From Candidatus Gastranaerophilales bacterium (GTDB lineage: Bacteria > Cyanobacteriota > Vampirovibrionia > Gastranaerophilales > Gastranaerophilaceae): DNA of 64,000 nt. The notes beneath the pieces were generated by a model, which was given only the letters and a program-made list of their open reading frames with translations, did not search any database and was not told the origin of the DNA. The position numbers and the translations under genes are program-made. The stretch covers positions 1 to 64,000 of the forward strand of contig CALUYZ010000006.1 in the NCBI GenBank assembly GCA_944325175.1, in the 5' to 3' direction. Shown here one piece after another: positions 1-64,000 of the stretch. Each line of letters begins with the position of its first letter. The stretch's first letter is position 1.

Positions 1-2
1 GC

Positions 3-80
3 AGAATGGTTACAGACCTTGCATATAAACACTTAAGGATACAAAATAAAAACCTAAACGGTCAAATAGGGCTTTTTTAG
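3..80 (+). CDS. 3' end of an unidentified CDS (partial)
   Basis: An open frame enters from the left edge and ends with TAG at 78-80. Its 25 visible residues (ending NLNGQIGLF) look protein-like, but the piece is too short to assign. It would be convergent with the HDOD gene and overlap its stop codon by a few bases. This could be chance; the frame is only 78 bases long. Confidence 0.3.
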   Translation, partial: RMVTDLAYKHLRIQNKNLNGQIGLF

Positions 81-898
81 TTAATATCCAAAATTTCATA
101 ATAAGGAATTAATTTTTTCATGCCACCTGCGGAATACGGCGCAATTTGTGATTTTGAAAGCTGCATGTATTGAAAAACTTTTTGACTTTCCTTCGTTATT
201 TTATTGTTCTTGTGTGCCAACAAATCTGCAAGGTAAATAATAGACGCAGCTTGCGGCAACATAGCATCTAATGGAAAATGATGATACCTGATTGAATCTG
301 TAACTACAATAGGCAAATTCCAACGTCTGCATATATATTCACTTAAATCGGCATGACAATAGCCAAATTCTGCTACCTCTTCTTCTTGAGTATAAATTTT
401 GACTTCTTTAGCATCTTCAATCGAAGTTATTAAATATTTTGAGCCAAACTTATTTTTCATTGCAATTTTACCAATGTCATGTAAAAAACCAAGTAAAAAA
501 GCATCATGAGGATTAATTAGTTTGAATTGAGCAGCAATATCTTTTGAATAGTAAGCTGTCAAAAGAGAATACTTAAAAAGCTCAACACAATCAGCCTCTT
601 GAAAAACAGGAAAAGACGAAAAAGCAAGCACAACATTTTTAAATTTGTGCAAACCCATAAGCGAAACCCCTTTATTAACGGAAATATATCCTGATTTAGA
701 AGGGTTTAAAACTTTATTTATGTATGTAAAAATTCTTGATGAAAGTAATGGGTCGTTTAGCAAAATATTCGCATAAGAATTTTTGGAAATATTTAACTCT
801 CTTGTTAATTCAATAAATTTTTCCATAACAGGAGGCAATTCAGGCAAGCAGCCCAAAAAGTCTTTCTCTATTGAATTATCAACGGTTTTTCCTTGCAT
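77..898 (-). CDS. HDOD-domain signalling protein
   Basis: This 273-residue protein matches the HDOD family, which are HD-related output or adaptor domains used in signal transduction. The N-terminal LPELPPV near residues 18-24 is the usual family opening. An HDIGK motif sits at 140-144 and a YHH segment at about 217. No receiver domain, membrane segment or signal peptide is visible, so it is a single-domain cytoplasmic protein. The start lies three bases after the ftsX stop, so it is probably the last gene of the tagA-ftsE-ftsX operon. The HD pair is kept, but many HDOD proteins are not active hydrolases, so activity is not implied. Confidence 0.8.
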   Translation of the reverse strand: MQGKTVDNSIEKDFLGCLPELPPVMEKFIELTRELNISKNSYANILLNDPLLSSRIFTYINKVLNPSKSGYISVNKGVSLMGLHKFKNVVLAFSSFPVFQEADCVELFKYSLLTAYYSKDIAAQFKLINPHDAFLLGFLHDIGKIAMKNKFGSKYLITSIEDAKEVKIYTQEEEVAEFGYCHADLSEYICRRWNLPIVVTDSIRYHHFPLDAMLPQAASIIYLADLLAHKNNKITKESQKVFQYMQLSKSQIAPYSAGGMKKLIPYYEILDIN

Positions 899-901
899 AT
901 T

Positions 902-1816
902 TTATACTTTCAAATGCTTTTTAATACACATCAAACTTCCACCGGCAGAAAAAACAATTCCAACCGCCAAAACAGACAAAATTACAATCTGTTGAGCAAA
1001 TAAGAACGAAGGTATCATAAAAAACTCATGCACTTTGTATAAGTACCCTTGTACGACATTAATCGGAAAAATAGCAATTATAGCACCCAAAAAGCCATAA
1101 ATTGCACCTTGCAGCACAAGCGGAAATTTTATATACCAATTAGAAACACCCATAAGGCGCATGATTTCGATTTCTTCTTTTCTTGATTGAATAACAAGCT
1201 GAATGGTATTGTTAATGATAGTAATTGTTAATAAACATGCAACAATAACAACCAGAAAGGTAACCGTATGCGAAACTTTGTTTAAAGTTTGAAACTTTTT
1301 GACCCAATCTTTTGCATATCCAGTATCTGAAACACCCTCAACATGTCTTACCCTAACAAGAACATCATCTAAATTATCAACCATATCAACTTTTACATGA
1401 AGTGTATCAGGAAGCGGGTTTTCGACATCAGGAACATCAATTTCATTTTTAAGATCATTCCAAGCTTTTTGTTTTGAAATAAATTTAACCTCTTTTACGT
1501 GATCGATTTTTTTAATTCTTGAAATAACCGCATCTGAATTTGCACTGTCTGAAAGATAAGCAGAAATTTGCAGTGTGCCGCCAAGTTCATTAACAATGCT
1601 TTGCAGAGATAAAGATGATCTGAATAAAGCGCCAAAGATTGTTAAAATAGCAGCCATAGTCGTAACGATTGCAATATTTATAAGCCCTGTTTGTTGAATA
1701 CCTTTAAAAGTTTCAATTAACATGCGATATAAAATTCTGACATCAGTAAGCCAATCTTTTGGGATATGAGATTTAACTTTTTGTTTGATTCTGTTTCTTG
1801 TTTGTCCGTTAGCCAT
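902..1816 (-). CDS. ftsX: Cell division ABC-type permease FtsX
   Basis: FtsX is the membrane partner of FtsE. The complex transmits a signal across the membrane to activate peptidoglycan hydrolases at division. The protein has one N-terminal transmembrane segment, an extracytoplasmic domain of about 110 residues and three C-terminal transmembrane segments, the standard FtsX layout. A longer frame begins at 1855, but I chose ATG 1816 because it gives the typical short cytoplasmic N-terminus and overlaps the ftsE stop by eight bases, indicating translational coupling. The conserved cytoplasmic EEIEIMRLMGVS segment precedes the last two helices. Confidence 0.93.
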   Translation of the reverse strand: MANGQTRNRIKQKVKSHIPKDWLTDVRILYRMLIETFKGIQQTGLINIAIVTTMAAILTIFGALFRSSLSLQSIVNELGGTLQISAYLSDSANSDAVISRIKKIDHVKEVKFISKQKAWNDLKNEIDVPDVENPLPDTLHVKVDMVDNLDDVLVRVRHVEGVSDTGYAKDWVKKFQTLNKVSHTVTFLVVIVACLLTITIINNTIQLVIQSRKEEIEIMRLMGVSNWYIKFPLVLQGAIYGFLGAIIAIFPINVVQGYLYKVHEFFMIPSFLFAQQIVILSVLAVGIVFSAGGSLMCIKKHLKV

Positions 1817-2483
1817 ACGTACCTGCCTGCACATCTTTAACAATTTGACCGTCACACAATGTAACTACCCTTTTTCTAAAGTAATCAACCATTGTATGAT
1901 CATGCGTTGAAACCAAAATAGTGATACCTCTTTGGTTAACCTGATCTAAAATTTCCATAACTTCCATTGAGTTCTTTGGGTCTAAATTTCCCGTAGGTTC
2001 ATCCGCAATAAGTAATGGCGGTCCATTAACAATAGCACGTGCAATCGAAACCCTTTGTTGCTCACCGCCGGATAATTCTGAAGGTTTTGATTTAGCTTTA
2101 TGTTCCAAACCGACAACTTTTAGCGCACCAAAAACTCTAGCTTCAATTTCACGTGAGGAAATTCCCAAAGTTCTTATAACATAGGCAATATTATCGTATA
2201 CTGTATGATTTTGAAGTAATTTAAAATCTTGAAAAACAATCCCCATGCATCTTCTTAAATTAGGGATTTTATTAGGATGTAAATTTGCAATATTAATACC
2301 GCCGATTATAACCTGACCACGAGTGGGTTTTTCTTCCATATAAAGCATTTTCATCAAGGTTGATTTGCCGGCACCTGAAGGACCTGTTAAAAATACAAAC
2401 TCACCCGGTTTAATGTGCAAATTAACATTATATAATGCAGGTTTATTTTTATATTGTTTAATAATATCTTTTAAAATTATCAT
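1809..2483 (-). CDS. ftsE: Cell division ATP-binding protein FtsE
   Basis: This is the ATPase of the FtsEX complex (224 residues, usual length). Walker A is GPSGAGKST at 34-42, the Q-loop lies in IVFQDF near 83-88, the ABC signature is LSGGEQQR at 138-145, and Walker B is LLIADEPTGNLD at about 158-169. It starts 17 bases after the tagA-like stop and overlaps ftsX by eight bases. It therefore belongs to a minus-strand operon that also makes a cell-surface glycosyltransferase. Confidence 0.95.
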   Translation of the reverse strand: MIILKDIIKQYKNKPALYNVNLHIKPGEFVFLTGPSGAGKSTLMKMLYMEEKPTRGQVIIGGINIANLHPNKIPNLRRCMGIVFQDFKLLQNHTVYDNIAYVIRTLGISSREIEARVFGALKVVGLEHKAKSKPSELSGGEQQRVSIARAIVNGPPLLIADEPTGNLDPKNSMEVMEILDQVNQRGITILVSTHDHTMVDYFRKRVVTLCDGQIVKDVQAGTYG

Positions 2484-2500
2484 ACCGTAAAAGACGACCC

Positions 2501-3238
2501 TTAACTATTATTCCTGTTGAACACACTATCAATTATACTTTGAAAAAAGAATATTGGCAAAGTTGGAAAAATCCTTTTAAATCTTTCAGGCTGTTTTATT
2601 GTGCGATAAAGCCATTCAAGCCCAAGTTTTCTGTAAATATCAGGCGCAAGTTGAACTTTGCCCGATAAAACATCGAAAGTGCCTCCAACACCAATCATAA
2701 CAATGCCATTAGCTTGCTTTTTAAGTTCGGAAATAAACATTTCTTGCCTTGGTGAACCCATTGCGCATAACAAAAATTGAGCTTTTGAGTTCAGAATATC
2801 TTTTATAATAGGGTTAAAATCGTCAAAATAGCCATTATGAGTATAAACGATATTAATACCGTCATGCATTTTTTTGATATTTTCAACAGCTAAATCCAAA
2901 ACATCTTGTTTTGCACCGACAAGAGCAACCCTAAATTGTTCGCATCCTGCGATTTCAAGCATTTTTTTTGACAAATCAACACCTGTAACTTGCTCTTGAT
3001 TTATTCCCTTCATTTTTAGCGCCAGTTTTACACCGACTCCATCAGGTGTGACTAATTCTGCCTCATTAATTATTTTCTTTAGTTCAGGTGTTTTCTTTGC
3101 ATTTTGTATAATTTCGGGGTTAATTGTAACAACATGAATATTTTTAGCATCATTCACGGCACAAATAAGAGCCTTTATAACTTCATCAAAGCTCATTAAA
3201 TCTACATTAAACCCCTGAATTTTTACTCTTTTATCCAT
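2501..3238 (-). CDS. WecG/TagA/CpsF family glycosyltransferase
   Basis: This 245-residue protein belongs to the GT26 family, which transfers N-acetylmannosamine-type sugars onto lipid-linked precursors of surface polymers at the inner membrane face. Family motifs are TPDGVGV at 64-70 (catalytic Asp 66 expected), AMGSPRQE at 159-166 and GVGGTFDV at 183-190. An arginine-rich C-terminal tail after about residue 205 fits membrane attachment. It is the first gene of the tagA-ftsE-ftsX-HDOD operon. No Shine-Dalgarno is visible, but TATTAT lies six bases before the ATG, suggesting a leaderless message. The exact acceptor cannot be read from sequence. Confidence 0.88.
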   Translation of the reverse strand: MDKRVKIQGFNVDLMSFDEVIKALICAVNDAKNIHVVTINPEIIQNAKKTPELKKIINEAELVTPDGVGVKLALKMKGINQEQVTGVDLSKKMLEIAGCEQFRVALVGAKQDVLDLAVENIKKMHDGINIVYTHNGYFDDFNPIIKDILNSKAQFLLCAMGSPRQEMFISELKKQANGIVMIGVGGTFDVLSGKVQLAPDIYRKLGLEWLYRTIKQPERFKRIFPTLPIFFFQSIIDSVFNRNNS

Positions 3239-3244
3239 AGGTTA

Positions 3245-3272
3245 ATAATATCAAATAATTTAAGGTATACAA
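3245..3272 (-). promoter_or_regulatory. Promoter of the tagA-ftsE operon (leaderless)
   Basis: On the minus strand a -10 element TATTAT (3245-3250) ends exactly six bases before ATG 3238. A weak -35 TTGTAT (3267-3272) lies 16 bases further upstream. Transcription would start at or next to the A of the start codon, and no ribosome binding site is present. Confidence 0.5.
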
Positions 3273-3293
3273 GAAAATTTTTATTAAGAAAAT

Positions 3294-3321
3294 TTGACTA
3301 ACTCAATTTTTTATATAGAAT
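3294..3321 (+). promoter_or_regulatory. Sigma-70-type promoter for the Gfo/Idh gene
   Basis: TTGACT at 3294-3299 and TAGAAT at 3316-3321 are separated by 16 bases, which fits a housekeeping promoter. The start codon at 3370 has its own AAGGAAG ribosome site, so this transcript has a normal leader of about 40 bases. Confidence 0.55.
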
Positions 3322-3369
3322 AAAATTAGGTAAATACCGCCAGAATTATGGATTCAAGGAAGTTTTAAA

Positions 3370-4377
3370 ATGACAAACGAAAGTAAATACGTTGGAGTTA
3401 TCGGCTGTGGAATTTGGGGAAAAAATATCGTAAGAAATTTTTACAGTCTAAATGCACTAAATACTGTTTGCGATTTAGATGAACAAACCTTAAATAAAAT
3501 CAAAACAGATTACCCCGGCACAAATACAACAAAAGACTTTAACGAAATTATAAATAATAAAAATATAAAAGCTGTTTGTGTCATAACACCAAGCCACACA
3601 CATTTTAACCTTGTAAAACTGGCACTGGAGCATGGCAAGCACGTTTATGTTGAAAAGCCCATTTCAATAAAAGCAGACGAAGCGCTTAAACTTAAAGAAC
3701 TGGCTGATGAAAAAAGCTTAATTTTAATGGTAGGACATCTTCTTTTATATCATCCTGCCGTTAACCGTCTAAAAATGTTGATTGAAGAAGGTGTTTTAGG
3801 CAATATTAAATACGTTCAATCAGACAGATTAAACATCAATTATTTTAAAAATGACAGAAGTGTAATGTGGGATTTAGCTCCCCATGATGTTTCCATGACA
3901 TCTTATGTAATTGGTTCAGAACCTGAAAAAGTTATAGCAGCAACAGGTGCATCAACAGAAAATAACAACATTTTTGACATAACCCACATTACAATACAAT
4001 ACAAAAATGGAGTCATAGCACAAATCTCAGACAGCTGGATTCACCCCCAAAAATATGTAAAATTAATGGTTAGGGGTGACAAAGCAAGTGCAGTTTTGGA
4101 TGACACACTACAAGAACACAAATTAATTGTTTTTGACAACTCCAAACCGGGGCAGCAAAACATTGAAATACCCGATTATATTGAAATAGAGCCCCTTAAA
4201 CTCGAATGTCAGCATTTTCTCCACTGCATAGAAACAGGCAAAAAACCTCGTTCTGACGGTGAAAATGGTTATATAACCGTAAAAGCTCTTGAAGACGCCG
4301 AAAAAATAATGTTCGGCGCACAAAGAGAACAGCTTGATAATGTTGACTACGCCCTTTCAAGAGCAAAAAAACACTAA
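3370..4377 (+). CDS. Gfo/Idh/MocA-family NAD(P)-dependent oxidoreductase
   Basis: This 335-residue sugar or sugar-nucleotide dehydrogenase has an N-terminal Rossmann fold with GCGIWGKN at 12-19. The family EKPIS signature (95-99) contains the conserved lysine. WDLAPHDV at 167-174 opens the substrate domain. Such enzymes oxidise C3 or other ring hydroxyls, and relatives such as WlbA act on UDP-amino sugars before transamination. A DegT-type aminotransferase lies at 11355-12473, but it is not adjacent, so a shared pathway is only a possibility. The ribosome site is AAGGAAG upstream of ATG 3370, and a strong terminator follows. Confidence 0.85.
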   Translation: MTNESKYVGVIGCGIWGKNIVRNFYSLNALNTVCDLDEQTLNKIKTDYPGTNTTKDFNEIINNKNIKAVCVITPSHTHFNLVKLALEHGKHVYVEKPISIKADEALKLKELADEKSLILMVGHLLLYHPAVNRLKMLIEEGVLGNIKYVQSDRLNINYFKNDRSVMWDLAPHDVSMTSYVIGSEPEKVIAATGASTENNNIFDITHITIQYKNGVIAQISDSWIHPQKYVKLMVRGDKASAVLDDTLQEHKLIVFDNSKPGQQNIEIPDYIEIEPLKLECQHFLHCIETGKKPRSDGENGYITVKALEDAEKIMFGAQREQLDNVDYALSRAKKH

Positions 4378-4384
4378 ATCATAA

Positions 4385-4413
4385 AAGGCGCCGTTCAGGC
4401 GCCTGGTTTTTAT
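4385..4413 (+). terminator. Rho-independent terminator after the Gfo/Idh gene
   Basis: A GGCGCC / GGCGCC stem (4387-4392 with 4398-4403, loop gttca) is followed by TGG and a run of T. It lies eight bases past the stop codon. Confidence 0.85.
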
Positions 4414-4424
4414 TAACATTGACC

Positions 4425-5402
4425 TCATTTTTTTATACAACGCACAAAAAGTTTAGTTGAACGCGTATCTTTGCTGCGAGTGCCGAGATAAAAGCCTTGC
4501 CCCCAAGCTAATCCTGATGCACCTAGCGATATTACAGAGCCGGACCAATAGCCATTTGAACCCGTCTGCCCTGTCAAATTAATAAGAGGTGCATTTACAA
4601 ACAATGCAGCCAGTTCATCTCTATCAGGCAATCTCAAATCTTCTCCTAAAGCCATACATGCCTTTGGTGCATCTATTGTATCAGCATTGTCAGAATAGTG
4701 CGGCACAGTTGAAGCATAATTCATCTTGTACGGGCGAGGTGCAACTACAACAGGGTTTTTATTATAAAAAGCTGTTATAAACCCTACATCTTTACCTACT
4801 TCATTAGGACCTTCGCTACCATTTAAGTCATAGACAAAATTAACACACATTTTATTTTGTGTATACTGGCTCAAAGATGAATCCGAGCCACACAGGGGAT
4901 TATAGAAAACCGCAACAGATTCTCCATTAACCGTTTCAAATGCTGCAGCCTTTGTATCTGCCATATCGCCAACTTCATTTGCTTGATGATAACCATTCAA
5001 TAACTTTTCATTCAACTCACTCATCTTGCTTGGAAATGTAATTTCAGAAACGGCATCCAATGTTGTAATTTTACTTGGAATACCACAAGATGAAAGTTTA
5101 TCGGGGCCGCAAACATTGTTTATCTTATAAACTTTAGATAGAGCATCTAAAATAAAACTTTCAGCTGCTGTATCTGCTGTCGCCGTTCCGTCTTCATCTT
5201 CCGTATAAGTTCCATATCCACCCAGTGTGTTCATTTGCCCTATAGCTTGAGCTAATCTTGCATGTAACGCCTTCTTCTGAGCTTCCCATGCTTTTTCATT
5301 TACATTCACAAGTAAACTTGGCAAAGTAATCGCTGCTACAATACCAATAATCGCCAAAGTAATTAATACTTCAGCTAAAGTAAAACCCTTTGTCTTTTTC
5401 AT
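4425..5402 (-). CDS. Prepilin-like protein with DUF1566-type C-terminal domain (paralogue 1)
   Basis: A type IV prepilin-like protein of about 325 residues. The short basic leader MKKTKG is followed by FTLAEVLITLAIIG, so prepilin peptidase should cut between G and F, and Glu5 of the mature protein is present. The first ~200 residues are almost the same as in the three neighbouring paralogues. The C-terminal region (LRLPDRDEL, a WSGS-like segment, final VRCIKK) resembles the DUF1566/Lcl C-terminal fold, which is lectin-like and often cell-surface. I chose ATG 5402 rather than the longer frame because GTTGAAAGGATAG lies just upstream, as in paralogue 3. Conserved cysteines suggest disulfides. 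The function (adhesin-like minor pilin or pseudopilin) is inferred. Confidence 0.85.
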   Translation of the reverse strand: MKKTKGFTLAEVLITLAIIGIVAAITLPSLLVNVNEKAWEAQKKALHARLAQAIGQMNTLGGYGTYTEDEDGTATADTAAESFILDALSKVYKINNVCGPDKLSSCGIPSKITTLDAVSEITFPSKMSELNEKLLNGYHQANEVGDMADTKAAAFETVNGESVAVFYNPLCGSDSSLSQYTQNKMCVNFVYDLNGSEGPNEVGKDVGFITAFYNKNPVVVAPRPYKMNYASTVPHYSDNADTIDAPKACMALGEDLRLPDRDELAALFVNAPLINLTGQTGSNGYWSGSVISLGASGLAWGQGFYLGTRSKDTRSTKLFVRCIKK

Positions 5403-5426
5403 AACTTTTTCTATCCTTTCAACTTT

Positions 5427-5455
5427 TTGCATCAATTTGTTTTAGTTTGGTGCAA
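5427..5455. promoter_or_regulatory. Interrupted palindrome E1 (operator candidate, paralogue 1 proximal)
   Basis: TTGCATCAA (5427-5435), 11 bases, then TTGGTGCAA (5447-5455). It sits 25 bases before ATG 5402, next to the ribosome site. It is one member of a family of five sites around the prepilin genes that share the same half-sites and spacing. Confidence 0.55.
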
Positions 5456-5570
5456 CCGACCAAAAGTATTATTTTTACAATCCTTTTCAACCGTTCAAAA
5501 AATCTGACAGCTATTTTTTCCAATCTTGAACAAAATCTAAAACAATGCTATATTAATAAAAAGACCTAAA

Positions 5571-5599
5571 ATGCACCAAACTAAAACATTTTGGTGCAT
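5571..5599. promoter_or_regulatory. Interrupted palindrome E2 (operator candidate, paralogue 1 distal)
   Basis: ATGCACCAA (5571-5579), 11 bases, then TTGGTGCAT (5591-5599), a perfect dyad. It lies exactly 144 bases from E1, the same distance that separates E3 from E4. It could also act as a weak terminator for paralogue 2 on the minus strand, because a T-rich stretch follows. Confidence 0.55.
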
Positions 5600-5629
5600 T
5601 TTTAATTATTAAAGTTCTCCTCACAAGAA

Positions 5630-5653
5630 AGCGCTACATATTTAAGTAGCGCT
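5630..5653 (-). terminator. Hairpin downstream of paralogue 2, possible terminator
   Basis: A perfect 8-bp stem AGCGCTAC / GTAGCGCT with an 8-base AT-rich loop. It lies about 100 bases after the paralogue 2 stop on the minus strand and is followed there by TTTCTTGT, a modest T-tract. Apart from this hairpin and the two palindromes E1 and E2, the 5403-5752 gap holds no gene I can support. Confidence 0.4.
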
Positions 5654-5752
5654 AACTTAATAATTAAATAAAGGAGTTGAAATAAAATACATTATCATTT
5701 ATAAAAAGAGCCCTATTTAGACTTTTATAATTGACAAAATGTAATTTGACAT

Positions 5753-6724
5753 TTACCTCTTAATACAAAGTACATAGAACAAAGCAGAACGCCCATAATA
5801 ATAGCGGTGACCATTATTAAAGCCTTGACGCCAACCGGATATAGTAGCACCTGAAGATATTATTGTACTTGACCAAAAACCGCTATTATTTTCATTCATG
5901 TTGATAAAAGGAGCATTTACAAAGAGTGATGCAAGTTCATCTCTATCAGGAAGTCTCAAATCTTCTCCTGCCGATTTGCATATTGTTTGAGCATCTATTT
6001 TATCTTGAGTTTGCGTATATAGTGGCGCGGTTGATGTGTAATTTGTGTTATAAATAATAGGTGCTACAACAACTGGATTTTTGTTATAAAAAGCTGTAAT
6101 AAATCCAACGTCTTTCCCAATTTGGTTTGGTCCTTCGTTGCCATTTAAGTCATAAACAAAATTCACACACATTTTATTTTGTGCATAATGACCCGACAAA
6201 GTATCAGAACTACACAGCGGGTTGTAAAATACGGCAATGGATTCACCATTAACTGTTTCAAAAGCGGCGGCTTTAGTATCTGCCATATCTCCAATTTCCC
6301 CGTCTGCTCGTCCGCCGTTTAACAATTTATCATTCAGTTCACTCATCTTTGTCGGAAATGTAAGCTCAGATGTTCCGTTTAATGTTGTAATTTTACTTGG
6401 AATACCGCAAGATGAAAGTTTATCGGGACCACAGACATTGTTTATTTTATAAACTTTAGATAGAGCATCTAAAATAAAGCTTTCAGCTGCCGTATCAACC
6501 GTTGCGGTTCCTTCTTCATTGGTTTCAAATGTTCCATACCCACCTAATGTATTCATCTGCCCAATCGCTTGTGCCAATCTTGCATGAAGAGCTTTTTTCT
6601 GTGCATCCCATGCTTTTTCGTTAACATTTACAAGTAAACTAGGCAAAGTAATTGCTGCTACAATACCAATAATTGCTAACGTAATCAAAATTTCAGCTAA
6701 AGTAAACCCTGTTTTCTTTTTCAT
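5753..6724 (-). CDS. Prepilin-like protein with DUF1566-type C-terminal domain (paralogue 2)
   Basis: A prepilin-like protein of about 323 residues with leader MKKKTG before FTLAEILITLAIIG and Glu5 present. ATG 6724 is preferred over the longer frame because AGAAAGGTAA lies just upstream and the leader then matches the paralogues. The middle of the gene is almost identical in DNA to the oppositely oriented paralogue 3 (6209-6454 against 7351-7596), while the flanking parts differ. The C-terminal region keeps LRLPDRDELA and ends VLCIKR. It has no TGCACCAA-type proximal site upstream, unlike paralogues 1 and 3, so its regulation may differ. Confidence 0.84.
   Translation of the reverse strand: MKKKTGFTLAEILITLAIIGIVAAITLPSLLVNVNEKAWDAQKKALHARLAQAIGQMNTLGGYGTFETNEEGTATVDTAAESFILDALSKVYKINNVCGPDKLSSCGIPSKITTLNGTSELTFPTKMSELNDKLLNGGRADGEIGDMADTKAAAFETVNGESIAVFYNPLCSSDTLSGHYAQNKMCVNFVYDLNGNEGPNQIGKDVGFITAFYNKNPVVVAPIIYNTNYTSTAPLYTQTQDKIDAQTICKSAGEDLRLPDRDELASLFVNAPFINMNENNSGFWSSTIISSGATISGWRQGFNNGHRYYYGRSALFYVLCIKR
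6209..6454. repeat. Inverted near-identical tract shared with 7351..7596
   Basis: This 246-bp part of paralogue 2 matches the reverse complement of 7351-7596 in paralogue 3. By eye I find only two differences, both in an alanine-alanine stretch. The sequence just outside the tract is clearly diverged at synonymous sites. This is the pattern expected from a recent gene-conversion event between inverted copies. Confidence 0.75.
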
Positions 6725-6887
6725 CAAAATTACCTTTCTTTTATCAGCAAATTTAAAAAAATGTATAATGAAGCAATACTTCACATATAGTTATATTATC
6801 ATCTTTTCACCTTGGCTTCAATGTATGAATTATAAATTATTATTTTAGCTTTTTGTACCACTATTACGGAATTATATTGCAACAAAA

Positions 6888-6916
6888 ATGCACCAAAATG
6901 AGCTATCTTGGTGCAT
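6888..6916. promoter_or_regulatory. Interrupted palindrome E3 (operator candidate, between divergent paralogues 2 and 3)
   Basis: ATGCACCAA (6888-6896), 11 bases, TTGGTGCAT (6908-6916), a perfect dyad. It lies in the divergent intergenic region, upstream of both genes, so it cannot be a terminator for either. This supports a protein-binding role for the family. A possible -10 TATAAT for paralogue 3 lies at 6991-6996. Confidence 0.6.
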
Positions 6917-7031
6917 TTAACTTCTTTTTCTCAATATATCATTGTTTCACTATTAATTCAAGACCAATAAACCTTAATATTTTTTATTTCTATAATCCAC
7001 AAAACCCTCTAACAATAAAGGATATAACCCC

Positions 7032-7060
7032 TTGCATCAAATTAGCTCAAATTGGTGCAA
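7032..7060. promoter_or_regulatory. Interrupted palindrome E4 (operator candidate, paralogue 3 proximal)
   Basis: TTGCATCAA (7032-7040), 11 bases, TTGGTGCAA (7052-7060), directly followed by the AGTTGAAAGG ribosome site of paralogue 3. In RNA the arms could pair over nine bases with one G-U pair, so a translational effect is also possible. It begins 144 bases after E3. Confidence 0.55.
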
Positions 7061-7080
7061 AGTTGAAAGGATAGAATGAT

Positions 7081-8055
7081 ATGAAAAAGTTTAAAGGCTT
7101 TACGCTTGCTGAAGTTTTAATTACTTTGGCAATTATTGGCATTGTGGCTGCAATTACTTTGCCTAGTTTACTTGTAAATGTTAACGAAAAAGCATGGGAT
7201 GCACAGAGGAAAGCTCTTCATGCAAGATTAACTCAAGCGATTGGGCAGATGAATACATTAGGTGGGTATGGAACGTACACGGAAGATGAAGACGGAACCG
7301 CAACAGAAGATACGGCAGCTGAGAGTTTTATTTTAGATGCATTGTCAAAGGTTTATAAAATAAACAATGTCTGTGGTCCCGATAAACTTTCATCTTGCGG
7401 TATTCCAAGTAAAATTACAACATTAAACGGAACATCTGAGCTTACATTTCCGACAAAGATGAGTGAACTGAATGATAAATTGTTAAACGGCGGACGAGCA
7501 GACGGGGAAATTGGAGATATGGCAGATACTAAAGCGGCTGCTTTTGAAACAGTTAATGGTGAATCCATTGCCGTATTTTACAACCCGCTGTGTAGTGCAG
7601 ATAGCAATAATTGGCAATATATAACTAATAAAATGTGTGTAAATTTTATTTATGATTTAAACGGCACAGAAGGTCCTAATCAAGTAGGAAAAGATGTAGG
7701 GTTTATAACTGCATTATATAGAAACAATCCTGTAGTTGTTGCCCCAATTCCTCATGAAAAAGACTATGAAACCTCGGTTCCTTCGTATAGTGATAATGAT
7801 GAAATAGTTGATGCTGCAACAGCTTGCAAGATTATGGGTAAAGATTTACGGATGCCGGATAGACATGAAGTTGCTTCATTGTTTGTTAATGCTCCTTTGA
7901 TTAATTTTGGCGATAATCCACATCTTTATTGGACAGGTTCAATAGTCTCATCGGGACCATCCGGACATGCATGGGACGTAGCATTTGTGAATGGATCAAC
8001 AAGCTTTGGATGGAAACGCAATACGCTAAAACCAATACGCTGCATTAAAAAATAA
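7081..8055 (+). CDS. Prepilin-like protein with DUF1566-type C-terminal domain (paralogue 3)
   Basis: A 324-residue prepilin-like protein with leader MKKFKG before FTLAEVLITLAIIG. The central region matches paralogue 2 almost base for base, while the last ~100 residues differ (LRMPDRHEVASLFVNAP, then a YWTGSIVSSG segment and final IRCIKK). The ribosome site GTTGAAAGGATAG and the palindromes E3 and E4 upstream match those of paralogue 1 in mirror image. Surface display through a pilus or type II-like pseudopilus is inferred from the leader; no assembly genes are in the window. Confidence 0.85.
   Translation: MKKFKGFTLAEVLITLAIIGIVAAITLPSLLVNVNEKAWDAQRKALHARLTQAIGQMNTLGGYGTYTEDEDGTATEDTAAESFILDALSKVYKINNVCGPDKLSSCGIPSKITTLNGTSELTFPTKMSELNDKLLNGGRADGEIGDMADTKAAAFETVNGESIAVFYNPLCSADSNNWQYITNKMCVNFIYDLNGTEGPNQVGKDVGFITALYRNNPVVVAPIPHEKDYETSVPSYSDNDEIVDAATACKIMGKDLRMPDRHEVASLFVNAPLINFGDNPHLYWTGSIVSSGPSGHAWDVAFVNGSTSFGWKRNTLKPIRCIKK
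7351..7596. repeat. Inverted near-identical tract shared with 6209..6454
   Basis: The plus-strand copy of the 246-bp tract described at 6209-6454. It covers the cysteine-containing CGPDKLSSCG part and the following ~60 codons of the prepilin-like gene. Confidence 0.75.
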
Positions 8056-8066
8056 ATTTATAAAAT

Positions 8067-8094
8067 TTGCACCATAATATTCATTATGGTGCAA
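8067..8094. promoter_or_regulatory. Interrupted palindrome E5 (operator candidate, paralogue 4 distal)
   Basis: TTGCACCAT (8067-8075), 10 bases, ATGGTGCAA (8086-8094). The inner bases extend the dyad further. It follows the paralogue 3 stop closely but lacks a T-tract. Its distance to ATG 8262 (168 bases) matches that of the distal sites of paralogues 1 and 3. A degenerate proximal partner (TTGAAACAA ... TTGGTCTAA, 8212-8239) lies 145 bases further on. Confidence 0.5.
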
Positions 8095-8261
8095 ATGGTT
8101 TATATATATTAATATTATCATTGTTTTTTGGAAGTTACAAGCCTTATATTTTTGAAATATTTTATATTTTTCATATTCTCTTATTCAATAAAATTAATCA
8201 TTTTGAGCTTTTTGAAACAAAATGAATATTTTGGTCTAAAAAGTTGAAAGGAAAGCAAAAT

Positions 8262-9227
8262 ATGAAAAAGTTTAGAGGTTTTACGCTTACTGAAGTTTTA
8301 ATTACTTTGGCAATTATTGGCATTGTAGCGGCGATTACGCTACCCAGCTTATTGGTTAACGTTAACGAAAAGGCATGGGATGCACAAAGGAAAGCGCTTC
8401 ATGCCAGAATGGCACAAGCGATTGGGCAGATGAACGGTTTGGCAGGATATGGAACATACACAAAAGGTGAAACAGATGAAAACACTGTAGATACGGTTGC
8501 CGAAAGCTTTATTATAGAGGCTTTATCAAAAGTGTATAAGATTAATAATGTGTGCGGACCGGACAAACTTAGTTCATGTGGAATTCCAAGCAATATAACA
8601 ATTTTAGGCGGAGCATCAGGAATAAATTTTCCAACCAAGATGAGTGAACTAAACACAGTTTTACTACAAGATATTGGAACAGTAGGCTCTAGTTATGGGA
8701 GCAATGCCGACACAAAAGCAGCCGCATTTGAAACAATTAACGGTGAATCTATTGCAGTATTTTACAATCCATATTGCGGTAACGACACAACAGAAAATCA
8801 TTTTGTACAAAGCAAAATGTGCGCAAACTTTATATATGACTTAAATGGCACGGAAGGACCCAATCAGGTAGGCAAAGATATTGGATTTATGACAGCTTTC
8901 TACAACAAAAACTCAGTATTGGTTTCTCCCGATATAAGCGAAAAATATACAACAGGGCGCTCTTACACAGGAGATAGTACAACATCAGATGCAGCAGCAA
9001 TTTGCAAAGAACAAGAAGAAAATTTAAGACTTCCGGATAGAGATGAGGCAGCATCAATTTTTGTAAACTCAGTTCTTGCAAACACAAAAAGTGATACGGC
9101 AGATATGTGGACAGGCTCAATAATTTCAACAGGTGATACAGGGCTTGCATGGCGACAATCAAATAACGGCTTCCGTGGAAAAACACCCAGAACACAGATT
9201 TTATATGTGCATTGTATTAGCAAATAA
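8262..9227 (+). CDS. Prepilin-like protein with DUF1566-type C-terminal domain (paralogue 4)
   Basis: A prepilin-like protein of about 321 residues with leader MKKFRG before FTLTEVLITLAIIG, so Ala4 of the others is Thr here but Glu5 is kept. It is the most diverged of the four in the middle region (an insertion and different residues after the CGPDKLSSCG block), with LRLPDRDEAASIFVNS and final VHCISK at the end. ATG 8262 is chosen over a start 18 bases earlier because GTTGAAAGGAAAG sits just upstream. A bidirectional terminator separates it from serS. Confidence 0.84.
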   Translation: MKKFRGFTLTEVLITLAIIGIVAAITLPSLLVNVNEKAWDAQRKALHARMAQAIGQMNGLAGYGTYTKGETDENTVDTVAESFIIEALSKVYKINNVCGPDKLSSCGIPSNITILGGASGINFPTKMSELNTVLLQDIGTVGSSYGSNADTKAAAFETINGESIAVFYNPYCGNDTTENHFVQSKMCANFIYDLNGTEGPNQVGKDIGFMTAFYNKNSVLVSPDISEKYTTGRSYTGDSTTSDAAAICKEQEENLRLPDRDEAASIFVNSVLANTKSDTADMWTGSIISTGDTGLAWRQSNNGFRGKTPRTQILYVHCISK

Positions 9228-9262
9228 AAAATATGCCTCTAAAATTAGAGGCATATTTTTTT
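9226..9262. terminator. Bidirectional terminator between paralogue 4 and serS
   Basis: Stem ATATGCCTCT (9231-9240) with AGAGGCATAT (9247-9256), extended by A and T runs on both sides. It can serve both convergent genes. Confidence 0.88.
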
Positions 9263-9271
9263 AAAGTTAAT

Positions 9272-11262
<1,991 letters not shown>

Positions 11263-11268
11263 AGAAAA

Positions 11269-11274
11269 ATTTTA
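11269..11274 (-). promoter_or_regulatory. -10 element of a leaderless promoter (rluB-like gene, serS)
   Basis: TAAAAT on the minus strand, preceded by TGT (extended -10 type). It ends six bases before ATG 11262. No clear -35 is seen. Confidence 0.45.
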
Positions 11275-11354
11275 ACATAAAGAATTTATAAATATATAAA
11301 TAATGCGTGGTAGAATATAGATAAAAAGGGATTAGAATAAGGGAGATTATATTT

Positions 11355-12473
11355 ATGATACCTATTATTGACTCAAAAAGACAATATGCAACAATAGCCG
11401 AAAAAGCCGAAAAAGAAGTTTTAGAGGTTATGCGCTCGGGACAATATATTTTAGGCAAACACAACAAAGCTTTTGAAGAAGAAATTGCAAAATATATTGG
11501 CGTAAACCATGCGGTTTGTTTAAATTCAGGAACAGACGCTCTTCATTTAGCCCTAAGAGCTTTAAATATCGGTAAAGGTGATGAAGTTATAACAGTTGCT
11601 TTCACTTTTGTTGCAACTACAGAAGCCATAGGTATCGTTGGCGCAACACCTGTTTTTGTTGATATTGATGAAAACACATTTAATATGGATGCAGACAAAA
11701 TTGAAGAAAAAATAACCCCAAAAACAAAGGCAATTCTTCCTGTTCATTTATATGGTCAACCTTGCGATATGGATAAAATTATGGCAATAGCCAAAAAACA
11801 CAATTTATATGTTATTGAAGACTGCTGCCAAGCAATCGGTGCAGAATATAAAGGTCAAAAAGTGGGTACATTTGGCAACATCGGCTGCTACAGTTTCTAC
11901 CCGACCAAAAACTTGGGTACAATGGGCGATGGCGGTTTAGCAATTACAAACGATGAAAACCTTAAAAATAGAATTATAGCTTTAAGAAACCATGGCGGTG
12001 CAATTCGCTATCACCATGATGAAATTGGCGTAAATTCAAGATTAGATGAAATTCAAGCAGCAATATTAAGAGTTAAACTACCTTATATTGACGAATGGAA
12101 CAAAGCAAGAAGAGCCCATGCCGCTTATTACAACGAACTTTTTAAAGGTGTTGAAGGCATTGAAACACCAAAAGAATTAGACAATACATATTGTGTTTAT
12201 CACCAATACACAATTAAAATTGAAAATAGGGACGAAGTTCATAAAATGCTTCAAGAAAATGGCGTAGGCGCCATGATTTACTACCCGATTCCTTTGCATT
12301 TACAAAAAGTTCATGAATATTTAGGCTTTAAAGAAGGGTATCTTCCAAAAACAGAAAAGAATACAAAACTTGTATTATCGCTTCCTATGTTTGCGGAAAT
12401 TACAAAAGAAGAACAAGAAACAGTTGCAAAAACTGTTATTGAATGTGTTAAAAAGTGCTTAGTTAAAGCATAA
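11355..12473 (+). CDS. DegT/DnrJ/EryC1-family PLP aminotransferase
   Basis: A 372-residue sugar aminotransferase that moves an amino group from an amino acid onto a keto-sugar nucleotide. The PLP lysine is Lys185 in [20 protein letters not shown] (58-64) binds the phosphate and [11 protein letters not shown] (155-165) is the cofactor-ring motif, with Cys in place of the usual Ala. The GGGAG ribosome site is clear. It is monocistronic, with its own terminator. With the Gfo/Idh dehydrogenase at 3370 it could make an amino sugar for surface glycans, but the genes are 7 kb apart. Confidence 0.88.
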
Positions 12474-12488
12474 ATAACTTAAAAACAT

Positions 12489-12526
12489 AAAATGCACCCT
12501 TAAAAACAAAGGGTGCATTATTTTTT
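12489..12526 (+). terminator. Terminator after the DegT aminotransferase
   Basis: AATGCACCCTT (12491-12501) pairs with AAGGGTGCATT (12509-12519), followed by ATTTTTT. The TGCACC start resembles the prepilin palindromes, but the CCC core and T-tract mark it as an ordinary terminator. Confidence 0.85.
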
Positions 12527-12540
12527 GAAAAACTTCGCAA

Positions 12541-12561
12541 AAAAAAACCGGCGAGCCGGTT
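12541..12561 (-). terminator. Minus-strand terminator-like hairpin with no obvious gene
   Basis: AACCGG (12546-12551), loop cgag, CCGGTT (12556-12561). On the minus strand it is followed by a run of eight T. No minus-strand gene precedes it for more than 3 kb. Otherwise the 12474-12760 gap shows only AG-repeat sequence (gagagagg) and AT-rich DNA. Confidence 0.4.
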
Positions 12562-12760
12562 AAATTTACCACATATTAGAGAGAGGAATTAGAGAGAGAA
12601 ACTTTTTATATAATCATATTTGATTAATTATCTTAATTACACTTATAATGTTCCACAAATTGTAAACTTTATAACAATTTTTTTACTGTTTTATTAACAT
12701 TTCTTAAAATTTTTATTGAAAATTGTTAATAAACCATGTTTGATATAAAATTTTTTTGCT

Positions 12761-13117
12761 ATGTTACAAGAATTTTTATACGCAAAAATCCACAGAGCAA
12801 CGGTAACAGATGCCAATCTTAACTATGTTGGCTCAATTACAATCGACAAAGCCTTGCTCAATGCTACGGGCATAAAAGCAAATCAAAGAGTTGATATTTT
12901 AAATATAAATAACGGCGAAAGGTTTAATACCTACGTTATTGAAGGGGAAGAAAATTCCGGTTGTATTTGCTTAAACGGTGCTGCTGCAAGAAAAGCCGAA
13001 AAAGGTGACCTGGTCATAATTGTAGCTTACGCACTTTTAAATGAGGATGAACAAAAAACCTTTATTCCAAAAGTTGTCCATGTTGATAAGAACAACAAAA
13101 TTACCAATAAAAACTAA
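12761..13117 (+). CDS. panD: Aspartate 1-decarboxylase (pro-enzyme)
   Basis: PanD decarboxylates L-aspartate to beta-alanine for pantothenate and coenzyme A synthesis. The 118-residue pro-enzyme self-cleaves at Gly24-Ser25 (YVGSITID) to form the pyruvoyl cofactor on Ser25. Thr57 and Tyr58 (NTYVIEG), needed for catalysis, are present, and the NGAAAR segment follows at about 82. No ribosome site is visible. TATAAA lies at 12744-12749, so the leader would be very short. It stands alone, without panB or panC nearby. Confidence 0.95.
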
Positions 13118-13222
13118 AATTACAAACTTTTGTAAAAAAAAGCTTTCAAAATAGCAACTTTCAATATTTAGAATTCTTTAAACTGACATAAAAAAATAAA
13201 CTCGCTTTTCTTGGGAAGGTTT

Positions 13223-14332
13223 ATGAAGGTTAACAACGTACAAAATCAATTATACAGTTCACAAACATATAATACACAAAGGAAAAACCAAGGTAATAAA
13301 TCAAATCCTTCTTTTGGCGGCGCTCTTTCGATTAATTTTTGGGATGCAGTAGCAAGAGGCGGTTTTGCTGCTTCTTTTACATTGCAAGATATGACGGGAA
13401 CAAATTTCCCGAGAACTTGGCAAGCACTGCAGAGAAACAAAGAAATAACAGGTGAAAATAATTATAAAGCAGCAGCAGAAGTTGCAATAAGAGAATTTGT
13501 TACAGGTCCTTCAATGACTATCATCCCTATGATAGTTCTTGCAATGGCAAAAAAAGCAGGCGGAAGCGCAATGGATGTTCCAATGGAAAACATTGCACCA
13601 TTTTCCGATCAAATGAAAGATATTTTGGAAAAAACCAATTTTTATCGTACAGATTTAGATTTTGTTAAAAATTTCCCTCAACAATATTCACAAAATGTTA
13701 AATCAAAATTCTATCAAAGAATGTTTGCACTTGCATTGGGTGAAGATATTGGAAAAGACGGCAAAAATATTTCAGATCATGCAAAAGAACTTGCAAAAAT
13801 GCTTGAACAATATGATGATGCACCAAAACGTGGCTTGTTTAAGCAGTTATTCAATAAAGATTTAAGAGAAAAAGTTGATTCTACAGGAACAGAGCTAAAA
13901 GGCAATATAATTGAAGCAAAAGATCAAATCTTTGAAAAAATTATAACAAAATATACAGACGTAAGAAAAACAGGCGAAGCTGACTGTACAAAGCTGTTAA
14001 AAACAAATATGAACGGGCTTTTAGACAAAGAAAATTCAATAACAACGCTCGTTAAAGATTTTTCAAACTTTGGTTGCGATATTCAAAATGTTATGAAAAA
14101 ACAAACAGCTAAAAATGGCGCCATTACTGATGTATGCCTTAGAGCGCAATCTTTCATGGATAATTTCAAAGCAAACAGAGTTGGCGGCAAATTTATTACC
14201 AATATATTAATGGTTGTTGCAACAGGCTTATTTATGATGAATATTCCAAAACTTTATACATTATATAAAACAAACCCTGAAACAGATGCATTCAGAAATA
14301 AAGAAGGCGAGGTAATACGTGCAAATAAATAG
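13223..14332 (+). CDS. Conserved hypothetical protein, lineage-specific, with one C-terminal membrane segment
   Basis: I do not recognise a named family. The protein of about 369 residues begins with a polar, Asn/Gln-rich stretch followed by NPSFGGALS. Mid-protein there is a hydrophobic stretch (SMTIIPMIVLAMAKKAGG), and near the C-terminus a likely transmembrane helix (FITNILMVVATGLFMMNIPKL cut short here). ATG 13223 is chosen over TTG 13211 because GGGAAGG lies directly before it and contains the TTG. It overlaps the next gene by 14 bases, so the pair is co-translated and probably works together at a membrane. Confidence 0.7.
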   Translation: MKVNNVQNQLYSSQTYNTQRKNQGNKSNPSFGGALSINFWDAVARGGFAASFTLQDMTGTNFPRTWQALQRNKEITGENNYKAAAEVAIREFVTGPSMTIIPMIVLAMAKKAGGSAMDVPMENIAPFSDQMKDILEKTNFYRTDLDFVKNFPQQYSQNVKSKFYQRMFALALGEDIGKDGKNISDHAKELAKMLEQYDDAPKRGLFKQLFNKDLREKVDSTGTELKGNIIEAKDQIFEKIITKYTDVRKTGEADCTKLLKTNMNGLLDKENSITTLVKDFSNFGCDIQNVMKKQTAKNGAITDVCLRAQSFMDNFKANRVGGKFITNILMVVATGLFMMNIPKLYTLYKTNPETDAFRNKEGEVIRANK

Positions 14333-15530
14333 TATTACATCAGCTGTATCAAAAGGTGCCACAAAAATAGGCAAAACAATTTTAGATGCAAAGCCTGAAG
14401 GCGCAAAGCTTGGCAACCAGCTTAAAAAAGTTAATAATTTCATTCAAGGCGAAAGCTTTAACCCCGGCAGAGGCGCATATTATTTCTTAATGGGCGGTTG
14501 TGTTATTGCGCCACGATTAGTGCAGGCAAGAGAACCTGACGAATTCAGAGAAATTTTAACAAGGGATATAGTTACTGTTTTAACAATTCTTTTTGCAATG
14601 AAAGGGTTGAAATCCGGCATGTGCACAGCAGCACAGAAAAAAGCCGGTATTCCTTTGGTGGAAGACTTAGTCGGCAAAAATGCCTCAAAATTACAAAGGC
14701 TAAAAGGTTATCTGAATCCAAACGGCGGAATAACCGCATTAGATTCAACAGAAATTAATTCAAGGTATTCAAGAATTTTCACAAAAGACGAGCTTGTAAA
14801 TACGCTACAAACCGTTGATAAAGAGGGCGGCAACATAGCAGATATGTTTTCTGTTGAACTAAAAGGCGGCTTTATTTCAAAGCTTTTCAAAAAAGAAAAA
14901 AAGACACCTTTATTTGACGCTGCAAAAGAAATGTTTGGCGAAGATTTTACTTCAAAATCAAACGAAGAATTAATCAAAATTGTCCAAAATATAACACCTG
15001 AAAACCAAAAAGCCATGGAAGGCTTAGAAAAAATTATCGGCTCAAAACCTTATGGCGAAGAAGCTTTTTGCAAAGAACTTGAAGCAGGCGCTCGTGAAGC
15101 TTATAACGAGATAATGAGGCAAGAAAGAAAAGCAAACGGTTACATGCCAAAAACAAGCGATTCGTTTATCAAAGCAGAAAAAAGGGCAAATAATGCTTCT
15201 GATGAATTCAGACAAAACAAAATCGCAGGCTTAAAACAAGGTATTTTAAACGGCGAGAATAATCCTATAACATATTATGCAAGAAATATTGCAGCCAATT
15301 TTGAAACACTTTCTTTGGCAATAACGGCAGGATTCCTTGGTTTTGGACTTCCAAAATTCAATGAACAGTTAACCATGAAAAAACACTTAAATAAACCGGG
15401 CACAAACCCTACAAGAGAACCAATTCCAACAAATGCTTGCCCAATAGAAAACCCCGGTATAATATATGGAACGATTGAAAAAAGCAAAAGTAAGCCATTT
15501 CAGGCGTTTATGGGAAATAATAAAAACTAA
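14319..15530 (+). CDS. Conserved hypothetical membrane-associated protein, partner of 13223..14332
   Basis: A 403-residue protein that starts at GTG 14319 with GCGAGG upstream, inside the end of the preceding gene. It has a hydrophobic segment near 55-70 (YYFLMGGCVIAPRL), another near 85-95 (TVLTILFAMKGL), and a third near 350 (LSLAITAGFLGFGLPKF). The end is proline-rich. No catalytic motif is visible. The arrangement and the similar C-terminal layout (a helix followed by a short polar tail) suggest it is a distant relative or partner of the preceding gene. The role is unknown. Confidence 0.68.
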   Translation: MQINSITSAVSKGATKIGKTILDAKPEGAKLGNQLKKVNNFIQGESFNPGRGAYYFLMGGCVIAPRLVQAREPDEFREILTRDIVTVLTILFAMKGLKSGMCTAAQKKAGIPLVEDLVGKNASKLQRLKGYLNPNGGITALDSTEINSRYSRIFTKDELVNTLQTVDKEGGNIADMFSVELKGGFISKLFKKEKKTPLFDAAKEMFGEDFTSKSNEELIKIVQNITPENQKAMEGLEKIIGSKPYGEEAFCKELEAGAREAYNEIMRQERKANGYMPKTSDSFIKAEKRANNASDEFRQNKIAGLKQGILNGENNPITYYARNIAANFETLSLAITAGFLGFGLPKFNEQLTMKKHLNKPGTNPTREPIPTNACPIENPGIIYGTIEKSKSKPFQAFMGNNKN

Positions 15531-15536
15531 ATCATT

Positions 15537-15910
15537 TTGCGATTCTTAAAAAAGCAGTTACCTTTTTTACAGTTTAAATAAAAAAGTGCGAACCCCGCAA
15601 GCGAAGCAATTCCAACAAGTTAGCCCAACAAAAAACTCCAGGGGCGGCAAGCTTGAACGATTAAAAAACAACAGCTAGGTATTTCAAACGTTCAAAAGAA
15701 AACGATAAAATTAGGTTATTTTACAATTTAAAAGATAGTTACCTTTTTTACAGTTTAAATAAAAAAGTGCAAACCCCACAAGGGAAGCAATTCCAACAAG
15801 TTTACCTTATAAAAACACAAAACACAGCATGCTTGAACAATTAAAAACAACAGCAAGATATCTTAAATGTTTAAAAGGAAATAAAAAATTAAATTATTTT
15901 GCAATTCTTA
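15537..15910. repeat. Diverged tandem repeat of about 180 bp in an intergenic region
   Basis: Two units start at about 15537 and 15722, and the start of a third (TTTTGCAATTCTTAAA near 15898) coincides with the 3' end of the TPR gene. Shared blocks include TTACCTTTTTTACAG, TTTAAATAAAAAAGTGC and AAGCAATTCCAACAAG. The 15531-15893 gap holds no gene I can support; a 62-codon frame at 15829 runs antisense into the TPR gene and looks spurious. The units probably arose by duplication of the gene's 3' flank. Confidence 0.7.
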
Positions 15911-16631
15911 AAGGGCAATCGGTTCTTTCTTTAACAACAGACAAAATATCAATAACTCTTGAAGCGATTGATTTTGTTGCCTCTCCGTCAGGATTTTGCG
16001 CAATATATTTTTTATAAAATCTGACAGCTTGAGTATATTTTTCTGTTTTATCAAAGCAAATTCCAAGCCCTAAATATGCCCTGGAATAAGTATCATCTAT
16101 TCTTAAAATGTCGAAGAAAATTCTTGCAGCTTCGTCAAAATTGCCCATGCTCATTAACAAGCCGGCTTTGTGGTTGTGAGCAATAATAAAATCAGGCTTT
16201 TCTTCAATAATTTTTTCATAAATTTTATAAGCCATTTCAGGCTCATCCATTAATTCATGAGAAATAGCAAGCTGAATTTGCGCATTTAAAAAATCAGGAT
16301 TTAATTTAATAGTTTTTTGAAAATTTTTTGTAGCAGCTTCAAATTCAGTATTTAAAAGGTGGTTTAAGCCCAATTCATAATAAATTTCATAATCAAAAGT
16401 ATCAATTTGTTTTGCTTTTTCTAAATGTTTAATCGCTTTATCATATTGTTGCAATTCTTTATAAGCACGAGAAGCACCCAGATATGTTTTTGTGTTTCTG
16501 TTTTCTTTTAAGATTGATTTTAAATATTCGCTAACCGCTTCTTTTGGCATTTGCTTTTGCATATATTCATCGCCTTTTTTAAGCGCAAAATTGTTACTAA
16601 CTTTATTTTTTAATTTTTCAATCAATCTCAT
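15894..16631 (-). CDS. Tetratricopeptide-repeat protein
   Basis: A 245-residue protein made almost wholly of TPR helices. Repeats with the W/L-G-A-P-like pattern are seen at about 20-50, 54-86, 88-120, 122-155, 156-188 and 190-222 (for example AIKHLEKAKQIDTFDYEIYYELG, shortened). TPR proteins are protein-interaction scaffolds. There is no signal peptide. The ribosome site is GAGGA, 10 bases before ATG 16631. No partner can be named. Confidence 0.85.
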   Translation of the reverse strand: MRLIEKLKNKVSNNFALKKGDEYMQKQMPKEAVSEYLKSILKENRNTKTYLGASRAYKELQQYDKAIKHLEKAKQIDTFDYEIYYELGLNHLLNTEFEAATKNFQKTIKLNPDFLNAQIQLAISHELMDEPEMAYKIYEKIIEEKPDFIIAHNHKAGLLMSMGNFDEAARIFFDILRIDDTYSRAYLGLGICFDKTEKYTQAVRFYKKYIAQNPDGEATKSIASRVIDILSVVKERTDCPLRIAK

Positions 16632-16760
16632 AAACTAATCCTCTAATTACATAAATAGTTTATAAAGATTTAGACATTTTTTTATTAATCTACAGATTGA
16701 AAAAAGAATTATCTTTAGATTTATATTTAGGTGATATAATTGAAAAACAACGGAGGACAA

Positions 16761-17618
16761 ATGGTAACAATTAAAGACTTCAGCAGTTTTGAAAACCTTT
16801 TAGAAAAAATTGATATTGGGCTTATAACTAAGCTATGCCTTGAAATTATTTTTTATTTTGTAGTTCTTTTTCTTGTAAAAAAATTAATAGAGGTATTTTT
16901 TACAAAAATTGTTAATAAAATTAAAGACAATGAAATAAAAAGGCAATATGCCACAATTCAATATCTTTGCATTTCTATTGCAAATGTAGTTGTATTTCTG
17001 TTTTTTGCAACCAATATATTGGGCGATCTTGGGGTTGATATGAAGCCAATTTTAGCAACAGCAGGGGTTTTTGGTGTTGCAATAGGTTTTGGCGGTAAAA
17101 GGTTTGTAGAAGATATTATCTCGGGTTTAATGATTTTATTATCAGGGCAACTAAGAGCCGGAGATTACGTTACCATAGACAATTCAACAGGAACGGTTGA
17201 AAAAATAAACCTCGTCATGATTAAATTAAGAGCATACAACGGCGATGTGCATTTTGTAAGAAACGGTTTAGTCGAAAAAGTTATAAACCACACAAGAGAT
17301 TTTTCTCACCCCATAGTTGACGTGCCAGTTGCATACAGCACAAATATACCTTATGCAATCGAAGTTTTAAAAGAACTTGGTGCCGAAATAAGAAAAAATC
17401 CCGATTATGAAAAATACATTTTAGATGAGCCTGAAATTGTTGCAATAGATAAATTTGATAATTCTGCAATTTTATTAAGAGTAAGATTTAAAACAAGAGC
17501 AATGCAACAATGGGCCGTTCAAAGATATTTCAGAATAATGGTTAAAGAAAAATTTGATAAATTAAACATTTCAATTCCATTCAATCAAATGGAAGTTACA
17601 ATCAAAGACAAAGCTTAG
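16761..17618 (+). CDS. mscS: Small-conductance mechanosensitive channel (MscS family)
   Basis: This inner-membrane channel of about 285 residues opens under membrane tension to release solutes during hypo-osmotic shock. There are hydrophobic segments at about 24-42 and 72-92. The pore-lining TM3 region is ATAGVFGVAIGFGGKRFVED, followed by the beta-domain opening GQLRAGDYVTID. The start is ATG 16761, directly behind GGAGGACAA; a TTG 21 bases earlier has no site. The paddle region is short, as in minimal MscS proteins. Confidence 0.93.
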   Translation: MVTIKDFSSFENLLEKIDIGLITKLCLEIIFYFVVLFLVKKLIEVFFTKIVNKIKDNEIKRQYATIQYLCISIANVVVFLFFATNILGDLGVDMKPILATAGVFGVAIGFGGKRFVEDIISGLMILLSGQLRAGDYVTIDNSTGTVEKINLVMIKLRAYNGDVHFVRNGLVEKVINHTRDFSHPIVDVPVAYSTNIPYAIEVLKELGAEIRKNPDYEKYILDEPEIVAIDKFDNSAILLRVRFKTRAMQQWAVQRYFRIMVKEKFDKLNISIPFNQMEVTIKDKA

Positions 17619-17658
17619 ATATTTTCTATTTAGCACAAAAAAACCGCCAAAAAACCGT

Positions 17659-17696
17659 ATTTGCATACTACAGACACTTTATGCCAAAATGCAAAT
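17659..17696. terminator. Possible terminator between convergent mscS and hypothetical gene
   Basis: ATTTGCAT (17659-17666) and ATGCAAAT (17689-17696) form an inverted repeat with a 22-base loop in the convergent gap. The long loop makes this only a candidate. Confidence 0.3.
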
Positions 17697-18247
17697 TATT
17701 TATTATTGCCAAACTTTCTTGCTGCAACCTCTTTTGCCGCACAAGCACCGATAGCGCCAAATAAAATTGTTCCTGCAACAACTAAAACATTTTGAATTTT
17801 AGTTGCATCCTTTAAAGACTTAAAAATATCTTTTGATAAATATTTACAAGACAGCTCGGAAATTCCTTTTTTAAGATTATCACCCTCAAGTATTGTTCCA
17901 ACTTTTCTTGCAGCTCTATTTCTATAACCGCTGATTAAATCTGAATTTGTTTTTTGAACTGTTTGAACTATTTCATCAGGGCTGCTAACACCTTTAAGTG
18001 CTTTATTAATTTTTCCAAAATAACCCTTTTTAGATTCTACTGCACGGGTTAAAAGCCCATTATTTTTCTTAACAAATTTATCACATTCTGATAGTGTCGA
18101 ATTAAAAGCACCAACGGTCTTATCTGCCATATTCTTTAATCTCAAATGATTAACACCAATAGCACCTGTGCCGGAAACAACAGCGCCTGTTGCAGCAGTT
18201 AAATATGAATCAGTTGAAACTGTATTATTTGTCGAATTTACAGACAT
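17696..18247 (-). CDS. Hypothetical protein with C-terminal membrane segment
   Basis: A protein of about 183 residues with no recognised family. It begins MSVNSTNNTVSTDSYLTAAT, then a glycine/alanine-rich hydrophobic stretch (about 20-32). A C-terminal transmembrane helix near 155-172 is followed by a short basic tail (ARKFGNNK). ATG 18247 is preferred over the longer frame because the pepA terminator lies inside that extension. The helix-plus-polar-tail end is reminiscent of the two hypothetical proteins at 13223-15530. Confidence 0.6.
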   Translation of the reverse strand: MSVNSTNNTVSTDSYLTAATGAVVSGTGAIGVNHLRLKNMADKTVGAFNSTLSECDKFVKKNNGLLTRAVESKKGYFGKINKALKGVSSPDEIVQTVQKTNSDLISGYRNRAARKVGTILEGDNLKKGISELSCKYLSKDIFKSLKDATKIQNVLVVAGTILFGAIGACAAKEVAARKFGNNK

Positions 18248-18281
18248 ATTTATACAACAATACTTTCTAACTTCACAAAAT

Positions 18282-18320
18282 AATAAAAAAGCGCAAATGA
18301 GAAAAATTGCCATTTGCGCC
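18282..18320 (-). terminator. Terminator after pepA
   Basis: On the minus strand GCGCAAATG pairs with CATTTGCGC (18291-18299 with 18311-18319) and is followed by a T run. It lies 25 bases past the pepA stop. Confidence 0.87.
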
Positions 18321-18345
18321 ATTTTATTGTTAATTTATGTTAATT

Positions 18346-19803
18346 TTATTTAGTTAAATATTTAACAAGGCTTCTAACCATAACGGCTGTTGCACCTTTT
18401 TGAAGCTCTGAGTATGGCTTATCAATATATGCAGTTCCTGCAATATCAATATGAAGCCATTTTTTAGATTGGGTGAAGTTTTCTAAAAATCTGCCTGCAA
18501 CAGATGAACCTGCATATCTTGGACCTGTATTTTTCATATCTGCAATATCTGATTTTAGATTGTCCTGCATATCATCAAAAATAGGCAACTGCCAAACAGG
18601 TTCGCCCGTTAATTTGCAAACTTCTTTAAATTCATCAATCATTTCTTGATTATTGCCCATAATGCCTGTAATGTTATTTCCAAGAGCAACAATAACAGCG
18701 CCTGTTAAGGTTGCAATATCAATAACTTCATCAGGGTTAATCGAATCAGCGTATGTTAAAACATCAGCTAAAGTCAACCTTCCTTCAGCGTCTGTATTAT
18801 CAACCTCAATAGTTTTGCCTGATTTTGAAATTAAAACATCGCCAACTTTATAGCTTGAACCTGAGGGCATATTTTCACATAATGCAGACATAACGTGAAG
18901 TTCAATATCTGGTTTTAATTCGCAAATTGCCTTCATAACGCCTAAAACAGTGGCGCAGCCTGTCATATCTGTTTTCATGGTAAGCATTGAGCTTGGGGGT
19001 TTAATGTCTAAGCCGCCTGAATCGAACGTAATGCCTTTACCAATGAGGGCAACTTTTTTCTTCGGGTTTTCGCTTTTATATGTTAAATGAATAAATTTAG
19101 GCTCTTGCACGCTTCCTTGCCCAACTGCAAGAAAAGCATTAAAACCCATTTCTTTTAATTCATTTTTATTATAAACCTTAATTTCAATTCCATAGTTTTT
19201 AGCTAATTCTGTTGCAATTTCAGAAACCTTTGTGGGTGTCATAATTTCAGCAGATTCAAAAACTAAATCTTTAGTAAAATTCATTGAATTTGAAATAATT
19301 TCTGCCATATTAATAGCTTCATCTAAATCAGAATCATCTGATAAAGTTAAAAGCTCAATGTTTTCAACCTTTTTATCTTGTTTATTTGTTTTATATTTAT
19401 CAAATTTGTAATTTCCAAGGTTAATTCCTAATGGAACGGATGAAATTAAGCATTTTTTGCAAACGTTATCATTTAAAATATGTTCAAATGAAATTGTTCT
19501 GTCAGCTGCCAATTTTTGAATGGAAGAATAATTTTTAACAATTAATTCTCTTAATTTTTTAGATGTAAATTCATTATATTTACCTAACCCTAAAGCAACG
19601 ATTTTAACACCGTTTTCTAATGGGAAGGTTAAAATTTCATTAAACTTACCGCTAAAATTTTTTAAAATGTTAGATGAAATAACACCTAAGAACTTTTTAT
19701 CAAGTTCAGCTTGAATTTCGCTTAATTCTTTTTTGTCTTCATAAAACCCTAAAACAATAAGCTTTGAATTTGTTTCAAGGGGCTTAATTTTAACTGTTTT
19801 CAT
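18346..19803 (-). CDS. pepA: Leucyl aminopeptidase (M17 family)
   Basis: A cytosolic two-metal aminopeptidase that removes N-terminal residues from peptides; 485 residues, the normal length. The C-terminal catalytic domain has the metal and lysine region GKGITFDSGGLDIKP and the family signature NTDAEGRLTLAD. The N-terminal domain is the variable M17 cap. The ribosome site AAAAGGAG lies before ATG 19803. It follows trmFO by 37 bases and is likely co-transcribed. Confidence 0.94.
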   Translation of the reverse strand: MKTVKIKPLETNSKLIVLGFYEDKKELSEIQAELDKKFLGVISSNILKNFSGKFNEILTFPLENGVKIVALGLGKYNEFTSKKLRELIVKNYSSIQKLAADRTISFEHILNDNVCKKCLISSVPLGINLGNYKFDKYKTNKQDKKVENIELLTLSDDSDLDEAINMAEIISNSMNFTKDLVFESAEIMTPTKVSEIATELAKNYGIEIKVYNKNELKEMGFNAFLAVGQGSVQEPKFIHLTYKSENPKKKVALIGKGITFDSGGLDIKPPSSMLTMKTDMTGCATVLGVMKAICELKPDIELHVMSALCENMPSGSSYKVGDVLISKSGKTIEVDNTDAEGRLTLADVLTYADSINPDEVIDIATLTGAVIVALGNNITGIMGNNQEMIDEFKEVCKLTGEPVWQLPIFDDMQDNLKSDIADMKNTGPRYAGSSVAGRFLENFTQSKKWLHIDIAGTAYIDKPYSELQKGATAVMVRSLVKYLTK

Positions 19804-19840
19804 AAAGCTAAAAACTCCTTTTTATTATTTATAAATTGAG

Positions 19841-21166
19841 TTATAGCATATTTTTTAATTCTTGAATACAACTAATTGAGCGATTTGCAAGAAGTGAATT
19901 TTTCGCTTTTTTATCTTTCCTTATTTTTTTATCGAGTTCAATAGAAGCAACAATTCCCCAATTTGAATTAACAGGCTGCAAATTTTTATGCCCAACAAAT
20001 GTTATATAATCAATTAAAGCACCAAGCATTGTTTTATTATCTAATTCGATTAAGGGTTCATTTTTGATTAAATGGTAAGCATTAATTGCAGCAAAAAGCC
20101 CCGTTGCGATTGATTCATTATACCCTTCAACACCTGTAATTTGCCCTGCAAAAAATAAATTGGGGTTAAATTTAGCTTGAAGGGTTTTAGATAAAAGTTT
20201 GGGGCTATTTATAAAGCAATTAGCATGCATAACGCCATAGCGAACAATTTCAGCATTTTCTAGCCCCGGGATAGATTGAATCATTTTCTTTTGTTCGCCC
20301 CATTTTAAATTCGTTTGAAAACCAACTAAATTGTATAGTTCAGCTTCTTTATCATCTTGCCTTAGTTGAACAACTGCATAAAATTGCTGTTTTTTAAATT
20401 GAGTAGGTATTCTTTTATCAAACAAGCCAACAGGCTTCATTGGCCCAAACCTTAGGGTGTCTATTCCCCTTTTTGCCATAACTTCAACAGGCATGCATCC
20501 TTCAAAAAATTTAGCTTCAAAATTTTTAAGCTCGATTGTTTCAGCAGTTGTTAAAATTTCATAAAATTTTTCATATTCTTCTTTTGTCATGGGGCAATTA
20601 ATAAAATCAGCTTCGCCCTTATCCCACCTTGAAGCATAAAAAGCTTTATCAAAATTAATTGAGCTTTTTTTCACAATAGGAGCAACAGCATCATAAAAAC
20701 TGAAATTATTTGAACCTGTTTTTTTAATAATGTCATCTGCTAAACTTTTACTTGTTAAAGGTCCTGTTGCAATAATGTTAATGCCATTTTCAGGAAGTTC
20801 AAGCATTTCGTCTTCAATATAATTTATATTAGGGTGGTTTTTTATTATGTTTGTAATTTTTTCTGCAAAATCAAACCTATCTATTGATAAGCTGTTACCT
20901 GAGGGAACCGAGTTTGAAAAAGCTTCATTAATTAAAGTGGAACCTAAAAGCTTCATTTCTTCTTTTAATAAGCCTGAAGCGCTTGTTATATCTATTGCAC
21001 CTAAAGAATTTGAACAAACAAATTCTGCGCAATAGCCTGTTTTATGCGCACCTGTTGTTTTTTTGGGGCGCATTTCAAATAAATCTACTTTAATTCCTTT
21101 ATTTGCAAGATATATTGCAGCTTCTGAGCCGGCTAACCCTGCACCAATTATTGTAACTTTTTCCAT
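19841..21166 (-). CDS. trmFO: Methylenetetrahydrofolate-tRNA-(uracil-5-)-methyltransferase TrmFO
   Basis: A folate- and FAD-dependent enzyme that makes 5-methyluridine at position 54 of tRNA, used instead of TrmA in many bacteria. It has 441 residues. The FAD-binding GAGLAGSEAA is at 8-17, followed by FEMRP and the family-specific HKTGYCAEFVCSNSLG. The Cys within AEFVCSNS is the conserved active-site region. The start is separated from rlmN by only 11 bases, and a TAAAAT hexamer lies six bases before the ATG. Confidence 0.95.
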   Translation of the reverse strand: MEKVTIIGAGLAGSEAAIYLANKGIKVDLFEMRPKKTTGAHKTGYCAEFVCSNSLGAIDITSASGLLKEEMKLLGSTLINEAFSNSVPSGNSLSIDRFDFAEKITNIIKNHPNINYIEDEMLELPENGINIIATGPLTSKSLADDIIKKTGSNNFSFYDAVAPIVKKSSINFDKAFYASRWDKGEADFINCPMTKEEYEKFYEILTTAETIELKNFEAKFFEGCMPVEVMAKRGIDTLRFGPMKPVGLFDKRIPTQFKKQQFYAVVQLRQDDKEAELYNLVGFQTNLKWGEQKKMIQSIPGLENAEIVRYGVMHANCFINSPKLLSKTLQAKFNPNLFFAGQITGVEGYNESIATGLFAAINAYHLIKNEPLIELDNKTMLGALIDYITFVGHKNLQPVNSNWGIVASIELDKKIRKDKKAKNSLLANRSISCIQELKNML

Positions 21167-21178
21167 AAGATTATTTTA
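21166..21178. promoter_or_regulatory. Overlapping divergent -10 elements of rlmN and trmFO
   Basis: On the plus strand TAAGAT (21166-21171) ends six bases before the rlmN ATG at 21178. On the minus strand TAAAAT (21173-21178) ends six bases before the trmFO ATG at 21166. Each hexamer lies against the other gene's start codon, so both transcripts would start at or near their start codons. Neither gene has a ribosome site. Confidence 0.5.
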
Positions 21179-22233
21179 TGTTAAAATCACAAGATATGGA
21201 AGAAAAAATTGTTTTAGCAAAATTAAATGAAGAAGAACTTATGAATTTTTTGTTATCTTTAGATGACAAAAAGTTTAGAGCAAAACAAATTATAAACTGG
21301 ATTTATAATAAATCGGCATCGACATTTGATGAAATGACCGATGTTAAAAAAGAATTAAGAGAAAAATTAAATGAAATTGCAACAATAACAGATGTTAAAA
21401 TTAAAACAAAACAAGTAAGTAAAGATGGCACCATTAAATATCTTCTTGAATATAATGATGGCAACGTTGCAGAATGTGTTTTAATGAGGTTTGATAACAG
21501 AGGCAATTTAACCGCTTGTGTAAGCTCTCAAATAGGCTGCCCCATGGGCTGCATTTTCTGTGCAACAGGAAAAAGAGGGTTTATAAGGAATATGGCGCCT
21601 TATGAAATTATAGAGCAAATTTTAACCATTCAAAGAGACACAAAATTAAAAGTTACAAACGTTGTTTTTATGGGGCAAGGCGAACCATTTTTAAATTTTG
21701 AAAACGTGAATGAAGCAATTAAAATTTTAAACGATAAATTGCAAATCGGAATTAGAAGAATAACTGTTTCAACCTGCGGCATAGTTCCAAAAATAAAAGA
21801 AATTGCGCAAAAAGAATTAATTCCAACCCTTGCAATTTCTCTCCATGCGCCAAACAGTTTATTAAGGCAAAAAATCATGCCTGTTGAAAAAAAATATAAT
21901 TTAGAAGAACTAAAAAATGCTCTTAAATTTTATATTGAAAAAACAGGCAAAAGAGTTACCTTAGAATACATTCTAATCGGCAAAATGACAGATACAAAAG
22001 AATGTGCTTTAGAACTTTCAAAATATATAAAAGATATTAAATGCAATATAAATTTAATTCCCTATAACCCTGTTGAAAACTTAGGGGCAGAATATAAAAA
22101 ACCAACCAAAAAAGATATGATGCTATTTAAGTATATCTTGGAAGCCTCAGGCAAAAAGGTGACAATCCGCCTTGAAAGGGGAGCAGATATAGACGCCGCC
22201 TGCGGGCAATTAGCAGGAAAAAACAAAAATTAA
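21178..22233 (+). CDS. rlmN: Dual-specificity 23S rRNA/tRNA adenine-C2 methyltransferase RlmN
   Basis: A radical SAM enzyme that methylates C2 of A2503 in 23S rRNA and A37 in some tRNAs; 351 residues. The cluster cysteines are C121, C125 and C128 in CPMGCIFC. The two catalytic cysteines expected of RlmN appear to be C114 (LTACVSS) and C342 (AACGQL). The first ATG has a well-placed -10 and no Shine-Dalgarno. A second ATG six codons later is an alternative start. A strong terminator follows. Confidence 0.95.
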   Translation: MLKSQDMEEKIVLAKLNEEELMNFLLSLDDKKFRAKQIINWIYNKSASTFDEMTDVKKELREKLNEIATITDVKIKTKQVSKDGTIKYLLEYNDGNVAECVLMRFDNRGNLTACVSSQIGCPMGCIFCATGKRGFIRNMAPYEIIEQILTIQRDTKLKVTNVVFMGQGEPFLNFENVNEAIKILNDKLQIGIRRITVSTCGIVPKIKEIAQKELIPTLAISLHAPNSLLRQKIMPVEKKYNLEELKNALKFYIEKTGKRVTLEYILIGKMTDTKECALELSKYIKDIKCNINLIPYNPVENLGAEYKKPTKKDMMLFKYILEASGKKVTIRLERGADIDAACGQLAGKNKN

Positions 22234-22260
22234 AGGGGGCTTAATTTAACCCCCTTTTTT
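22232..22260. terminator. Bidirectional terminator between rlmN and glgA
   Basis: AAAGGGGG (22232-22239) pairs with CCCCCTTT (22250-22257) and continues into TTT. The T runs on both strands suit the convergent genes. Confidence 0.88.
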
Positions 22261-22263
22261 AAT

Positions 22264-23808
22264 TTATCTATTTAAAAGTTTTTTAAATAAATCAACATAT
22301 TCTTTAGCGGAATTATCCCAAGTAAATTTTGAATTTATTGCATTTTTTCTTAATAATTCAAAATCATCTTTTCTGTCGTAATATGTCCAAACGCCATTTT
22401 TAATTTCATCCACCATAGATTTTGCATCATAAGTTAAGAATTTAAAGCCGTTTGCTTTTTCATTGGGGTATGAAATAACAGTATCATCAAGCCCGCCTGT
22501 TGCACGAACGATTGGAATTGAACCATATTTCATTGCAATCATTTGACTAATTCCGCAAGGTTCAAATAAAGAAGGCATTAAGAATAAATCAGACCCTTTA
22601 TAAATTGTATCGGATAATTCAGGTTTAAAATCAATCCATGCTCTCATATTGCTTGAATTATTTGAACACCAAATAAGCATATTTTGGTATCCCCCTTCAC
22701 CTGTTCCTAAGAAAACAAAGTCAGCTGGGATATTCATTAAATCAAACTTTGCAAAATCGATTAAATCAAGCCCTTTTTGATAAACAAGCCTTGATATAAA
22801 GGCAACTAACGGTCTATCAGGGTTAATAGGCAGCCCAAAAAGCTTTTGAACTTCTTTTTTATATTTTGCTTTATCTTTTAAATTGAATTTTTTATCATAA
22901 TAGGTGCCATTTAAAATGCCTTTTATTTTATGAGTTTGCCCCCTTAGGGTGTAATCCATTCCTTCACCCATTTCAGAGCCCAGAATTTCATTTGCATATC
23001 TTGGGGAAACTGTTGTAATAAAATCGGAACAATATATTGCACCTTTCACCCAGTTCACTTTGCCATAGTGTTCAATGCAATTATCATACCAAACATTGTC
23101 CCATCTCATATTTGCAAAATCTATTATGGCTTTATCGCATGAGCCTTGATAAGCTAAGTTATGGATTGTAAAAACGGATTTTGTATTTTTATAGAATTCA
23201 TCATATTTATAATTTGTTTTAAGATAAACGGGAATCATGGCTGTGTGCCAATCGTTTGCTTGAATGATATCAGGCTTAAAGTTTAAAAGTTTTGCATACT
23301 CTAAAATTGCAAGCGAAAATGAAACGTACCTTTGTTGTTCATACATTTCATCCACCCACATAGGGTAAACCACATTAAAGCAAGAAAAATATTTAGGGTT
23401 ATCAACAAAGAAAATGTTTATATTTTTTGATTTCGGGTGTTTTGCCATTTTTAATTTAAAAATGTGTTCTGTATGCCCCATTGAAATTTTTAATTCAGAA
23501 TTTGGAAGCTCAACTATTCCCCATTTTTCTTGGTCAATGCATCCGTATAAAGGGGTAAAAACGGCAACCTCGCACCCTTCTTTTTCTAAAAAAGGAGGTA
23601 ATTCCCCAACAACATCAGCCAAACCCCCAACTTTTGAAAAAGGTGCAACTTCGCTTGATGCCATTAAAACTTTAATTTTAGAATTTTTTTTATCTTCCTT
23701 TATAGTTGCCTTTTTAACAGTTTCTTTTTTTACATCAGTTTTTTTAGCTGTTACCTTTTTAGCTGTTTTCTTTTCGCTTGCTTTTTCTTTTTTAATGGTG
23801 GCTGCCAT
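22264..23808 (-). CDS. glgA: Glycogen synthase (ADP-glucose type) with lysine-rich N-terminal extension
   Basis: A GT5 enzyme that adds glucose from ADP-glucose to glycogen. The catalytic region starts at about residue 45. It contains KVGGLADV (59-66), the nucleotide-sugar site, and the C-terminal FEPCGISQMIA and RATGGLDDTV motifs. Ahead of it lies an unusual 43-residue tail rich in Lys, Ala and Thr with AKK and VKK repeats. The AAGGAGGAA ribosome site directly before ATG 23808 shows the tail is really translated. Without it the length matches the family (~470). It is the second gene after ruvA, nine bases downstream. Confidence 0.93.
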   Translation of the reverse strand: MAATIKKEKASEKKTAKKVTAKKTDVKKETVKKATIKEDKKNSKIKVLMASSEVAPFSKVGGLADVVGELPPFLEKEGCEVAVFTPLYGCIDQEKWGIVELPNSELKISMGHTEHIFKLKMAKHPKSKNINIFFVDNPKYFSCFNVVYPMWVDEMYEQQRYVSFSLAILEYAKLLNFKPDIIQANDWHTAMIPVYLKTNYKYDEFYKNTKSVFTIHNLAYQGSCDKAIIDFANMRWDNVWYDNCIEHYGKVNWVKGAIYCSDFITTVSPRYANEILGSEMGEGMDYTLRGQTHKIKGILNGTYYDKKFNLKDKAKYKKEVQKLFGLPINPDRPLVAFISRLVYQKGLDLIDFAKFDLMNIPADFVFLGTGEGGYQNMLIWCSNNSSNMRAWIDFKPELSDTIYKGSDLFLMPSLFEPCGISQMIAMKYGSIPIVRATGGLDDTVISYPNEKANGFKFLTYDAKSMVDEIKNGVWTYYDRKDDFELLRKNAINSKFTWDNSAKEYVDLFKKLLNR

Positions 23809-23817
23809 AGTTCCTCC

Positions 23818-24429
23818 TTATATATTTGATAACATTGATAATGCTTCCTTTAATATATCTTCTGATGTTTTGGCATTTTTATTTTTTAGTGCAAATTCAA
23901 TAGCTTTTGTATATTCATTGGGGTTATAGCCTAATGATTGAAGAATTGTTTGAACATCTTCAATAATATCAGGTGCAATATCTTGAGCATTAATTTTACC
24001 CCTTACAATTTCAGATACGGTTTGTTTTTGGGTTAATTTGCCTTTTAATTCCAGAATTATTTTCTGAGCAAGCTTTGCACCAACGCCTTTTGCCCTTGAA
24101 ATAGATTTATAATCTTCTGATATAACATAATCAACAAGTTCAGAGCCAGAAAATTCATCTAATAAAGTTAAAGCAACCTTTGTGCCAATTCCTGAAACCG
24201 AAGTTAAAATATCAAAAATAGTTCTATCCTCTTTTTGTTTAAAACCGGCTAAAAGCATAACGTCTTCTTTATGAATTAATTTTGTATAAACTGTAACTTT
24301 AGCGCCAATTTCACCAAAAAGAGAGATTGTTCTTTTATTTGTTAAAATGGAATAACCAATGCCATTATTTTCAATAACAATGGTGTTTTCCCCCGTATAA
24401 ACCAATTCACCTTTAATATAATCAAACAT
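23818..24429 (-). CDS. ruvA: Holliday junction branch-migration protein RuvA
   Basis: RuvA binds four-way junctions and loads the RuvB motor; 203 residues, full length. Domain I begins MFDYIKGELVY. The helix-hairpin-helix regions contain ILTSVSGIGTKVALTLL and SRAKGVGAKLAQKIILELK. The C-terminal third (about 145-200) is the RuvB-contacting domain. The gene leads the ruvA-glgA pair and has a leaderless-type promoter. Confidence 0.95.
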   Translation of the reverse strand: MFDYIKGELVYTGENTIVIENNGIGYSILTNKRTISLFGEIGAKVTVYTKLIHKEDVMLLAGFKQKEDRTIFDILTSVSGIGTKVALTLLDEFSGSELVDYVISEDYKSISRAKGVGAKLAQKIILELKGKLTQKQTVSEIVRGKINAQDIAPDIIEDVQTILQSLGYNPNEYTKAIEFALKNKNAKTSEDILKEALSMLSNI

Positions 24430-24435
24430 AAAATG

Positions 24436-24465
24436 ATTATAATATAAAATTTACAACTTAGACAA
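24436..24465 (-). promoter_or_regulatory. Promoter of ruvA (leaderless)
   Basis: On the minus strand TTGTCT (24460-24465) and TATAAT (24436-24441) are 18 bases apart, and TATAAT ends six bases before ATG 24429. There is no Shine-Dalgarno. Confidence 0.6.
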
Positions 24466-24504
24466 AAAAGAATAAAATTAAATTAAAAATATATGGAGAA
24501 TAAA

Positions 24505-25425
24505 ATGAAAGTTTATAATAATTTATTGGAATTAATTGGAAATACACCTCTTGTTGAATTACATAATTTTGAAAAAAGTTTTAACTTAAATTCTAAAATA
24601 ATTGCAAAAATTGAAAAATTTAACCCCACAGGGTCATCTAAAGATAGAGTCGCCTTAAAAATGATAGAAGAAGCGGAAAAAGAAGGCTTAATTAAAAAAG
24701 GCGGCACAATAATTGAACCCACAAGCGGAAATACAGGAATTGGTCTTGCCATGGTTGCTGCAATTAAAGGATATAAGGTTATTTTAACCATGCCGGACAC
24801 CATGAGCGAAGAGAGAAGAAAACTTTTAAAAGCCTATGGAGCAGAACTTGTTCTAACAGAAGGCAAACTTGGCATGCAAGGCGCAGTTGAAAAAGCAAAT
24901 GAACTTTTAAAAACAACCGAAAATGCCTTTATCCCCTCGCAATTTACAAATCAAGATAACCCAAAAAGCCATTTTGAAACGACAGGAGTTGAAATTTGGG
25001 AAGATATGGAAGGAAAAATTGATATTTTCATAGCAAGCATCGGAACAGGCGGCACATTAACGGGAGTTGGAAAATATTTAAAATTAAAAAATCCTGAAAT
25101 AAAAGTTATTGGTGTTGAACCGTATTCATCCCCTCTGTTAACAAAAAATACGGCAGGACCACACAAAATTCAAGGAATAGGGGCAAATTTTATCCCTAAA
25201 ACCCTAGATAAAACAATTTACGATGAAATAATCGATATTAAAGATGAAGAAGCAATTAATATGGGAAATTTTATCGCCAAAAACGAAGGGTTGCTTGTAG
25301 GCATCTCAAGCGGTGCAGTTTTAGCTGCCGCAGTTAAAGCGGCTAAAAAATACGAAAATAAAAACATTGTTGTTTTATTGCCGGATACAGGTGAAAGATA
25401 TTTATCATCTGAAATGTTTGGCTAA
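24505..25425 (+). CDS. cysK: Cysteine synthase (O-acetylserine sulfhydrylase)
   Basis: A PLP enzyme that makes cysteine from O-acetylserine and sulfide. It has about 306 residues from ATG 24505. That start is chosen because the earlier ATG (24493) overlaps the GGAG ribosome site. The PLP lysine is Lys46 in NPTGSSKDRVA. TSGNTGIG is the substrate loop, GTGGTLTG is the phosphate-binding loop, and PDTGERYLS is the C-terminal signature. It is monocistronic here, with no cysE adjacent. Confidence 0.94.
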   Translation: MKVYNNLLELIGNTPLVELHNFEKSFNLNSKIIAKIEKFNPTGSSKDRVALKMIEEAEKEGLIKKGGTIIEPTSGNTGIGLAMVAAIKGYKVILTMPDTMSEERRKLLKAYGAELVLTEGKLGMQGAVEKANELLKTTENAFIPSQFTNQDNPKSHFETTGVEIWEDMEGKIDIFIASIGTGGTLTGVGKYLKLKNPEIKVIGVEPYSSPLLTKNTAGPHKIQGIGANFIPKTLDKTIYDEIIDIKDEEAINMGNFIAKNEGLLVGISSGAVLAAAVKAAKKYENKNIVVLLPDTGERYLSSEMFG

Positions 25426-25467
25426 AAACAACCGCTTTTACATTTACAAGCTTAAAAAAGGACAATT

Positions 25468-26916
25468 TTAAATTTTTCCTAAAATTTTAAGCTCAAATTC
25501 AGGTGCAATTTCATCAAAGCTAATTGTTGGAACATCCATATATAACTGCGAAACAAGCGCAAAAACAACCGCTCTTAAATGACTTGGAACAACAAGAGCG
25601 ACAGGTTTTTCAAGCGAAATTTCCGCAATTTTTCTTACCATATCTTCAAATTTAACACCGTCAATTTTAACTATTGAATCACCCTCATCAGGCTCAACAG
25701 CATTTTCTTCAAGTAAAGAAATAAGCTCATCAGAAAGTTCATAAGCTTCAATTTCTTTGTCTTTATTACTGATAGACCAGCAAATTTGACGAGAAAGTGA
25801 AATTCTTAATTTTTCCAATAAATCTGTTTTTGAATTATCATCTGCAAAGTCGTTTATTTTTTCAAAAACATAAATAACGTCTTTAACACTTATTCTTTCT
25901 CTGATTAAAGAACAAAAGATATATTTTAATTCACTGATTGAAATAAAATCACCCAAAATTGTATCTATTATTAAAGGGTTGTTATCTGAAACTATTTCAA
26001 TATAGCGGTTCATATCGGAATAATTAAAAATTTCATTAACATGCTTTATTGAATAATATTTTAAGCATTTTGCAATGTATTCATTAGGGTCTAACCCTTG
26101 AACCCAATAATCTTTTGTATATTCATCTTTTATCCAGATAATTGACCTTGTTGTTGTAGGGTCAATATCTGTAATAGATTCAGGGGGAAATTCATCCATA
26201 TTCAAGTCATCTTCATAAAATGCCCTGTAATTTGGATATGCAAAACCTGATATAACAGGAACACCGTGGACATTTATTGTAAAAGCGTTATCTTCAAGCT
26301 CGCTATGTTCAACAAATTGAACTTTTGGAATGATATAGCCCAATTCTTTTGTTAATTCTTGCCTTGTTTTAATTGTTTGAGATAAGAGGTTTTTTTCACG
26401 GTACGGGTCATTTAGTGAATAGTTTTCTTCGCTTAATGAAATTGAAAGCCTTTCTTCGCCTAAATTAGAAGCCATTTTAGATGGCGACAACAAACTTTTT
26501 AATTGTTTTTTAAGGGAATTCAGCCTGTCTACTTCTTTTGCAATTTCTTCGTTTAAAACGGCACGTTCATCTTCTTTTGCACCGTCTAAGAAATTTTTTA
26601 TTTCATCAATTTTTTCTCTTTTTTCTTTAATTTTCTTTTGAAAATTTAGGCAAAGTTCATAAGGCTCTTCTTTTGAGGAAAACATTTTTTCCATCATTGT
26701 TTTGTAGCCTTGAATGTCAACATCATCATTATCTTCAATTTCAATTTCTCGAGTAAAAATGATATTATAAACAACTTTATTGCTTAATTCGCCTTCATAG
26801 ATAGAATATAAATCCCAACCTTCTTTTGACATAGAGTTTAAAACAGCTTCAACAGATGCTATATCTTCAGTTGGAACAGATTTAATACAAAATTCTTGTC
26901 GTTGTCCTCTAATCAT
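25468..26916 (-). CDS. Orphan FlhA C-terminal-like (FHIPEP) cytoplasmic protein
   Basis: A 482-residue protein without membrane helices. Residues ~1-60 resemble DUF4177 (LNSMSKEGWDLYSIYEG). About 80-145 is a charged coiled coil. About 180-430 matches the cytoplasmic export-gate domain of FlhA/SctV: ELGYIIPKVQFVE, YFSI-like DP-N-YIAKCLKYY, LIRERISVKDVIYVFEKI and LRISLSRQICWS are all family landmarks. The eight-helix membrane half of FlhA is absent, and no flagellar or secretion gene is nearby. A role outside secretion, such as binding chaperone-like clients, is inferred only. It is divergent from queD. Confidence 0.75.
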   Translation of the reverse strand: MIRGQRQEFCIKSVPTEDIASVEAVLNSMSKEGWDLYSIYEGELSNKVVYNIIFTREIEIEDNDDVDIQGYKTMMEKMFSSKEEPYELCLNFQKKIKEKREKIDEIKNFLDGAKEDERAVLNEEIAKEVDRLNSLKKQLKSLLSPSKMASNLGEERLSISLSEENYSLNDPYREKNLLSQTIKTRQELTKELGYIIPKVQFVEHSELEDNAFTINVHGVPVISGFAYPNYRAFYEDDLNMDEFPPESITDIDPTTTRSIIWIKDEYTKDYWVQGLDPNEYIAKCLKYYSIKHVNEIFNYSDMNRYIEIVSDNNPLIIDTILGDFISISELKYIFCSLIRERISVKDVIYVFEKINDFADDNSKTDLLEKLRISLSRQICWSISNKDKEIEAYELSDELISLLEENAVEPDEGDSIVKIDGVKFEDMVRKIAEISLEKPVALVVPSHLRAVVFALVSQLYMDVPTISFDEIAPEFELKILGKI

Positions 26917-26922
26917 ATTCTA

Positions 26923-26928
26923 ATTTTA
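26923..26928 (-). promoter_or_regulatory. -10 element of the FlhA-C-like gene (leaderless)
   Basis: TAAAAT preceded by TGG on the minus strand (an extended -10), ending six bases before ATG 26916. Confidence 0.45.
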
Positions 26929-26961
26929 CCATATAAATTATATTTTTTTATAATTTTATGA

Positions 26962-26967
26962 TAGAAT
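26962..26967 (+). promoter_or_regulatory. -10 element of queD (leaderless)
   Basis: TAGAAT, with TGA just upstream (extended -10 type), ends six bases before the queD ATG at 26974. The space between is all T, so no ribosome site exists. Confidence 0.5.
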
Positions 26968-26973
26968 TTTTTT

Positions 26974-27333
26974 ATGTTTGAAGTCAGAATTGAAACAAAT
27001 TTTTCATCAGCACACCACCTTTTAAATTACAAAGGTAAATGCGAAAATATGCATGGTCACAACTGGAAAGTTGAAGTAACTTTAAGAGGCAATGAACTTG
27101 ATAAATCAAACATTTTGGTTGATTTTAAGGTTCTTAAAAAATGTGTTAATGAAATAATAGATTATCTAGACCACAAAGACATAAACGAACTTGAAGAATT
27201 TAGAGGGGCTTCACCGAGTTCTGAAATTATTGCAAAATATATTTTTGAACAAGTTGAGAAAAAATTTCCCATAGTTTCAAGAGTTAACGTTTATGAAACA
27301 CCAACATCTTGTGCTAGTTATTTTAAGGAATAA
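26974..27333 (+). CDS. queD: 6-carboxy-5,6,7,8-tetrahydropterin synthase (QueD/PTPS family)
   Basis: A 119-residue enzyme of queuosine and 7-deazaguanine synthesis that converts dihydroneopterin triphosphate to carboxytetrahydropterin. The zinc ligands are in FSSAHHL (His14 or His15) and MHGHNW (His27, His29), and Cys23 of the KGKCENMHGH motif is the catalytic cysteine. The C-terminal YETPTSCASY carries the substrate-anchoring glutamate. queC and queE are not in the window. It is three bases from uppP and probably co-transcribed. Confidence 0.93.
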   Translation: MFEVRIETNFSSAHHLLNYKGKCENMHGHNWKVEVTLRGNELDKSNILVDFKVLKKCVNEIIDYLDHKDINELEEFRGASPSSEIIAKYIFEQVEKKFPIVSRVNVYETPTSCASYFKE

Positions 27334-27336
27334 AAA

Positions 27337-28173
27337 ATGCAAACACTGCAAGCGATAATTATGGGTGCAGTTCAGGGCTTTACTGAATTTTTACCCGTTT
27401 CAAGCTCGGGGCATATTGTTCTGTCGTCCGCATTTTATAAAATGTTTACAGGCGCTGACATTATTGTCACAAATGAAGAAGTTTTTTTTGATATTTTAAT
27501 TCACTTGTCTACGTTATTGGCGGTGATAATTTATTTTATAAACGATATAAAAAATATTTTATGCAATTTCTATTCAGCTGCGAAAAACAAAGAATATAAA
27601 AGTGAAAACTTTTTATTTTTAATCTATATTTTATCTGCAACCCTTGTAACGGGGGTTTTTGGTTTGTTTACAAAAGAATTGGCACACAACTTGGTTGAAA
27701 ACCCCTTCATTGTAAGCATTTTTATAATAATTACAGGCTGTGTATTATTATTATCAGAAAAAAGCAAAAAAGCCGAAAACAAAAAGTTAACCTTAAAAAC
27801 TGCGCTTATAGTAGGGCTGTTTCAAGGTTTTGCCGTTATGCCGGGGTTATCCAGATCGGGCATGACAATTTCATCTGCCATGTTTAGAGGCATGAAAAGA
27901 TTCGATGCAGCAAAATTTTCTTTTATTTTAAGTATTCCTGTAATAATTCTTGCTTCTTTAATTTATCCGATTATAACTTTTGATGTTAAAGATATTGCAA
28001 GCTTTAATTTTGTTGCACTAATTTCAGGCATGGTAACAGCATTTATAACAGGCTACATTTGCATTAAATATTTCATGGATTTTTTGAAAAAACATACACT
28101 CAAAGGCTTTGCATACTACTGCTTTATTGTAGGAACAATAAGTGCAATCATATTTTACATAAATAAAATTTAA
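27337..28173 (+). CDS. uppP: Undecaprenyl-diphosphatase UppP (BacA)
   Basis: An integral membrane phosphatase that recycles undecaprenyl pyrophosphate to the carrier lipid for peptidoglycan and other surface polymers; it also gives bacitracin tolerance. 278 residues with about eight hydrophobic segments. The catalytic motifs are EFLPVSSSGH near 17-26 and GLSRSGMT near 170-177. It ends one base before the convergent rqcP gene. Confidence 0.95.
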   Translation: MQTLQAIIMGAVQGFTEFLPVSSSGHIVLSSAFYKMFTGADIIVTNEEVFFDILIHLSTLLAVIIYFINDIKNILCNFYSAAKNKEYKSENFLFLIYILSATLVTGVFGLFTKELAHNLVENPFIVSIFIIITGCVLLLSEKSKKAENKKLTLKTALIVGLFQGFAVMPGLSRSGMTISSAMFRGMKRFDAAKFSFILSIPVIILASLIYPIITFDVKDIASFNFVALISGMVTAFITGYICIKYFMDFLKKHTLKGFAYYCFIVGTISAIIFYINKI

Positions 28174-28422
28174 CTATTCAGAAATAACTTCATACAAACT
28201 ATCGGCATCATTTATGCTGACATTCCCGTTTGGAATATTTAAAACCCTTACAACAAGAGTTTTTACTTTGTATTCAATAGAAATTACATCCCCAACTTTT
28301 AGTTGTTTTGAAGGTTTAGCCGGATTTGAATTTACAAAAACTCTCGCCATATCACAAGCTTCGTTTGCAACCGTTCTTCTTTTTATAATTCGTGATACTT
28401 TTAAAAATTTATCTAGGCGCAT
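28174..28422 (-). CDS. rqcP: RqcP-like S4 RNA-binding protein
   Basis: An 82-residue single S4-domain protein beginning MRLDKFLKVSRIIKRRT. The opening and length closely match Bacillus RqcP (YabO), which works with RqcH to add C-terminal alanine tails on stalled 50S subunits. The other option is an Hsp15-like S4 protein, but Hsp15 is longer. It overlaps the upstream kinase gene by 10 bases, so translation is coupled. No rqcH is visible in the window. Confidence 0.88.
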   Translation of the reverse strand: MRLDKFLKVSRIIKRRTVANEACDMARVFVNSNPAKPSKQLKVGDVISIEYKVKTLVVRVLNIPNGNVSINDADSLYEVISE

Positions 28423-29462
28423 ATAACTTCAACCTTATATTCAGGATTATTTTTCAATTTTTCTTCAATTAAAGGAAAAGGAATTAACCCCTCTTGTGCG
28501 CCAAAAACTTCAACACAAGAAGCAGAATTAACAGATGCCATTTTTAGTGATTTTTCAATATCACCAGCGGTTTTTTCCATTGAAGCAACAAATGTTGATG
28601 AAAAAGCATCGCCTGCGCCTAATGTGCTTCTAACTTCAGCCGGAAACTCGGGAGCTTTATAGAATTTATTGCCGTCATAAGCAATAGCGCCATTTTTACC
28701 GTCTGTAATAATTATGATTGAATTATTGTTATTTCTTAATTTTTTAAACATAGAAACCATATCGGGGTGAATTTTTTCTTTTGAGAAAAATTCTGTTTTT
28801 GTATCGGGGCGAACTTGAATTTTGGTCAGCATTGATGCTTCTTCTTTATTTAAAATTAAAATATCGCAAGCATCTATAATTTTTGCAAAATATTTTTCAC
28901 CCTTTTTAATTGCCGTTGTGCCTGCGTTAATTGCAAGTTTTATTTTGTTTTCTTTTGCAAATTCTGCAATTTTATCCATAAGCTTGTTTGAAGCACCTGC
29001 AAGTGGCGCCATATAAATCCATTTTGTGTTTTTAAGCTTTTCAAAATCAATGTCACATTCATTTATACAAGCGTTTTCACCTCTATGGGCAAGAACGGTT
29101 CTATCACCTTGAAAACTTACCAAAATTATTGAAAAACCTGTTAGACCTTTATTGGAATGAATTATATTTGATGTATCAATTTTATGTGATTTGATTTTAT
29201 CTTCAACAACAGGGGCTGTTTCATCGCAGCCAAGTTTCACGACAACTGATGTTTTCAGACCTAAATTTTGAAAATTTATTGCACTGTTAACAGCACCACC
29301 GCCAAAATTTCTTGAAAAATCCGTTATTTCAATTTTAGAACCATAAGGAAATGACATAAACTCGCTGCATTTATTCTTGGATATAACAGAAACAATATTT
29401 GCATCATCCGATTCAATAAAAACATCTAAAGTAGCAGAACCTATTGTAATCACATCAAACAT
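28413..29462 (-). CDS. PfkB-family carbohydrate kinase
   Basis: A ribokinase-like sugar or nucleoside kinase of about 349 residues. The substrate-side motif GGGAVNSAINFQNLG is near 54-68, and the ATP/anion-hole motif STLGAGDAFSSTF is near 295 with its catalytic Asp. The start ATG 29462 sits behind AAAAGGTGAT; the GTG nine bases upstream is part of that site. The substrate cannot be told from sequence. It shares a divergent promoter region with recF and overlaps rqcP. Confidence 0.88.
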   Translation of the reverse strand: MFDVITIGSATLDVFIESDDANIVSVISKNKCSEFMSFPYGSKIEITDFSRNFGGGAVNSAINFQNLGLKTSVVVKLGCDETAPVVEDKIKSHKIDTSNIIHSNKGLTGFSIILVSFQGDRTVLAHRGENACINECDIDFEKLKNTKWIYMAPLAGASNKLMDKIAEFAKENKIKLAINAGTTAIKKGEKYFAKIIDACDILILNKEEASMLTKIQVRPDTKTEFFSKEKIHPDMVSMFKKLRNNNNSIIIITDGKNGAIAYDGNKFYKAPEFPAEVRSTLGAGDAFSSTFVASMEKTAGDIEKSLKMASVNSASCVEVFGAQEGLIPFPLIEEKLKNNPEYKVEVICA

Positions 29463-29525
29463 AAGAATCACCTTTTAATGTATCAAATTTTATTATAATA
29501 TAAATTTATCAAACGGAACCACTAT

Positions 29526-30620
29526 ATGTTTTTAAAAAATATTTCTTTAAAAAATTATAGAAATTACACAATTCTTGAATTTGAATTTAAGAAAATAAAA
29601 ACTTTATTTACAGGCAAAAATGCACAAGGTAAAACAAACTTATTGGAAGCGGTTTACTATTTATCTGCACTGGATTCAAACAGAATTAAAAAAGATTGTG
29701 AATTAATTCAGTTTGAAAAAAATTCAACCCTTATAAAAGGAACGGTAAATAAAAGCGATGTCGATATAGATTTAGAAGTTTTAATCAACCCGCCCAAAAA
29801 TAAAATAATTAAAGTAAACGGAATTAAAAAAAACAAACATAAAGATTTCATAAGGGTTTTATCTGTTGTCAGCTTCACATCGCAAGATTTATCGCTTTTA
29901 AGAGGTGATCCCTCTGATAGAAGAAAATGGCTTGATTTAGCCATATCTCAAGTTTACCCACAATACTTTGAAAAGCTTGCAAAATTCAACAAAATCAGAT
30001 TACAAAAAGCAAATTATCTTTCAAATTTTAACATTTCAAAAGATATGCTTGATGTTTTTAACGAACAATTTGCAATAGCAAATTCAAACATAGTTTATTT
30101 AAGAATGAAATATATAAACGAAATTAAAAATATAGCAAAAGAAAAGCATAAAAATATTTCTCTAAATGAAGAATTGAACATTAAATATGAATCAGAAACC
30201 ATAAAAGAGCTTATGCCGATTGGAGAAATGACAGAAATTTTTGCAAAATCGTTATCAGAAAACAAAGAAAAAGAAATGCAGAGGGGAACTTGCCTTATTG
30301 GTGCGCACAGAGATGATATTTGTTTTGAAATTAACGGCAACGATGCAAGAAAATTTGCCTCGCAAGGTCAACAAAGAACTTTAATATTGGCGCTAAAATT
30401 AGCGGAATTAGACATAATAACAAATAAAACAAACGAAAAACCGCTATTATTATTGGATGATGTTTTAGCAGAATTAGACGATAAAAGACAAAATTATCTT
30501 CTAAAAGCAATAAAAAATGATATTCAAACAATTATAACAAGTGTTGATACATTCTTTTTCGATGAAGAATTTTTAAAAGATGTTGATATAGTGAATATTC
30601 AAAACGGAGAAATAATTTAA
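29526..30620 (+). CDS. recF: DNA replication and repair protein RecF
   Basis: An SMC-like ATPase that helps load RecA at gapped DNA; 364 residues, normal length. Walker A is GKNAQGKTN (30-38), the signature region is FASQGQQRTL, and Walker B is LLLLDDVLAELD. A TATAAT about 30 bases upstream is the likely promoter. It is not next to dnaA or dnaN here. A strong terminator follows. Confidence 0.95.
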   Translation: MFLKNISLKNYRNYTILEFEFKKIKTLFTGKNAQGKTNLLEAVYYLSALDSNRIKKDCELIQFEKNSTLIKGTVNKSDVDIDLEVLINPPKNKIIKVNGIKKNKHKDFIRVLSVVSFTSQDLSLLRGDPSDRRKWLDLAISQVYPQYFEKLAKFNKIRLQKANYLSNFNISKDMLDVFNEQFAIANSNIVYLRMKYINEIKNIAKEKHKNISLNEELNIKYESETIKELMPIGEMTEIFAKSLSENKEKEMQRGTCLIGAHRDDICFEINGNDARKFASQGQQRTLILALKLAELDIITNKTNEKPLLLLDDVLAELDDKRQNYLLKAIKNDIQTIITSVDTFFFDEEFLKDVDIVNIQNGEII

Positions 30621-30655
30621 AACCCCCTTATTTTACAAAGGGGGTTTTAAAATTT
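30617..30655 (+). terminator. Terminator after recF
   Basis: TAAAACCCCCTT pairs with AAGGGGGTTTTA around a short loop, followed by T-rich sequence. The A-rich opposite side means it may also serve the minus-strand gene that ends at 30679. Confidence 0.87.
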
Positions 30656-30678
30656 TTATGACTGCCTAATTATTATGT

Positions 30679-33087
30679 TTATTCGCCTTCTTGCAACTTC
30701 TTTTCTTCTTCTGTTGCTTTTACATCAGCTTCTTGTTTGCCTTTTGTATCATTGATGTGTTCATCCCAATAGTTATCAACTGCTTCTTCTGCTGCATCTG
30801 AAGCTGCTTTAGGATCATCAATGTTCTTTTCGGCTGCTTTTCTTGCAGAATCTCTTATACCTGTTAAGTATGCAAGACCTGTAAGTTCGTGGATATCATC
30901 TGCACTGATTATTACATCGCCATATTCATAATCATCAGTTGGTTTATTTTGTTCTTGAATTTCTTCCAATCTGTCTTTGACGTTTTCAATAACATCTGAT
31001 TTTGGAGCATTTGCAAAAGCATCATCAACTTCTTCATCAGTTGCATCTATTAATGCTTGACCTGCATTTGCATCATCTGCTATTTGACCATAGAAGGTTT
31101 CAAGGTTTTCTGCGGTATTTAAGGTTTCTTTACCTGTAATTTCTTTGCCGCCTTTTGTAACTGTGAATGTATTAATTACACTTGAACCGTTGATGTCGTC
31201 ATAGCCTTCTTGGAAGTTATCAGCTCTTGTTGAATCGGCAATATCATCGCCGGCACCTGTGCCCATCATACCGCTAAGGTCAATAGATGTAATGCCTGCA
31301 TCTCTTGCGCTTGAGTATGAAACGTTGAAGTCAACAGAGTTGGTGTAGCCAGGACCATTTTTATAAGCATCAACATCTGCTTTTGAGCCGACTGATTCTT
31401 CTTGATTGTTTGCCATAAGCATTAAGTTATCAAGGGCCTTATTGCCGTTAGCATCAACGTCATTATCATCAATTACACCGTCGCCGTTATAGTCGTAGTC
31501 AAGAAGTTCTTGAGCGCCGTTTTCTGAGCCCAACAAGTCATTTTCCTTGCCATTGGCATAGTCAAATGTACCGTCTTCCATTTTTTCAGCATTTAAGAAG
31601 GTGTATGTTGTGTTGCCGTCTTGGAAGGTCATTGGGTCAAATCTGTCAACTTCACCGGTTGTTGTGTCATCGCCTTCTGTTGCATTGGTGCCGCCAACAT
31701 TCCAGTAATTTAGAATTTGTTCACCGATTGTTTGATATAATGTGCCGCTTGCTTCGTTATCAGCAACTTTTGAATAGGTTCTTGTGCCGTTTTGGTCACT
31801 CAAATCGTATTGAATACCTGCATCAGGGAATAATTGAGTGAAGGTATACATAGCTTCTTTGAATGTGAAGCCTGCTTCATACATTTGAGTTAAAATACCG
31901 TCTTGTTCAACAGCTTTTTTCATTTCAGCCATTTGAGTTTGGTTAACAGTATCTGCAGTTACACTTTTTTGAGAGTTTGTAATAAGTTCAGACAATGCAG
32001 CATAAGCCGGTTCTTTAACCCAAGCATCAGATGAATGTCCGTAAGGAATTGACCAGTTGCCACTACCGCTTTTTGTGATGCCAACATCCCAGTTAGATGA
32101 AACAAATGTCATAATTTCATCCACACTCATGCCGGAAGCTTGCAAATCATCAATCATGCCGCCTTCAACCAAACCTCTTAAATTCATTAATTCAGGGTTT
32201 TGTTGAGCTGAATATTTATCACCTGAAGCATAATCGCCTTGTTTTTGTCCAAGCCACTTGTTTTGAGTTGCAGCAATATTTTCTGCATTACCTGCCGCAT
32301 TTTGAACAGCACCTAAATCGCCTTCGTTTGTATATCTTGATTGATATTGAGAAAGAAGCGAATTGGCAACTTCAGCTTTTGCACCTGAGAAAATAGGAAC
32401 ATCCGTATTTGTATCAATGTTTTTGTAAGCATCTTCTACAGTGCTTTGTGCCATAATATTTTTTGTTCTTGTAAGCAAGCTTATTGTTGCATTTACGTTT
32501 TGAAGCTGTGCTTCTAAGCCGGACACTTTATCAATAGCGGATTCAATTTCTTCAGCAATAGATGTAATGCCTGCTTGATTAGATTCATAAATTTCATATA
32601 ATCTTTGAATTTCTGATTGATTAGCTTGCAAACCGCCAAGACGTTTTTTAAATGCTTCGTTAAAGCAAGATGCAAAGTCTTGATCACCATTGCCTTTTTT
32701 ATAGCTTGCAATAGCATCTTTAGAAGCCATTCTTGCAGCATAAACTGTTTGATCTTGAAATTCAGCTGTAGCATCAGTTAATTTTGCTGCTGAATCAGCA
32801 AGAGCATCACTCTTTTTATTAACATCGTCATTGCCTTCTTCAATATCGGCTAAAATCTTTTGTGCTTCTTCTTCAAGGTCTGCAATTTTGCTTTGAAGGT
32901 TTGCAATTTGAGCCTCGATTTTCTTTGCACCTGATTCGCCTTCATTGTAGGTTTGCATGTCGGTAAATAAAGTTTCAATTTGATCTTTTACTTGAGCAGC
33001 ACTTGCTTCACTTGCACCTGTAAGGTTAAGGTCTTTAATGCTGTTAAGTAGGGAGTCAACATTTTGTTTGTTGTTAATGGCAGTCAT
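30679..33087 (-). CDS. Large acidic coiled-coil protein with an EF-hand-like loop
   Basis: I do not recognise an overall family. The 802-residue protein is strongly acidic, with no signal peptide or membrane helix. Residues ~50-90 and ~165-210 are predicted coiled coils (Gln/Glu/Leu heptads). At about 530-547 there is DYNGDGVIDDNDVD, a classical Ca2+-binding EF-hand or dockerin-type loop. The C-terminal ~150 residues are helical and charged, ending in a Lys/Glu tail. It has a clear AAAGGAAA ribosome site. A small gene of similar style (33203-33403) lies upstream on the same strand. A surface or exported scaffold role is possible but not shown. Confidence 0.75.
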   Translation of the reverse strand: MTAINNKQNVDSLLNSIKDLNLTGASEASAAQVKDQIETLFTDMQTYNEGESGAKKIEAQIANLQSKIADLEEEAQKILADIEEGNDDVNKKSDALADSAAKLTDATAEFQDQTVYAARMASKDAIASYKKGNGDQDFASCFNEAFKKRLGGLQANQSEIQRLYEIYESNQAGITSIAEEIESAIDKVSGLEAQLQNVNATISLLTRTKNIMAQSTVEDAYKNIDTNTDVPIFSGAKAEVANSLLSQYQSRYTNEGDLGAVQNAAGNAENIAATQNKWLGQKQGDYASGDKYSAQQNPELMNLRGLVEGGMIDDLQASGMSVDEIMTFVSSNWDVGITKSGSGNWSIPYGHSSDAWVKEPAYAALSELITNSQKSVTADTVNQTQMAEMKKAVEQDGILTQMYEAGFTFKEAMYTFTQLFPDAGIQYDLSDQNGTRTYSKVADNEASGTLYQTIGEQILNYWNVGGTNATEGDDTTTGEVDRFDPMTFQDGNTTYTFLNAEKMEDGTFDYANGKENDLLGSENGAQELLDYDYNGDGVIDDNDVDANGNKALDNLMLMANNQEESVGSKADVDAYKNGPGYTNSVDFNVSYSSARDAGITSIDLSGMMGTGAGDDIADSTRADNFQEGYDDINGSSVINTFTVTKGGKEITGKETLNTAENLETFYGQIADDANAGQALIDATDEEVDDAFANAPKSDVIENVKDRLEEIQEQNKPTDDYEYGDVIISADDIHELTGLAYLTGIRDSARKAAEKNIDDPKAASDAAEEAVDNYWDEHINDTKGKQEADVKATEEEKKLQEGE

Positions 33088-33202
33088 ACTTTTTTCCTTT
33101 CCGCTTATTAGCTTATTATATGTACATTAAATTCGACACAATCAGATATAAACTTTAATTAAATAAATGTTATATTTACATTTATTAACATATTTTTATA
33201 TC

Positions 33203-33403
33203 TTATATTTGATTGGAAGCTTCCTTATAAAATGTAAGAAAATCATCCATATTGTTAAATGCAACGCAAACCGCATCTGCTGCATTGTCTGACCAAGAAT
33301 CATCAAAGCAATTTAATTCGTTATCTTTTTTTATAGATTCTTTTTCAGTTTTAATGCCTAAATTTTGGGGAGAGCGGCTATTGAAATTAACAAAATTGTC
33401 CAC
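33203..33403 (-). CDS. Small hypothetical protein
   Basis: A 66-residue polar protein starting at GTG 33403 with AAAAGGAGAA ahead of it, the main reason to accept it. It begins MDNFVNFNSRSPQNLG and ends with an acidic helix (NNMDDFLTFYKEASNQI). No family is recognised. It lies 115 bases upstream of the large acidic protein and may be co-transcribed. Confidence 0.55.
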   Translation of the reverse strand: MDNFVNFNSRSPQNLGIKTEKESIKKDNELNCFDDSWSDNAADAVCVAFNNMDDFLTFYKEASNQI

Positions 33404-33503
33404 TTTAAAAAGTTCTCCTTTTATTTTCCTAAGAGTAATATCGGAGATTTTGATTTTATCTTTAGAATATAAAAAAGCGGATTCATAATTTGTTACAAAT
33501 AAA

Positions 33504-35510
33504 TTAATATTTTTTTAATACAAAAAATACCTTATCATTATCAACTCCAACATTTTTTAAGAAACTGTCGGCTTTATATTGAATGATTTTATAAGGCAAA
33601 AAGCCTTTATTTTTCAATATATTAATATCTACATAGCAAATTTTTCCCGTAGGGCGTCCCATATAATCCGTAACTTTACAATTATATGTATTGTTAAAAT
33701 CAATAGTTGCAGAAATTTCTTGCAAATCACTATCGTAAATTAAAAAGTCATAATTATCTGCATTATTCAAATTATCGGCAAGAAGAAAATCAATTTGACA
33801 TTTATTTTTAAAATCTAAAAATTTAATCGGATATGCCATAAAGCTTTCACTCAAAAATAAGCCAATTTTATTTGCAGCACAAACTTTTTCAGTTTCATCC
33901 TTTAATAATATATGACTTTTAGATATATTGTAAAAACCGTATCTCAAATCTCTTATGTTATCTGTTAAATAAGAAAAATCGGGAGTTTTTATAAATTCAT
34001 GAAATATACTCAAAAAAGGACGTTGAACCAAAAACAAAGGTACAAATAATAAATATAAAAAAGCAATAAAGGTAATAAATTTTTTATACAATTTTTGCTT
34101 AAATAACAAATGAAAAACAGGAATTAAAAACACAAGAAAAGAAATGAAAAACCTTATTGTAGTTGGAAAATAAACAATTACAGATGAAAGAAGCAATGTT
34201 TGAACAATAAATAAAACAACAAAATGTCTAAACTTTTTATCAAATAAACCCATAATTGAAACAGGCAAAACAAAAAGAAAACTTAAAAGACCAAGCCCCA
34301 TAGTGTGTTCGAACAAGGCAGCATTTAATTTTGGAATTTCTGCGTTGGAATTTAACAAAATAGGAATATTGAAAAAACCAAAAACAAAATGAACAATTTT
34401 ATCATAAATGGGGGAAAGAAGATAAAAAGGAGCAACGCCTGAGAAATCAAAGACAGAAAAAATATATCTCAATAAATTTGCAAAGCATCCTAAAATAAAA
34501 GTTTTAAAATCAACAAAATAAAGGGAATGTTCATTTATGGCACTTTTGGCACCGAGAGGAGAATTGTAGTTAATTAAGTTTAAAATGTAGTTATAGCTTG
34601 AAAAAATTGAAAAGTTTAAAATCAGAAAAAGGAAATATTTAATAAAATGCCTTTTTAAAAGAAGGATATACCATATTAAAAGAGGTAAAGAAGCAATAAT
34701 TGCAGTAGATTTAACACCAAAACTTATTGCCATTGAAAGGGATGAAAAATATAGAAGATTGATTTTATTTTGTTTTTTAAATTCAAGAATAAGATATAAA
34801 GATGAAGTTAATAAGGAACCTGCTAAAAGGTCTGTTTGGGTGCTTGAAATTTGAGATATGACACCTGCAAAAGAAGAAAAAATAAGAATGGACCAAATTC
34901 TTTTATTGAATTCAATATCATAAAATTCCATTATTTTAAAAGAAGAAATTATTAAAAGAAAATATGAAAAAAATTGTAATAAGCCAAGACCAATGTCATT
35001 TTTAGATAAAGATAAAATCCAAACGTAAAAAAGTTCGGAATTAATTGGCATGGAATGGCATCTTACATCTGCCGTTTGAAAGTGAGAAATAAAACCGTCT
35101 ATTGACCAAAAAAGGGCACGAAGGCAGTGGTAACCTTGCGCATCAGGTTCATTCACAGGAGAAAGCATGGCAAGAATGAAACTTATTCCTAAGCAAAAAA
35201 TTAAAAATAAAGTCAAAATAAACAAGCTTTTATCATCTAAAACGGATTTTTTAAATTCAATTAAAAAGTTTTTAAAAGGTTTAAAAGAGGGAATTTTCTT
35301 ATTTTTAAACCAAAAAATTGCAATTAATATAAATTCAACAAAAGTTAAAATTAAAATATTAGTCCCGTTAATTGCTTTAAATAAGGATAATATTTGAATA
35401 TTTAAAATTACAAAAGCAAAAAATGAAATAAAAAATAATACTGACAAATTAAAAAAGGAAGCCACAAAAAAGCTTATTAAACTTTGAAAAATTACCCCTA
35501 AAAAAAGCAT
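33504..35510 (-). CDS. GT-C-like polytopic membrane protein (copy A)
   Basis: A 668-residue protein with about 11-13 hydrophobic helices and a soluble C-terminal third. The first extracytoplasmic loop has NEPDAQGYHCLRAL, the position where GT-C glycosyltransferases (ArnT, PMT and GT39-like) carry their catalytic acidic residues. A lipid-linked sugar transferase role is therefore likely but unproved. The first ~324 residues are encoded by DNA nearly identical to the next gene upstream (copy B), while the rest is different. It overlaps copy B by one base (TAATG) and is the last gene of the lepA operon. Confidence 0.72.
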   Translation of the reverse strand: MLFLGVIFQSLISFFVASFFNLSVLFFISFFAFVILNIQILSLFKAINGTNILILTFVEFILIAIFWFKNKKIPSFKPFKNFLIEFKKSVLDDKSLFILTLFLIFCLGISFILAMLSPVNEPDAQGYHCLRALFWSIDGFISHFQTADVRCHSMPINSELFYVWILSLSKNDIGLGLLQFFSYFLLIISSFKIMEFYDIEFNKRIWSILIFSSFAGVISQISSTQTDLLAGSLLTSSLYLILEFKKQNKINLLYFSSLSMAISFGVKSTAIIASLPLLIWYILLLKRHFIKYFLFLILNFSIFSSYNYILNLINYNSPLGAKSAINEHSLYFVDFKTFILGCFANLLRYIFSVFDFSGVAPFYLLSPIYDKIVHFVFGFFNIPILLNSNAEIPKLNAALFEHTMGLGLLSFLFVLPVSIMGLFDKKFRHFVVLFIVQTLLLSSVIVYFPTTIRFFISFLVFLIPVFHLLFKQKLYKKFITFIAFLYLLFVPLFLVQRPFLSIFHEFIKTPDFSYLTDNIRDLRYGFYNISKSHILLKDETEKVCAANKIGLFLSESFMAYPIKFLDFKNKCQIDFLLADNLNNADNYDFLIYDSDLQEISATIDFNNTYNCKVTDYMGRPTGKICYVDINILKNKGFLPYKIIQYKADSFLKNVGVDNDKVFFVLKKY
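34539..35510. repeat. 972-bp direct repeat, copy in gene A (partner 36611..37582)
   Basis: This segment encodes the N-terminal ~324 residues and matches 36611-37582 at a constant offset of 2072 bases. By eye I see one difference (GAATTG against GAATTA near the inner end). Identity stops abruptly after the GCACTTTTGGCACC block. Confidence 0.85.
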
Positions 35511-37585
35511 TATTTTTTACTCCAAATTAAAAAATTCTTAACGGTTTCATCTTCTCTGCCTTGCAAAAAAGACGGCAATTTTGCTTCAATTTCGCCTGAC
35601 AGATAAAAACCTTCATCCGCCAAAAATTCACCGTTAATTTTACAGCTTGCACTAAGCGCCCTATCAACTTCACGAAAACTTAAAAGGCGAGGTCTTCTTT
35701 GCGAATCTAAACCTTCAAAGTAGCAAACGGCTTTATTTGAAGGCAAAAGCGGGTTTTTAATATCATCTTTATTTATTGCTTCTATATGTTGAGGAAGATT
35801 TTTTTGAGTGATTATATAATCGTAATCAGACATTTTATATTCATTAATGTGCAAGGTATTCAAAGTATCAATTTTGCAGTCATGATTTAATTCTAAAAAT
35901 TTTGTACTATAGAGCATATAGCCGTTTGATGCAAAAATAGCAATTTTGGCACCTTTTTTACACATAGGTAAAACAGCCGATTTCATTGTATATGCCTCAT
36001 TAAAGCTTGGGTAAAACTTATAATTCAAATCTCTCATATTATTTTGAATTAACTTAATATCAGGGGTTTTTTTAAATTCTTTTTTCAAGTAAAACATAGG
36101 TCTTTGAGAAAGAAACATTGAAGCATAACCAAGATAAAAAACAGCAAACAAAATAACAATAAATTTATAAGGATTCATTTTTTTAAAATAAGTAACAGAA
36201 ATTAACGGTATGGCAAAAGCAACAAAGCTTACAATAAATCGAATACTATAAATCATATAAGCAACAGAAAAGCTTAAAGCTAGAACCATAGACCAAAATA
36301 TGACTGAAAAAATTCTCAGTTTTTTATTAAAAAAGCAAATAAAAGAAGAAGGCAAAAAGACCAAAAAACCCAAAATGCCAAAGCCTAAAACTTGCTCTGT
36401 CATGCTTATATTTGTGAAATTCAGCCCGACATTTTCCCCTAAATTTTTAGGAATTCCAAAAAATTGAATTGTGTTTTCTTGTGCAGCCAATAAAAACTTA
36501 TTTATGTAAAATCCGATTGTAAAACCTGAAAAATCAAAAAATTGAAAAATGTACCTTATAAAATTCGCAACAATGGCACCAAAACCACCCCAAAAACCAT
36601 GACCTAAAACGGCACTTTTGGCACCGAGAGGAGAATTATAGTTAATTAAGTTTAAAATGTAGTTATAGCTTGAAAAAATTGAAAAGTTTAAAATCAGAAA
36701 AAGGAAATATTTAATAAAATGCCTTTTTAAAAGAAGGATATACCATATTAAAAGAGGTAAAGAAGCAATAATTGCAGTAGATTTAACACCAAAACTTATT
36801 GCCATTGAAAGGGATGAAAAATATAGAAGATTGATTTTATTTTGTTTTTTAAATTCAAGAATAAGATATAAAGATGAAGTTAATAAGGAACCTGCTAAAA
36901 GGTCTGTTTGGGTGCTTGAAATTTGAGATATGACACCTGCAAAAGAAGAAAAAATAAGAATGGACCAAATTCTTTTATTGAATTCAATATCATAAAATTC
37001 CATTATTTTAAAAGAAGAAATTATTAAAAGAAAATATGAAAAAAATTGTAATAAGCCAAGACCAATGTCATTTTTAGATAAAGATAAAATCCAAACGTAA
37101 AAAAGTTCGGAATTAATTGGCATGGAATGGCATCTTACATCTGCCGTTTGAAAGTGAGAAATAAAACCGTCTATTGACCAAAAAAGGGCACGAAGGCAGT
37201 GGTAACCTTGCGCATCAGGTTCATTCACAGGAGAAAGCATGGCAAGAATGAAACTTATTCCTAAGCAAAAAATTAAAAATAAAGTCAAAATAAACAAGCT
37301 TTTATCATCTAAAACGGATTTTTTAAATTCAATTAAAAAGTTTTTAAAAGGTTTAAAAGAGGGAATTTTCTTATTTTTAAACCAAAAAATTGCAATTAAT
37401 ATAAATTCAACAAAAGTTAAAATTAAAATATTAGTCCCGTTAATTGCTTTAAATAAGGATAATATTTGAATATTTAAAATTACAAAAGCAAAAAATGAAA
37501 TAAAAAATAATACTGACAAATTAAAAAAGGAAGCCACAAAAAAGCTTATTAAACTTTGAAAAATTACCCCTAAAAAAAGCATCAT
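35510..37585 (-). CDS. GT-C-like polytopic membrane protein (copy B)
   Basis: A 691-residue paralogue. The N-terminal half is the same as copy A. The C-terminal half instead resembles the two further paralogues upstream (GHGFWGGFGAIVANFIRYIFQFFDFSGF, shortened, is shared in kind). The soluble C-terminal domain contains a KIAIFASNGYMLYSTKFLEL-like segment present in all four. Two adjacent ATGs (37585 and 37582) are possible; the first overlaps the upstream stop by four bases (ATGA). Translation is coupled through the whole set. Confidence 0.72.
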   Translation of the reverse strand: MMLFLGVIFQSLISFFVASFFNLSVLFFISFFAFVILNIQILSLFKAINGTNILILTFVEFILIAIFWFKNKKIPSFKPFKNFLIEFKKSVLDDKSLFILTLFLIFCLGISFILAMLSPVNEPDAQGYHCLRALFWSIDGFISHFQTADVRCHSMPINSELFYVWILSLSKNDIGLGLLQFFSYFLLIISSFKIMEFYDIEFNKRIWSILIFSSFAGVISQISSTQTDLLAGSLLTSSLYLILEFKKQNKINLLYFSSLSMAISFGVKSTAIIASLPLLIWYILLLKRHFIKYFLFLILNFSIFSSYNYILNLINYNSPLGAKSAVLGHGFWGGFGAIVANFIRYIFQFFDFSGFTIGFYINKFLLAAQENTIQFFGIPKNLGENVGLNFTNISMTEQVLGFGILGFLVFLPSSFICFFNKKLRIFSVIFWSMVLALSFSVAYMIYSIRFIVSFVAFAIPLISVTYFKKMNPYKFIVILFAVFYLGYASMFLSQRPMFYLKKEFKKTPDIKLIQNNMRDLNYKFYPSFNEAYTMKSAVLPMCKKGAKIAIFASNGYMLYSTKFLELNHDCKIDTLNTLHINEYKMSDYDYIITQKNLPQHIEAINKDDIKNPLLPSNKAVCYFEGLDSQRRPRLLSFREVDRALSASCKINGEFLADEGFYLSGEIEAKLPSFLQGREDETVKNFLIWSKK
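36611..37582. repeat. 972-bp direct repeat, copy in gene B (partner 34539..35510)
   Basis: The second copy of the 972-bp tract. Its left end is the breakpoint after which copies A and B encode unrelated-looking helices; its right end is the shared start codon region. Confidence 0.85.
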
Positions 37586-39615
37586 TTCTTCTCCAATATT
37601 ATAAATTTAGCTAATTCACCATTTTCATGCAATTTTATTTCAAATTGTTTAAGATAGGAAAAATTGTTTTCTAAAAAATATTCAGTGGAAATTTTGCACA
37701 TGGCAATATCAGCATTTTTTGCACTGTTTTGAAGAAAATTATAATATTTTTTGTTTTTAATTGCATAAATACAAGTTAATCCGCCCTCTTTTACAGGTTT
37801 TTTTATATCAGACAAATTAATTGTATCGGTCGAATTTAAAAAATCAGAAGGAATTATAAAATAATTGTATTTTGAAAGATTGACTTTTTCAAAATGCAAA
37901 AGAGTATAAACATCTATTTTGCAATTATTTTCATACTCTAAATATTTCGTATTATAAATTTCAACACCCTTAGCTTGAATTAAACCGATTTTGTTAGAAT
38001 TTTTGCAAATAGGAGAAACATTATTTTTTAGCTCAAGTTCAGGTGAAGTTTTTGAATTAAAATAATAAATTTTATCACGCAAATTATTTTGAAAAATTGT
38101 TAAACTTTTTGCTTGAAAAAATTCCTTAAAATAAAATTTTCTCTCATTAATATTAAACGGAAAATAAACAAAAGAAATAAAAACAACAAAAGAAATAAGC
38201 CACTTTGTTTTACCGGAAAAAGAAAGCGCAAAAATTGGCGCAGAAAGCATTATGGCAGTTAAAATAAACCTTATATTATACATCATATACGAAACAGAAA
38301 AGCTTAAAATCAAAATAAAAAGCAAAAAGAAAACAGAAAATATTCTCAACTTTTTATCAAAAAAGCTTTTTATAAAGCAAGGAATAAAAACAAACATTCC
38401 AATAATTCCAAAGCCTGAAATTTGTTCTGATAAAATTACAGGATAGTTAATTCTTTGAATATTAACGCCTAATTTTGAATCAATACCTAAAAAAGTAAGA
38501 AAAGAGGCTTCAAAATTTATGACTTTTTCCTGTAAAAAATAAAGAAATTTAAAACCGGAAAAATCAAACAATAGAAAAAAGTGTCTGATTATATTGGCAA
38601 AATAAGCGCTTATTCCACCCCAAAAAGCATTTTCCGAAAAAGCAGCATAATTTCCAAAAAAATTACCGTAATTAATAAAGTTTGAAACATAACAACTGCC
38701 GGAAAAAATTAAAAAATTAAAAATAAAAAATATCAGAAATTTAAAAATTTCTTTTTTTAAAACAAAACAAAGCCAAACAAAAATCGGCAAAAATATTAAA
38801 AAACCTGTTGTTTTAACCCCAAGCATAAGAGCAAAAGAAAGAGATGAAAAATAAAGCAAATAAGTTTTATCCGATTCTTTAAATTTATAAATCATATAAA
38901 TTGCAAAAGCAGCAAGAGAAGCCACTAAAATATCAGTCTGCAAGCTTGAAATTTCACAAATAATTAAAGGCAGCGAAGATACAATAAAAATTACCCAAAC
39001 TCTTTTTTTAAATTCAATATCAAAAAATTCCATTATCTTAAAAATTGAAGCGCCATAAAGAAAAAACGAAAAAAACTGCAAAAGTGCATATCCATTATCA
39101 TTTTTTGTAAGCGCAAACAGCCAAGTGTAAAAAATTTCAGAATTAAACGGCATTATATGGCATCTTACATCTTGTATATCAAAATTAAAAATTCTCCCCT
39201 CGCCAACCCAAAACAAAGGTCTTAGGGCATGATAGCTAACGGCATCTCCCTCTGTTGGCGGATAAAAACATGCAAGCAAGAAAGATGACAAAAGAAAGAA
39301 AATAAACCCAAAAGCAAGAAAAATAAAAGTTTTGTCCGTTTTAAACAAATTTTTTATATCCGAAAAAAATGGTTTTATATTCATTTTTAAAAAATTTGAA
39401 TTTGTTTTTTTAAAAATAAAAACAACAAGCAAAAACTCTAATAAAGTTAAAATTAAAATGCAAGAAGCATTTATAAGACCAAAAAATGATAAAAAATTTA
39501 TATTAAAAATAACAAATGTAAAAAATAAAACAAAAATTAAAAGCCAACATTTAAAAATTGAAGCAATTAAAAAAGAATTTAAAAATGTAAGAAAAAAGGC
39601 GGCAAACAAGTTCAT
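37582..39615 (-). CDS. GT-C-like polytopic membrane protein (copy C)
   Basis: A 677-residue paralogue with the same layout: many Phe/Ile/Leu-rich helices, a first large loop with PPTEGDAVSYHALRPL, and a soluble C-terminal domain. It diverges throughout from A, B and D, so it is an older duplicate. The start overlaps the copy D stop and the stop overlaps the copy B start (ATGA type in both cases). The protein is extremely Phe-rich, which reflects AT-rich codons in membrane segments. Confidence 0.72.
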   Translation of the reverse strand: MNLFAAFFLTFLNSFLIASIFKCWLLIFVLFFTFVIFNINFLSFFGLINASCILILTLLEFLLVVFIFKKTNSNFLKMNIKPFFSDIKNLFKTDKTFIFLAFGFIFFLLSSFLLACFYPPTEGDAVSYHALRPLFWVGEGRIFNFDIQDVRCHIMPFNSEIFYTWLFALTKNDNGYALLQFFSFFLYGASIFKIMEFFDIEFKKRVWVIFIVSSLPLIICEISSLQTDILVASLAAFAIYMIYKFKESDKTYLLYFSSLSFALMLGVKTTGFLIFLPIFVWLCFVLKKEIFKFLIFFIFNFLIFSGSCYVSNFINYGNFFGNYAAFSENAFWGGISAYFANIIRHFFLLFDFSGFKFLYFLQEKVINFEASFLTFLGIDSKLGVNIQRINYPVILSEQISGFGIIGMFVFIPCFIKSFFDKKLRIFSVFFLLFILILSFSVSYMMYNIRFILTAIMLSAPIFALSFSGKTKWLISFVVFISFVYFPFNINERKFYFKEFFQAKSLTIFQNNLRDKIYYFNSKTSPELELKNNVSPICKNSNKIGLIQAKGVEIYNTKYLEYENNCKIDVYTLLHFEKVNLSKYNYFIIPSDFLNSTDTINLSDIKKPVKEGGLTCIYAIKNKKYYNFLQNSAKNADIAMCKISTEYFLENNFSYLKQFEIKLHENGELAKFIILEKK

Positions 39616-41678
39616 TTTCTATGATATACCTCTAATTCATCCATATAAAGAAGATTATTTTTATCTTTATCCAAAAATTCGTAAGTTGAAATTTTTCTAA
39701 AACCCAATTCTTTCAGGTGATCAACGTTAATGCTGCAAACAGCATTAATAGCTGAATCAAGTGAATTTTTATTTTTACTTCCGGCTCTGTCTGAAATGAA
39801 AAATGCACAATTTGCAATATAAGAATTCATAAAAGGATTTCTTATATCATTTTTATTAATCACATTTGTAAGCTGTTTATTATCCTTTGAAATTACCAAT
39901 GCATCATATTCACTTAAATTATAATTTTTTATATGAAGAATATTTAGCGTATCTATTCTGCAATTATTTTCAAGTTCAAGATACTTTGCAGCATATAATA
40001 TTTGCGCATAAGAAGCAAAAACCCCAATTTTATTACCGTTATTGCAATATGGCGCAGCTGCATTTTTAAATGCAGAACTTTGAGAAAATAAAATAGGACC
40101 AAAAAATTTATATTCAAGACCACGCATTTTATTTTGCAAAAGGTTAACGGAAGGCGCCTTAATAAAGTTGGAAAATATATATATAACAGGTCTTCCCGGT
40201 AAATACAATGATGAATAAGCAAGGTAGAAAACAATATATAAAATAATAATAATTTTTAATAAATTTTTACCTTTAAAATATGAAATTGTAAGAACAGGTA
40301 AAGATATTGCCACAAAAGCAACAATATATCTTATTCCATAAACGGTATAAAGCATTGCGCCGCACAAAATTAAAAAAGGAATAAAAAATAAAATTGCAAA
40401 AATTCGAACATTCTTTTTAAATAATGCAATAAAAAGGCAAGGCAAGTATAACAAAAAGCCCAAAATGCCAAAAGCGCCAAGCTGTTCATCCATACCGAAA
40501 TTAACTCTTGTTAAAGGGTCAATTTCAACAATGGCATCTTTTAAATTAAACAAATTAAAGACATTTTCTTTAAAAGACATAACGTAACGGTTAAGGTACT
40601 TTCCAAGATTCAATCCGCTAAAATCAATAAATTGAAAAAAATAATTAATTATATTCGCAATATAAGCTTTTATTCCGCCAAAAAAGCGATTATACATTTT
40701 AAAAGCATTGTTTGAAAGAAAAGAACCAAAATCTATAAAGTTTAAAATGTAAGAATAGCTTGAAAAAACAAGAAAATTAATCAAAAGAAAAATAAAAAAG
40801 TTTAAAAAATCTTTTTTTAAAATAAATAAAAACCACACAAAAAAAACAGGGAAAATAAAAAAAGCTGTTGTTTTAACACCAAAAGTAAGCGCAAAGGCTA
40901 AAGAAGCAAAATATAAAAGAGAAAGCTGCTTTTCTTTAATATATTTTAAAACAAGAAAAAGAGAATAAGAAAACAAAGCAGCAACAGTTAAATCTGTCTG
41001 TGTACTTGAAATTTGAATGATTATGGCAGGAAAAGAAGTGAATAACAAAATGGACCATATAATTTTTTTTGTCTCAATTTTAAAATGCTCCATTATTCCA
41101 AAAGAAGAAAAAATCAAAAGAAAATATGAAAAAAATTGTAAAAGCCCAAAACCAACATCCTTTTTAGCAAGTGCCAAAAGCCAAGTATAAAAAATTTCTG
41201 AATCAAAAGGCATGCATAGTATTCTCATATCTGTTGTTTCAAAATGAGAAATAAAGCCGTCTTTAAGCCAAAATAAAGCCCTTAGTGCATGGTAGCTTTG
41301 TGCATCGGGTTCTGTCGGGGGAATAAAAAATGCCAACAAAAAAGAAATTATAATAAAAAATATCCAGGATAAAACAGGCAAAATTAAAAGCCCGTCCTCT
41401 TGAACAGCATTTTTTATTTTTTTTACATACTCTGAACAATCATTATAAAAATTAATTATTGGCTTATTTTTTTTAAACCAAAGAAAAATAACAAAAAACA
41501 ATGTTAAAAAAGAAACAATCAAAATATTTTCGCCCTTAATTGCTTTAAATAAAGACAAAATCTCAATATTTAACACAATAAAAGCAAAAAATATAATCGG
41601 AAAGTATAAAATTCTTCCAAAAATTGCAGAAACAAAATAACTTATCAAGGCAGTTGAAACAGTGCCTAACAATAACAA
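39612..41678 (-). CDS. GT-C-like polytopic membrane protein (copy D)
   Basis: A 688-residue paralogue, the first of the four after lepA. The loop motif is PPTEPDAQSYHALRAL. The start is TTG 41678, supported by GGGAGAAG nine bases upstream, inside the lepA 3' end. The soluble C-terminal part again has a KIGVFASYAQILYAAKYLEL-like segment. With A, B and C this suggests a family of surface-sugar transferases with varied acceptors. Confidence 0.72.
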   Translation of the reverse strand: MLLLGTVSTALISYFVSAIFGRILYFPIIFFAFIVLNIEILSLFKAIKGENILIVSFLTLFFVIFLWFKKNKPIINFYNDCSEYVKKIKNAVQEDGLLILPVLSWIFFIIISFLLAFFIPPTEPDAQSYHALRALFWLKDGFISHFETTDMRILCMPFDSEIFYTWLLALAKKDVGFGLLQFFSYFLLIFSSFGIMEHFKIETKKIIWSILLFTSFPAIIIQISSTQTDLTVAALFSYSLFLVLKYIKEKQLSLLYFASLAFALTFGVKTTAFFIFPVFFVWFLFILKKDFLNFFIFLLINFLVFSSYSYILNFIDFGSFLSNNAFKMYNRFFGGIKAYIANIINYFFQFIDFSGLNLGKYLNRYVMSFKENVFNLFNLKDAIVEIDPLTRVNFGMDEQLGAFGILGFLLYLPCLFIALFKKNVRIFAILFFIPFLILCGAMLYTVYGIRYIVAFVAISLPVLTISYFKGKNLLKIIIILYIVFYLAYSSLYLPGRPVIYIFSNFIKAPSVNLLQNKMRGLEYKFFGPILFSQSSAFKNAAAPYCNNGNKIGVFASYAQILYAAKYLELENNCRIDTLNILHIKNYNLSEYDALVISKDNKQLTNVINKNDIRNPFMNSYIANCAFFISDRAGSKNKNSLDSAINAVCSINVDHLKELGFRKISTYEFLDKDKNNLLYMDELEVYHRK

Positions 41679-41679
41679 T

Positions 41680-43485
41680 TTATTCTTCTCCCAAACTCAA
41701 GACAGCCATAAATGCTTCCTGAGGAATTTCAACTCTGCCGACGGATTTCATACGTTTTTTACCTTTTTTCTGTTTCTCTAAAAGCTTTCTTTTACGTGAA
41801 ATATCACCGCCATAGCACTTATCTAAAACATTTTTTCTCATAGCTTTAATTGTTGTTCTTGCAATAACCCTTCCGCCAATAGCAGCCTGAATTGCAACCT
41901 CAAACATCTGTTTCGGTATAATGTCTTTTAATTTAGTAGTTAGCTTTTGCCCGATACCGTATGCAGAATCTCTGTGGCAGATAACAGATAAAGCATCAAC
42001 CGCTTCTCCTGACAATAAAATATCCATTTTTACTAAATCAGACCTTTTATAAGAATGGAATTCATAATCCAAGCTGGCATAGCCTTTTGTTCTGGATTTT
42101 AGCTGATCGTAAAAATCTGTTATAACTTCGGACAAAGGAATATGATATTCAAGATTAACTCTTGTTTTATCAATATATTGCATATTGATAAAGTCGCCCC
42201 TTTTAGATTCACACAAATCCATTAAAGCGCCAACGTAATCATTTGGAGTAAATAAATTAACCTTTACATAAGGTTCTTCAATATAATCTCTATACTGAGC
42301 CTCGGGCAAATTAGCAGGATTATCAATTTCAACCATTGTGCCGTCTGTTTTATAAACTTTATAGATAACGCTCGGCGCAGTTGTAATTAAATTTAAGTTA
42401 TATTCTCTCTCGAGCCTTTCTTGTGCTATTTCCATATGAAGCATGCCAAGAAAACCGCATCTGAAACCAAAACCAAGCGCAGAAGATGTTTCAGGCTCAA
42501 ATGTTATTGATGAATCATTTAATTTTAATTTTTCAAGAGCATCTTTAAGGTCATGGTATTGGTCATTATCAACAGGATACAGACCAGAAAATACCATTGG
42601 TTTTGCCTCTTTGTAACCTTCAAGCGGCTCTTTTGCAGGAAAATTAGCATTAGTTACGGTGTCACCTACGAATCTTGTGATTTCTTTAATTGAGCATGCC
42701 ATATAGCCTACTTCACCCGTTTTAAGTTCACCTACAGGGTTTCTTAAAGGATTTAAAAAGCCAAGCTCAACAACCTCAAATTTCTTGCCCGTTGCCATAA
42801 ACTGAATGGTATCGCCAACTTTAATCATGCCATCCATAACTTTAAAGAAACAGATTGTACCTAAGTATTGATCATAGGCACTATCAAAAACAAGCGCCCT
42901 TAAAGGCTTGTCGGAAGTATCCAACGGCGGCGGTACATATTTAACAATCGCCTCTAAAACCTCATCAATACCTGTTCCTTCTTTTGCACTTACAGGAATT
43001 GCACAGCTTGCATCTATCCCTAAAACTTCCTCTATTTCAAGTTTAACACGTTCGACATCGGCAGAAGGAAGATCAATTTTATTAATAACGGGAATGATTT
43101 CCAAGTTTTGCTCCATAGCAAGATAAACGTTAGCAAGCGTTTGAGCTTCAACGCCTTGCGTAGCATCAACAATCAATAAAGCCCCTTCGCAAGCAGCAAG
43201 CGACCTTGAAACTTCATAAGAAAAATCCACATGCCCCGGAGTGTCAATTAAATTTAAAATATAATCTTTGCCATCTTTAGCCTTATAGTGCATTTTTGCA
43301 GCATTAAGCTTAATTGTGATACCACGCTCTCTTTCAATGTCCATGGTATCTAACAGCTGATCTTGCATATCCCTTTTATCAATGGTTCCGGTTTTTTCAA
43401 GAAGCCTATCCGCAAGTGTAGACTTGCCGTGGTCAATATGTGCAATAATGCTAAAATTTCTTATGTTCTCAATTCTCTTTTGCAT
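41680..43485 (-). CDS. lepA: Elongation factor 4 (LepA)
   Basis: A ribosome-associated translational GTPase linked to back-translocation and 30S biogenesis; about 601 residues. G1 is [10 protein letters not shown]2/G3 include ERGITIK and DTPGHVDF, and G4 is NKIDLPSA. The LepA-specific C-terminal domain ends [16 protein letters not shown]. No ribosome site is visible. TATAAT (43498-43503) lies six bases before an in-frame TTG at 43491 and 12 before ATG 43485, so the message has almost no leader. Four GT-C-like genes follow without gaps. Confidence 0.95.
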
Positions 43486-43497
43486 AAACAAAAGTAT

Positions 43498-43503
43498 ATT
43501 ATA
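43498..43503 (-). promoter_or_regulatory. -10 element of the lepA operon
   Basis: TATAAT on the minus strand. Depending on whether TTG 43491 or ATG 43485 is used, the transcript is leaderless or has a leader of about six bases. Confidence 0.45.
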
Positions 43504-43563
43504 AAAATAAAAAATTTATTAATTTTTCCAATTTAATGCAATAGCGATTTTATTATTTTGTTA

Positions 43564-43851
43564 TTAATATTTCATCTGGCTTAATTTATTGTTGAGTTCA
43601 CTATGTGCATTAAAAGCATTTAATTTTTGAACAGCGCTGCTTTTATTGAGTGCAAAAGTAGCCATAGCGCTAAAATAAACTGCTTTATTTTCTTTTTGAC
43701 CCAATACGCTTGATTGGTTAGCTGTAGAAACATAATCTGAAATTACTTCTGAATTTGCATTTTTTGTTTGAACTTCTTGAGTAAAAGGCGCAGTGTGTAA
43801 TTGTTCCGCTGCTCTTGCCGTGTAATAATAGCTACCTACTTGACTTGACAT
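43564..43851 (-). CDS. Small hypothetical protein
   Basis: A 95-residue Ser/Ala/Asn-rich protein beginning MSSQVGSYYYTARAAEQLH. It has no hydrophobic helix and no known motif. GAGGATTAGAG directly before the ATG supports expression. It is monocistronic between lepA and the DUF721 operon, on the opposite strand to the latter. Confidence 0.6.
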   Translation of the reverse strand: MSSQVGSYYYTARAAEQLHTAPFTQEVQTKNANSEVISDYVSTANQSSVLGQKENKAVYFSAMATFALNKSSAVQKLNAFNAHSELNNKLSQMKY

Positions 43852-44052
43852 CTCTAATCCTCTTATTTTGGTTTATACTTTATCTCTCTTATATATATAA
43901 AAACGATATACTTTTAAAAAGTGCTATTTTGGGTTATGAAATATTAAGTTTTATTAACAATGTAAAAACAATTTTATATATCAACAAAAAAATTGATTTA
44001 AGGACATATTCTTTGTATAATCAGCTCTATAAGCTTTTTAAAGGACTATTTG

Positions 44053-44577
44053 GTGGGCGATTTCAGCAAAGTTTCAGATATTTTGTCACAAGAAGTTTTT
44101 GATACAAAAAACTGCACAAACTCAATTAAAAAAGCCGTTGCCTTTAGTTTTTGGAAAAATATCTGCGGAGCTAAATTTGCAAAATTTTCAAAACCATACG
44201 ATATTAAAGGAAAAACTCTTTTGGTTGCAGTGAAAAGTCCAAGTGTCATGCAAGAGCTGATTTTTTATCAAAATGAGCTTTTATCTAAACTTAAAAACTA
44301 TTTCATGCCTGTAAACATTGAAATAGAAGAAATAAGATACGACTATAAAAATTGGCAAAAAATCGCAACGGGAACATCTTATCTTAAAGGGGACGATTCT
44401 CTTGAATATTACACAACAGAAGAAATGGACGAAATTAAATTAAGCTCAACCGAAGAAAAAGAATTAGAAAAAGCTTTAAATGCAATTTCCAATTTAACTT
44501 TTTTGGATGAAAAACTAAAAAGTTCAATGAAAAGAAATATTTATAACTCTACAAAAGCGAAAAAAATAAGAAATTAA
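44053..44577 (+). CDS. DUF721 (DciA-like) protein
   Basis: A protein of about 174 residues whose first 100 residues match DUF721: an amphipathic helix, VAFSFWKNICGAKFAKFSKP, then KGKTLLVAVKSPSVMQELIFY. DciA-type members help load the replicative helicase in bacteria lacking DnaC. The start GTG 44053 is eight bases behind AAAGGAC. The C-terminal half is charged and variable. It leads the DUF721-zinc finger-541aa-ruvX-DUF1292 operon. Confidence 0.75.
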   Translation: MGDFSKVSDILSQEVFDTKNCTNSIKKAVAFSFWKNICGAKFAKFSKPYDIKGKTLLVAVKSPSVMQELIFYQNELLSKLKNYFMPVNIEIEEIRYDYKNWQKIATGTSYLKGDDSLEYYTTEEMDEIKLSSTEEKELEKALNAISNLTFLDEKLKSSMKRNIYNSTKAKKIRN

Positions 44578-44586
44578 GGTGAAAAA

Positions 44587-44841
44587 GTGACAGACAAAGA
44601 ACACAAAGTATTATCATTTGGCAAAAAACCGAAAACAGAAAAAAAAGAAACCAAAAATATTGAATATTGCAGTTTTTGCAAACGTCCCAATACAGAAGTT
44701 CCAAAAATGGTAAAAGGTCCTGATGTTAACATTTGCTCTGAATGTACATTAATTGCCGTTCAATACCTCATTTTGCAAGACGGAATTTTGTCAAAAGAAG
44801 CGCAAAAAATTCTTGATCTTTTTTGGGGAGCAAAAAAATAA
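44587..44841 (+). CDS. Stand-alone ClpX-type zinc-finger protein
   Basis: An 84-residue protein with four cysteines (28, 31, 50, 53: CSFC ... ICSEC) in the pattern of the ClpX N-terminal C4 zinc-binding domain, which recognises adaptors and substrates. The AAA+ part is absent. It starts at GTG 44587 behind AAGGTGA. It may act as an adaptor or as a competitor of ClpX, which is inference. It is joined head-to-tail with the next gene (no gap). Confidence 0.75.
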   Translation: MTDKEHKVLSFGKKPKTEKKETKNIEYCSFCKRPNTEVPKMVKGPDVNICSECTLIAVQYLILQDGILSKEAQKILDLFWGAKK

Positions 44842-46467
44842 ATGTCCTTAAATAAACTTCAAATGAAGGCAAAACTTTTTGAGATAATTAATCCGATTAG
44901 AAATTTAGAAGCGATTGACGACAAAATTATTTCAAAAACAATAAAAGAGATAAAATCTATCAAAGATGCTGATTTTGAGTTCATTTCAAGAATTTTAATC
45001 AAAGAAACGGATGTTAAAAACACAAAAAGTGCAGGGGCGCTTTTATATATTGCAGAAAATGTATCTCCTGAATCTTTTGTAGAATTAATTTTAAACGAAC
45101 TGAATTCCAACAAAATTCCCGATGAGAAAAAAATGTTTTTTCTAAACATTTTGGCGGGTCTTGGTGTTAAATTTAATCCTGAAGACATAAATAGTTACTT
45201 AAAAAATCCTGATGAAGCCATAAACAAAGAAACATCAAGATTTTTAGAAAGCGCAAAAATAGACCCAGAGGCACAAATAGATTTTTTAGATTTTTATTCT
45301 TCATCAAGCACTATTGACAAAAAAGAGCTTATAAACTCTGTTATAAGAGATTTTGAAGGCGACAGACTTATAAATATACTCTCCCCTCTCGTTTTAACTG
45401 CAGATGATAAAGAAACCGTAGATTTTTGTTTAGATATTATGGAAAAACAAAAATCGCTTATTTCAATTAAACCTCTAAACTATCTTACATACTCAAAAAA
45501 TAGCAGCAAAACACAAAAAAGGGCATTTAAAATTTTACAAAAAATGAAAATGTCAGGTTTTTATACAAAAGATAAACTGTACAACTTCTATAAAGACCTT
45601 CTTAAAGATTACACTCTGCCAACTGCAATAATATCAACGCCCGACGGCAATTCAAACTTTTCTTTATTAATTTCAAGAAAAACAAAGCAAGGAACCTGTT
45701 TCTTATTTTTTGTAGCCATTAATATTGAACTTGGACCATTTTCCTGTTTTGGTTTTTCTTCTCTAACAGAAAACGACCACGATGCAATAATAAAAAGATT
45801 TTTTAACTCAAAAGAAAGGTTTTATATTCCAATAAATGAAGCAAAATCCATTCTTTATGAAATGACGACAAAAAGAATTTTATTAAATAAAGTTATTCCA
45901 TACGAATATTTTTGCTGGGAAAGACTTTTGGATGACATTGAACCAAAATCTGAAAACATAAACGAAATTTTAGAAAACAATTTAAAAATAATTGAAATTA
46001 ATACCGATAAAAAAAATATAATCGACAATTCACCATATATAGCAAATTGGTTTTTCAGATACTCAAAAAATTCAATTTATTTTTCAAAATTAATGGATGA
46101 AATTTTAAGATTAAAAGATGAAGAAATATATAAAACCAACGACTTAATCAATATTTTTTCAAACAACGAACCATTGAAAGAAAATATAAAAAACAGACTT
46201 AAATTTTTAGCTTACTGTCTTTCAACAAACAACAAAATTGAACTTGCAAACATTTTCCACTCATTAATATATAATGAAATCAAACTTAACAATTTTATAA
46301 AAGATATTCTAAAAAGAAGCGTTTATGAATTTGCGCTAACACTTAATTTGCCCAAAAAAAACGACGAAGAACTTTTTAGAAAAAACGACACAAAAAACAA
46401 CAACAAAAAAGCAAAAAATATTATAAATTTTGTAGAAAAAGAATGGATTGAAAAAAATGGAGATTAA
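44842..46467 (+). CDS. Hypothetical helical-repeat protein
   Basis: A 541-residue protein with no recognised family. The first ~250 residues look like paired helices of the HEAT/ARM kind, followed by a mixed region (ISTPDGNSNFSLLISRKTKQG) and another helical stretch. The C-terminus is Asn/Lys-rich. It starts directly after the zinc-finger stop and ends inside ruvX, so it is fully embedded in the operon. That suggests a conserved role alongside the ClpX-like finger and RuvX. Confidence 0.65.
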   Translation: MSLNKLQMKAKLFEIINPIRNLEAIDDKIISKTIKEIKSIKDADFEFISRILIKETDVKNTKSAGALLYIAENVSPESFVELILNELNSNKIPDEKKMFFLNILAGLGVKFNPEDINSYLKNPDEAINKETSRFLESAKIDPEAQIDFLDFYSSSSTIDKKELINSVIRDFEGDRLINILSPLVLTADDKETVDFCLDIMEKQKSLISIKPLNYLTYSKNSSKTQKRAFKILQKMKMSGFYTKDKLYNFYKDLLKDYTLPTAIISTPDGNSNFSLLISRKTKQGTCFLFFVAINIELGPFSCFGFSSLTENDHDAIIKRFFNSKERFYIPINEAKSILYEMTTKRILLNKVIPYEYFCWERLLDDIEPKSENINEILENNLKIIEINTDKKNIIDNSPYIANWFFRYSKNSIYFSKLMDEILRLKDEEIYKTNDLINIFSNNEPLKENIKNRLKFLAYCLSTNNKIELANIFHSLIYNEIKLNNFIKDILKRSVYEFALTLNLPKKNDEELFRKNDTKNNNKKAKNIINFVEKEWIEKNGD

Positions 46468-46876
46468 AGACAGAGTATTAGCGCTTGATGTTGGTGATAA
46501 ACGAATTGGTGTAGCTGTTTCTGACCCTTTTTTTCTTTTTGCTACGGGAATAAAAGTTGTAAACAGAAATGATGACAATAAGGCACTTGAAGAAATTATT
46601 AAAATCTGCGAAACTTATAAAGTAAAAAAAATTGTGGTCGGGCTTCCTTATAATATGGATGGAACGATTGGTTCACAAGCAAAAAAAACCATTAAATTTA
46701 TGGAAAATTTTAAAAATAAGTTTGAAATAATTTACAAAGATGAAAGATTAACTTCCTTTGAAGCAGAGGAGATGTTAAAAAAAGAAAATAAAAAATACAC
46801 AAAAAACAAAGGTCTTGTCGATATTAAAGCAGCATGTATAATTTTACAATCATATATAGGAGAACAAAATGGATAA
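46457..46876 (+). CDS. ruvX: Holliday junction resolvase-like RuvX (YqgF)
   Basis: A 139-residue RNase H-fold nuclease. Family members process pre-16S rRNA or act like Holliday-junction resolvases. LALDVGDKRIGVAVSD carries the first catalytic Asp, KKIVVGLPYNMDGT the second block, and DERLTSFEA the third. ATG 46457 is chosen over TTG 46448 because it gives the family-standard N-terminus. It overlaps the next gene by eight bases, a gene order also common in Firmicutes (yrrK-yrzB). Confidence 0.92.
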   Translation: MEIKDRVLALDVGDKRIGVAVSDPFFLFATGIKVVNRNDDNKALEEIIKICETYKVKKIVVGLPYNMDGTIGSQAKKTIKFMENFKNKFEIIYKDERLTSFEAEEMLKKENKKYTKNKGLVDIKAACIILQSYIGEQNG

Positions 46877-47195
46877 CAATTCTGAAGAATTACAAATTAT
46901 CAAAACAGTTGGCGAAAACGGTGAAGAAGTAGAATTAAAACTTTTAGATATAGTAACCGTAGATGACAATGACTATGCGCTTTTATTACCTGTTGATGAA
47001 GAAGCAAATGAAGACAGCGAAGTTGTTTTAATGAGATTAAAAAAAGAAGGCGATGAATATCTTTTTGAAACAATAGATGACGATGACGAATTTAATGAAG
47101 TTGCAAAAATTTTATCAGAAGATGATGAATATTTTGAAGAAGATGATTGTTGTCATACAGGCTGCCGCGATTGTTGCGCCAATGAGGATAATTAA
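46869..47195 (+). CDS. DUF1292 protein with cysteine-rich tail
   Basis: A very acidic 108-residue protein of the DUF1292 (YrzB) family, typically found after ruvX. The body has VELKLLDIVTVDDNDYALLLP. The last 17 residues carry five cysteines and a histidine (DDCCHTGCRDCC), which could bind a metal. The AGGAGAACAAA site overlaps the ruvX end. The function of the family is unknown. Confidence 0.8.
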   Translation: MDNNSEELQIIKTVGENGEEVELKLLDIVTVDDNDYALLLPVDEEANEDSEVVLMRLKKEGDEYLFETIDDDDEFNEVAKILSEDDEYFEEDDCCHTGCRDCCANEDN

Positions 47196-47215
47196 TATTG
47201 CAAAACAGATTATCT

Positions 47216-47255
47216 AAAAAGAGGGGAAGCTAATATAGCTAAACCCCTCTTTTTT
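47216..47255. terminator. Bidirectional terminator after the ruvX operon and glyA
   Basis: AAAAAGAGGGG (47216-47226) pairs with CCCCTCTTTTT (47244-47254), with an inner AGCT/AGCT pair. The T runs serve both convergent transcripts. Confidence 0.9.
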
Positions 47256-47270
47256 ATTTAATTTAAAGAA

Positions 47271-48506
47271 CTATAATTCAGGATACAAAGGAAAATTATC
47301 GCATAATTTTTGCGTTCTTTTTCTAAGATTTTCTTTAGTATCACGAGCTAAAATGCAATCTGCAATAATTTTACCTATTTCAACCATTTCATTTTCCTTA
47401 AAACCCCTTGTTGTTGCTGCGGGAACACCAATTCTGACACCTGAAGTTACAAAAGGAGATTTTGGGTCATTTGGAACAGTGTTTTTATTCGCAGTTATAC
47501 CTATTTCTTCCAATTCATTAGCAACATCTTTGCCGGTTTTATCCAATTTAATAAGGTTAACTGTCATAAGGTGGTTTTCTGTGCCGTTACCTACAATATC
47601 AATTCCTTCATTTATAAGGGTTTCAGCTAAAACCTTTGCATTTTTGATAATTTGATTTGCATATTCAATAAATTCAGGCTTCAATGCTTCAAGCAGTGCA
47701 ACAGCCTTACCTGCAATAACATGCTCCAACGGTCCGCCTTGAATACCCGGAAATACAGCTTTATCTATTCCCATACTATGCTCACTTTTGCACATAATTA
47801 TACCGCCTCTTGGACCTCGCAAAGTCTTATGTGTTGTAGTTGTAACAAAATCAGCATAAGGAACAGGGCTTGGATGAACACCGCCTGCAACAAGTGCAGC
47901 AATGTGGGCAATATCAGCCATTAAATATGCGCCAACTTTATCTGCAATTTCCCTAAATCTTCTAAAATCAATTATTTTAGAATAGTTGCTTGCACCTGCA
48001 ATAATCAACTTAGGCTTACATTCAAGCGCTGTTTTTTCAAGCTCGTCATAGTCTATTTCGCCGTTATCATTTACCCCATAGCTAACAATATTAAAATATA
48101 AACCTGAAAAATTAACAGGTGAACCATGGGTTAAGTGACCGCCATTCGATAAATCCATACCAAGAACAGTATCACCCGGTTTTAGTGCATACAAAAAAAC
48201 CGCCATATTTGCCTGTGCGCCGCTATGCGGTTGCACATTACAATGATCACAGCCAAAAAGCTTCTTGCATCTTTCAACTGCCAATTCTTCAATTTTATCA
48301 ACATTTTCACAACCGTTATAAAATCTTTTATATGGTTTACCTTCGGCATATTTATTTGTTAAAACACTGCCTTGCGCCGCCATAACGGCAGTTGATGTAA
48401 AATTTTCCGATGCAATTAATTCTATTGTATTTTGCTGTCTTTTTAGTTCAGCTTCAATTAAATTTGCAACTTCAATATCTTCTTTTCTGATAACATCAAG
48501 TTCCAT
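47271..48506 (-). CDS. glyA: Serine hydroxymethyltransferase
   Basis: A PLP enzyme that interconverts serine and glycine while charging tetrahydrofolate with a one-carbon unit; 411 residues. The PLP lysine lies in [13 protein letters not shown], and [11 protein letters not shown] and ENHLMTVNL are conserved family blocks. The ribosome site is an AAGGGGGG stretch directly before ATG 48506. It is monocistronic. Confidence 0.95.
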
Positions 48507-48628
48507 TATTACCCCCCTTAAAAAATAATATTAAATAAATTTTACTTTTAAATATGTTAATAGTAAAGTTAAGTTTTATTCAAATATTTTATTTACAGGT
48601 TTTAACAACATAAAAAATGAGGAACAAA

Positions 48629-49222
48629 ATGGAAGTATCTTTTCAAAGAGCAATAAAAATAGATTCCAATACAAACCCATATACAAACTACAGAGATGGT
48701 AGAATTGACCCTGACACTATGGCAGTTATAAATACAATAAAAGGTTATTCTTCAGCGTATGATAGAGAAACATCCCGAAAAATAGGAAATTTCCTTCGTC
48801 ATCAAATAGGCGATTACAGCAGAGAAACAGGCGTTTTTGCAAGAAGAATAGAAGGGCATCCATATATATTTACAGGTGAAGAAGCTACAAAAGCAAGAAA
48901 AATCAATCAAGATGCAAAAAAAGAAATGAAAGACCTGGAAACAAGGTATTTAATAGGTCCAAATAGTTCAATGCCGCTTGTAGAACAAATTGAGCTTTCA
49001 AGCGAAAGAACTCATAAAATTTTAAGAAATAATATCCAATTAAACAGAGACAGAAAAATGTTAGAAATGGTGGAAGAAGATTTTTACGACACGCATAAAA
49101 AACCTGACACTCACCTAAAATTTACAATGGATAAAAATGGAAAATTAACAGAAATAACATACAGACAAAGAAAAACAGTAAATGGTAAAAGAATTGAAGA
49201 AAAAGCAAATTTAACAATATAA
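48629..49222 (+). CDS. Hypothetical protein, lineage-specific style
   Basis: A basic, charged protein of about 197 residues beginning MEVSFQRAIKIDSNTNPY, with helical middle (EEATKARKINQDAKKEMKD) and a C-terminal segment KFTMDKNGKLTEITYRQR. No membrane helix is seen. ATG 48629 is chosen because TGAGGAACAAA precedes it; the frame's first ATG (48617) overlaps that site. It lies 52 bases upstream of typA and may be co-transcribed. Confidence 0.65.
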   Translation: MEVSFQRAIKIDSNTNPYTNYRDGRIDPDTMAVINTIKGYSSAYDRETSRKIGNFLRHQIGDYSRETGVFARRIEGHPYIFTGEEATKARKINQDAKKEMKDLETRYLIGPNSSMPLVEQIELSSERTHKILRNNIQLNRDRKMLEMVEEDFYDTHKKPDTHLKFTMDKNGKLTEITYRQRKTVNGKRIEEKANLTI

Positions 49223-49274
49223 TTTTTTGTTATAAAATATTTTAGTAAACACTAACTATCAGGATTAACAACAA

Positions 49275-51065
49275 ATGAAAAAGAAAAATATTAGAAATAT
49301 AGCAATTATAGCACACGTTGACCATGGTAAAACCACACTTGTAGATTGCATTTTACAGCAAACGGGCGTTTTTAAAGAGCATCAAGAGGCAGGTGTTTGC
49401 GTTTTAGATAATAACGATATTGAACGTGAACGTGGCATTACAATTTTATCCAAAAATGTTTCGGTTAACTACAAAGGTGTAAAAATTAACGTTGTGGACA
49501 CCCCCGGTCACGCAGACTTTGGCGGTGAAGTTGAAAGGGTGCTTGGCATGGTAGATGGTGCACTTTTAATTGTAGATGCACAAGAAGGCCCCATGCCGCA
49601 AACCAGATTTGTTTTGTCAAAAGCGCTTGAAATGGGTCTTAAAATAATAGTTGTTGTAAATAAAATAGATAAACAAGGGGCAGACCCAAACGGCACGATT
49701 GACAAAGTTTTTGACCTTTTTACGGAATTAACCGATAATGAAGATTTAATTGATTTTCCAATTATTTATGCAAGTTCATTGCATAAATTTGCAAAAAAAG
49801 AATTGGAAGATGAATCAGATAACATAATTCCTTTGTTGGATTGCATCTTAGAAAATATTAAACCACCAAAAGGTGATGAAGAAGCCACATTGCAATTTCA
49901 AGCCACAACACTTGACTACAACGAATACGTAGGCAGAATTGCAATAGGAAGAATTATTAACGGCAGAATAAAATCACAAGATATGGTAACTTTGATTAAA
50001 TCTGACGGAACTTTCCAAAAAGGCAAAGTAACAAAACTTTTTGGCTTTAAAGACCTTGGCAGAGTTGAAATTCAAGAAGCAGAAGCGGGAGATATTGTTG
50101 GTATTGCAGGTTTTCCTGAAATTCAAATCGGCGAAACACTATCAAGTGTGGTAAACCCCATTGCACTGCCTTTAATTCACATAGATGAACCCACTTTACA
50201 GATGAATTTTTCTGTTAATGATTCACCTTTTGCTGGGCAAGAAGGCAAATTCGTAACCAGCCGCCAATTAAGAAAAAGGCTTTATTTAGAACTTGAAAAA
50301 AATGTATCATTAAGAGTTGAAGATACTGATTCTACTGATGTATTCAGAGTTTCAGGAAGAGGCGAGCTTCATTTATCAATATTAATTGAACAAATGAGAA
50401 GAGAAGGTTATGAATTTCAAGTATCAAAACCTGAAGTTATCTTCAAAAAAGACGAAGAAGGGGAAACATTAGAACCATACGAAAATTTGATTATTGATGT
50501 TCCCGATGAATACACAGGCTCTGTTATTGAAAGAATTTCAAACAGAAAAGGTCAAATGTTAAATATGGAAACGGGACTAAAAAGAACAAATATCGATTTT
50601 TCAATTCCCGCAAGAGGCTTAATTGGCTTCAGATCTGAATTTATCAGAATGACCAAAGGCGAAGGCATCATGTATCATACTTTTGAAAAATATGCACCCT
50701 ACGCAGGAGATATGCAACGCCACAGAAACGGCTCTTTAATTGCATTTGAAGACGGTGAAGCAATTCCATACGCACTTCACCAATTTGAAGACAGAGGTGT
50801 ATTTTTCGTAACACCAAAAACAAAAGTATACAAAGGCATGATAATTGGCGAATGTAACCGTCCTCAAGATATTGCCGTTAACATCTGCAAGACAAAAAAA
50901 TTAACCAATATGAGATCTGCAACGGCTGATGTTATGGTAACATTGCAATCGCCAAGAATAATGAGTTTGGAAGATTCTCTTGAATACATTGCAGATGACG
51001 AACTTGTTGAAGTTACACCACAAAACATTAGAATTAGAAAAGCGAACTTAACTAAAATAAGATAA
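49275..51065 (+). CDS. typA: Translational GTPase TypA (BipA)
   Basis: A ribosome-binding GTPase important for 50S assembly and stress growth; 596 residues. G1 is AHVDHGKTT, G3 is DTPGHADFGG, G4 is NKIDKQGA. The TypA-specific C-terminal part contains SIPARGLIGFRSEF and TKGEGIMYHTF. The ribosome site is AGGA upstream of ATG 49275. It is the last clearly core gene before the accessory island. Confidence 0.95.
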   Translation: MKKKNIRNIAIIAHVDHGKTTLVDCILQQTGVFKEHQEAGVCVLDNNDIERERGITILSKNVSVNYKGVKINVVDTPGHADFGGEVERVLGMVDGALLIVDAQEGPMPQTRFVLSKALEMGLKIIVVVNKIDKQGADPNGTIDKVFDLFTELTDNEDLIDFPIIYASSLHKFAKKELEDESDNIIPLLDCILENIKPPKGDEEATLQFQATTLDYNEYVGRIAIGRIINGRIKSQDMVTLIKSDGTFQKGKVTKLFGFKDLGRVEIQEAEAGDIVGIAGFPEIQIGETLSSVVNPIALPLIHIDEPTLQMNFSVNDSPFAGQEGKFVTSRQLRKRLYLELEKNVSLRVEDTDSTDVFRVSGRGELHLSILIEQMRREGYEFQVSKPEVIFKKDEEGETLEPYENLIIDVPDEYTGSVIERISNRKGQMLNMETGLKRTNIDFSIPARGLIGFRSEFIRMTKGEGIMYHTFEKYAPYAGDMQRHRNGSLIAFEDGEAIPYALHQFEDRGVFFVTPKTKVYKGMIIGECNRPQDIAVNICKTKKLTNMRSATADVMVTLQSPRIMSLEDSLEYIADDELVEVTPQNIRIRKANLTKIR

Positions 51066-51069
51066 AATA

Positions 51070-51117
51070 AAAAATAAATCTACCTTGCAGTTAAAATACT
51101 CAAGGTTGATTTATTTT
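51070..51117. terminator. Terminator between typA and the XRE gene
   Basis: AAAATAAATC-t-ACCTTG (51071-51087) pairs with CAAGGT-t-GATTTATTTT (51101-51117). The stem overlaps the last bases of the convergent XRE gene. Confidence 0.75.
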
Positions 51118-51332
51118 GCAAAAAAATCGCCAAGACTGATTTTAAAAACATGAGCAACTTTGATAAGCAGTTTTAAACTTAACCTTTCTTTGTTATTTTC
51201 AACACGGCTTATAAATTCTCTTGAGCACTCAAGTTTTTCAGCAAACTTCTCCTGAGAAAGCTTGTTAGCTTTTCTTATTTCACGAATTCTTTTTGCGATA
51301 AATTTCTGATAAGCTACTTCATAATCTTGCAT
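51111..51332 (-). CDS. XRE-family helix-turn-helix regulator
   Basis: A 73-residue DNA-binding protein made only of an HTH_3 domain: IREIRKANKLSQEKFAEKL, then CSREFISRVENNKERLSL and HVFKISLGDFF. Such small Cro/C1-type proteins control nearby genes, phage elements or restriction systems. It sits at the left boundary of the island and might regulate it. Its ribosome site is weak (AGAG). Confidence 0.82.
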   Translation of the reverse strand: MQDYEVAYQKFIAKRIREIRKANKLSQEKFAEKLECSREFISRVENNKERLSLKLLIKVAHVFKISLGDFFAK

Positions 51333-52152
51333 ACATACAATTCTCTTGTTTTTACAATTTAATTGCTATGAAGCACCGCTTCACATGTTGTTTCAAATTT
51401 GAAAAAAGATTTGAAATTTTGCAACCAAAACGACAATTAACAAATATTCTTTCCGTTATACATTAATTTTTACCATACAAAGAAGTAAATTTTCAAATAC
51501 TTAACATCATTCAACAAAGATGAACAAATATTAATTATCAAAAATTTTATCATCCGCTAAAATCGAAAAAAATTAGCCAAAAGGGTAGAAAAATCTGCAT
51601 ATAAAAATAAAATTTCAAAAAAGTTCACACACTCGCTTTTCATAAACTTTAAAAACTCACCAAAACTTTTCAAAATTAATCAACACACCCAGTCAATAAA
51701 TTCAAATATTGTAAATCTCACCCCAAAAAAAACAAAAAACACCTTTACAAAATAAAAAAGCAAACCAATTACATCATAACAAAATACTAACAAAACTAAA
51801 ATTTCAAACAGCAAAATATTACGCCTTCAAGACATTATTTACCAATAAAACGGCTAAAGCATCCAAGCCAACTGCCAAACTCAAAAGAAGGCGCCGCTTT
51901 TCAAGAAGCATATTCAAGACAAAAGACAAAAAAGCGCCATTTTTAAAGAAAAAAGTAAACCTAAAACAATCACATAAAGACAGGAACTTAATGAGTATAA
52001 AATTTTAATAGTAAAAATTCGCACTTCAAAGACTCTGCCGACTGAGAAAGTGACTAAATGTCACTTTTGAAGGAGAGGGTATAAGTGAGCTTCTGATAAA
52101 AGATTAAAAGCTCAATAAGATAGATTTATATAAAAATTTTTAATTCTCTAAA
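51333..52152. other. Gene-free boundary region, G-poor on the plus strand
   Basis: No supported gene lies in these 820 bases. From about 51420 to 51960 the plus strand is rich in A and C and very poor in G. Small hairpins are GAAGC-acc-GCTTC (51370-51382), TTTCAAAT / ATTTGAAA (51391-51416), and a two-level stem near 52024-52072 whose inner arm is AAAGTGAC-taaat-GTCACTTT. The stretch separates core genes from the island and may be the decayed remains of an older element. Confidence 0.5.
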
Positions 52153-52791
52153 TTAGTTTTCAAAAGAATTTAGTAATTCTTGAAATTCAATGAAAAATCT
52201 TGAAAGGTGATAACCGTCAGCAGCAGCATGATGGATATTAAATGAAAATGGGAGTGTTATTTTACCATTTTTCTCAACGTATTTTCCCCAAGTAATTACA
52301 GGAGCTAAATATTTTCCTTCGTCAAAAACGTGTATGTCAAAACTTTTATAATTTATCCAAGGTAAACAGGAAACATTAAAAACATTTGGAGGAACATTTT
52401 TAAAATCAAAAGCTCTACAATCTTTGTATTTATCAATAATATTCACAAAGTTATTATGAAAAACTTCTAAATTTTCATTGTATTCAGCAACGAATAAAGC
52501 ACACATTTCATCTTCCTTGAAAAAATGTGCAAAATATGGATGAATTATACCATACACACCAACTTGATTATTTTCATCCCAGCCTAATCTGAATTCTTCA
52601 TGGGTATTGATAATTTTACATACTGTCCACATAAAAGAAGGATAAAACCTGTAACCTTTAGATTTTATATAAGGTAGAAATTTAGTTATATCAATATCAC
52701 ATGTCACGCTAAGAACATTACGCAAATTATTAATATAATGCCAAAATAAATTATATCTTTTCCAATTTTTATCTTTTATTTCAAATTTCAT
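52153..52791 (-). CDS. Chloramphenicol acetyltransferase-like protein (CatA type)
   Basis: A 212-residue trimeric-type O-acetyltransferase. CatA enzymes inactivate chloramphenicol by acetylation from acetyl-CoA. The catalytic block HHAAADGYH is at about 187-195, which keeps the active-site His and the structural Asp. FYPSFMWTVCKIIN and EFRLGWDE are other family blocks. The length matches CatA. Whether it still accepts chloramphenicol cannot be read from sequence. AGGATAA lies before ATG 52791. It is at the island edge and was probably gained by transfer. Confidence 0.85.
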   Translation of the reverse strand: MKFEIKDKNWKRYNLFWHYINNLRNVLSVTCDIDITKFLPYIKSKGYRFYPSFMWTVCKIINTHEEFRLGWDENNQVGVYGIIHPYFAHFFKEDEMCALFVAEYNENLEVFHNNFVNIIDKYKDCRAFDFKNVPPNVFNVSCLPWINYKSFDIHVFDEGKYLAPVITWGKYVEKNGKITLPFSFNIHHAAADGYHLSRFFIEFQELLNSFEN

Positions 52792-52957
52792 TAAATTTAT
52801 CCTACTATAAAGAAGTTTATGTTAAAAGATTAAAATACAAAAAGATGCTATTAGCCAATATCACAGAAAAATAGAATACAACAAAATGAAGTTGTGTTGT
52901 ATTTTGGGGTAAATATATGGTGTGTAGAGGTGAATGGATTTTTTGCAGGTGGAAGTA

Positions 52958-53030
52958 TATTTTTGAACATTGCCGAAATTTTTGAACACTTTTTGAACGC
53001 TGTTTAAATACCGTTTATATGGTGTTTAAA
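52958..53030 (+). promoter_or_regulatory. Repeated TTTTGAAC blocks and interrupted palindrome upstream of the integrase
   Basis: Three TTTTGAAC copies (near 52961, 52981 and 52991) are followed by TTTAAATACC, an 8-base spacer and GGTGTTTAAA (53003-53030), a dyad with one mismatch. This is a likely binding cluster for the recombinase or a regulator. The remainder of the 52792-53099 gap shows no gene. Confidence 0.4.
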
Positions 53031-53099
53031 TTTTGTGTCATTAGACTTTACTTTTTATATGAAAGAAGCAATCATTATCGGTGATTAAGCGAGTTTAAA

Positions 53100-53639
53100 A
53101 TGAATGTAGTACAACCTATAAAAAAGATAGAAGATATTCAAAAGATTAAAAAATATTTGGCAAAAAAGCCAAGAGATGCACTGCTTTTTAGTTTTGGGAT
53201 AAATACGGGACTCAGAATATCTGATATATTATCGCTTGATGTTGGGGATGTAAAAGGCAGAGATTATATTGAAATTAGAGAGAAAAAGACAAATAAGTAT
53301 AAGAAATTTCCGCTTAATAGGTTTTTAAAAGAGGAGATTAATTTATTTGTAGAAGGGTTGCCAAGTGAGCAACCGCTATTTTATACACAAAAACATTGCA
53401 GGCTTGATAGAGCACAGGCGTATAGAATTTTAAATAAGGCAGCACAAGCTGTTGGGGTAAAGGAAAGAATTGGAACACATACACTAAGGAAGACATTCGG
53501 ATATCATCATTATAAAAAATATAATGATATAGTACTCCTGCAAAAAATCTTTAACCACTCTTTACCATCAGTAACACTTCGTTACATCGGCATCGAACAA
53601 GACACAATTGATGAAAGCTACATGAATTTTTATTTATAG
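53100..53639 (+). CDS. Catalytic-domain-only tyrosine recombinase
   Basis: A 179-residue site-specific recombinase. The catalytic residues are all present: Arg39 (GLRISD), Lys near 63, His127 and Arg130 (HTLR), His153 (NHSLPSVTLR) and nucleophile Tyr162. The usual N-terminal core-binding domain is reduced to about 20 residues, so DNA contacts may be minimal or need a partner. It could mobilise the island or shuffle specificity genes. No attachment-site pair was identified. Confidence 0.88.
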   Translation: MNVVQPIKKIEDIQKIKKYLAKKPRDALLFSFGINTGLRISDILSLDVGDVKGRDYIEIREKKTNKYKKFPLNRFLKEEINLFVEGLPSEQPLFYTQKHCRLDRAQAYRILNKAAQAVGVKERIGTHTLRKTFGYHHYKKYNDIVLLQKIFNHSLPSVTLRYIGIEQDTIDESYMNFYL

Positions 53640-53664
53640 AATATACTTGTAATAAAATATAAGT

Positions 53665-54324
53665 ATGAAAACACAAGAAGAAATTGTATTTAAATCAAAT
53701 GGTTGGCAAGCTGTCAATAGGATTGGAATTTTGAATGAAAATTATCATACGCTTATTCTAAATTACAATGAGCTAAAAAGTGAAATTATAAATATTCAAA
53801 AATCTACAGATCCGTTTTTGTCATTATTTAACAATAAAAACCTTAATCGTTATCTTTTTAATTTTCTAGCCTCAACTACTGCTTTAATCGATTCTTGCAG
53901 GAATACAATGAAGTTTTATAAAGAAACAGATTTGTATAAAATATATGAAGATAATGTAAAAAAGTTATTTGCGAGAAACAAAGAAGCAATATTCATAAAA
54001 GATTTAAGAAATTATATGATGCATTTTAAAATAATTTTTCCTTGTCTTTCAAGTAATAATCAGGTCAGTTTCGAGGTATATGAGTTAAATCAATATAATA
54101 AATGGACATCTTTATCAAAAGAATTTATTCAAGAACAAGAAAAATTTGTTACTATAATACCTTTGATAGAAAATTATTTTAAAAGATTAGAACCTTTTTA
54201 TATGGAGATTTATTCAAAAATAAGAGAATTTCATCAAGAAGATTTTAAGGAAACAATCAAACTCGCTTCTGAAATTGGCATGTCTTTGCCAAATATTTAT
54301 TTAAAATTGGCATATAAAGTCTAA
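53665..54324 (+). CDS. HEPN-like hypothetical protein
   Basis: An all-helical, 219-residue protein of no named family that I can see. LRNYMMH (residues 114-120) gives R115-N116-x3-H120, the Rx4H motif of HEPN RNases, placed at the end of a long helix as in that family. An upstream helix pair (60-100) would complete the fold. It is 25 bases from the integrase stop and 94 bases ahead of the restriction-methylase gene. HEPN proteins are common toxins or effectors in defence islands; activity here is inference. Confidence 0.55.
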   Translation: MKTQEEIVFKSNGWQAVNRIGILNENYHTLILNYNELKSEIINIQKSTDPFLSLFNNKNLNRYLFNFLASTTALIDSCRNTMKFYKETDLYKIYEDNVKKLFARNKEAIFIKDLRNYMMHFKIIFPCLSSNNQVSFEVYELNQYNKWTSLSKEFIQEQEKFVTIIPLIENYFKRLEPFYMEIYSKIREFHQEDFKETIKLASEIGMSLPNIYLKLAYKV

Positions 54325-54418
54325 TTATAAATAATTAATGACTGGGATATAAATCGCTTTACAATTCATCATAATAAGAATTTTCATGCTAATATAAAAA
54401 TACAAGAGAGGGTGAGTT

Positions 54419-56785
54419 ATGGCTTTAAAACTGGAAGTGCAGATTGATGGTAATAAAATTTATTCTCCATTAAGAGATAAATGGCTTGTGTTAACACCGG
54501 AAGAACAAGTTCGACAAAACTATATTTGTAAACTTGTGAATGTATATGGTTATAGTCTTGATCAAATGCAAGAAGAATTAGTTGTTAGTAATTCTAGACG
54601 TGGAAATGGTAGAGCAAGAGCAGATATTGTTATTTGGAGAAACAAAGATGATAAAATCAATGATAAAATTGCTTTTATCGTTGTAGAATGTAAGGCTGAA
54701 CACGTAAAAATTTGTCAAGAAGACTATTATCAAGGACAAAATTATGCAAAAAATGTTGGTGCTAAATTTTTTGTTGCTACTAATGAAAAAGAAACAAAAT
54801 TTTTTAAAGTCCCTGAAAAATATCCCAATAGGCTTGATGAAATTATAGAAATTCCAAATGCACAAGAAGCTTGCAATGACTCTGATATTCAAAAAATATT
54901 GGCAAGAACAAAAAAATTCTCAAGAAAAGAATTCGCAGACCTATTAAAGAAGTGTCATAATATTATAAGAAATAATGATAAATTATCACCTGAAGCTGCA
55001 TTTGATGAAATTAGCAAAATTTTGTTCATGAAAATAAGGTATGAAAGACGTCAGGATACAGGCGCTATATTTACACTAGACCGGTTCAAAGAAGAAGAGA
55101 AATTTTTTAATGAAAAAATTAGACCAACATTAACAAATCCTAATGAGAAATCTTTGTCATATATGCAAAGAGAATTTATTTTGACCAAACAAGAATTTGA
55201 AGATGATAATTTGTTTGAACCTAATGAAACAATCAAAATAAGACAAAATAGTTTTGAATTAATCGTTAAAGAATTACAAAAATACAATTTATCAGACACA
55301 TCTGATGATGTTAAAGGTATTGCATTCGAAGAATTTTTAGGAACAACTTTTAGAGGTGAATTAGGGCAGTTTTTTACACCTCGTACAATAGTTGATTTTA
55401 TGGTAGAAGTTCTTGACCCTCAAGAAGGAGAAGCCATTTGTGATCCTACTTGTGGTTCAGGGGGATTTTTAATAAAGGCATTTGAATATATACGAGATAA
55501 AATAGAAAAAGACATTCAAAATACAAAAGAGAATTTTAAACAACAGTACTATGATGAAAACTTTGCATCAGCTTCAGACAAAATAACTGATATTGTTGAA
55601 CAAAAAGTAAGCAAAATATTCAGTAAATTAACAAATGAAATTATTGTTCCAAATAAGAAATTTAAAGAACAAAGTATCCAAGAAAAGTCAAGAAGAATTT
55701 CAAAATTATCATCAAGCTGTATATACGGTACTGATGCAAACCCAAGAATGGCAAGAACATCAAAGATGAATATGATAATGCATGGGGATGGGCATGGCGG
55801 TGTTCATCATCACGATGGTTTAATAAATATAAATGGAATTTTTGAAAATAGATTTGATGTCATTCTTACAAATCCCCCATTTGGAGCAAGAGTTGATAAA
55901 TCACAAGTATTAACAGAAATTGATAAAGATATAAATGTAAAATTAGATTTATCAAAAACCGATGATAAACATATAAAGGATCAAATAAAATTAATTAACG
56001 ATACTCAAATACAAACAAGATTGTTATATTATTATGAACGTTATGGATTAGACTATTTAAAGCAATTAAATAAGTTAAATATAGATATTGATAAAAAACA
56101 AAAAGTTCTCGATAGGTTTAAATTAGGTAAAGTAAGTGGCTTAACAGAAGTTCTATTTATGGAAAGATGTTTAAATTTGCTAAAACCTGGTGGCAGAATG
56201 GGAATTGTCCTTCCGGAAGGAGTTTTAAATAATTCTAATTTACAAAAAGTTAGAGATTTCTTTGAATCAAGAGCAAAAATTCTTTTAATTACATCAATCC
56301 CACAAGATGTATTTATAGCTTCCGGAGCAACTATAAAACCAAGTTTACTCTTTTTTAAAAAGTTTACTGAAGAAGAAGAAAAACAATACAATGATATTGT
56401 AAATCAAGTAAAAAAAGAAATTGATGAAAAATATAAAATTGAAATATTGGAAATTGATAATCAACTTTCTAATGATAAAAAAGCTCATCAAAAAGCATTA
56501 AAAGAAATTGAAAAACGAAAAGAACAAGAATTTGAAACAACAGGTCAAGAAAAAATTAAAGAACTCTTTGACTACCAAATTCCAATAGTTCAAGTTGAAA
56601 AAGCAGGTATAACAACAACTGGTGCAAAATGTGAAAATGAACTTGTTGATGTTGCAAATGAATTTAGAACATATCGTCAAGAAAATAATTTATGGCAAGA
56701 CAGTAAATTAGATGTTTCATACAAGCTTGTAAATGATAACTTGGTGCGAGTAATAAACGGTGAGGAACAAGTTATTGATGAATAA
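54419..56785 (+). CDS. BcgI-like restriction-methylation fusion subunit
   Basis: A 788-residue fusion. The N-terminus is an HsdR-N-type PD-(D/E)xK nuclease: Asp69 in RARADIVIW and Glu90-Cys-Lys92 in VVECKAE. From about 300 to 620 is an N6-adenine methylase with motif I CDPTCGSGGF (341-350) and motif IV NPPFG (485-489). The last ~150 residues are a charged helical region. There is no SF2 helicase, so it is not a type I R subunit. Nuclease and methylase in one chain with a separate specificity gene is the BcgI (type IIB) layout. GAGAGGGTGAG is the ribosome site. Confidence 0.82.
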   Translation: MALKLEVQIDGNKIYSPLRDKWLVLTPEEQVRQNYICKLVNVYGYSLDQMQEELVVSNSRRGNGRARADIVIWRNKDDKINDKIAFIVVECKAEHVKICQEDYYQGQNYAKNVGAKFFVATNEKETKFFKVPEKYPNRLDEIIEIPNAQEACNDSDIQKILARTKKFSRKEFADLLKKCHNIIRNNDKLSPEAAFDEISKILFMKIRYERRQDTGAIFTLDRFKEEEKFFNEKIRPTLTNPNEKSLSYMQREFILTKQEFEDDNLFEPNETIKIRQNSFELIVKELQKYNLSDTSDDVKGIAFEEFLGTTFRGELGQFFTPRTIVDFMVEVLDPQEGEAICDPTCGSGGFLIKAFEYIRDKIEKDIQNTKENFKQQYYDENFASASDKITDIVEQKVSKIFSKLTNEIIVPNKKFKEQSIQEKSRRISKLSSSCIYGTDANPRMARTSKMNMIMHGDGHGGVHHHDGLININGIFENRFDVILTNPPFGARVDKSQVLTEIDKDINVKLDLSKTDDKHIKDQIKLINDTQIQTRLLYYYERYGLDYLKQLNKLNIDIDKKQKVLDRFKLGKVSGLTEVLFMERCLNLLKPGGRMGIVLPEGVLNNSNLQKVRDFFESRAKILLITSIPQDVFIASGATIKPSLLFFKKFTEEEEKQYNDIVNQVKKEIDEKYKIEILEIDNQLSNDKKAHQKALKEIEKRKEQEFETTGQEKIKELFDYQIPIVQVEKAGITTTGAKCENELVDVANEFRTYRQENNLWQDSKLDVSYKLVNDNLVRVINGEEQVIDE

Positions 56786-58139
56786 TAGTGCTTTTTCATA
56801 TCTGAATTTTATTCACTTTTCACAGCTTAATCTTTGGGATTTTAAACGTTATATTTCAAAAGTTGTAAGCTCTAAATATCCTATTGTTAAGTTAGCAACT
56901 TTAATAAATGAAGAAAACAGAAAAATTAAGCCATTTGAATTTCCAGAAGAGAAATTTGAAATTCTTGGGGTAAATAATAAAACGGGTTTGTTTGATGCTT
57001 ATATAGAGGATGGTAACAAAATAAATCAGCCATATAAAATTGTTGAAAATGGTTTTCTTGCATATAATCCATACAGAATAAATGTTGGTTCAATAGGATT
57101 AAAAACAAAAGAACAAAAATATAAATACATAAGTCCTGCTTATGTTGTTTTTAGCTGTAAAAAAGATTTATTACCTGAATTTTTGTACATTCTCTTTAGA
57201 ACAGATAAATTTAATGAGCTAATAAGAGAAAATACAACAGGTTCTGTTAGACAAACATTGTCTTTTTCTTCTATGGGACAAATTCAAATACCTCTTCCCT
57301 TACTAGAAAAACAAAAAGAAATTGTAGATAGATACAATGAAAAAATCAAACTTGCAGAAGAACAAGAAAAAGAAGCTCAAAATCTTGAAGAAATGATTGA
57401 GCAATATATTTGTAGTGAGTTAAAAATAGTTAATACTTCCCCAAAAGTATCTAATGAATTTAAAATTTCATTTGTAAATTATAAAGATTTATCACGCTGG
57501 GGAGTTGAGTTTTTAAAAAATAATTTGTCGAGTAAAGATTTTTTGAAATCTTTAGTTTATCCTATGAAAAAATTGGGAACTCTAGTTGCTATAAATCCTG
57601 ACAATGATTTTTCTAAACTTGATGAAAATTTAGAAATGACATTTTTACCTATGGCTAGCATTTCTGATAAATTTGGAGAAATTGTAAATGCAGAAAAAGG
57701 TAAAAATGGCGATTCAAATGGATATACTAAATTTAAAGAAGGGGATTTATTGTGGGCAAAGATAACCCCTTGTATGCAAAATGGCAAGTCTGCAATTGCT
57801 AAAAATTTAATCAACAATCGTGGGTATGGTTCAACTGAATTTTATGTAATAAGAAATAAAAATGAAAATGAACTTTATTTTGATTATATATACCATCTAC
57901 TAAGGACAAAAATTATAAGAGAAACTGCAACAAAATATTTTACAGGCTCCTCTGGTCAGCAACGCGTACCAAAGAGTTTTTTAGAAAATTTGTCTATACC
58001 GCTTCCAGATTTTTATAAACAAAAACAAATATCTGATGAATTATATAAAATTAAACATAAAATCAAAGAACTAACATATACAGCAGAGCAAAATCGCCAA
58101 CTTGCTCAAGAAGAATTTGAAAAGGAGTTGTTTGAATAA
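56778..58139 (+). CDS. Specificity subunit of the restriction-modification system
   Basis: An HsdS-like protein of about 453 residues with two target-recognition domains (about 20-195 and 240-430), each followed by a conserved helix (EKQKEIVDRYNEKIKLAEEQ-type, then QKQISDELYKIKHKIKEL). Each domain reads one half of a split DNA site. The first domain has GSVRQTLSFSSMGQIQIPLP and the second GSSGQQRVPKSFLENLSIPLP, the usual family pattern. The start ATG 56778 lies inside the end of the methylase gene, behind GTGAGGAACAAG. It is required for both cutting and methylation. Confidence 0.87.
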   Translation: MNNSAFSYLNFIHFSQLNLWDFKRYISKVVSSKYPIVKLATLINEENRKIKPFEFPEEKFEILGVNNKTGLFDAYIEDGNKINQPYKIVENGFLAYNPYRINVGSIGLKTKEQKYKYISPAYVVFSCKKDLLPEFLYILFRTDKFNELIRENTTGSVRQTLSFSSMGQIQIPLPLLEKQKEIVDRYNEKIKLAEEQEKEAQNLEEMIEQYICSELKIVNTSPKVSNEFKISFVNYKDLSRWGVEFLKNNLSSKDFLKSLVYPMKKLGTLVAINPDNDFSKLDENLEMTFLPMASISDKFGEIVNAEKGKNGDSNGYTKFKEGDLLWAKITPCMQNGKSAIAKNLINNRGYGSTEFYVIRNKNENELYFDYIYHLLRTKIIRETATKYFTGSSGQQRVPKSFLENLSIPLPDFYKQKQISDELYKIKHKIKELTYTAEQNRQLAQEEFEKELFE

Positions 58140-58141
58140 TA

Positions 58142-59950
58142 ATGAAAATAAAAACTGGCTTTCAAGCTACTGCAAACATTTTTTATCATACTCAAAATGA
58201 TTTTAGTCTAATACGGCTAAAAGTTGAAAACTTTAAAAATTTAAAAAATATTGAAATAAATTTTAATAATAACCCAAATTTAACTATTATTATTGGTAAT
58301 AATGCAAGTGGCAAAAGCAATATACTAGAAGCAATAAGTGCAATTTTTACAGAAGTTTATACAAGAAAAAGGATTCAAAATTTTAAGTATGAATTAGAAT
58401 ACAAGTATCACAACAAAACATTAAAGATTACAAAACTACATGGATATATCCGTTATTTTGTTGGTGATATTCCTGTGTCAAAAAATTATTTTATAACAAA
58501 TGATTATATGCCTTCTAAAGTTATAGCCCTATATAGTGGTGATGAAACTAGAATGTGGGAAGAATATTATGAAAAGTTCTATAAGCAGTATTTAAAAGAA
58601 CTTGGTACAGGTTCTGTTCATTCTTATTCTAAAAAGTTGTTATATATTGATAAAAATTATTGGAATATTGCACTTTTAGTTTTATTAATTTCTGATTTAG
58701 AAGATCATAAAAAATATGTTAAGGAAAAATTACATATAAACAAAGTAGATTCAATAGAGTTTCATTTTAAGCCCGACAAAATTAAATCTTGCATCAATCC
58801 AATTTTGTCCGAATTTATAAAACAAATAAACCCAGAACATAGTAAAAGCGTTGTTTTAGATTTAAAAAATTTAAAAAAGAAATTAAACAAAACTCAAAAA
58901 ACAAATCAAGAAATATTTGAGATGTTAATATATGCAAATATGCCGAGAATAAATAAAATTATTACATCTATAAAAATTAATTTTAATAATAATTTATCAT
59001 TAAAAGTCTTGAGTGAGGGAGAAAAGAAAAGAATCCTTATAAAAGCTGTTATGGATTTAGTTGCAAATGAACGTTCTATTATTTTGCTAGATGAACCTGA
59101 TGCCCATATACATGAAATAGGGAAACGAGATTTATATAGATCCTTAAAAGAATATACTTCAAATGAGCATAGACATGTAATTATGACAACACATTCCCCA
59201 ACAATAACATTTGAAGCGGAAAATAGTAATATTATAATGGTTGATAACTCAAATGGCTCTGCTGAAATTATATCTAATGAAAGGAAAGAAAATATAAGAA
59301 GATTAACTGATGGTTTATGGACAATTCTTGAACAAAATATTGTGATAAATTCATCTAATCCTTTGATATTAGTAGAAGGTAAAGATGATGTAAATTATAT
59401 AAAACATGCATTAACAATATTTGATGATTATAAAGATATAAATTGCGATTTCTTACCATTTGGAGGTTCAGGAAATGCCAAGTATTTTATAGAAGAAATA
59501 AAAAATAATTTATCGCCAAATAAAAAAGTAATTGTGCTTTTTGATAGAGATGGAGATAAAGGGAGCGGTGGTGTGAAAGGATTAAAGGATTGTATAGCTC
59601 CTAGACCATCGGACGGTGGAATTAATGATAATAATATATATAAAAGGGATAATTTTTATTTTTTATTACTACCTAAAACAGATGAACATAAAGAAAAAGA
59701 CACTCAGTTTTTAATAGAAGATTATTTTTCTAAAAATTGTAAAATGCGGTTAGCTATCAATTTTGTAAAAAATAAGAAAAAGGTACTAAAATCACTTAAG
59801 GGACTTGATGAAAAAGTAAAACAAGAATTTTGTGATAAATTTAAAGAACACAGTACCGATTTGTGTTTTGAAGGCTTTAAGGTCTTACTAAACAAGATAA
59901 AAAATATCATTAAAGGAAAAGAGGAGAGTGCTGTTATTCAATTGCAATAA
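58142..59950 (+). CDS. OLD-family ATPase/TOPRIM nuclease
   Basis: A 602-residue protein with an ABC/SMC-type ATPase and a C-terminal TOPRIM nuclease. Walker A is GNNASGKSN (52-60), the signature is LSEGEKKR (290-297), Walker B is ILLDEPDAHIH (314-324), and the switch His is 351. The TOPRIM metal residues are E412 (VEGKDD) and D468/D470 (DRDGD). OLD proteins degrade phage or damaged DNA and are the core of Gabija and related systems. No GajB-like helicase follows. It starts two bases after the specificity gene, so it is part of that operon. Confidence 0.87.
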   Translation: MKIKTGFQATANIFYHTQNDFSLIRLKVENFKNLKNIEINFNNNPNLTIIIGNNASGKSNILEAISAIFTEVYTRKRIQNFKYELEYKYHNKTLKITKLHGYIRYFVGDIPVSKNYFITNDYMPSKVIALYSGDETRMWEEYYEKFYKQYLKELGTGSVHSYSKKLLYIDKNYWNIALLVLLISDLEDHKKYVKEKLHINKVDSIEFHFKPDKIKSCINPILSEFIKQINPEHSKSVVLDLKNLKKKLNKTQKTNQEIFEMLIYANMPRINKIITSIKINFNNNLSLKVLSEGEKKRILIKAVMDLVANERSIILLDEPDAHIHEIGKRDLYRSLKEYTSNEHRHVIMTTHSPTITFEAENSNIIMVDNSNGSAEIISNERKENIRRLTDGLWTILEQNIVINSSNPLILVEGKDDVNYIKHALTIFDDYKDINCDFLPFGGSGNAKYFIEEIKNNLSPNKKVIVLFDRDGDKGSGGVKGLKDCIAPRPSDGGINDNNIYKRDNFYFLLLPKTDEHKEKDTQFLIEDYFSKNCKMRLAINFVKNKKKVLKSLKGLDEKVKQEFCDKFKEHSTDLCFEGFKVLLNKIKNIIKGKEESAVIQLQ

Positions 59951-60087
59951 TCAATAAATGATACAAGTAAAATATTATGAGAAAATAATTATAATTTAAT
60001 TTTTGCTCAATAAGTTGTATTTAGTGGTTATTTAATAATAAAAATTAAAAGTTTGTTTACAAAATTTCAATTACAAAAAACTTTTGC

Positions 60088-60093
60088 TATAAT
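60088..60093 (+). promoter_or_regulatory. Extended -10 element of tcmP (leaderless)
   Basis: TGCTATAAT with the hexamer at 60088-60093, ending six bases before ATG 60100. A weak -35 TTTCAA (60065-60070) is 17 bases upstream. There is no ribosome site. Confidence 0.55.
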
Positions 60094-60099
60094 TGTCGT

Positions 60100-61335
60100 A
60101 TGAAAAACACAGCAAAAACACACTTTTCAGAAGAAGAAAAGAAACACACCAAAATAAAGCATGATTTATTTACAGAAGCTCTTAAAGCAAGTTTGAGTAT
60201 AGCAAATTCTTTGAATTATAAAGATAACTCGAATATTCCATTTATGTATATTGACCTATATGCAGGTGCAGGTAAGTTTTGCAATGATAAAGAGGGTTCC
60301 CCATTAATTGCTCTTAATTTAATTTCTGAATATTTAGATAAAAGATCTTTTGAGCATTTTGAATATATTGTTGCTGAGAATAACGAACATAATGCTAAAT
60401 GTTTGGACAAAAATATAGAGAAAAAAAGAAAAGACCTAAAAATAACAGATCGTGATTTAAAAGTTGCATTATATTGTGGGCATTGGGAAGATTTAATGAA
60501 TGAATTATCTGACTATGTTCAAGCTCGAAAATGGGGGTTTGTATTTGTGGATCCTTTTTCTCTAGAATTAAATTTGCCAGAATTAATTAGAGTTCTTAAT
60601 CATAATATTTATTATAAAGATATCATGATTTTGATTAATAAAAATGCACAAGAAAGAGTATTAGGTAAGCCGGAAAGCCCAGATATACAAAAGATATGTA
60701 AATATTTCGGAATAGAAGAAAAAGCGTTACAGCGATTAATAAATCATATAAAGAGAAATAAGAAAGGAACTAATGAAGATATTATTCAATATTTAACTAA
60801 AAAAGCTCTTCAAAATGTGGATAAAGATTTCAAAATATACGCTGGTATTTCAAGAACGCGTGAAGGGGAATTGGAAAATGCTGATCGTTTTTATTTAGCA
60901 TTATTAACAAGTTCAATAGGTGTCGCTGATAGCTTTTTATATAAATATTCAGAGCTGCTTGAAGAAAAAGAATTTAACAATAATGGTGGGCAACAAAGCT
61001 TATTTGACAGTTCCCCACAAACAAAATATACAAACTTAGAAGAAACTGTACAAAATATTATTTATCAAAATACAGAAATATCCTTATATAAGTTAACTAA
61101 AACATTGTTCAATGTTTTTCTTTCTTGGAAATATACAGAAGATAACGAAATTCCGCATCGGCGAGCCTTAACTGTCGCATTAAATAATTTATTAAGTCAA
61201 AAGAAGATTCAGTTTGAAGTAATTGGTAAATTGCCAACCGGATGTGTTAATACTGTTAAAAATAAAGTATTAGCAAAGGCTTTTAATTCAAAAGAAAATT
61301 TAAAACACATCAAGATTAAAGTTTTAAATGGGTAA
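60100..61335 (+). CDS. tcmP: Three-Cys-motif partner protein TcmP
   Basis: A 411-residue protein of the TcmP family, so named because it lies beside a three-Cys-motif (DUF5131/Gp37-Gp68) protein. DLYAGAGKF (52-60) looks like an AdoMet-binding loop and FVFVDPFS (147-154) like a methyltransferase motif IV, so a methylase-like fold is likely. The C-terminal ~130 residues resemble a winged-helix domain. It converges with the DUF5131 gene and overlaps it by 12 bases. The reaction is unknown. Confidence 0.82.
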
Positions 61336-62031
61336 TTCTTTCCATTGGCGACCTTGGAGAGTACATCCCGCTAGTTTTTTATTAACTCCACCCCATTGTT
61401 TAAAAAAGAATGGTATATTATGTTTTATGCAATTATCCCTTATAGATGTTACCCAGTTTTCTTGTATTGGGCGAGCCCCTGGTCCACTTTCACCACCAAC
61501 TATAACCCAATTTATATTTTCTAATGATAAATCTTTAATTTCTGTTATCATTGGTTCAATAGATAAATATTTGATATGTGCTGGTGTATTTATCAAATAA
61601 GGAATACGTTTTTTTTGTTTATCAGATTCAACTGTTACTCCTAGCCATATATTTTGTGTCCATTTAAGTTTTGGAGCTATGAGTTCCAATCTTTCTGCTC
61701 TTTTGGTAAGAACTTGAAAAGTATGCCAATGTGCTTTGTTCATTACCTCAAAAACTTTTACTATAAATTCATCAGGAACATTTTTATGAAATAAATCACT
61801 CATGGAACATACAAAAATTATTTGAGGCTTTTTCCAAGTTAATGGTTCATTAAGACAATCTTCATGCATAGTAACTTGAAAACAATTTTTATATTTTTCT
61901 TGTCCCATTGCATGTAAACGCCTAGCCATTCTTTCTGCATAGCAGTGTTTACAACCTTCACTAATTTTTGTACACCCTGTTACAGGATTCCAAGTTGATT
62001 CTGTCCATTCAATTTTTGACTTTTCTGCCAT
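61324..62031 (-). CDS. Three-Cys-motif radical-SAM-like protein (DUF5131, phage Gp37/Gp68 family)
   Basis: A 235-residue protein that starts [20 protein letters not shown]. The cysteines C20, C27 and C30 (Cx6Cx2C in [11 protein letters not shown]) are the family cluster motif. [25 protein letters not shown] and [11 protein letters not shown] follow as conserved blocks. The family is related to radical SAM enzymes. It is the known neighbour of TcmP and probably acts on the same substrate. The longer frame upstream adds only AT-rich codons; TATAAT at 62041-62046 suggests a near-leaderless start at 62031. Confidence 0.83.
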
Positions 62032-62040
62032 AATATAATA

Positions 62041-62055
62041 ATTATAATTATTATA
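62041..62055 (-). promoter_or_regulatory. -10 region of the DUF5131 gene
   Basis: Two TATAAT hexamers on the minus strand (62041-62046 and 62050-62055) lie 9 and 18 bases before ATG 62031. The outer one has TGT in front (extended type). No ribosome site is present. Confidence 0.4.
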
Positions 62056-62118
62056 CAAAAGTATTAAACCATCGTTTATATGAATTTAACTTGATTTTCT
62101 TTTAGTTTTGAGTGATGA

Positions 62119-62145
62119 ATACGACACCTAAAAAGGAGGTCGTAT
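62119..62145 (+). promoter_or_regulatory. Hairpin that encloses a strong ribosome binding site
   Basis: ATACGAC (62119-62125) pairs with GTCGTAT (62139-62145), and CCT with AGG inside. The AGGAGG (62134-62139) lies within the 3' arm and the ATG of an 11-codon frame at its base. This is the layout of an RNA switch or part of a structured non-coding RNA ahead of the reverse transcriptase. Confidence 0.4.
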
Positions 62146-62179
62146 GAGTAAAAGTAAAAATTCTAGACTAAAAATTTAA
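62144..62179 (+). CDS. Candidate 11-codon leader peptide
   Basis: MSKSKNSRLKI, directly behind the best Shine-Dalgarno in the island (AAAGGAGGTCGT). It is too short for homology. It could be a regulatory upstream frame, a small component of the system, or chance. It lies 129 bases before the reverse transcriptase start. Confidence 0.3.
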   Translation: MSKSKNSRLKI

Positions 62180-62271
62180 ACCTTACAATGTAAATAAGCA
62201 ATTTTATATAACTATTTTTTAACATAAAAGTATAAAAAACTTTTAAAACTATTATATTATATTTTTATGTT

Positions 62272-62304
62272 ACACTAAAATAGTGGAAAGGGATGTTCTA
62301 GTGT
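62272..62304 (+). promoter_or_regulatory. CACTA/TAGTG repeated-arm element before the reverse transcriptase
   Basis: ACACTA (62272-62277) can pair either with TAGTG (62281-62285) or with TAGTGT (62299-62304). The ribosome site AAAGGGA (62288-62294) lies between the two partner arms, so alternative folding could affect access to it. Confidence 0.35.
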
Positions 62305-62307
62305 TAA

Positions 62308-63462
62308 ATGATTAATCAATCTTTTGATTTTAAGCAGTTTAGGAATTTACAAAGACGTGGCGATATTTTTTTGCTTAAATGCGATAGTGATAATATAAAA
62401 AGAAAATTAACAGAATTGGAAATATTATTGCAAAATAATGTAGATAATTATGAATTTTCTTCTTTCAAAACAATTAAAAAAAATGGTAAAGTTATATATC
62501 TTTTGGATAAATGTTCAAATAATTTTATTTGGGATGAATTTATTCTTAGAAAGATTAATCATAATATAAAAAGAATTTATAAAGTTAAACAAGCTGACAG
62601 AAATACCATTGTTAACCAAATATTTAATATACTCAAAGAAAATCCGAATTATTATATTTATCGTTTGGATATAAGTTCTTTCTATGAGTCTATGGATCGT
62701 AGTAGAATTTTAAACAAAATTTTAGCTTCTTCTATTATTTCAGTTGAAACCAAAATACTATTACAGAAAGTTTTTAATCAGATAAAAGAAACTAGTGGGC
62801 TCCCTAGAGGGTTAAATATTAGTGCGACATTAGCTGAGCTATATATGAAAGATTTTGATCGTGATATTATAACTACAGATGGAGTTTTCTATTATGCAAG
62901 ATTTGTAGATGATATTATAATATTCTCTATACGAGAGTTGTCATTTGATTTTTTAAATAAAATATTAAAAGAACGAACTTTATTAAAATTTAATAATAAA
63001 AAGACCAAAATAATAAAAAGAGATGCTAATAAGCAAGATAGTTTTGAATACTTGGGGTATCAATATGTTACAAATCATGGTTCAACTAAATCTAAAAAAA
63101 GTAATATTGCTATAAATATTGCACCTAAAAAAATTAATAAAATTAAAACAAAAATAATTTATTCGTTATTGGATTATAAGAAGAATAAAAATTTTAAATT
63201 ACTAAAGAATAGATTTTTGTTTTTAACTTGTACATACCCAATAAAAACATTACACCAAAGAATATCACAATATAAAAATTCTGGCTATTTACAAGGGGGA
63301 TTATTTTATAATTACCATATTTTAAGTGATGATAATCATTCTTTAAAAGAATTAGACAAGTTTGTATGTAATATTTTATTTAGTAATAATATTTATTCGC
63401 AGACCTTAAAATTGTCACAAAAAAAAAGAATTAGCGAAATATTCTTTTACTATTGCATATAA
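62308..63462 (+). CDS. Reverse transcriptase resembling Drt3a (defence-associated, UG3-type)
   Basis: A 384-residue reverse transcriptase. Motif A is YRLDISSFYESMD with Asp121. Motif B is SGLPRGLNISATLAELYM (163-180). The catalytic FVDD is at 199-202 in YYARFVDDIIIF. The start (INQSFDFKQFRNL) and the DRNTIV-type block at 98-102 recall Drt3a. There is no maturase, IEP or HNH domain, so it is not a group II intron. A second RT-like N-terminus follows 68 bases later, which matches the two-RT layout of DRT3. The assignment is from memory of the family and needs a profile search. Confidence 0.72.
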   Translation: MINQSFDFKQFRNLQRRGDIFLLKCDSDNIKRKLTELEILLQNNVDNYEFSSFKTIKKNGKVIYLLDKCSNNFIWDEFILRKINHNIKRIYKVKQADRNTIVNQIFNILKENPNYYIYRLDISSFYESMDRSRILNKILASSIISVETKILLQKVFNQIKETSGLPRGLNISATLAELYMKDFDRDIITTDGVFYYARFVDDIIIFSIRELSFDFLNKILKERTLLKFNNKKTKIIKRDANKQDSFEYLGYQYVTNHGSTKSKKSNIAINIAPKKINKIKTKIIYSLLDYKKNKNFKLLKNRFLFLTCTYPIKTLHQRISQYKNSGYLQGGLFYNYHILSDDNHSLKELDKFVCNILFSNNIYSQTLKLSQKKRISEIFFYYCI

Positions 63463-63530
63463 CAGAAAATTTACAAGAAATTATAATACAAAACTATTTG
63501 AGATTAATAATATTACGAGATGTTGGAAAT

Positions 63531-64000
63531 ATGCATAAAAAGTCATCCTTTATAAAAAATAATAAATTTGCACCTTTAATATCTGATGTTTTACCTTATG
63601 AAACACCGATTAAATTTTCAAATACTGGTATATATAAAGTATTAAGAAAAAATTTTGGAGAAAATTTAAAAATTTATTATAAAAATAAGGCAAGAGGCTC
63701 GAAAAGTCTCAAACCCCCTTGTAGAGTAAAAGAATTTTTTATAGAGTCTTATTTTCCCAAATATTTAAAAACAATTTGGGGCATAAATAATAATAATAAA
63801 AATAATTATTATACAATTCCTTACAAATATAAAATTAAGCATGGAAATAATAATTATAGAGATATGTCACTATTACATCCTATGTCTCAATATGAAATTT
63901 GTGACTTTTACAATGAATATAAAGAATTAATTATTTATAATACCAATAAAAGTAGTTATTCACTCAGATTTCCATATAAAGTTTCAAAAATAGTACATAG
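63531..64000 (+). CDS. N-terminal part of a Drt3b-like second reverse transcriptase (cut by window end)
   Basis: An open frame from ATG 63531 to the window edge, 156 complete codons with no stop. LISDVLPYETPIKFSN, SLLHPMSQYEICDFYNEYKELI and the SYSLRFPYKVSK block resemble the N-terminal region of Drt3b (UG8-type) proteins, which precede the RT palm. The palm motifs themselves are beyond the window. The frame is open upstream to 63435, overlapping the first RT, so a non-ATG start (for example TTG 63453) cannot be excluded. Confidence 0.62.
   Translation, partial: MHKKSSFIKNNKFAPLISDVLPYETPIKFSNTGIYKVLRKNFGENLKIYYKNKARGSKSLKPPCRVKEFFIESYFPKYLKTIWGINNNNKNNYYTIPYKYKIKHGNNNYRDMSLLHPMSQYEICDFYNEYKELIIYNTNKSSYSLRFPYKVSKIVH

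Follow-up and report, generated by a model that had tools for sequence, protein, structure and literature searches.

The two reverse transcriptase (RT) genes at the right edge of the window, which is the 64,000 bp stretch analyzed here and comprises bases 1 to 64,000 of a 100,474 bp contig (C6) in a 2.02 Mb draft genome that is 89% complete, can be identified from their sequences with high confidence as part of a real DRT3 anti-phage system, consisting of two RTs and a template RNA. The operon runs in the order drt3a, drt3b, and a cis-encoded noncoding RNA (ncRNA) that starts just beyond the right edge of the window. DRT3 is an already described type of system and this operon is a further member of it rather than a new type, but it puts a deeply divergent DRT3 into a nonphotosynthetic family of the Cyanobacteriota in which large samples show no other. 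Confidence that the operon functions at present in this genome is moderate.

The first gene, drt3a, which encodes a UG3 (class 2) RT, lies at 62,308 to 63,462 on the + strand and as assembled specifies 384 amino acids, containing the FVDD at residues 199 to 202 and the SGLPRGLN motif that had been reported from the initial reading; both aspartates of FVDD (D201 and D202) are invariant in the homolog alignment. Its best profile matches are Drt3a models and no other RT class (NCBIfam equivalog NF041747, 309 bits against a cut-off of 200; PADLOC Drt3a, E 7.8e-98), and the best solved structure is also a DRT3 protein (PDB 9z6y Drt3a, E 1.3e-36). As described, the second frame stays open as far as the edge of the window, with 156 residues visible when counted from the ATG at 63,531, and the prediction that these form the N-terminal region of Drt3b is borne out by the contig, where the complete UG8 (class 1) RT gene extends from 63,531 (63,531 to 64,000 in the window, + strand) to a stop at 65,564 and encodes 677 amino acids with a full RT palm (NGIPIGAEVSRIFAE, RYVDDYF) as well as a long C-terminal domain. 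The protein scores 545 bits against the NCBIfam equivalog NF041748 (cut-off 350), with the match reaching residue 702 of 703, and the DRT3 structures are its best PDB matches (26cz, E 4.5e-75; 9z6y, E 4.9e-66), which is sufficient to establish its fold. For both RTs the HMM scores are so far over the curated cut-offs that a chance match is ruled out. A TTG at 63,453 is an unlikely alternative start for Drt3b because its first 26 codons would overlie the Drt3a C terminus coded in another frame, and the ATG at 63,531 gives the short overlap that is usual in DRT3 operons.

A negligible probability attaches to the alternative that this pair of RTs is of some other DRT or Abi class and only resembles DRT3. 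The Drt3b palm does match the Drt6, AbiP2, and Drt4 models as well (E 2e-44 to 5e-33), but the PADLOC Drt3b model, at E 4e-162, is ahead of the next class, Drt6 at 2e-44, by more than 100 orders of magnitude, the Drt3a model leads by more than 60, and the matches are full length and over the equivalog cut-offs. The HMM ranking, together with the presence of DRT3-specific residues and an RNA template, rules such a class out. Assignment of the first protein to a different RT class and a second frame ending without a palm domain, the two outcomes that the original prediction had named as telling against it, were both looked for and neither was found.

A comparator is available in the E. coli DRT3 structures (PDB 9z6y, 9z6z, and 26cz; PMC13174585); the E. 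coli system is also the subject of Deng et al. 2026, as cited in PMC13314766. In E. coli DRT3b, E22 and R241 select dA and dC, R71 tunes, and Y666 primes, as reported in 2026 (PMC13174585). Equivalents of all four residues, as well as the catalytic DD, are present in the Drt3b encoded here: E22 is the Glu of LPYETP, R71 the Arg of NNYRDM, R241 the Arg of EVSRIF, and Y666 the penultimate Tyr of the protein (...TPSYF). These equivalents were read from the alignment to 26cz, whose chain apparently has 108 extra residues in front, an offset adopted because E22, R71, R241, and Y666 then all land on the right letters. In a set of 104 Drt3b homologs, drawn from genomes, plasmids, and viral contigs, both catalytic Asp residues are invariant, R241 is conserved in 104, Y666 in 103, and R71 in 102, and the E22 position is occupied by Glu in 94 and by Asp in 8. 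Co-variation between template and gate was sought among these homologs and none was found, with the E22D, E22H, and R71N/T homologs all keeping AC templates. One natural gate variant is the Moraxella caprae locus (L024, 4278 to 6462), in which Drt3b has His at the E22 gate and an AC-repeat template lies downstream.

The predicted ncRNA occupies contig positions 65,578 to 65,709 on the + strand and forms a multiloop closed by the helix UGUGCGU/GCGCACA, with a 14-bp hairpin on its 3' side (65,710 to 65,741, + strand). The putative template, ACACAC, is at 65,693 to 65,698 (+ strand), 128 nt past the drt3b stop, and the CACACAC containing it is unpaired in the predicted multiloop and adjoins the 3' strand of the 7-bp closing helix. 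The 205 nt 3' of drt3b fold at -62.3 kcal/mol (z -6.5), a stability reached by none of 200 shuffles. At this one locus the ACACAC motif is weak evidence by itself (p about 0.045), and the case for the ncRNA therefore rests on position, fold, and conservation jointly. An AC-repeat template is found 3' of drt3b in all 104 homologs examined; in 101 of these loci ACACAC is within 265 nt of the stop, where dinucleotide shuffles predict 5.9, and in the remaining three the AC repeat is slightly farther off or one letter shorter. Of the 53 loci whose template lies over 80 nt past the stop, 31 have it fully unpaired with an enclosing helix of at least 5 pairs, compared with 16 of 265 shuffled controls. 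An Rfam search of the region gave no matching family, and RNA architecture was compared between loci by folding, the nearest relative being too distant for reliable RNA sequence alignment. A compact DRT3 RNA is seen in L080, L032, L038, L027, and about 45 additional loci, which make up a large clade of the tree; its AC template is mostly 24 to 90 nt past the drt3b stop and in many loci is flanked by short GCGC arms, together with a single conserved hairpin (AATGGCTGT..GCAGC). The group to which the window belongs differs in having a multi-hairpin RNA.

Taken with the published E. coli work, these features make it very probable that the operon is an anti-phage DRT3 with an E. coli-like mechanism by homology. 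By analogy, Drt3a would use the exposed ACACAC of the ncRNA as the template for poly(dTdG), and Drt3b, primed by its own penultimate Tyr and with its product gated by the conserved Glu and Arg residues, would make poly(dCdA) from its own active site and without a nucleic-acid template. The two strands would then anneal to give a repeat dsDNA, which would arrest the infected cell when host nucleases fail to clear it; the products, the dsDNA, and the abortive outcome are here carried over from E. coli (PMC13174585), and the gene identity, gene order, conserved residues, and predicted RNA with its exposed template are those of the present locus. The retention of the AC template and the Drt3b gates across 104 loci in several phyla supports the view that DRT3 in general may have one fixed product, poly(TG)/poly(CA).

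The system shares with E. coli DRT3 the gene order, the RT catalytic residues, the four Drt3b equivalents, and an exposed ACACAC beside the closing helix of the ncRNA; the published E. coli template lies in a loop beside stem-loop 4 (PMC13174585). It differs in that the proteins are distant, being relatives only at the phmmer level, in the break at an A9 run in drt3a, and in belonging to a host lineage that is essentially without GreA. A 6:6:6 complex of Drt3a, Drt3b, and ncRNA is a listed trait of DRT3. An RT palm fold is also common to Drt4, Drt6, AbiP2, AbiK, DRT9, and DRT10, and the alphaRep-type C terminus is shared with other class 1 DRTs and the ncRNA template with class 2, but those systems have a single RT, other templates and products, and far lower HMM scores.

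In E. coli, DRT3 requires GreA and is restrained by RecBCD (PMC13174585). Of 60 family genomes sampled, GreA was found in 1; this genome, at its 89% completeness, gave no GreA match and neither did 58 of the remaining 59. Cyanobacteria are known to be without Gre factors (PMC7026648). Contig C28 has a frame for a RecB/AddA-like helicase with a C-terminal PD-(D/E)XK domain. Either the need for GreA is specific to E. coli, or the DRT3 of this genome works otherwise or not at all, and hosts without GreA thus offer a natural exception against which the reported requirement can be tested.

One important consideration concerns the end of drt3a. The original prediction took the first RT to be complete, and while its FVDD and SGLPRGLN motifs are indeed in place, the C-terminal tail as assembled is out of frame at an A9 run (63,419 to 63,427, + strand) that had been overlooked. 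Past this run the annotated frame becomes ...SQKKRISEIFFYYCI and then stops, whereas the +1 frame directly 3' of it reads ELAKYSFTIAYNRKFTRNYNTKLFEINNITRCWKYA and continues the Drt3a C terminus (ELAKYSFTIAYNRKF...ITRCWKYA, 63,428 to 63,538, + strand) to a stop at 63,538, overlapping the Drt3b ATG by 8 nt as other DRT3 operons do. Drt3a homologs end in a block, YSFxxGF...I...W, in which the Trp is kept in 96 of 98; the +1 frame tail fits this block and retains the matching Trp, and the protein as assembled is without it. The break bears on the function of the operon and not on its identity as DRT3. In a Desulfobacteraceae MAG (L044, 3233 to 4481) Drt3a is split by an in-frame stop, possibly a broken drt3a beside an intact drt3b.

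Within 77 kb, no coding homopolymer other than the A9 run reaches a length of nine; there are 61 runs of seven and 15 of eight. An assembly or sequencing error in the homopolymer, with the actual drt3a intact, has nearly an even chance of being correct: it needs the A9 run, which no coding homopolymer in the 77 kb exceeds or equals, to be off by one base, and it fits the good preservation of the coding sequence past the run, although the 15 A8/T8 runs in other coding regions show no evident break. It is rather unlikely, though by no means far-fetched, that the break is a real mutation of this strain that truncates Drt3a and leaves the system dead or dependent on Drt3b only. The exact coincidence with the sole long homopolymer would suit such a decayed DRT3 as well, and most or nearly all homologs conserve each of the positions F380, G383, and W406, which lie in the lost block; on the other hand, the out-of-frame tail is uninterrupted and still family-like and neither drt3b nor the ncRNA is damaged, which would make any decay very recent.

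Runs of about nine A are slippage sites of bacterial RNA polymerase, and it is conceivable but improbable that such slippage, or ribosomal shifting, bridges the break so that some full-length Drt3a is made. The needed frame resumes right after the A9 run and ends at a stop overlapping the start of drt3b, but no like break was noticed in the homologs, whose frame stays open into the C-terminal block in almost every case. A more elaborate form, in which a Gre-less RNA polymerase slipping on the A9 run sets the Drt3a output as a mix of full-length and truncated protein, is very unlikely; if true, it would mean that slippage tunes DRT3 toxicity in a host without GreA, the factor that E. coli DRT3 requires.

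The suggestion that this operon extends the range of DRT3 holds in part. Pseudomonadota and Bacteroidota already carry DRT3 widely and several further phyla also have it, but in overlapping samples of 386 genomes from the phylum, 382 from the class, and 239 from the family, a Drt3b above the cut-off or matching over its full length was found only in this genome. The other Drt3b-like matches in the phylum fall below the cut-off and are different class 1 RTs. Viral contigs gave no match to a single-sequence query and did give matches to an alignment query. Photosystem II proteins were detected in 63 of 146 phylum genomes and were absent from this genome and the listed members of its family, with Synechococcus the only control genome to match, a pattern that places the host in the Cyanobacteriota and in a nonphotosynthetic family, probably Gastranaerophilaceae or one near it.

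In the trees, Drt3b and Drt3a each pair, on long branches, with the same locus from an uncultured Alphaproteobacteria MAG (L018, CALXMS010000003.1; SH-aLRT 99% and 98%, respectively), indicating that drt3a and drt3b travel together and that the operon was probably acquired by transfer. The flanks of the contig match genomes of sister genera at about 87 to 93%, and the contig itself is therefore not foreign. L018 is the closest relative of both RTs, at about 40% identity for Drt3a and 38% for Drt3b (best segment), and it has the same AATGCACACAC...GA around the template and a 7-bp closing helix that can be drawn at the same place. It differs in its phylum, in having the drt3a C terminus in frame, and in that the free fold of its RNA does not itself pick the closing helix.

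The dense defense island that had been described around the RT pair is confirmed by the neighboring defense genes. The operon sits between two copies of a repeat of about 50 bp, of which the left (62,107 to 62,160, + strand) holds the RBS and start of a small gene, shortened to an 11-codon ORF, and the right (contig positions 65,820 to 65,874, past the window) is the start of the small gene. In sister genomes the same small-gene start is found directly 3' of other defense modules, namely type I restriction systems, a Septu-like PtuA/PtuB pair with a type I system, and a Dcm-Vsr pair. The repeat flanks and the different modules at one gene start indicate that the operon is one cassette in an exchange site, and comparison with the sister genomes thus marks the locus as a defense hotspot of the lineage. 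The hotspot spans window positions 53,100 to 62,058 and contig positions 66,849 to 72,041, bounded on the left by a tyrosine-recombinase gene (53,100 to 53,639; 91% identical to G110 at the DNA level), while Mu/Tn-like transposase and AAA genes mark its right limit, and its cargo varies between sister genomes. At 54,419 to 59,950, methylase and specificity genes of type I precede an AAA/TOPRIM-type ATPase (PtuA-like, E 4.5e-51; also mad3-like), and no HsdR gene was found between them; the set is possibly a methylation-linked defense rather than classical restriction. At 60,100 to 62,058, a TcmP-like (three-Cys-motif partner) gene and a DUF5131 gene lie on opposite strands and match the PADLOC candidate pairs PDC-M30/M41.
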